Origin: a virus
Reading direction: 5' to 3' (one strand)
DNA: 20,977 nucleotides
IMG/VR virus record: IMGVR_UViG_3300029448_000539
Location: 1-20,977 of that record
This document shows, piece after piece, positions 1 to 20,977 of the stretch (the stretch's first letter is position 1; each line of letters opens with the position of its first letter). The notes beneath the pieces are model-generated. The model worked only from the letters and a program-made list of their open reading frames with translations. It made no database searches and had not been told where the DNA came from. A program made the position numbers and the translations under genes.

Positions 1-3000
1 AAAATGTTTACCCCACAACAGTTTTACGATGGCCCGCCATTAAAGTCTGGCAAAGAAGCGTTTGACGTTTTAACTAAAGAGCTGCTGAAACGAAGAAGCG
101 AAGGGGTAGAAAACTTCACGATTGAAGTTCCGTTTGGCAATCAAAAGATTACTGCAACAGACATAAACGGTTTTAGGAGATGGCACACTGATGGCTACGT
201 CGCCAGCGAAGCCAGTGTTAGAGCGATGACCCTAAAGCCGGCCAAGAAGGCAGTGGCAAAAAAGAAGGTAGCGCCACAATCGGCCAAAGAGATTAATTTC
301 TGGCGCAGCTCTAAACCAGATACTTGGGTTTCCGAAGATGGTGATTGGAAAATTTTAAGAACCAAGTGGTCGCCAAAAACTAAACGGGAGAAGGATGCCA
401 GTAATTGGCCGAGAACTGGTTACAAAATTATGTATGTTGGTGGAGATCTAAATGTAAACACTGTCAGAACTCTAAGCGAGGCAAGTAAAAATCTCAGAGA
501 GTCCTATATTGGAAGATTGTTCAAGACGTTTGTGGACGCTAAAGCAGGCATCCAGGAATGGAGCGATCTTTACGATAAGACGTTAGAAGAAGGTCGGCAA
601 ATAAATGCCGGCAAAGGGAAAAAAGCAGCGACCAAAAAGAAGGCAGCGACCAAAGGCAAACAAGAAGATCGGATTGAAGATCCAGAAGCAGATACGCGGA
701 TCGACGGCTCGAGAACAGACCAGATTTTCAACAAAGTTTCTTTTATGCGTGGCCCAAGCGTATTCCGAGATTTGTTCACATTTCTTGGGCTCGACCCCGC
801 GCTTGCAGAAAACCGTCCTATAGCAAACCAATTCAATCTGGCCATTAAAGGTATGCGGGAGATGTTTGGCTTTGCATGGGTCGAGACGGATGACAGGGCA
901 AGCCCTAAAAAAGTTACAGATCATGCCCTCAATCTTTTCAAGGCTCTTACGCAAATGTCTGCTGCCTTGGAATTGCCGGCAAAAGCAATCGGTCTTGAGG
1001 ACACGCTAGGACTACTTTTCGAGGGACGGGGTAAACGCTATTTAGGCCGTTACGATCCAGACGGCGCAACGCAGAAACGAGCGCCAGAAAATATCGAAAA
1101 AGACCCTCCGGGCGGGCCTGCTATTGAGCTTCCGCAAATGTCTAACTCATTTGCCCATGAATGGTTCCACGCTCTTGATTTTTATCTTTTGGGGAAATTT
1201 GGGACGCAACCCGCTCATGGCCTGTCAGCGTTAATTAGAGATCTCGGCGACACTAACGCTTTTTCAAGTGCAGCACCGGATTCGGTTAAACAAGCGTTCG
1301 CTCGGGTCGTTAAAGCAATGTTTTTCGATCAAGCTGAACTCGCTGCCAAGATAAAAGAAGTTGAATCAAAACTCGAAAGGACAAAACCAGACTCTGCCAA
1401 TCGAGCCAGACTAACAAAACAACTACGGAACCTTAGAAGCGGGGCATCGACTCAGGGCAAATCCAAGAAAGGCGATGTGCGCTCGAAATACTACCGATCC
1501 AGTCAAGCCTTCTCGCCAAACGCTTACTGGCTGTATCCAACAGAAATGTTCGCGAGAGCAGGCGAGGCTTACGTCGCTAGGAAAATACGGCAGCAGGCAC
1601 AAATTGCGGGCGATACGGTTGCTGATGGATTGAACAAGGGTGATGAGGCGTACTTAGATCAACTTGACCAACGTCTGAGAATGACGTTTCCAAAAGAAGC
1701 TGACAGGATCGCTATTTTTGCTGCGCTCGATAATCTGTTTGAAACGATCCGGCACGACACGCTTATTGGCCAATCCGGCGACGGCCCCCCCCAGTTGGCT
1801 GGCGATGCCGATATGCTCAATACCCGTCTGTGGTATCAGGATGCGCCAAAACGATCCCGCCAAGGTATTCGCCAGTTTTTCTTGCGCGAAGTGAACTTTT
1901 TTAGAGATTCACTAAAAAAGTATAAAAGAGAGAAAGCAGAAAGGCCGATGAGTGAAGGCGGGAATGCAGCATCACGAATCGCCAGAAAAATCTGGGACGC
2001 CGGAGGTCAGATCGTCAAAAGCGAACGCGGACTATTCTTGACCTGGGAAAAGAGATACCCCGGTAACCGAGCGATAACAGAAATTATCAAACGGTTATAT
2101 GAGCTGCCAGGAACAGGCAGAGAGCAGTTCGAGGGAGGGCCGTTTCATCTTGCAAATAGGAAACTGAACAACCAATACAGTTCTCGATTTGGAAATATCG
2201 TCAACAAGTTCAATCTTATAAATCTTTCAAAAGAAGAAAGCCTGATGTTGCGTCGGGTCTTAACCAGCCAGATCGCACAATCAGGCAACAAGGAGATGAT
2301 TGACTGGTACAACGAGGATGCCGAAGTTGATCCAGACACCACTGGAATACCGAGAAGATTTATAGAGGCGGGCAAGGAAATCAGAGCATTCCTCGACCAA
2401 GTTTGGTACGACGTCAATAACAGCGGGATTCCTCTGAACTACGCCAAGTCAGGTCACCTCACTCGCAGTTGGGATGCGCCAATCATTCTGCAAGACGTTG
2501 AGGGCTTTATTAAGGACGCCTTCAAAACGTACAAACTAAATTTTGAGAAGTACGTCCATCGACGAGACGATAAAAATATAGAAAGCACTTTGCTGCAAAT
2601 TGCAGACGATGTTCGTGTTCAAGACGAACTGGATAGCATGGAACAACTTGATTCAGCGATGGAGTTAGTAACAAAAATAGGAAACATTCGCGCCAAGATT
2701 GAGATTAAAAATCAGATTCTGCGTGAGCAGATTCTTGAAGAAAAAGCCAAGGAAGATATTGAGGCTGATCGAGAAGTAAGAGAACTCGAGCAAAAGATCG
2801 AGAAAAATTTAGACAAACTCTACCCAATGATTCGGGATGCCTTGTCTCAGGTGGAGGCGACTTCTCTCGCAGAGGCGATTGTAAATGGCCCAAGCCACGG
2901 CCTCGAGCGGGCCGTTGGGGGTCGTCATGGATACCCCAAATGGAAAGGGAAACGAACGCTACCGCCCGAAGCCGACACGATCATGGAGAAGTGGTATCAG

Positions 3001-4575
3001 AATGATCCATTGGAAGTGATCTATACCTATATGACAAGTGCAGCGTTAGCGATTACCTACCGTCAGCGGTTCGGAAAAGGCAATGCAAGAGACAAGCTCA
3101 TAAAGGCGTTACCGCCAGAGATTCGGAAACAAGCATCGGAGATTCTGGATTACGATACTGGACGTTTGCATCATAGCGCGTCTCAACTGTCTCCCAATCT
3201 ACGGAATGCGCTTGGGTACGCTCACACAATAGGTCTGATGGCCAGACTACCAAGGGCCGTCTTATCAAGTGTTCCAGAGCATACCGTTGTCGGAGTCATC
3301 ACCGGGAAAATGATGGACTCTGCAAAAAGCTGGGGGTCGCTGCTTAGAAGCATAGTAAGCCGTGATAACGCCCATGAGATGTTGATGATCGGGCAGCTCA
3401 TTGGAATTATCGGAGATCCGCAGGTCGAGAACGTCCACATGGAGAGGTTGGGCGGGACGTTTGCCGATGATCCAAAGTTTGGAAGAATGTTGCAAAGGTT
3501 CTTCCAGGCAACTCAACTGACTCAACTGACTCATAAGCAATGGCAGTCTCTAGTACCCGTTATGCAGTTGACGCTTCACGATCTTGCCTTGCAGTACGAG
3601 GGCAAGGTGAAAAATGCGCCAATGGCCAAAGATGCGATTGAGGACACGCTGCGGGACGTTGGAGTGCCGACGAGAGACATACCAGCGTTCACTAAATGGA
3701 TCTTGGAACACGACGGAAAGCCGTCAATGGAGGCGATTGCAGAGACAGATTTGGGCAAGGTCTACCAGATGGCCTTGTTTCAGCAGACCAGACTGGTCGT
3801 GCAAGAGCCCACAAAAGGAGATCGACCGTATTGGCAGCGTTACACCTACGGCCAGTTTGCGCTCGGGATTACGTCGTTCTCTTATAAGTTCCAGCGCAAC
3901 GTGACGATACGCATGATTAACCAGATCAAAGCGGAATATCGTCGTGCGTCTGTTCAAGAAACAGCAGGCGGTCGTTTCAAGGGACGAGCGAAAGCGACCG
4001 CGAAAGCCGGCAGGTTTGCAAGCCGAAGACTGGTGACGGCCGTCTCGATGTACTACCTGTCTGTTCTATTAACGACGATTATAAGAGAGGCAATTTTTGG
4101 ACAAGACCGATGGGATGAAGAAGAAAAAGAAGCCGATGGTTTCCCCATCAAGTATTTGATGGAACTGGCATGGAACCGAACAGGATTCATTGGCGCATTT
4201 GATCCTTGGTACAACATGATCCGGCAGATGCGTTATCGAAGATCGATCACTACATACACTGGCGGTGGCCCGACGGGAACCTATTGGACTGAGGGTATAG
4301 AGAGGGCCGGTTACAGTCTTATGCGTAATTCTGAAAAAACCAACACCGCTGAACGGGCTAGGGTCATTGCATCCTATGAGCTGCTGGTTCTTCCTCTGCT
4401 TCTGGTAGGTCTAACGTCAATTGCGGTCGCGCCAGTTACCGCACTCCTGATGGGCGTTGGCGCTATGTTTGCGACGTCAGGAACGGTCAAAGGGTTTCTG
4501 GCAGACAGCATTGCCGGAGAAGATGGCAAGTCGGACTCTAAAGCTGGGCGAGGACAGTCCAGATACAATTTTTAG
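1..4575 (+). CDS. Large polyvalent phage protein (LPD-type), probably 5'-truncated by the window
   Basis: At least 1523 residues are visible. The first ATG is at base 4, but the reading frame is already open at base 1 with no in-frame stop, so the real start may lie upstream. Two Lys/Ala-rich linkers occur near residues 78-90 and 204-222. An HEWFHALD segment at residues 385-392 has the zinc-protease-like HExxH arrangement and resembles the LPD1 type of large polyvalent protein domain. The middle (about 840-960) is rich in charged, probably coiled-coil helices. Near the C-terminus there is one hydrophobic segment at about 1343-1365 and a long one at about 1457-1495. Proteins of this build are usually late phage proteins carried in the virion and delivered into the cell, which is inferred here. 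The downstream gene starts three bases after the stop. Function unproven; a protease or peptidoglycan role is only a possibility. Confidence 0.8.
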   Translation, partial: KMFTPQQFYDGPPLKSGKEAFDVLTKELLKRRSEGVENFTIEVPFGNQKITATDINGFRRWHTDGYVASEASVRAMTLKPAKKAVAKKKVAPQSAKEINFWRSSKPDTWVSEDGDWKILRTKWSPKTKREKDASNWPRTGYKIMYVGGDLNVNTVRTLSEASKNLRESYIGRLFKTFVDAKAGIQEWSDLYDKTLEEGRQINAGKGKKAATKKKAATKGKQEDRIEDPEADTRIDGSRTDQIFNKVSFMRGPSVFRDLFTFLGLDPALAENRPIANQFNLAIKGMREMFGFAWVETDDRASPKKVTDHALNLFKALTQMSAALELPAKAIGLEDTLGLLFEGRGKRYLGRYDPDGATQKRAPENIEKDPPGGPAIELPQMSNSFAHEWFHALDFYLLGKFGTQPAHGLSALIRDLGDTNAFSSAAPDSVKQAFARVVKAMFFDQAELAAKIKEVESKLERTKPDSANRARLTKQLRNLRSGASTQGKSKKGDVRSKYYRSSQAFSPNAYWLYPTEMFARAGEAYVARKIRQQAQIAGDTVADGLNKGDEAYLDQLDQRLRMTFPKEADRIAIFAALDNLFETIRHDTLIGQSGDGPPQLAGDADMLNTRLWYQDAPKRSRQGIRQFFLREVNFFRDSLKKYKREKAERPMSEGGNAASRIARKIWDAGGQIVKSERGLFLTWEKRYPGNRAITEIIKRLYELPGTGREQFEGGPFHLANRKLNNQYSSRFGNIVNKFNLINLSKEESLMLRRVLTSQIAQSGNKEMIDWYNEDAEVDPDTTGIPRRFIEAGKEIRAFLDQVWYDVNNSGIPLNYAKSGHLTRSWDAPIILQDVEGFIKDAFKTYKLNFEKYVHRRDDKNIESTLLQIADDVRVQDELDSMEQLDSAMELVTKIGNIRAKIEIKNQILREQILEEKAKEDIEADREVRELEQKIEKNLDKLYPMIRDALSQVEATSLAEAIVNGPSHGLERAVGGRHGYPKWKGKRTLPPEADTIMEKWYQNDPLEVIYTYMTSAALAITYRQRFGKGNARDKLIKALPPEIRKQASEILDYDTGRLHHSASQLSPNLRNALGYAHTIGLMARLPRAVLSSVPEHTVVGVITGKMMDSAKSWGSLLRSIVSRDNAHEMLMIGQLIGIIGDPQVENVHMERLGGTFADDPKFGRMLQRFFQATQLTQLTHKQWQSLVPVMQLTLHDLALQYEGKVKNAPMAKDAIEDTLRDVGVPTRDIPAFTKWILEHDGKPSMEAIAETDLGKVYQMALFQQTRLVVQEPTKGDRPYWQRYTYGQFALGITSFSYKFQRNVTIRMINQIKAEYRRASVQETAGGRFKGRAKATAKAGRFASRRLVTAVSMYYLSVLLTTIIREAIFGQDRWDEEEKEADGFPIKYLMELAWNRTGFIGAFDPWYNMIRQMRYRRSITTYTGGGPTGTYWTEGIERAGYSLMRNSEKTNTAERARVIASYELLVLPLLLVGLTSIAVAPVTALLMGVGAMFATSGTVKGFLADSIAGEDGKSDSKAGRGQSRYNF

Positions 4576-4578
4576 GAA

Positions 4579-4818
4579 ATGGTCATTGACATAACGGAGT
4601 TTCGAGCCAATCTCAACCTCGACGATCTCAGCCAGACGCTTGGTGAGGCAGTGATCGGCTTTGTGGATGAAGATCCCGAAGAAGGGATCATCTACAACAT
4701 CGACAAGATTTTAAAAATGCTGACCGAAGCCGGTATCCCACGGGATCGCGCCGTCGAGATTGTCGAGAATGATCTGCGGGCGGTAGATCCGCACAATATT
4801 TTTCTGTGGCCCAACTGA
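4579..4818 (+). CDS. Small acidic protein of unknown function
   Basis: A 79-residue acidic protein with two predicted amphipathic helices (residues about 12-25 and 42-66). It starts three bases after the stop of the large upstream protein and its end overlaps the start of the next gene by 13 bases, so it is part of the same transcript. The ribosome site is weak (AGGA just before ATG), which fits translational coupling. No family was recognised. Its position beside a virion-type protein suggests a late or packaging-associated gene, but nothing in the sequence proves this. Confidence 0.7.
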   Translation: MVIDITEFRANLNLDDLSQTLGEAVIGFVDEDPEEGIIYNIDKILKMLTEAGIPRDRAVEIVENDLRAVDPHNIFLWPN

Positions 4819-5264
4819 TTAGCGAGAAGGATACTGGGGTCATTGGAGAGCTGGCCTTCTCTGCGGAGGCCATGCGTCACGGCTACAAGGTGGCCCAGCC
4901 ACTTGGTGACAACGAGCAATTCGATCTGCTGCTCACTGCTGGCGGGGATCGCCTCTACCGAGTCCAGGTCAAGTCATCTGCGAATCCGCTGAAAGATGTC
5001 TACACCTATGTGATTCGTCGCGGGAAAAACAAGACAAAATATTCAGAGGTCGATGTCTTTGCGCTTTACATGATCCCCGAGCGAATCTTTTTCATCATTC
5101 CAAGGGTCGAGGCTGCGGATCGAACGACCATAAAACTGAGGGCGCTGCCGAGGCAAAGTCAGTGGGCTATATATAGAGAGAACTGGGGAATCTTCGAGAG
5201 TGATCTCGATGGATTTGAGAATAAGCGACAAAATAAGCGACAAAATGCCAGAACTGACAACTGA
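4806..5264 (+). CDS. PD-(D/E)XK-type endonuclease (PDDEXK_5-like)
   Basis: A 152-residue protein starting with GTG and overlapping the gene before it. The visible motifs are an N-terminal GELAF (E15), then QFDLLL (D40), then RVQVK (Q54, K56). This spacing, with Gln in place of the usual acidic residue before Lys, matches the small PD-(D/E)XK fold that includes I-Ssp6803I-like nucleases and Holliday-junction-type enzymes. The expected role is DNA cleavage, but the substrate cannot be told. The extreme C-terminus encodes a repeated NKRQ, because a 12-base DNA direct repeat that may be an integrase arm site is embedded in the gene's end. It is the last rightward gene before attP. The nuclease fold is fairly sure; activity is not. 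Confidence 0.75.
   Translation: MAQLISEKDTGVIGELAFSAEAMRHGYKVAQPLGDNEQFDLLLTAGGDRLYRVQVKSSANPLKDVYTYVIRRGKNKTKYSEVDVFALYMIPERIFFIIPRVEAADRTTIKLRALPRQSQWAIYRENWGIFESDLDGFENKRQNKRQNARTDN
5221..5246 (+). repeat. Tandem 12-bp repeat, candidate integrase arm-type sites (left arm)
   Basis: ATAAGCGACAAA occurs twice in tandem (5221-5232 and 5233-5244), each followed by AT. An inverted copy with 11 of 12 matches lies on the other side of the tRNA fragment at 5474-5485. Repeats flanking an attachment core in opposite orientation are typical of arm sites bound by the N-terminal domain of tyrosine integrases; that role is inferred. Confidence 0.55.
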
Positions 5265-5308
5265 CAAAAAAAAGAAAAAGCCCCGTAACTCGTTGAAATT
5301 ACAGGGCT
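5264..5308 (-). terminator. Intrinsic terminator downstream of the tRNA-Pro fragment/integrase
   Basis: The arms at 5279-5288 and 5299-5308 pair over 10 positions with a 10-base loop. The only irregular position is a U·G wobble in leftward RNA (C·A in the other direction). The leftward RNA then runs into a long U-rich tract (5278 down to about 5265). It would end integrase transcription, and as part of the captured host sequence it would also serve as terminator of the restored tRNA-Pro gene after integration. Confidence 0.75.
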
Positions 5309-5313
5309 AAAAC

Positions 5314-5358
5314 TGGTCGGGGTGAGAGGATTTGAACCTCCGACTTCTGCCTCCCGAA
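5314..5358 (-). other. attP core: 3' half of a tRNA-Pro (anticodon CGG)
   Basis: Read on the minus strand, this is the 3' part of a tRNA: loop TTCGGGA (anticodon CGG), anticodon-stem 3' side GGCAG, variable bases, a T-arm GGAGG-TTCAAAT-CCTCT, acceptor strand CACCCCG, discriminator A and encoded CCA (5314-5316). It closely resembles bacterial tRNA-Pro(CGG). The stem's 5' side should read CTGCC but reads GAGTC, so tRNA identity ends at the anticodon loop, a usual crossover place for tyrosine integrases. There is no D-arm or 5' acceptor strand, so this is not a functional tRNA. Integration would rebuild the host tRNA from this half. Phage genes on both sides argue for attP rather than attL or attR. 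Confidence 0.85.
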
Positions 5359-5379
5359 GACTCAGTGTAGGAAATTATG

Positions 5380-5397
5380 TCAGTCGAAATAGACTGA
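5380..5397. repeat. Inverted repeat in the attP region
   Basis: TCAGTC and GACTGA form perfect 6-base arms around a 6-base spacer, about 20 bases from the anticodon-loop end of the tRNA fragment. It may be an accessory-protein or core-type site of the integration complex; no specific factor can be named. Confidence 0.4.
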
Positions 5398-5430
5398 AAT
5401 AGTAGGTTTTCTAATTAGGAAAAATATTTC

Positions 5431-5460
5431 TGTCTGGTCTTGTGTGGTCTAGTCCAGACA
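5431..5460. repeat. Inverted repeat between attP core and integrase
   Basis: TGTCTGG (5431-5437) and CCAGACA (5454-5460) are perfect 7-base arms around a 16-base loop. It lies just past the integrase stop, so it may be a binding site for excisionase or integrase, or a stem at the 3' end of the integrase message. There is no U-run, so it is not a classic terminator. Confidence 0.4.
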
Positions 5461-5473
5461 AAATGAGTAACAA

Positions 5474-5485
5474 TTTGTCGCTTAA
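5474..5485 (-). repeat. Inverted copy of the arm-type repeat (right arm)
   Basis: On the minus strand this reads TTAAGCGACAAA, 11 of 12 matching the tandem repeat at 5221-5244. It covers the integrase stop codon (5482-5484). Together the repeats bracket the attP core at roughly 70-90 and 115 bases. Confidence 0.55.
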
Positions 5486-6603
5486 CCGACAAGATCAGTG
5501 ACAAAATCGCTGTCCCTTTTCGGTTCTGACAAACGCGCATTGACGGCATCCATTAGATGCTCTGGAGCCAAATGCAGGTAGTTGTCGATGATGGTTTGAA
5601 CGTGATCTCCGACTGTCGCAGCGACCTCAGTCAATGGCACACCGGCCATCACCTTTTGCGTGATGAACGAGTGCCTAAGTGTATGCTTCGTGACATCTTC
5701 ATAACCCCATCTATCGCAGAAGCTCTGGAACGCCGAGCGAAGCGAAGCCTTACTGTCCATGTACCAGTCAGACCGGCGCTCTGCGTATGCCTGCTCGAGG
5801 ATCGGCATTAGAGCGTTTGAGATCGGCACCTTCGGATTGCGCTTTTTTGTCTTAGCGCGACCCTTGGGTTGAAAGTCGATCATCCTCTGCTCAAAGTTTA
5901 TCTGCGACCACGGCAGTTGTTCAATGACCCGACCCCGGGCTCCGGTTTCAAACGCCATCCAAAGAAAACGCTCGATGCGAGGCAGCCGACCCAGCTTTCT
6001 CAACTCCCGCTGCTTGCGGGCATCCAACAGCATCTTGTCCATCTCGTCCTCATAGATCACGCGATCTTTTGCCGGTGGCGATGCGGGCTTCATCACGTTG
6101 AAAGGTGGCACCAGCGACGGCGACATCCTTATCGAAGTGGGCTCCGCATTCTTCACCATCCAGTTACAGGCAGCAGAAAAACATCCCAGCTCTTTTCGGA
6201 TCGTGCCTGGCCCCGCTTTCTTACCGACCTTGCCGGCCCGACGAGATGCCGAATATTTTTTTATGCAGGCGTTGTCGATCTCGTTGACACGCACCCCTCT
6301 AAAGAACTCAAGCCCGTGTTTAATGATGACGTCCACTCGATTACGATCAAAAACGAATGGCGTACCATCTTCACGTTCGCCATAAACCCGCTGATCTTGG
6401 TACACCTTCAGGATTTCGGTCATCAGGGGCATCGACTCAAGAGTCTCGATCTGATTCTTTAGGCTCAACCAGCGCCCAAACGCGATCTCAGCCTCTTTCG
6501 CATCCGTCTCTCCCAAAGACTCACGCTTACCCCCCGAGTGGTGGACATACCAGATGCCGTTCCCGTGCTGCTTGAGCCACGGTTGGCTTTGACGTTTTGC
6601 CAT
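5482..6603 (-). CDS. int: Tyrosine-recombinase integrase
   Basis: A 373-residue site-specific recombinase, a normal length for phage integrases. An N-terminal AP2-like arm-binding region (about 1-50) is followed by a SAM-like core-binding domain (about 60-160) and the catalytic domain (about 180-350). Catalytic positions are visible: Arg in TGAR (R223), HTLRH (H307, R310), GDH (H334) and the nucleophile in NYLH (Y342). A basic beta-hairpin region near 246-258 would hold the catalytic Lys. The ATG has a GGAG site nine bases upstream on the minus strand. The gene reads toward the tRNA-Pro attP core, and its 5' end lies inside the end of the excisionase-like gene. It should insert the phage at the host tRNA-Pro(CGG) gene. 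Confidence 0.95.
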   Translation of the reverse strand: MAKRQSQPWLKQHGNGIWYVHHSGGKRESLGETDAKEAEIAFGRWLSLKNQIETLESMPLMTEILKVYQDQRVYGEREDGTPFVFDRNRVDVIIKHGLEFFRGVRVNEIDNACIKKYSASRRAGKVGKKAGPGTIRKELGCFSAACNWMVKNAEPTSIRMSPSLVPPFNVMKPASPPAKDRVIYEDEMDKMLLDARKQRELRKLGRLPRIERFLWMAFETGARGRVIEQLPWSQINFEQRMIDFQPKGRAKTKKRNPKVPISNALMPILEQAYAERRSDWYMDSKASLRSAFQSFCDRWGYEDVTKHTLRHSFITQKVMAGVPLTEVAATVGDHVQTIIDNYLHLAPEHLMDAVNARLSEPKRDSDFVTDLVG

Positions 6604-6770
6604 ATGTTTTGCTCCATGTAGTCGATAAGTGATTTCTCCACGATCATCACCCGGGCTCGACCTTTCCCCGCGCGCATGGATTTCAAGATGCCGTCTTTTC
6701 TCAGCCTGTAGATCGTTTTATCCGACACACCGAGACGCGCAGCAGCATCAGACTGCGAAATGAGTTTCAA
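6465..6770 (-). CDS. Excisionase-like helix-turn-helix protein
   Basis: A 101-residue reading frame. Residues 1-55 are a MerR/AlpA-type DNA-binding domain (QSDAAARLGVSDKTIYRLRK, then a wing with VEKSLIDYM), as in small phage excisionases and binding-domain 'HTH_17' proteins. The last 45 residues overlap the start of integrase in another frame and look low in information, so the functional part is probably the first 60. The start is TTG, overlapping the repressor stop as TTGA, which points to translational coupling. Its place between repressor and integrase favours a directionality factor over a general regulator. Confidence 0.75.
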   Translation of the reverse strand: MKLISQSDAAARLGVSDKTIYRLRKDGILKSMRAGKGRARVMIVEKSLIDYMEQNIWQNVKANRGSSSTGTASGMSTTRGVSVSLWERRMRKRLRSRLGAG

Positions 6771-7177
6771 GTTTCGTTTGAAAGGTCGATGATCTTGGTC
6801 GCGTTCTTCTTCAAGACACGCTTGTTGATTCTGATCCAGCAGTGCTTTGGGTCGCCTGGGATCTCGCGGTACTCAAAGGCAGGGGCGCTGCGCTCGACAG
6901 CATCTTCGTAGTAGTTCGGCAGCAGTGACTCTGGCGCCATTTCAAAGACCTTTGCGAGTTTGGCAAGGAACTTGGGGGTCGGGTAGGTGCGTCCTCGCAC
7001 ATACTGACTAATGTTGTCGCGATTCATCCCCGCTCTGCGGGCCAGGTCTGATTGGTTCCATCCTCGACTGGACATCAGCTCATACAGCTTTCTCCCGAAC
7101 TGCTCTTTTGTCAGATGCGTCATTGCTTCCGCGTCCTCGAGAGGGAGTGGAGTTACTGGCGGTTTTTTGGGGGTCAC
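6767..7177 (-). CDS. CI/Cro-family repressor (HTH_3)
   Basis: A 136-residue protein with a clear HTH_3 domain. After a predicted helix at about 22-37, residues 40-60 form the helix-turn-helix (WNQSDLARRAGMNRDNISQY), followed by RGRTYPTPKFLAKLAKVFEM. There is no LexA/S24 self-cleavage domain; the C-terminus is short (about 95-136), so induction by RecA-stimulated cleavage is unlikely. The start used is GTG with an AGGAG site ten bases upstream; an internal ATG at residue 19 is possible. It is divergent from the Cro-like gene and heads the leftward integrase operon, so it is the likely lysogeny repressor. Confidence 0.85.
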   Translation of the reverse strand: MTPKKPPVTPLPLEDAEAMTHLTKEQFGRKLYELMSSRGWNQSDLARRAGMNRDNISQYVRGRTYPTPKFLAKLAKVFEMAPESLLPNYYEDAVERSAPAFEYREIPGDPKHCWIRINKRVLKKNATKIIDLSNET

Positions 7178-7263
7178 TGTTTTTTGTCTCCTGTTTTTAT
7201 ATTCTTAGTGCATCTTCCTAGTGCATAGTGCCGGTGGGACATAGCCCGCCGGTTTGAATGGCT

Positions 7264-7293
7264 ATTTTGTGTGACGGCCCTACATTTTGTCAA
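7264..7293 (-). promoter_or_regulatory. Candidate leftward promoter for the repressor operon
   Basis: A perfect minus-strand TTGACA -35 (7293-7288) is followed after 18 bases by CAAAAT (7269-7264), four of six matches to a -10. The -35 lies inside the TTTTGTCA/TGACAAAA palindrome, so an operator there would control it. Confidence 0.5.
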
Positions 7294-7308
7294 TCGATGC
7301 TGACAAAA
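7285..7308. promoter_or_regulatory. Palindromic operator candidate TGTCA-N8-TGACA
   Basis: TTTTGTCA and TGACAAAA are perfect 8-base arms around an 8-base spacer containing ATCGAT. The core TGTCA-N8-TGACA recurs at 9075-9092 in front of the RecB-like nuclease gene. Probably bound by the repressor or the Cro-like protein; which one is not decidable from sequence. Confidence 0.55.
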
Positions 7309-7315
7309 AAAATGC

Positions 7316-7344
7316 TTGACCCAAAACGTAGGTCCTACTACTCT
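7316..7344 (+). promoter_or_regulatory. Rightward early promoter with internal operator
   Basis: TTGACC (7316-7321), a 17-base spacer, then TACTCT (7339-7344). The spacer carries the 11-base palindrome GTAGGTCCTAC (7328-7338), well placed for repression. Transcription would begin near 7351, only about eight bases ahead of the ATG at 7359. Confidence 0.6.
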
Positions 7345-7358
7345 TGTTCATCGAACCT

Positions 7359-7583
7359 ATGCCTCCGATTCAAAAAATTAATGTCAAACAGGTCATCGAC
7401 CATTTTGGCGGTGTCTCCAAATTGACGCTTCTACTTAATGAACATGGGCATAGGATTAGAAAAGGAGGAGTTGAAAAGTGGAGGGAACGCAGTTCGATAC
7501 CCGCTGCTTACCTTATTTCGCTTTCAGTGATTGCTGAAAAAGAGGATGAGGATTTCAAAATCACAAGGTTTTTAAAAAAATAG
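7359..7583 (+). CDS. Cro-like helix-turn-helix regulator
   Basis: A 74-residue basic protein, divergent from the repressor. Residues 9-55 fit a YdaS/Cro-type HTH (VIDHFGGVSKLTLLLNEHG, then GGVEKWRERSSIPAAYLISL). The ATG at 7359 is preferred over an upstream in-frame TTG at 7344, because the latter overlaps the -10 box and lacks a ribosome site. Even the ATG has no Shine-Dalgarno sequence and sits within about eight bases of the expected transcript start, so translation may be nearly leaderless. It is likely to set the lytic state by binding the 7285-7338 operators. Confidence 0.75.
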   Translation: MPPIQKINVKQVIDHFGGVSKLTLLLNEHGHRIRKGGVEKWRERSSIPAAYLISLSVIAEKEDEDFKITRFLKK

Positions 7584-7599
7584 TTAGGATAAAAATAGG

Positions 7600-8034
7600 A
7601 TGGACAATTTATTTTTGAACCCACTCATGGAAGAGATTCCTACATTCATGGTGGCCAACAAGAATCACACAGCCAAAGGCGCGTGGGCGAAAAATCACGA
7701 ACTCGCACCGCTCGGCACTGGCGTTCACAACACCACCGCAATCGGACGAGCGACGGATGTCGATATAAGGACGGGTTGGGCGGGTCACCTTACGACACGC
7801 GAAATGAAAGATAGATGGGATCGGCACTCGGGCATCCCCATCGGCAGCGATCTCGACAACCACCGCGCACAACTTTTCAATTTGCAGTGGAGTCGAACGT
7901 GGCAACTCAGGGCGATCAAAGGATGGACGCCCCTCGCGTCAATCGACCTTCAGATGCATGGCGAAGAAACACGAGCAGAACACGAAGGTTGGGCCATCGG
8001 ATGCCCGCAATGGTACGCTGAACATCAGCCTTAA
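7600..8034 (+). CDS. Hypothetical early protein
   Basis: A 144-residue reading frame in the early region, on the same strand as its neighbours and starting 16 bases after the Cro-like stop. The upstream sequence TTAGGATAAAAATAGG offers only a modest ribosome site. It is rich in Trp and His, with no recognised motif. Competing frames on both strands are shorter or lack starts with ribosome sites, and codon choice here is G/C-ending where it should be. I could not assign a family; the frame itself is moderately supported. Confidence 0.5.
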   Translation: MDNLFLNPLMEEIPTFMVANKNHTAKGAWAKNHELAPLGTGVHNTTAIGRATDVDIRTGWAGHLTTREMKDRWDRHSGIPIGSDLDNHRAQLFNLQWSRTWQLRAIKGWTPLASIDLQMHGEETRAEHEGWAIGCPQWYAEHQP

Positions 8035-8090
8035 AAAAATTTCTAACACTCAAAAACAAAGGAAAAACAAATTGATACGGAGTCTTAGGA

Positions 8091-8408
8091 ATGAAAATGA
8101 AGTTTTCGGCACCAACGGATGCCAATGTTGTGCAGATTGCCAAACGGCGATCTGCAGAAGAAGTCGCCATCAACAAAGAATTGTATGAATTCAGATCAGA
8201 CCCAGAGTTAATGTTGGACAAGCATCAACGCTGGTATCTCAACATGATTGCTTGCGATGCGCCTCGGACTCACCAGCGCCAACTAGCAAGAAAAATGCTC
8301 GACGAATCGCTCTGGCTTTTCTCATCAAAGTGTTTAGATCTACCGCCGACCCGACAGGGTGAAGAGAAATCTGTTGTCGAGATCACTATCGGGCACGAAC
8401 GCACATAG
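8091..8408 (+). CDS. Hypothetical early protein
   Basis: A 105-residue protein with GGAG eight bases before the ATG. The middle (about 40-75) is helical and basic-aromatic (KHQRWYLNMIACDAPRTHQR). The stop is directly followed by the ATG of the next gene, so the two are co-translated. A small accessory partner of the following nuclease is plausible from position only. No family recognised. Confidence 0.7.
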   Translation: MKMKFSAPTDANVVQIAKRRSAEEVAINKELYEFRSDPELMLDKHQRWYLNMIACDAPRTHQRQLARKMLDESLWLFSSKCLDLPPTRQGEEKSVVEITIGHERT

Positions 8409-8783
8409 ATGGGGTCAATGCAGAGACGAAAAGGGCGGGCAGGCGAAAACGAATGCCGGAAACTTCTCGAATCTGAAATCGGTCTGCCGATTCTGCGGAA
8501 TTGGCAAGAGCAGGCAGCACATGGTGGGGTTGATCTGATCGGCATCCCGGGCTTTGCGCTCGAGGTGAAGCGGGCCAAGCGGTACTCGAATCAGTGGTTC
8601 GAGCAAGCCAAGCAGCAGGCTAAAGAAGACGCACCAGTTCTTCTTTACCGGCTCGACCGGCAAGACTGGATGTGTGAAATGCGCGGTCAGGATTTAATTG
8701 ACGAACTAAAAAGTGAAGACGAAAAGATCACCATGACCTTGACCGCCTTTTGTACGATTGTCCGAGAGAGAATTGGTCGGTAG
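8409..8783 (+). CDS. PD-(D/E)XK nuclease, phage Holliday-junction-resolvase-like
   Basis: A 124-residue protein with the classic small-nuclease order: E13 in RAGENE, D42 in GGVDLIGIPG, and the ExK pair E52/K54 in ALEVKR, followed by WFEQAKQQA (Gln motif) and a beta strand VLLYR. This matches the phage resolvase-like PD-(D/E)XK group, which cleaves branched DNA in replication and recombination. The ATG at 8409 directly follows the previous stop; a second ATG three codons on is possible. It lies upstream of a winged-helix protein and a RecB-like nuclease, forming a recombination cluster. The fold is confident; junction specificity is inference. Confidence 0.8.
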   Translation: MGSMQRRKGRAGENECRKLLESEIGLPILRNWQEQAAHGGVDLIGIPGFALEVKRAKRYSNQWFEQAKQQAKEDAPVLLYRLDRQDWMCEMRGQDLIDELKSEDEKITMTLTAFCTIVRERIGR

Positions 8784-8805
8784 TTACAAGATTGAAGGAG
8801 CGATG

Positions 8806-9072
8806 ATGGGGCCAGGGGGTGGCTATCGCCCCCAGATGGCCCTCGGAATAATGCTGGAGAAGGGCAAACCCATGACCGCAGAACAGATACGCAAAAAAAC
8901 GAGTTGCACGGATGGGCGCATCTTCGGATCGCTCATGTCGCGACTTTATCGGCAAGGGCTGGTCGAGCGCAGCGGGACGCCCGTCTCGCAGCGGGGCAAC
9001 CGATCCTCGGAAGGCGTCTTTGAATATCGCGTTACGGAAGCTGGCCAGGAGTGGCTAAAAAAATTTGGTTAA
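8806..9072 (+). CDS. Winged-helix DNA-binding protein
   Basis: An 88-residue protein. The AAGGAG at 8795-8800 sits two bases before one ATG (8803) and five before the next (8806); the second is preferred, and an upstream TTG is unlikely. Residues 20-56 fit a winged helix-turn-helix (KPMTAEQIRKKTSCTDGRIF, then SRLYRQGLVERSG), with a wing and YRVTEAGQEWL following as in PadR/MarR-like folds. It may regulate the early genes or bind the origin. It is followed after two bases by a palindromic operator-like site. Confidence 0.75.
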   Translation: MGPGGGYRPQMALGIMLEKGKPMTAEQIRKKTSCTDGRIFGSLMSRLYRQGLVERSGTPVSQRGNRSSEGVFEYRVTEAGQEWLKKFG

Positions 9073-9074
9073 TG

Positions 9075-9092
9075 TGTCAGGTAGATCTGACA
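9075..9092. promoter_or_regulatory. Second TGTCA-N8-TGACA operator candidate
   Basis: TGTCAG and CTGACA are perfect 6-base arms around GTAGAT. Spacing and half sites match the palindrome in the immunity region, and the right half TGACAAAA is identical over eight bases. It abuts the AAGGAG (9095 onward) of the RecB-like nuclease gene, so either a DNA-bound repressor or an RNA hairpin could limit that gene's expression. Confidence 0.5.
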
Positions 9093-9111
9093 AAAGGAGT
9101 GACACCCGACA

Positions 9112-9882
9112 ATGAATGGATTTGAAACACACGGTCTTGAACATCTCAGCCCGAGCCAGATCAACATGGCTATGGACTCTGCAAGCGCGTGGGTCGTAAG
9201 CAAGTTACTTAAGCAACGCTTCTCCGTGGGCGTTCCGGCCGAGCGGGGCAAGGCAGTTGAATCTGGCGTAGCGCGTGGCCTTTACCACATGGATATGCCG
9301 ATTGCCGACTGTCAGGCACGGGCCATCGAGGTCTTTGAAAGCAACACCGCACTTATGTCCGGCCTCGAACCCGAGGAGCGCAAAAAGACTTATCCGGTGA
9401 TCGAGAACATGGTCGAGATGGCTATCGAGCAGTTGCGCCCCCTGGGCGATCCGAACTGGCCAGCCGAGACGCATCAAAACCGCGTGGAGATCAAATGCCG
9501 GTTCAAGAAAGGCGAAGACGGCACGGTGCCGATTATCGGCTTTCTCGATTTTCTTTATGACAATGAGATCGTTGACCTCAAGACCACTGGCCGACTGCCA
9601 ACAAAAATGTCGGCAGCGCACTGCCGTCAGGCTGCCGTGTATGCGCGGGCAACTGGCCTGCCGGTCAAGTTTCTTTATGTGTCGCCGAAGAATTACCGAT
9701 GGCTGGAGCCAGAGGACATCGATCAGTCTCTCGCCGAGATCAAGGCGCAGGTGAAACGCCTCGAAAAGTTTTTATCAGTTTCGGACGATCCGAAGTTTCT
9801 CGCTTCAATCGTCCCACACAACCCGTCCTCCTTCTATTGGAACGGAAACAAACACCTTGAAGGGGAACTGGAACGGGCCTAA
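9112..9882 (+). CDS. RecB/Cas4-family PD-(D/E)XK exonuclease-like protein
   Basis: A 256-residue protein of PDDEXK_1 type. Visible residues are D146 in IIGFLDFLYD, D155 and K157 in IVDLKTT, and the Gln motif RQAAVY (Q173-Y177) that is diagnostic of RecB-like nucleases. The Cys cluster of iron-sulphur Cas4 enzymes is absent. In phages such proteins act as recombination or replication exonucleases and are often paired with an ssDNA-binding protein. That is the case here: the next gene encodes a protein with an SSB-like tail. AGGAG lies twelve bases before the ATG, a long but usable distance. Confidence 0.85.
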   Translation: MNGFETHGLEHLSPSQINMAMDSASAWVVSKLLKQRFSVGVPAERGKAVESGVARGLYHMDMPIADCQARAIEVFESNTALMSGLEPEERKKTYPVIENMVEMAIEQLRPLGDPNWPAETHQNRVEIKCRFKKGEDGTVPIIGFLDFLYDNEIVDLKTTGRLPTKMSAAHCRQAAVYARATGLPVKFLYVSPKNYRWLEPEDIDQSLAEIKAQVKRLEKFLSVSDDPKFLASIVPHNPSSFYWNGNKHLEGELERA

Positions 9883-9939
9883 CAAGCCACGGCAACGTCG
9901 GGGCCGAAGACTCGACGCTAAAAAAATGAGGGTTACAAA

Positions 9940-10503
9940 ATGCCACTAAATCTGCAAATGGGCGGTGAGGGTTCTGCCTACATCCGCTTTAAACCGACTG
10001 AGAACGCTTGGTTCATGTCAGGCCCAGACGGGCCACAGGAGTTTGAGTTCAGCGATCCCGTTGTCATCGACATCGAGAACGTAGAGCTGGGCTGGCTGTA
10101 TCTTGGTGTCGGGATTTCCGAATGGGAACCTTGGCCGAACAACATCAAGACCGACCGCCCAACAGAGGGCGAGTTCAAGGTCGCTGCCAAGATCAAACTG
10201 TTTTCAAAAAAACTGTTTGGCGAAGATGGGGTGCGCGAACTGCGCTCGAATCAGGCTGGGGTCATGCAATTTATCCAAGACCTTTACGCCGATGCCGAAC
10301 CCAACTTTAAAAAGGGTGTGCCTGTCGTCGAGATCACCGGCTCTAACCCAGTGAAGATCGGCAAGGGGTCTACGCGGATACCGCAACACATTATCAAGAA
10401 GTTCGTTGACCGGCCGGATGCTCTGGCAAACGGCCACGCCAAACCGGAGACAAGCAATCCTAAAGCTGACTCTGCGGACGCGGATGATGACGATGAGTTC
10501 TAA
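9940..10503 (+). CDS. Probable single-stranded-DNA-binding protein with acidic SSB-like tail
   Basis: A 187-residue protein. Residues 1-150 are beta-rich with many aromatic residues (such as WLYLGVGISEWEPWP), consistent with an OB-like ssDNA-binding fold, though no family can be proven by eye. A disordered linker (about 160-180) leads to the terminal DDDDEF, very like the acidic, Phe-ending tail that bacterial SSB uses to recruit partner proteins. It has a GAGGG ribosome site. It sits between a RecB-like nuclease and the PrimPol-helicase, in keeping with a role at forks. The gene is followed by a strong terminator. Confidence 0.75.
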   Translation: MPLNLQMGGEGSAYIRFKPTENAWFMSGPDGPQEFEFSDPVVIDIENVELGWLYLGVGISEWEPWPNNIKTDRPTEGEFKVAAKIKLFSKKLFGEDGVRELRSNQAGVMQFIQDLYADAEPNFKKGVPVVEITGSNPVKIGKGSTRIPQHIIKKFVDRPDALANGHAKPETSNPKADSADADDDDEF

Positions 10504-10531
10504 AGTCCATGGGAATCCTCCTCCCTGTGGC

Positions 10532-10552
10532 CACGCCGTCCTAACCGGCGTG
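10532..10552 (+). repeat. Perfect hairpin upstream of the strong terminator
   Basis: CACGCCG (10532-10538) and CGGCGTG (10546-10552) form a 7-base stem with a TCCTAAC loop, seven bases ahead of the terminator. It may be an anti-terminator/pausing element or the 5' part of a small structured RNA; no U-run follows it. Confidence 0.5.
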
Positions 10553-10559
10553 TAATTGT

Positions 10560-10607
10560 GCGCGGGGTCAGGTTCTTCTCCTATTTCCTGGCTCCGCGCC
10601 TTTTTTT
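10560..10607 (+). terminator. Strong intrinsic terminator
   Basis: A 13-base stem, GCGCGGGGTCAGG (10560-10572) with CCTGGCTCCGCGC (10587-10599), has two G·U pairs. It is followed by TTTTTTT (10601-10607). It ends the early transcript after the SSB-like gene, so expression of downstream replication genes needs read-through, antitermination or a second promoter. Confidence 0.85.
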
Positions 10608-10623
10608 CTTAAAGGAATGGTTT

Positions 10624-10794
10624 ATGAAAAAGGTGTCTCAAATGTTTTCGTGGGAGTTTATTTTTGTTTTTTTCATCTCGGCAATGGTGTTGAGTTTGAT
10701 GGCCGGCTGCGCCACCTATGTCTCGACGTCCGTCGGAGATCACACCGTTCGCACTGGCTTCCACTTAACCCATGAGGTCGCAGAAGATGACTGA
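10624..10794 (+). CDS. Small predicted lipoprotein
   Basis: A 56-residue protein. The ATG at 10624 follows AAAGGA by seven bases; an upstream in-frame start is inside the terminator and is rejected. A basic MKKVSQ start, a hydrophobic stretch (about 10-27) and MAGC make a type II signal peptide with Cys29 as the lipidation site; -3 is Met rather than Leu. The mature part is only 28 residues. Phage lipoproteins in early regions often block superinfection, but that is only a hypothesis here. The end overlaps the next gene, ATGACTGA. Confidence 0.7.
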   Translation: MKKVSQMFSWEFIFVFFISAMVLSLMAGCATYVSTSVGDHTVRTGFHLTHEVAEDD

Positions 10795-10969
10795 AGAAGG
10801 CAAGAAGTTTTTTGGTTGGTTTTACGCAATTGGACTAGCAATCATTATGTGCATTCATGGCTGCGTGGAAGTCGGTGGCGGGAGCAGCAGTGGCACGGCA
10901 AGCAACGAAGCTGACACGACAAGCACCTCTGAGCAAGAGCAAACCCAAGCCTACACGGACGAAGAATGA
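10787..10969 (+). CDS. Second small predicted lipoprotein
   Basis: A 60-residue protein beginning at the ATG that overlaps the previous stop. There is a hydrophobic segment at residues 9-23, then IHGC with candidate lipidated Cys26. The mature portion is a Gly/Ser/Thr-rich acidic tail (GGGSSSGTASNEADTTSTSE), typical of a flexible periplasmic linker. The overlap with the first lipoprotein suggests a joint function. Alternatively it is a simple membrane-anchored peptide, since the -1 to -3 residues are not ideal. Its stop overlaps the next ATG (ATGA). Confidence 0.65.
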   Translation: MTEEGKKFFGWFYAIGLAIIMCIHGCVEVGGGSSSGTASNEADTTSTSEQEQTQAYTDEE

Positions 10970-11454
10970 TCGGGCGGTTGTGGTCGATGTACGACACATA
11001 CCCCGAAGACGCTGAAACGCCGTATGAGATTGCTTCTGGCAAAGAGCGGGCTGCGTGGATCGCCGAATTCATGGAGTGGAAAACCGAAGCACAAGTCGGG
11101 CCAGAAAAAGAGCTTACGGCGCTAATCAATCTTTATGTCGATAACGGCGTCCGTATTTTTATCGACCTTGATTGGCCGGACAAGATCGTTCTGACCGCTG
11201 CTTACATTGCTGCGTTCCCGAAAGAACACTCACAAGATCTGCTCACCGATCTGGGCGACGTAGACCTGCTGACCGAGATCTCCAAAACGATGGAGAACAT
11301 CGCGATGGAGCAGATGTTCTCGCAGCCGAACGAAAAGACCGCTGTGAAATTCATGCACCTCATCACCGCTGCTTTTATGAATGCCTGCGCTGAGAACTTA
11401 CAAGAAGACTTTGACGAAATTATCAAAAAGAATGAGCGCCAATTTGGCGAGTGA
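10966..11454 (+). CDS. Hypothetical protein upstream of the PrimPol gene
   Basis: A 162-residue acidic, mainly helical protein with no recognised motif (a repeating pattern in LTDLGDVDLLTEISKTMEN and a helix-rich C-terminus). Its ATG overlaps the previous stop by four bases and its end overlaps the PrimPol start by 23 bases, which indicates tight translational coupling. It may be a small accessory or loader for the helicase, by position only. A start at Met8 is possible. Confidence 0.7.
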   Translation: MIGRLWSMYDTYPEDAETPYEIASGKERAAWIAEFMEWKTEAQVGPEKELTALINLYVDNGVRIFIDLDWPDKIVLTAAYIAAFPKEHSQDLLTDLGDVDLLTEISKTMENIAMEQMFSQPNEKTAVKFMHLITAAFMNACAENLQEDFDEIIKKNERQFGE

Positions 11455-13588
11455 GCAGCAGAAGTGGGCTGAACTGTATATGGGGTTGGGCCTTAACCCG
11501 ATCCCTGTCCACTATGTTAAAGAAGACGGCTCTTGCTCTTGCCGTCAGGGCGCCAAGTGTCCCTCTCCAGGCAAGCACCCAGCCCTCGATTCATGGCTGC
11601 GCTATCAACGTGTTCGCGCAAGCGAAGACGATACCGAATATTGGTTTGATGGCCCGTTCAAAAAGCACAACGTCGGGATCGTGACGGGCAAGATCAGCGG
11701 TGGCCTCGTCGTGATCGACGTTGATGCCGGTGAAGGCAAAGACGGTGACGATACTCTGCAAACGATTCAACTCGAGAATGAGGACTTCCCCGATACGATG
11801 ATGGCGTACACCGGAGGCGGTGGCCGTCACTACTTCTTCTACGCACCCAAGGGGATGCGGATCAAGACCGGCACCAACATCCTCGGCCCAGGCGTTGACG
11901 TTAGAGGCGAGGGCGGTTTCGTGGTGGCTGCGCCTTCGCAGCATAAGAGCGGTCGGCCTTACACGATGGAAGTCGCCAACCCGATTGCCAATCTACCGGA
12001 CTGGCTGCTCGACCGGCTCGAGGAACAGGACGATGCCCCGACGGCGCCCAAGAGTAACGGGGCAGCGCCGGAGCGCGATCGCGACCTATTTAATCGCGTG
12101 ACCGACGGGCGCGATGCGTACATGGTGGACACGGTACTCGCGATCATTAGAGACATCGTAACCGCCACGCATGGCATTCCCTCTGCGGACGCGGTATTTG
12201 ATGAAGCGTGGCCACAATACGAGAGAAAGGTGGCAGCGCGGGGCGCGTCGCTCGAACAGGACGGGCGTGGCGAGTCAGCCATGCGCCAGAAGATCGCCTA
12301 CTGGCTGAAGCGGGCGAACCTTGGAACGCTGCGGGTAATTGCGGGCATCCCTTTGGACGGGATTGCGCCGAACATTGCAGCGGAGCCCGAAACGCCGGAC
12401 GCGGAGCCAGAGGTAAAGGGGCTGAACTTCCAAATCACCGACTGGTCTACCAATCGATATTTGGGGGAGCCTCCCGCGAGGCAGTGGCTGATTGACAAAG
12501 TGCTGCCGGCCGGCGTGTCAGGGATCTTCGCCAGTCTGGGTGGCGTGGGCAAGTCGTTCGCGCTGCTCGACCTGGCTTTCAAGGTCACACGCTTTGATTC
12601 CGAATCATGGACAAGCCCCCGCGCTCTCGGCGGGGAGCTTGCCCGCTTTGGGTCAGCCGTGGTCTTGGCTGCGGAAGACTCAAGGGATGAACTGCATCGG
12701 CGTGTCCGCGCACTCGGTGATGACGATGCACTGAAGCGGGCTACGGGCAGGCTATTTGTTCCACCTGTCGTTGACCTCGGTGGGGCGCCGACCTTGATGA
12801 CCATGCAGTTTGGCGATGCCACGATGACACCGGCATGGTACGACTTCGTGGATCAGTGCAAGGCGATCCAAGACCTTCAACTGATCGTCATTGACCCGAT
12901 CCAGCCCTTCGTCTCTGCCGATCTCAACTCCGACTCGACCTCGGCTGCGCGGTTGATGGGATCGCTCTCGAGCCTTGCTGCCGAGACAGGGGCGACTGTG
13001 ATCGGGTCGCACCACATGAGGAAGTCAGGCTCGTTCGCGATCAAGACTGTTTGGGAGGCCCGCGAAAGTGTGCGTGGCGTCGCGTCCTTACTGGATCAGG
13101 CACGTTGGGCATATTGCCTCTGGTATGGATCAGAGAACGACCTCGAAGTCATCGAGCAGCAACTGCTTGATGAAGGTGTGATCGAGGAAGGGTTAAACCG
13201 TGCGGATTTCGTGCAGGGAGCAGTGGTCAAGTGCAACAGCCCTGTTGATCTGCAAATCAGGGATTACGTCCGCAGCCAGGACACGGGCCTGCTGATGGAT
13301 CGAACTGGCGACTTCGACATGGCGCGTGAGGTCAGCAACCGTATCAGCGCAGCAAACCGAGACGCGATCTTCGAGGATGTTCTGGCAAGGGAGAAAGCGG
13401 GCAAGGCGTTCCCTCTGGGCGCCCAGTCACGCGACTCACTGGCGAAGCACATCGTCAAGGAATATGGATACAAGATGAAAGTGGCCCGTGAGCATATCGA
13501 TAAGTGGCTCGAGGATGCGTATCTCGGGCGTGACCGAGACAACCATCGCAAGTGCTGGGTGGTGACATTAAAACGATTTGGAGATTGA
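11432..13588 (+). CDS. Bifunctional primase-polymerase fused to RepA-like helicase
   Basis: A 718-residue replication protein from the ATG at 11432. An N-terminal CSC...C...GKHP cluster (C35, C37, C43, H49) precedes the Prim-Pol catalytic set: DxD in VVIDVD (D96, D98), GGGGRHYFF (H133) and GVDVRGEGG (D156). A linker with a helical C-terminal primase region follows at about 215-300. The RecA-fold helicase domain has Walker A GGVGKS (370-375), Walker B LIVIDP (D488) and a GSHH sensor (526-529), as in RepA-type hexameric helicases. No separate DNA polymerase gene is visible, so this protein probably primes, and perhaps copies, DNA at the iteron origin. Activity of each half is inferred from motifs. 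Confidence 0.92.
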   Translation: MSANLASEQQKWAELYMGLGLNPIPVHYVKEDGSCSCRQGAKCPSPGKHPALDSWLRYQRVRASEDDTEYWFDGPFKKHNVGIVTGKISGGLVVIDVDAGEGKDGDDTLQTIQLENEDFPDTMMAYTGGGGRHYFFYAPKGMRIKTGTNILGPGVDVRGEGGFVVAAPSQHKSGRPYTMEVANPIANLPDWLLDRLEEQDDAPTAPKSNGAAPERDRDLFNRVTDGRDAYMVDTVLAIIRDIVTATHGIPSADAVFDEAWPQYERKVAARGASLEQDGRGESAMRQKIAYWLKRANLGTLRVIAGIPLDGIAPNIAAEPETPDAEPEVKGLNFQITDWSTNRYLGEPPARQWLIDKVLPAGVSGIFASLGGVGKSFALLDLAFKVTRFDSESWTSPRALGGELARFGSAVVLAAEDSRDELHRRVRALGDDDALKRATGRLFVPPVVDLGGAPTLMTMQFGDATMTPAWYDFVDQCKAIQDLQLIVIDPIQPFVSADLNSDSTSAARLMGSLSSLAAETGATVIGSHHMRKSGSFAIKTVWEARESVRGVASLLDQARWAYCLWYGSENDLEVIEQQLLDEGVIEEGLNRADFVQGAVVKCNSPVDLQIRDYVRSQDTGLLMDRTGDFDMAREVSNRISAANRDAIFEDVLAREKAGKAFPLGAQSRDSLAKHIVKEYGYKMKVAREHIDKWLEDAYLGRDRDNHRKCWVVTLKRFGD

Positions 13589-13591
13589 AAA

Positions 13592-13768
13592 ATGAACAAA
13601 CAAGAACAATGGACAGAATTACAGCAAGTTGCATCAAACCCGATGCGACTGATGTCGCCGGACACTCGGGAAACGATCCGGTTTTTGTCGGACGAAGGGG
13701 CCACGGAAGTCATCCGGCGTGAGGCGAAACGCCTAATGGATGCTGTGCCTTGCCCGACCTGCGAATGA
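13592..13768 (+). CDS. Small protein with terminal CPTC motif
   Basis: A 58-residue protein with GGAG eight bases before ATG, starting three bases after the PrimPol stop. It is helical and basic in the middle (SPDTRETIRFLSDEGATEVI) and ends PCPTCE, a Cys pair that could bind metal as a dimer. No family recognised. It is likely part of the same operon. Confidence 0.65.
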   Translation: MNKQEQWTELQQVASNPMRLMSPDTRETIRFLSDEGATEVIRREAKRLMDAVPCPTCE

Positions 13769-13770
13769 AT

Positions 13771-13872
13771 ATGACCTCTCACCCCTTTAGACGGCCTGCG
13801 AAGAAACACTCTATGTTGTGGCGACATTGCTTGTTCGGTGTGGGTGGGGTTGAGGGGTCACCAGATGCGTAA
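13771..13872 (+). CDS. Very short reading frame, doubtful
   Basis: A 33-residue basic frame lying between two better genes and overlapping the next one. It has no ribosome site of its own and could only be translated by coupling to the gene before it. No recognisable features. Included because it fills the gap; may be chance. Confidence 0.25.
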   Translation: MTSHPFRRPAKKHSMLWRHCLFGVGGVEGSPDA

Positions 13873-13954
13873 GAAGCTGCTAACCGATGACATGATCTTG
13901 GGCAGCTTGATCGGCCTCATCGTGATCGGCATTACGGTGCTGCTCATTGGATAG
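13865..13954 (+). CDS. 29-residue single-span membrane microprotein
   Basis: MRKKLLTDDM followed by an unbroken hydrophobic helix LGSLIGLIVIGITVLLIG. It is preceded by GAGGGG at a suitable distance. The positive N-terminus suggests an N-in orientation. Tiny membrane proteins are common in phages (inhibitors, holin-like modifiers), but nothing indicates which. Confidence 0.5.
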   Translation: MRKKLLTDDMILGSLIGLIVIGITVLLIG

Positions 13955-13958
13955 GGAG

Positions 13959-14207
13959 ATGCGATATCCGACCGGCTATGAGGCTGCCGTTATGGGCCAC
14001 GCGGAGAGGTTCTGTCAGGCAGCTCAACAGTGGGAGACGTTTCTCGTACTGGACTATGAAAAGGCCATCGAGATCACTCAGGAACTGCTCGAGTGTGACC
14101 GTGAGGAAGCGGTCGATTACTTCTCTTTTAACGTGTCTGGGAGCCTGATGGGTGAAGCATATTTTACTGCGAAGGAGTTAAGAGAGATTCTAGAAGATGA
14201 TAGGTAA
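13959..14207 (+). CDS. Conserved phage protein (EAAVMGHAERF family)
   Basis: An 82-residue protein with the pattern GHAERF...DYEKAIEI...REEAVDYFSFNVSGSLMGEAYF, which I recognise as a widespread but uncharacterised phage family (variants end EFNxxGAWVGE). The ATG at 13959 directly follows GGGAG; an in-frame TTG at 13947 is the alternative start. It is the last gene before the iteron origin, so it may be replication-associated, but no function is established. Its end overlaps no gene. Confidence 0.7.
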   Translation: MRYPTGYEAAVMGHAERFCQAAQQWETFLVLDYEKAIEITQELLECDREEAVDYFSFNVSGSLMGEAYFTAKELREILEDDR

Positions 14208-14210
14208 CTT

Positions 14211-14410
14211 ATTGATAATAAACGGTTTGCGGAGGTTTGCGTACTTCCCTGTGGATAACTTTGCACACCTTCGTAAGACATTGATATTAAACGGAAAAAA
14301 AAATATGAATCAATTTGCGGGTGTTTGCGGGTGTTTGCGGCATTGCATCGTAAGTGTTTGTTTTTACAGCATAAAAAAAATACACAATTTGCGGAGGTTT
14401 GCGGAGGTTT
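14211..14410. other. Iteron-type replication origin
   Basis: Seven TTTGCG units occur with a 10-base period in three clusters: TTTGCGGAGG at 14226 plus a unit at 14236; TTTGCGGGTG at 14314 and 14324 plus TTTGCGGCAT at 14334; and TTTGCGGAGG at 14388 and 14398. A perfect DnaA box TGTGGATAA lies at 14250-14258. ATTGATAATAAACGG (14211-14225) and ATTGATATTAAACGG (14280-14294) are a diverged 15-base repeat, and A-rich stretches at 14291-14305 and 14363-14390 are unwinding candidates. TCGTAAG occurs twice (14271, 14348). An iteron-binding initiator is expected but not identified. Confidence 0.8.
14250..14258 (-). promoter_or_regulatory. Perfect DnaA box
   Basis: The minus strand reads TTATCCACA, the consensus DnaA-binding site, between the first two iteron clusters. 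It suggests that host DnaA helps open the origin. Confidence 0.75.
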
Positions 14411-14428
14411 CCCCCCATACCCCCCATT

Positions 14429-14453
14429 GGGAGGCCGTACACTCGGCCCTCCC
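14429..14453 (+). repeat. Origin-proximal hairpin, possible single-strand initiation site
   Basis: GGGAGGCCG (14429-14437) and CGGCCCTCCC (14444-14453) pair over nine positions with one bulged C around TACACT. It sits 22 bases past the last iteron after two C6 tracts. Hairpins beside iterons act as primase entry sites in some plasmids with dedicated primases; whether that applies here is inference. Confidence 0.5.
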
Positions 14454-14492
14454 TTATGGTCGGGCCGGTGTTATGCCTCCCAAGATGAGATC

Positions 14493-14660
14493 ATGCCGAT
14501 GATGTCTTCTCCTTACGGGTATAAGAAGCGATGCCGGAGATGTCAGAAAGATCAACACGCATCCAAGTTTCCACCACAACTTCCCCCTCCAGGGAAGATG
14601 CCCTTGTGCCGGTCGTGCTGGGACGAGATCGACGCGGAGAGAGCCAATGCCGATAAGTGA
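14493..14660 (+). CDS. Zinc-ribbon-like small protein
   Basis: A 55-residue basic protein with four Cys in two CxxC pairs: C14/C17 (RCRRC) and C39/C42 (CRSC). These are separated by a Pro-rich loop, the layout of a small zinc ribbon that binds nucleic acid or protein. The ribosome site is weak, and two Met codons just after the first are alternative starts. The reading frame further upstream runs through the iterons and is not credible. It overlaps the next gene by 14 bases. Confidence 0.65.
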   Translation: MPMMSSPYGYKKRCRRCQKDQHASKFPPQLPPPGKMPLCRSCWDEIDAERANADK

Positions 14661-15276
14661 AACCGCCCGCGCCTTGGCATCGCTCCATAAGGGCAATCAG
14701 AATCTGTCGGCAGCGGATCAAAAGAGCGCAAATATCCTGTCGGCATTCCAGAGTGTGGCATCCATCCAAAGGCGTCTCGAGAGCAAGTGGGGCGTGGGTC
14801 GCCTTCAAGACCTTGCTGACCCCTCGCTGCGGGCGAAGTTTGACCGCGCCGTCGCTCGATTCGATAAGGCGATGGATAAAAACGACGCTGACGATGTTGT
14901 CGCTCGGGCATCCGCGCTGCACCGTGGTTGGTGCGCTTTGCAAGATTCGGCACTTGAGGCCAAACATGGGCCTCTTGATGAGAAAGCGGTCTGGGCATGG
15001 CGAGCTGAAAATGGCAAAGGCTATGCCATCGCCAAGGATCACAACTCGAGGATAGACGCTCTCGCGGACTTGGAAGATGGCACGGTTTGGACACTTGATG
15101 AGGTTGGGAGAATCCTCCACTACCTGACCACTGCCGATCCGCTGCTCGGTCAGATCAAAGAGATGTTTGGCGCTGAAGTGATCCAGATCACGAAAGGCAT
15201 GAAAAAGCAGCGGGCGCCGAAAAAAGAAACTTTCAAGAGCGATAAGCCGGAATATAACGATGATGTGCCATTCTGA
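14647..15276 (+). CDS. Hypothetical protein ending in an SSB-like tail (NDDVPF)
   Basis: A 209-residue helical protein with GGAG seven bases before ATG, overlapping the zinc-ribbon gene. No enzyme motif is visible; it has helices at about 1-110 and a basic KGMKKQRAPKKE stretch near 186-197. The last residues YNDDVPF closely copy the bacterial SSB terminal peptide (DDDIPF), the docking point for primase, polymerase and nuclease partners. Downstream of an origin, this could be an initiator or ssDNA-binding factor; both are unproven. No relative was recognised. Confidence 0.7.
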   Translation: MPISETARALASLHKGNQNLSAADQKSANILSAFQSVASIQRRLESKWGVGRLQDLADPSLRAKFDRAVARFDKAMDKNDADDVVARASALHRGWCALQDSALEAKHGPLDEKAVWAWRAENGKGYAIAKDHNSRIDALADLEDGTVWTLDEVGRILHYLTTADPLLGQIKEMFGAEVIQITKGMKKQRAPKKETFKSDKPEYNDDVPF

Positions 15277-15355
15277 GAAAAAACGGCCTCCTGTAATGGC
15301 CTGTAACGAACGATCTCCTCTTGGTTAAGGGGTAGGGTAGGGGTACTCTTGGACG

Positions 15356-15649
15356 ATGGTCTGCAAGGTTAAACATCCGCTAGTTCGAGTCGAATGGCTC
15401 GACGCCTACAACCAAGCGAGTTGGGTCGAAGACGGCAACCCGTCCGAAGATCTGACCGTTACCTTCGGCCTTCTGGTCAGTCGTTCCGACTCTTGGGTGC
15501 AGTTGGCTGCCTCCCATGTTCCAGGCACGGGCAGGGGCTACTGGGGTGGTATGTGGCACATTCCGGCGGGCATGGTGAGGCGCATCCAGACGATCCAAAG
15601 AAAGCCGGTTTGTGAGGTCAAAAAAAAGCCCCGCCGGAGCGGGGTATAA
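15356..15649 (+). CDS. Small conserved-type phage protein
   Basis: A 97-residue protein with the pattern VEWLDAYNQASWVE, then LLVSRSDSWVQLAAS and WGGMWHIPAGMVRRI, a known style of short beta-rich phage accessory protein of unknown role. The ATG is preceded by a weak GGA. It ends inside the hairpin of a terminator that serves the opposite strand. It is the last rightward gene of the early block. Confidence 0.6.
   Translation: MVCKVKHPLVRVEWLDAYNQASWVEDGNPSEDLTVTFGLLVSRSDSWVQLAASHVPGTGRGYWGGMWHIPAGMVRRIQTIQRKPVCEVKKKPRRSGV
15620..15644 (-). terminator. Intrinsic terminator for the leftward accessory genes
   Basis: CCCCGC (15629-15634), loop CGGA and GCGGGG (15639-15644) make a GC-rich stem, followed leftward by eight U residues (15627-15620). 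It ends transcription coming from the gene at 15719-16087. It is nearly identical to the hairpin at 16310-16327. Confidence 0.8.
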
Positions 15650-15672
15650 TTGCAGCGCAATCTAGCGGTTGC

Positions 15673-15720
15673 CCATCTTTTTAGATGGTGGGGTAGGGGG
15701 TTTCCCTCTGCCCCTTTTTT
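15673..15720 (+). terminator. Intrinsic terminator for the rightward early genes
   Basis: A perfect CCATCT/AGATGG hairpin (15673-15688) is followed by an imperfect GGGGTAGGG/CCCTCTGCCCC stem (15690-15714) and TTTTTT (15715-15720). With the terminator at 15620-15644 it separates convergent transcription. Confidence 0.65.
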
Positions 15721-16087
15721 AGAACGTCAGTGCGCCTCCGCTTTCGCTTTTGCGAGACTTCCACCCTTTCGGTAGGGATAGGTCGCTGACTACCGCGTCG
15801 CGGAGCGACTCATCCTTGAAGGCTAACTCGCCTCGACTTCTGAGCCTCACCTGCTCGTCTTTTAGATCACCCATGATTTCTCGGGTCAATCTATCGACCT
15901 CATCTTTTTGAAACTGGTTAAACGCTATGACTTCCTTTTTGCGTTTAGCCTTTTCCTTTTCGGATGAACATCTCATGCAGATGTCTCGAACCATCTCGGA
16001 CTTGAGTTCGCGCATATACTTGCGATCCATAAAAATATCAATCAAGTATCGCCACTCGCCGGGTTCTATCCAACGTAGTTCAGCCAT
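15719..16087 (-). CDS. Charged helical protein of unknown function
   Basis: A 122-residue protein, unusually rich in Lys, Arg, Glu and Asp, probably with a long helix or coiled coil (residues about 20-85, SSEKEKAKRKKEVIAFNQFQ onward). Two Cys in ICMRCSS could be a metal or redox pair. AAGGAG lies at a good distance from ATG and directly abuts a small hairpin (16099-16114). It has its own promoter-like region and terminator, so it is a separate leftward transcription unit. No family recognised. Confidence 0.7.
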   Translation of the reverse strand: MAELRWIEPGEWRYLIDIFMDRKYMRELKSEMVRDICMRCSSEKEKAKRKKEVIAFNQFQKDEVDRLTREIMGDLKDEQVRLRSRGELAFKDESLRDAVVSDLSLPKGWKSRKSESGGALTF

Positions 16088-16098
16088 GACTACTCCTT

Positions 16099-16114
16099 GC
16101 CGTCCAATGACGGC
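16099..16114 (-). promoter_or_regulatory. Hairpin abutting a ribosome site
   Basis: GCCGTC/GACGGC form a perfect 6-base stem with a 4-base loop, directly next to the AAGGAG (minus strand, 16093-16098) of the gene at 15719-16087. Such a stem could modulate ribosome access or protect the message. Confidence 0.5.
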
Positions 16115-16173
16115 GGTTGGTACAACGGTTGAATTGTTAAAGAACGGTCGCTGGGTTTTCCAACGACACCCCT

Positions 16174-16182
16174 ATTTTATCA
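16174..16182 (-). promoter_or_regulatory. Candidate extended -10 promoter (leftward)
   Basis: The minus strand reads TGATAAAAT: TG, one base and TAAAAT (16179-16174), an extended -10 element. The -35 zone overlaps the left arm of the TCGCGAAA palindrome. Confidence 0.45.
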
Positions 16183-16199
16183 AACGCACTTTTTGAAAA

Positions 16200-16233
16200 T
16201 CGCGAAAACGCCCTGTTTTAAAGGGTTTCGCGA
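16200..16233. repeat. Large palindrome TCGCGAAA...TTTCGCGA (operator or attenuator)
   Basis: Perfect 8-base arms (16200-16207, 16226-16233) enclose a second CCCT/AGGG pairing. It covers the -35 zone of the leftward promoter candidate, which suggests repressor binding. A terminator role is possible but the following tract is only moderately U-rich. Confidence 0.5.
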
Positions 16234-16301
16234 GAAAAAGTCTTTTGAAATCAATACCGAAAAAAATGCTTGACACGGGGTTTTAGGATTTTTGAAAAAA
16301 C

Positions 16302-16327
16302 AAAAAAAAGCCCCGCCGAAGCGGGGC
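16302..16327 (-). terminator. Intrinsic terminator of the main leftward operon
   Basis: GCCCCGC (16310-16316), loop CGAA and GCGGGGC (16321-16327), followed leftward by U8 (16309-16302). It ends the operon whose last gene stops at 16346. Confidence 0.85.
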
Positions 16328-16345
16328 ATGATTCATCTCGAACCT

Positions 16346-16636
16346 TTATTCGTCATAATTCAAATCCTGTTTCCAACCGTTGGCTTTAACGATCATCTGT
16401 TCAAGAAAGTATTCGTCTAGTTTCTCTAACATATGATCGAGCGCGTCATGCTCTAGTTCATTTAAGGCTTTTTCACAATGGAGAGCCGAGGTCGTTTTGG
16501 TTTCCAAAAGTTTGACATCAGCATTCATTTTCCCTCGCTGCATGAAATCGTATAAGGTTTTATAAACTCGGTGGTAGTTTTCCAAAACATTAACGTCGCA
16601 AACGCAGTAAGGCTTTTTGTAAAGGTCTTTAATCAT
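16346..16636 (-). CDS. Hypothetical protein
   Basis: A 96-residue protein with GGAGGA before ATG, overlapping the previous gene's stop by four bases (ATGA). It is mostly helical and charged, with a C-terminal half resembling a helical bundle (HDALDHMLEKLDEYFLEQM) and three Cys/His in the N-terminal half. No family recognised. It is the last gene before the operon's terminator, and it is more A/T-rich than its neighbours. Confidence 0.7.
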   Translation of the reverse strand: MIKDLYKKPYCVCDVNVLENYHRVYKTLYDFMQRGKMNADVKLLETKTTSALHCEKALNELEHDALDHMLEKLDEYFLEQMIVKANGWKQDLNYDE

Positions 16637-16824
16637 TTCCGATCCTCCTCCTCTAACTCATAAACGTCGTAGATAAGCCAGTCCCCACGATCATCTTTAA
16701 TTTCGGAAAACTCTGAGCCGTCCGTTTCTTTTGCGATCTCCCAAGCATCGTCTTCATTTTCGGCCTCTATCTCGGACTCAAGATGGGTGAAACTCGTGGC
16801 AACAACTCGATATTTTTTACGCAT
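16633..16824 (-). CDS. Small acidic protein
   Basis: A 63-residue protein from the ATG at 16824 (GGAGGA site), rather than the longer frame upstream. Its pattern YRVVATSFTHLESEIEAEN, EDDAWEIAKET, DWLIYDVYELEEE recalls phage small beta-alpha-beta proteins of the 'YxVxxxSxxxxEIEAxxxEDA' style. Function unknown. The start overlaps the upstream stop by one base (TAATG). Confidence 0.65.
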   Translation of the reverse strand: MRKKYRVVATSFTHLESEIEAENEDDAWEIAKETDGSEFSEIKDDRGDWLIYDVYELEEEDRK

Positions 16825-17108
16825 TAGTAATCCTCCTCTGACCAATACTCGCCCGCGTCGTAAAACCCACCCTCGCTGCCGTAGTACCCCGCTGGCGCGT
16901 GTGGTGAGAGTTCTTGAGGTGGGCACCATGAGGCATAAACCTCGGCCTTGGGATATGCCTTCTCGGCCTCGCCTTTCGTTTCGTAATCGTCCAGAAAGCG
17001 TTTCATTTCGAGCCCCTCATTGACCCCTGACGCTGGGACAAACCACTGATAAACCCACCACTCACCATTTTTGGGTTCGATGCTTTGATGTAATCGTTTT
17101 TCATTCAT
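16824..17108 (-). CDS. Hypothetical aromatic-rich protein
   Basis: A 94-residue protein rich in Trp and Tyr, with GGAGG before the ATG at 17108. The first half (EWWVYQWFVPASG) is beta-like and the tail is acidic and Gly-rich (YYGSEGGFYDAGEYWSEEDY). No family identified. The overlap of its ends with its neighbours indicates co-translation. Confidence 0.65.
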   Translation of the reverse strand: MNEKRLHQSIEPKNGEWWVYQWFVPASGVNEGLEMKRFLDDYETKGEAEKAYPKAEVYASWCPPQELSPHAPAGYYGSEGGFYDAGEYWSEEDY

Positions 17109-17292
17109 TGTTAGCCTCCTGTGCCAGTTCCCATTCCAGTTCGCTGCATAGCCCGAGGTCTTCCCTGACCCATGCCATAGCGGTGCAGATTTCATTCCAC
17201 ATTTTCTCGTCGTGTTCCCCTTCGTAATTGATCCCTTCCCAGATCACGGCGAGATGCGACTCTTGATCGTTTCTTGTTAATTTCCAAGTCAT
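17101..17292 (-). CDS. Hypothetical small acidic protein
   Basis: A 63-residue acidic protein with GGAGG seven bases before ATG, overlapping the following gene by eight bases. Two helices are predicted (about 32-45 and 50-62) and the composition is acidic (WEGINYEGEHDEKMWNEI). No family recognised. Confidence 0.6.
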   Translation of the reverse strand: MTWKLTRNDQESHLAVIWEGINYEGEHDEKMWNEICTAMAWVREDLGLCSELEWELAQEANNE

Positions 17293-17294
17293 TA

Positions 17295-17366
17295 TTAGCC
17301 TCCAAAAAAATAGGCGACCGCCATGACGGCGATCACCACAATTGCAAAGATTAGTGACACAGGCAT
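17295..17366 (-). CDS. 23-residue membrane microprotein
   Basis: MPVSLIFAIVVIAVMAVAYF followed by FGG is almost entirely one membrane helix. Its ATG overlaps the stop of the DUF2786 gene (TGATG), so it is translated by coupling, and its own end is followed by the next gene's ribosome site. It is the smallest gene in the operon; function unknown. Confidence 0.5.
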   Translation of the reverse strand: MPVSLIFAIVVIAVMAVAYFFGG

Positions 17367-18100
17367 CAGTTCAGCAGCCCCGCTGAACGTCTGCCGATCT
17401 GACCATTAAGGGACAGGCCCGAACCATACGCTCGGCCCGCTGCATGGCCTTGGCTCGACCTCGAAGACGAACCTCCAGATTTCCTTAATCGTGGATAAAC
17501 CCGACGCACATAGTCGCCAGTTTCGGCCAGTGCTTTCTTATCCTGATCGACCAGCACCATTGCGTTTGTCTGGGAGAGGGTTTCGCCATCGAGCTTCCCC
17601 TTGCGACGTTCCGCAAGAATCCGCTGCACACTGTCCCGAATCCCTTGCCATGCACCGTTACCGAATGATGTATTGAACGACCGGCGATTAATGCCGGCCT
17701 TACCTTCAACCGCATCCCACGCCTTCGGGCGTTCGCGCTCGATGCTCTGGATGCACCAGTCCGCGATTGATCTGGCGACCTCGACCCGAGTCTTGCGCCC
17801 AAGGATATGCACCGCCCCCTGCTGCCCTTTGATCGCTTGGCACTGGTGCAGTTTCGCAATCTCGTTATAGACGCCAGCCTTCCATATCCCGCGCCCGATC
17901 TCGTCACTCGACTCGTACAGTGGGCCTTGCTTTTCTTCTTGCTGCTCCTTGGTTAGTGATGCGACGGATAGGTCGTGCTTTGCCATCATGGCGTTTGCCT
18001 GACGCATTGCGATCTCGCGCTCATGCTCGTTGTCGTTTCGCGCAGCGTCGGCCCTTGCCAGCAATGCGCTGATCTTTCTGATTATGTTTTGGTCTGTCAT
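17366..18100 (-). CDS. DUF2786-domain protein
   Basis: A 244-residue protein. Residues 7-45 (KISALLARADAARNDNEHER and following AMRQANAMMAKHDLS) fit DUF2786, an N-terminal domain found in phage and plasmid proteins of unknown function. The second half (about 75-215) is probably the companion domain usual in this family, and a Ser/Gly/Arg-rich tail follows. Its ATG overlaps the 56-residue gene's stop (ATGA). The charged tail suggests nucleic-acid contact. Family assignment is good; biochemical role unknown. Confidence 0.8.
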   Translation of the reverse strand: MTDQNIIRKISALLARADAARNDNEHEREIAMRQANAMMAKHDLSVASLTKEQQEEKQGPLYESSDEIGRGIWKAGVYNEIAKLHQCQAIKGQQGAVHILGRKTRVEVARSIADWCIQSIERERPKAWDAVEGKAGINRRSFNTSFGNGAWQGIRDSVQRILAERRKGKLDGETLSQTNAMVLVDQDKKALAETGDYVRRVYPRLRKSGGSSSRSSQGHAAGRAYGSGLSLNGQIGRRSAGLLN

Positions 18101-18267
18101 TTTTCAAATCCCGGCGTGATGTGATCGCGAACCGCATTCAACTCGTCGATAATGCTCTGGATATATGGGGGCGGTTCGTCGTTGTGTTCCCGATCAAGGT
18201 TAATAATGATGTGTCGAATTTTTTGATCAACTTGATTCAGTAATCTCATGATGTCTGGGTCGTTCAT
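18097..18267 (-). CDS. 56-residue protein of unknown function
   Basis: Begins at 18267 with AAGGAG before it and ends overlapping the DUF2786 start (ATGA). It is helical: an N-terminal helix with NQVDQKIRHIIINL, then a PPP turn and a second helix (IQSIIDELNAV), suggestive of a helical hairpin that might bind the DUF2786 product. A hairpin lies directly upstream of its ribosome site. No family recognised. Confidence 0.65.
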   Translation of the reverse strand: MNDPDIMRLLNQVDQKIRHIIINLDREHNDEPPPYIQSIIDELNAVRDHITPGFEK

Positions 18268-18281
18268 TTTTTTAACTCCTT

Positions 18282-18303
18282 GGGGCCGACTCGCGCCGAC
18301 CCC
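18282..18303 (-). promoter_or_regulatory. Leader hairpin abutting the ribosome site of the 56-residue gene
   Basis: GGGGUCG pairs with CGGCCCC (minus-strand RNA) over seven positions with one U·G pair. The 3' arm directly touches AAGGAG (18276-18281). Confidence 0.5.
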
Positions 18304-18315
18304 GCTATGGTTCGA

Positions 18316-18909
18316 TTAAGCTGCGCGCTCTGCCCTACTGATATCCTCGATTAAGCTGTAAAGATATAGAGACTCAGGATGAGAGGGATTAAGCTGCGCG
18401 AGTTCTCTCAGATCGCGCTTGTAGTCAAAACGCTTTTCTTGGGGAGTGTCGAAGCACGTGACCTCGCGAAGCTCTAGGCCGTCAGTATCCAGCAGCCCCC
18501 AACGGAACTGCTCACTGGCTTGATCTTGCAGCTCAAACAAAATCATCCGGCGGGCGTCTTGACAGATCGCCCACGCTGGAGATTGCTCCCAGTCTTGGCT
18601 GTCACAGGCTTGATATTCGTAACAGGCCACTAGCGCAGCCATGTCGGCTATTGAAAGACCCAGAGCCTCGAGGTCGATGTACTTGCTGCAGTCAGTTATG
18701 TATTGCTGTGGGGTTGTCAAAAAATTGCAGCGTGGTAAATCCTTGAATTTCCCCTCAGCGAAACTCGGGTCGCGGTGTGTCACTGATCTGATGACCTCAC
18801 GCGCTAAAACGGTGCCGTTCAGCTTCGGATTGTTGAATCCCTTGACGCTGCCGACAACGTAATTCGCGATTAATACGATATGCTCTGTGTGTGGCAAAAA
18901 TGCACTCAT
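18316..18909 (-). CDS. Hypothetical accessory protein with CYEYQACDSQDW motif
   Basis: A 197-residue protein from the ATG at 18909, which follows AGGAG by eight bases; a longer frame upstream lacks support. It is mostly helical, with MAALVACYEYQACDSQDWEQ and following SPAW, a pattern seen in uncharacterised plasmid and phage proteins. Cys-rich stretches may be structural. It is preceded by a two-state leader RNA shared with another operon gene. No function can be proposed with confidence. Confidence 0.65.
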   Translation of the reverse strand: MSAFLPHTEHIVLIANYVVGSVKGFNNPKLNGTVLAREVIRSVTHRDPSFAEGKFKDLPRCNFLTTPQQYITDCSKYIDLEALGLSIADMAALVACYEYQACDSQDWEQSPAWAICQDARRMILFELQDQASEQFRWGLLDTDGLELREVTCFDTPQEKRFDYKRDLRELAQLNPSHPESLYLYSLIEDISRAERAA

Positions 18910-18939
18910 AAATCTTCTCCTATTTTGTTTAAATGGTTT

Positions 18940-18995
18940 CCGAAGGTAAGACCTCCGGCAATGCGTCCTCGACCAGCAGGGCGCATTACCGGAAG
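18940..18995 (-). promoter_or_regulatory. Two-state leader RNA, copy A
   Basis: Read leftward, hairpin 1 pairs 18995-18982 with 18965-18952 over 14 positions (U·G pairs included). Hairpin 2 pairs 18958-18952 with 18946-18940 over seven positions around a 5-base loop. The two share 18952-18958, so they cannot form together. The ribosome site follows about 20 bases on. Hairpin 1 starts three bases after the stop codon of the preceding gene. Confidence 0.6.
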
Positions 18996-18997
18996 TC

Positions 18998-19279
18998 CTA
19001 GCTCCGGTCGAGTTCTGCCGTCTCGACAATCAACGCGGGGCCGAGGATCGGCGTCCCGAGCAGGGCGCTTGCCGTCAGGTTCAGTTCGACGTGGCCCCGA
19101 CGAATCAAACCCTCCTCATCGACCAGCGCCGTTTGGCTGCTGCTGTTCGGAATCGCAACCGGCTCGATGTAACCGCCGATCAAGGTCTGCCATGTTTTGA
19201 GTCGAGTCCCATGCTCATGCGGATCGAATGCCGTGATGGTTCCGTCAGCCTTGATTAAAGTGTTATTCGGAATTTGCAT
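18998..19279 (-). CDS. DUF3846-like protein
   Basis: A 93-residue protein from the ATG at 19279 with GGAGG before it, overlapping the upstream gene by 17 bases. The core GTITAFDP... and TLIGGYIEPVAIP..., followed by LVDEEG and LGTPILGPALIV, matches DUF3846, a small family in phages and plasmids. Function is unestablished. The leader RNA for the next gene begins straight after its stop. Confidence 0.75.
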   Translation of the reverse strand: MQIPNNTLIKADGTITAFDPHEHGTRLKTWQTLIGGYIEPVAIPNSSSQTALVDEEGLIRRGHVELNLTASALLGTPILGPALIVETAELDRS

Positions 19280-19592
19280 TGCTGGCCTCCTCGTCCGTGC
19301 TTTCCCAGCTCCGGAACGCCGGATTACCGGCCTCCTCGCCATTGAAACGAAACGAACTCAGGACAATTTCAAACTCCTCGTCCTCAGTGACTCCGATCCG
19401 CTCGTTCTGCTCAACGCAGATCGACCGCGCTTGCTCGATGGTCGAGCCCCAGACCCACGGCAGCGATCCCTCGCCACGGCCCGTTAGCGGGGCGTGTCCG
19501 GCCTTATCTCGAAACACCACGCTTGGCACAAACCCGCCATGCTTACTGGGGTCTTGGGTTTCTGGAATGGTGTAGCACCATGCTTTAGTCAT
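19263..19592 (-). CDS. Hypothetical conserved plasmid/phage protein
   Basis: A 109-residue protein from the ATG at 19592, with AGGAGG before it. The pattern YTIPETQDPSKHGGFVPSVV, then PLTGRGEGSLPWVWG and VEQNERIGVTEDEEFEIVLS resembles a recurring mobile-element family in which the GGFxPS, PWxWG and N-x-x-(I/L)G motifs are kept. Role unknown. It has the second copy of the two-state leader upstream. Confidence 0.65.
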   Translation of the reverse strand: MTKAWCYTIPETQDPSKHGGFVPSVVFRDKAGHAPLTGRGEGSLPWVWGSTIEQARSICVEQNERIGVTEDEEFEIVLSSFRFNGEEAGNPAFRSWESTDEEASNANSE

Positions 19593-19614
19593 AAGTGACC
19601 TCCTGTTTTTGAAG

Positions 19615-19667
19615 TTGCCGAGCGACGTAGCCCGGGCAATGCGTCCGCAGCGCGAACGCATTACCCG
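19615..19667 (-). promoter_or_regulatory. Two-state leader RNA, copy B
   Basis: Hairpin 1 pairs 19667-19656 with 19644-19633 (12 positions, one U·G). Hairpin 2 pairs 19639-19630 with 19623-19615 (nine pairs, one bulge, six-base loop), sharing 19633-19639 with hairpin 1. It matches copy A in GGTAATGCG, GCTG and GGACGCATTGCC. The stop of the preceding gene is five bases upstream, and AGGAGG follows. Confidence 0.6.
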
Positions 19668-19672
19668 ATCCC

Positions 19673-19984
19673 CTACCGAGTGCGGTAGGTTCTGGCGTCG
19701 GTTTGGCTAATGTGAAAAACGTATGCGGGGATCGGCACCGTCTTGCCGTCTTTGTTTTTGCGGTAGGTCGTGATCTGAACGCCTTTCTCACCCTTGCGAA
19801 CCTGACGCGCAAACTTGTTGCGCCAGACGTTATAAGTGAACGTATCTTCGCGGGGGTGCGCCTCGATCCCGCGATCCGCAAATTCGCGAACGATGGTCAG
19901 CTCATTGCCTATGCTGCTCCCGTTGATCGCTCGGTTATAGGTCTGGCCTGCCAGCTCTTCGCCTCGGGTTTGCTCAGTGTTCAT
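19673..19984 (-). CDS. ArdC N-terminal-like protein (possible antirestriction)
   Basis: A 103-residue protein from the ATG at 19984, overlapping the preceding stop (ATGA). The region YNVWRNKFARQVRKGEKGVQ at 51-70 followed by ITTYRKNKDG and PAYVFHISQTD matches the ArdC N-terminal fold, an ssDNA-binding domain of antirestriction proteins; KGEKG (64-68) is its signature. The metallopeptidase-like ArdC C-terminal part is missing, so it may be a standalone ssDNA-binding module. Antirestriction function is possible but untested. Confidence 0.7.
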   Translation of the reverse strand: MNTEQTRGEELAGQTYNRAINGSSIGNELTIVREFADRGIEAHPREDTFTYNVWRNKFARQVRKGEKGVQITTYRKNKDGKTVPIPAYVFHISQTDARTYRTR

Positions 19985-20118
19985 CGCGCAGCCCTCCGAT
20001 TGAGTCGAGCTTGCAGCTCGAGCTCGAGCCGACGCTCGCGCCACTCGGTCAATTCGATTGCGACGATGAATAAAGCTAGGGGAATAAAAATCATCCCGAA
20101 AAAAATTAGGCTTCTCAT
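19981..20118 (-). CDS. 45-residue single-span membrane protein
   Basis: AGGAG seven bases before the ATG at 20118. It has a hydrophobic helix at residues 4-21 (LIFFGMIFIPLALFIVAI) followed by a basic, amphipathic helix (TEWRERRLELELQARLNRR). This is the first gene of the leftward operon. The overall plan suits a small membrane-anchored adaptor; function unknown. Confidence 0.6.
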   Translation of the reverse strand: MRSLIFFGMIFIPLALFIVAIELTEWRERRLELELQARLNRRAAR

Positions 20119-20228
20119 TTGCTGTCTCCTATTGTCTGAATTAAGTCGGAATCGCCCGACAACCTCCGATATTACCCCCAAGTTGTCGGTATTGTCCAAC
20201 CCTACTACCGACATTAAAATCCAGCTCA
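20119..20228. promoter_or_regulatory. Divergent promoter region between accessory operon and terminase
   Basis: Rightward: TTGTCC (20192-20197), 17 bases, TAAAAT (20215-20220), giving a start near 20227, only two bases before the terminase ATG. Leftward: TGGACA, 18 bases, TAATAT. GTCGG/CCGAC half sites occur at 20145, 20156, 20185 and 20208, forming two inverted repeats, and CCGACAAC/GTTGTCGG (20156-20163, 20182-20189) pair over eight bases. This looks like an operator array controlling both directions. Confidence 0.55.
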
Positions 20229-20759
20229 ATGGCCAGCCAAAATAAAACGGGACAATCGCTATCAGTCTCATCGACCTATAAGGACGACCGAGGGCAGATC
20301 AGAGAAGCCACGGACAAAATGCAGGCACTGGCGCAGGGGCTGGTCTTCCACGGCCTGAGTCCAGCAGCAGCCGGCAAGGCTGCGGGCTATGCTGACCGAT
20401 CTTGGAGTACCGCGCTTCGGAGTGCTGGCTTTACAGCCTATCTCCGGCAGGAACGGGAAAGAGCGTTCGGCGCCGATCTCGCGCCCCGCGCTATCCAGAC
20501 GCTGCGCGAAGTTATGGCCGATCCCGCTGCGCCCGCAGCAGCCCGCGTTACCGCTGCACGAACGGCGCTCGAGGTTGCTGGCGATCTTCGACGCGCAGCC
20601 GACGATCCCGCCTCGAGCAAGCGACTCAGCGAACTCAGCGCCGACCAACTGGCTTCAATGCTGGACACAATGAAAGCCGAGCGGGATCGGATCGCCCAGG
20701 CGGTTGCTCGGGATCGAGAGGCCATCGACGCCCAGGGCGAGCTGGTCACCGACCAGTAG
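20229..20759 (+). CDS. terS: Probable terminase small subunit
   Basis: A 176-residue protein. An N-terminal helix-turn-helix region (about 35-65, LVFHGLSPAAAGKAAGYADR and following) is followed by LREVMADPAAPAAARVTAAR and a coiled, charged C-terminus (QLASMLDTMKAERDRIAQ), as in many terminase small subunits that recognise the packaging site. There is no Shine-Dalgarno sequence and the promoter places transcription almost at the ATG, so translation may be leaderless. The large subunit is expected beyond the window. Identification rests on layout, not on a strict signature. Confidence 0.7.
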   Translation: MASQNKTGQSLSVSSTYKDDRGQIREATDKMQALAQGLVFHGLSPAAAGKAAGYADRSWSTALRSAGFTAYLRQERERAFGADLAPRAIQTLREVMADPAAPAAARVTAARTALEVAGDLRRAADDPASSKRLSELSADQLASMLDTMKAERDRIAQAVARDREAIDAQGELVTDQ

Positions 20760-20977
20760 CCGACAAGCTCAGAACCTGACAACCATCCTTCTGGCTGGGA
20801 TCGGGCTGGAATGCAGTGTCTTGAGTAGACAGCGATCACGACGGCTTCGCGGGATCGCGTCGCGTATAGATGAAGGACGCCGAGGCCGAAGGCCCGACCC
20901 CCCCCCCCGCCGGCAGCCGGCGCGCAGCGCCTGGATCAATCATGCCTTCCTGTATAAATTTTCTGTAGGCCCAATCT
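20760..20977. other. Gene-free stretch after the terminase subunit, possible packaging site
   Basis: No gene is supported here. The stretch holds a run of 11 C (20898-20908), GCCGGCAGCCGGC (20909-20921) and GGCGCGCAGCGCC (20919-20931), overlapping GC-rich inverted repeats. Position beside terS and the palindromes fit a cos or pac region, but cohesive ends cannot be read from sequence alone. No terminase large subunit begins within the window. Confidence 0.35.

Follow-up and report, generated by a model that had tools for sequence, protein, structure and literature searches.

The stretch of DNA analysed here (the window) comprises 20,977 bases of virus record G000, from an uncultivated virus, and this virus is a temperate phage. 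A leftward operon, in which neighbouring genes mostly overlap, extends from about 20.0 to 15.7 kb near the right end of the window. Judging by its position and gene content, it is probably an early operon. The following genes were considered, copies A and B being the two intergenic elements under study:

5482-6603: integrase gene
11381-13588: gene for a Prim-Pol/AAA protein
19673-19984, minus strand: ArdC N-terminal-like (ArdC-N) gene, 103 aa, upstream of copy B
19263-19592, minus strand: 109-aa gene, phrog_16631, downstream of copy B
18998-19279, minus strand: DUF3846 gene, 93 aa, upstream of copy A
18316-18909, minus strand: orphan gene, 197 aa, downstream of copy A

The two proteins encoded downstream of A and B are mutually unrelated, and so are the two encoded upstream. 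No DNA similarity to the window was found among named phages. A search of 369 genomes of one class, carried out without a positive control, yielded no relatives of the 197-aa orphan protein or of the DUF2786 gene. The window also encodes a large phage protein of 1523 aa (4-4575, plus strand), the first 499 aa of which had one relative in a named phage, Microcystis phage Mae-Yong1326-1 (32% identity).

Copy B lies directly 3′ of the stop codon of the ArdC-N gene and copy A directly 3′ of the DUF3846 gene. Their features are:

19632-19668, minus strand: hairpin 1 of copy B, 17-bp stem with a 3-nt loop
19657-19665 and 19635-19643, minus strand: core arms of copy B
19615-19639, minus strand: weak alternative hairpin 2 of copy B, overlapping the 3′ arm of hairpin 1
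19599-19604, minus strand: Shine-Dalgarno sequence AGGAGG serving the 109-aa gene, whose start codon is at 19592
18947-19000, minus strand: hairpin 1 of copy A, 19-bp stem including the upstream TAG stop codon, plus three inner pairs
18982-18990 and 18957-18965, minus strand: core arms of copy A
18940-18958, minus strand: weak alternative hairpin 2 of copy A, overlapping the 3′ arm of hairpin 1
18917-18921, minus strand: Shine-Dalgarno sequence AGGAG serving the 197-aa orphan gene, whose start codon is at 18909

A and B are stable, paralogous and strand-specific hairpins between unrelated genes of one leftward operon. Hairpin 1 folded with −36.5 kcal/mol in copy A and −29.4 kcal/mol in copy B. 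Pieces of 66 nt gave fold z-scores of −5.8 (A) and −3.3 (B), and shuffled sequences never folded as well; in a context of about 110 nt the z-scores were −6.4 and −5.7, and again no shuffle reached the observed energy. A TAG codon precedes each copy (18998-19000 for A, where it joins the stem, and 19673-19675 for B). The core arms, GGTAATGCG/CGCATTGCC, are identical between the copies and were present nowhere else in the whole record. Local alignment of A with B, which spanned the stop codon and both arms and continued into the spacer, scored 27, as compared with a maximum of 21.5 in 5000 shuffles. One pair of each hairpin is U·G on the leftward RNA and C·A on the opposite strand. Among the 23 stem pairs compared, 12 were invariant, including one U·G pair, two were changed on both sides (both from C-G to G-C), four were changed on one side and five were broken in one copy. 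Covariation was weak, as only two sequences could be compared, with the observed score being equalled in 120 of 500 shuffles, and the pairing was barely tested by it because the arms are identical. Neither a terminator T-run nor a promoter-like site, nor a −35/−10 pair, was found in A or B. Some 25-30 nt separate the end of each hairpin from the Shine-Dalgarno sequence, which is left uncovered.

These results were in agreement with the first-pass annotation as to the positions of the hairpins on the minus strand, their distance from the stop codons, the identity of the arms, the preference of pairing for the leftward RNA and the unrelatedness of the downstream genes. The two compensated pairs also supported its proposal of an RNA leader that was duplicated between cistrons and acts in the leftward transcript. 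Its statement that no named element has this sequence held as well: comparison with Rfam 15 gave no match at the gathering score, nor any at E<1.

The description of the element as a pair of copies was correct for A and B, but incomplete, since the remaining small gaps of the operon contain two further hairpins. Between 17293 and 19672, each of the four small gaps where genes do not overlap has a hairpin located between stop codon and Shine-Dalgarno sequence, with fold z-scores of −2.2 (17293-17365), −2.7 (18268-18315), −4.6 (18910-18997, copy A) and −3.9 (19593-19672, copy B). The additional features are:

18282-18303, minus strand: hairpin C, the third intercistronic hairpin, 9-bp stem with a GCGA tetraloop, directly before AAGGAG (−18.5 kcal/mol)
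17313-17337, minus strand: hairpin D, the fourth intercistronic hairpin, terminator-like, 11-bp stem, TATTTTTTT, then GGAGG
16310-16327, minus strand: canonical intrinsic terminator GCCCCGCTTCGGCGGGGC TTTTTTTT, in the gap 16088-16345

The longer leftward gap at 16088-16345 looks like an operon boundary with its canonical terminator. The TATTTTTTT of hairpin D runs straight into the Shine-Dalgarno sequence GGAGG and a start codon, inside the operon. Only one of five rightward gaps stood out (10504-10557, z −3.3).

Neither IMG/VR nor Rfam nor the related phage loci yielded a close relative of A or B. The exact arm pattern occurred at 28 loci of viral contigs, mostly inside ORFs and at about the number expected by chance; among the matches listed for genome contigs, most likewise lay inside ORFs. 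Two other signals of homology were discarded: a perfect-palindrome variant of the arms, whose matches were again mostly genic, and the longer core of A/B, whose four matches were all coding. A few intercistronic hairpins with the same arms were present in unrelated phages (L019, L021/L024, L015, L025 and L004); they are suggestive, but had been selected by their arms. The order of stop codon, hairpin, Shine-Dalgarno sequence and start codon, in the orientation of A/B, was seen in L019 and L021/L024. The same layout occurred in L015 and L025 with the motif reversed, so that the U·G pair would be C·A in the sense RNA; if these two are relatives of A/B, the argument from strandedness is weakened. 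A covariance model built from both copies (R2), the search suggested by the first-pass annotation, was run on the related phage loci. It matched A, B, their complements and the arm-selected loci and yielded no independent homologue, and the covariation thus remains that of two copies.

The slot occupied by copy B was compared among relatives of the ArdC-N gene, which were found at 84 viral loci. The sequence after the ArdC-N stop codon was tallied for 51 distinct sequences, two of which were unclassed, and a post-stop hairpin was counted as strong when its fold within 48 nt reached −15 kcal/mol or lower. Where the next start codon lay at least 45 nt from the stop, 26 of 29 loci showed such a hairpin, as opposed to one of 20 where the genes abutted (next start less than 20 nt away), a control which is imperfect because folds are constrained less freely by coding sequence than by gaps. 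Where the ArdC-N gene is followed by a real gap, some stop-proximal hairpin of changing sequence occupies it nearly always. Several unrelated types occupied the slot, namely a family designated R1, an R1-like variant (L238, L256), a second leader type (L212, L223, L227, L235, L251, L263), the hairpin of L214 and copy B of the window. This second type, directly after the ArdC-N stop, consisted of GGG-loop-CCC at the stop followed by CTAGGGG-loop-CCCCTAG (CUAGGGG-CCCCUAG in the RNA). That position and structure are kept in this slot while the sequence changes supports a structural function, and it is mainly on position and structure that B was classed with the other slot hairpins. At a further locus (L034, about 4450-4510 and 4870-4960), a leader GAGAGCGATTAGTCGAACCGCC precedes the ArdC-N gene and recurs inverted after the following small gene as GGCGGTTCTATTAATCGCTCTC.

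Same-strand pairs of hairpins sharing sequence in both arms were found in 18 of 172 strand-loci, as compared with three in first-order Markov controls, and most of them belonged to R1. In this family, hairpin 1 (CUGNNNNCCC...GGGNNNNUGG) begins about 4 nt after a stop codon and is adjoined by hairpin 2 (CCUAG...CUAGG), followed by T's, a Shine-Dalgarno sequence and a start codon. In a seed of 27 sequences, 98.1% of cells paired and 10 of 18 pairs showed compensatory changes; doubly changed cells numbered 58 (shuffles: 14). The covariation score reached 0.404, whereas shuffles gave 0.163 and slid controls no more than 0.098. The base of the element, an invariant CUG/UGG with conserved wobbles, was found in all 27 seed sequences. 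The covariance model returned 131 sense matches before the first antisense match (for example L195:2260-2316, L224:8436-8494, L262:5006-5060 and L271:8246-8302), from 62 of 86 sources and with up to four per locus; in whole records the copies were clustered in one region. An alignment of 150 matches contained 272 doubly changed cells as against 76 from shuffles; the seed figures are the cleaner ones, the larger alignment having been fitted to the model and containing 17 antisense echoes. The pairing of R1 is under strong selection.

An upstream ORF ended within 60 nt in all 96 listed R1 copies, at a median of 4 nt before the element, and a start codon followed within 70 nt in 94 of them. The downstream proteins fell into 26 groups by crude shared-word clustering. 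R1 matched no Rfam family, and its model gave one weak match in 300 genomes of one order. Neither A/B nor R1 was found described in the open-access literature, and R1 is apparently an undescribed, widely repeated two-hairpin RNA of other phages. When the R1 model was run on the window with filters off, no match was obtained at A or B. Homology is therefore not claimed, and a shared function is argued from position: A and B, too, start within about 10 nt of a stop codon and precede a start codon of the same operon. R1 and A/B are alike in using the slot after the ArdC-N stop, in being repeated within one operon, in being confined to the sense strand and in keeping their G·U pairs. They differ in sequence and in architecture, R1 consisting of a pair of adjacent hairpins, often with a T-run, and A/B of one long hairpin with identical arms.

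Repeated intergenic hairpins of their own were also seen in three further phage lineages (L264:7584-8524, L193:7596-8211 and L241:3944-4695), with the sequences GGGGCCGGGCGG.., CTCAAGTGCC.. and ACTCGCGTCAAT.., respectively. Leaders of the form CTGTTAGCCC..GGGTTAACGGGCAATCACGCC were repeated before several genes in L031-L033 (for example L033:402-430, 916-943 and 3129-3157), with what look like compensatory changes in the outer helix (GCGTGA/TCACGC, GCGTAAT/ATTATGC).

Our preferred reading, held at a little under an even chance, treats A and B as paralogous RNA hairpins that lie close to stop codons between cistrons of a leftward early operon and serve to insulate the polycistronic mRNA structurally. 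It is based on the stable minus-strand hairpin 1, the hairpins in all four small gaps, the two compensated pairs together with the kept U·G, the contrast between gapped and abutting ArdC-N loci, the presence of R1 in the same slot and the lack of a promoter in A/B. A ribosome terminating on the upstream gene would leave within a few nucleotides of the long helix. The helix could block 3′-to-5′ decay of the upstream cistron and prevent a ribosome that has just terminated from slipping onward into the next gene; the Shine-Dalgarno sequence of that gene, about 25-30 nt further on, would stay accessible. Cleavage of the hairpin by RNase III or another RNase specific for double strands may release separately stable messages, and the identical arms may also mark a recognition site for one RNA-binding factor. 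In our reading, one phage lineage has in A and B its own version of a hairpin type that lies near stop codons between genes and either insulates and stabilises the cistrons on both sides or is a target of processing or protein binding.

The first-pass annotation had regarded A and B as a two-state switch or attenuator, with the 3′ arm pairing in either hairpin 1 or hairpin 2. A second hairpin can indeed be drawn in both copies, at −11.5 kcal/mol in A and −11.3 kcal/mol in B. It is about 18-25 kcal/mol weaker than hairpin 1, appeared in none of 2000 Boltzmann-sampled structures per copy, while hairpin 1 was kept in all 4000, and pairs out of register between A and B when read from their alignment. 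Transcription would moreover complete hairpin 1 before hairpin 2, the two hairpins of R1 are adjacent and not exclusive, and neither copy shows alternative structures of comparable strength coupled to a terminator or a sequestered Shine-Dalgarno sequence. A riboswitch or attenuator is accordingly very unlikely, and A and B are probably structural spacers in the mRNA rather than a two-state switch. Only slightly less improbable is a role in setting expression along the operon, whether by terminating or pausing transcription between cistrons or as antitermination RNAs resembling HK022 put. Hairpin D of the same operon ends in TATTTTTTT, T's follow hairpin 2 of R1, and put RNAs likewise have two hairpins and two copies per phage; A and B, however, have no T-run, and put lies downstream of promoters and forms two coexisting stems, whereas the hairpins of A/B overlap. 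We consider it least probable, to the point of being barely credible, that a small mobile or host-derived repeat (REP-like) landed twice. Same-arm hairpins between genes of unrelated phages (L015, L019, L021/L024 and L025), two of them oppositely oriented to the genes, would fit such a repeat, but the record holds only two copies, both exactly between stop and start, matches to the longer core lie inside coding sequence and the arm pattern in viral contigs is about as frequent as chance predicts; the mobile-repeat explanation, which the first-pass annotation had named as a possible refutation, was thus not borne out.

A function at the DNA level, as operators or as promoter-associated inverted repeats like the extended start-associated sequences (ESAS) of cluster K mycobacteriophages, would account for inverted repeats with a variable spacer before a subset of starts, which are also found in Adephagia. 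It is nevertheless improbable, as A and B have no −35/−10 pair, the centres of the half-sites are 22 and 25 bp apart and so differ by a third of a turn, the conserved non-palindromic position forms U·G only in the sense RNA, and compensated pairs are present. The main rival, which we regard as unlikely though deserving of more weight than the others, is that A and B are binding sites of a phage or host RNA-binding protein which represses or activates translation, forming a small post-transcriptional regulon of one factor and two targets. The arms and a GGA on the inner 3′ side are identical in A and B while loops and flanks have diverged, and this identity beyond the needs of pairing suggests recognition; the invariant base and conserved wobbles of R1 point the same way. 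Recent duplication would, however, equally leave identical arms, the hairpins stop short of the Shine-Dalgarno sequence, and no candidate protein was identified.

Taken alone, the pair of A and B is a modest example of hairpins between cistrons. R1, to which it led, is the more valuable lead, being a structured, repeated and strongly covarying leader in 62 viral loci that is absent from Rfam. Together with the gap rule, R1 opens to experiment the question of how the many tiny genes of a phage operon are insulated or co-regulated at the RNA level. A wider and rather doubtful idea is that many phages with ArdC-N operons tag genes with a lineage-specific repeated stop-proximal hairpin, each type (R1, A/B and others) being read by a cognate factor. 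The phage would thereby gain a regulon working at the RNA level: genes unrelated to one another would be controlled jointly through their common intercistronic tag, and the tag could be duplicated and exchanged among genes.

Among known systems, the put RNA of HK022 is about 70 nt long, has two RNA polymerase-binding stem-loops that coexist and occurs in two copies per genome after early promoters (PMC9378689). A/B resemble it as a phage RNA in two copies per genome, and differ in that their stems overlap, lie between genes and include a second hairpin that is not populated. ESAS are inverted repeats with a variable spacer, several per genome, which precede unrelated non-structural genes with large upstream gaps (PMC3203893); the repeat sequence differs between phage lineages (PMC3203893, PMC11373665), and putative SigA promoters within them were described in 2024 (PMC11373665). 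The ESAS of Adephagia, when re-read, were TTGACA-containing palindromes with TGTTGACATGCATACAG-like arms. The likeness to A/B is one of layout only, including the preference for genes after large gaps. A/B begin at the upstream stop codon, and no sigma-70-like promoter was found in either copy; the 13-bp start-associated sequence (SAS) GGGATAGGAGCCC was absent from the starts of their genes, where the sequence is ATAGGAGAAGATTT and ACAGGAGGTCACTT. The RNase III sites of T7 are long hairpins between cistrons of the early operon which act on mRNA ends and stability, and they have sequence features of their own. A long intercistronic double helix, in what is probably an early operon, is likewise found in A/B (19 and 17 bp), although the stem of B is short for a classical RNase III site. 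By layout, the T7 sites appear to be the closest working analogue of A and B.
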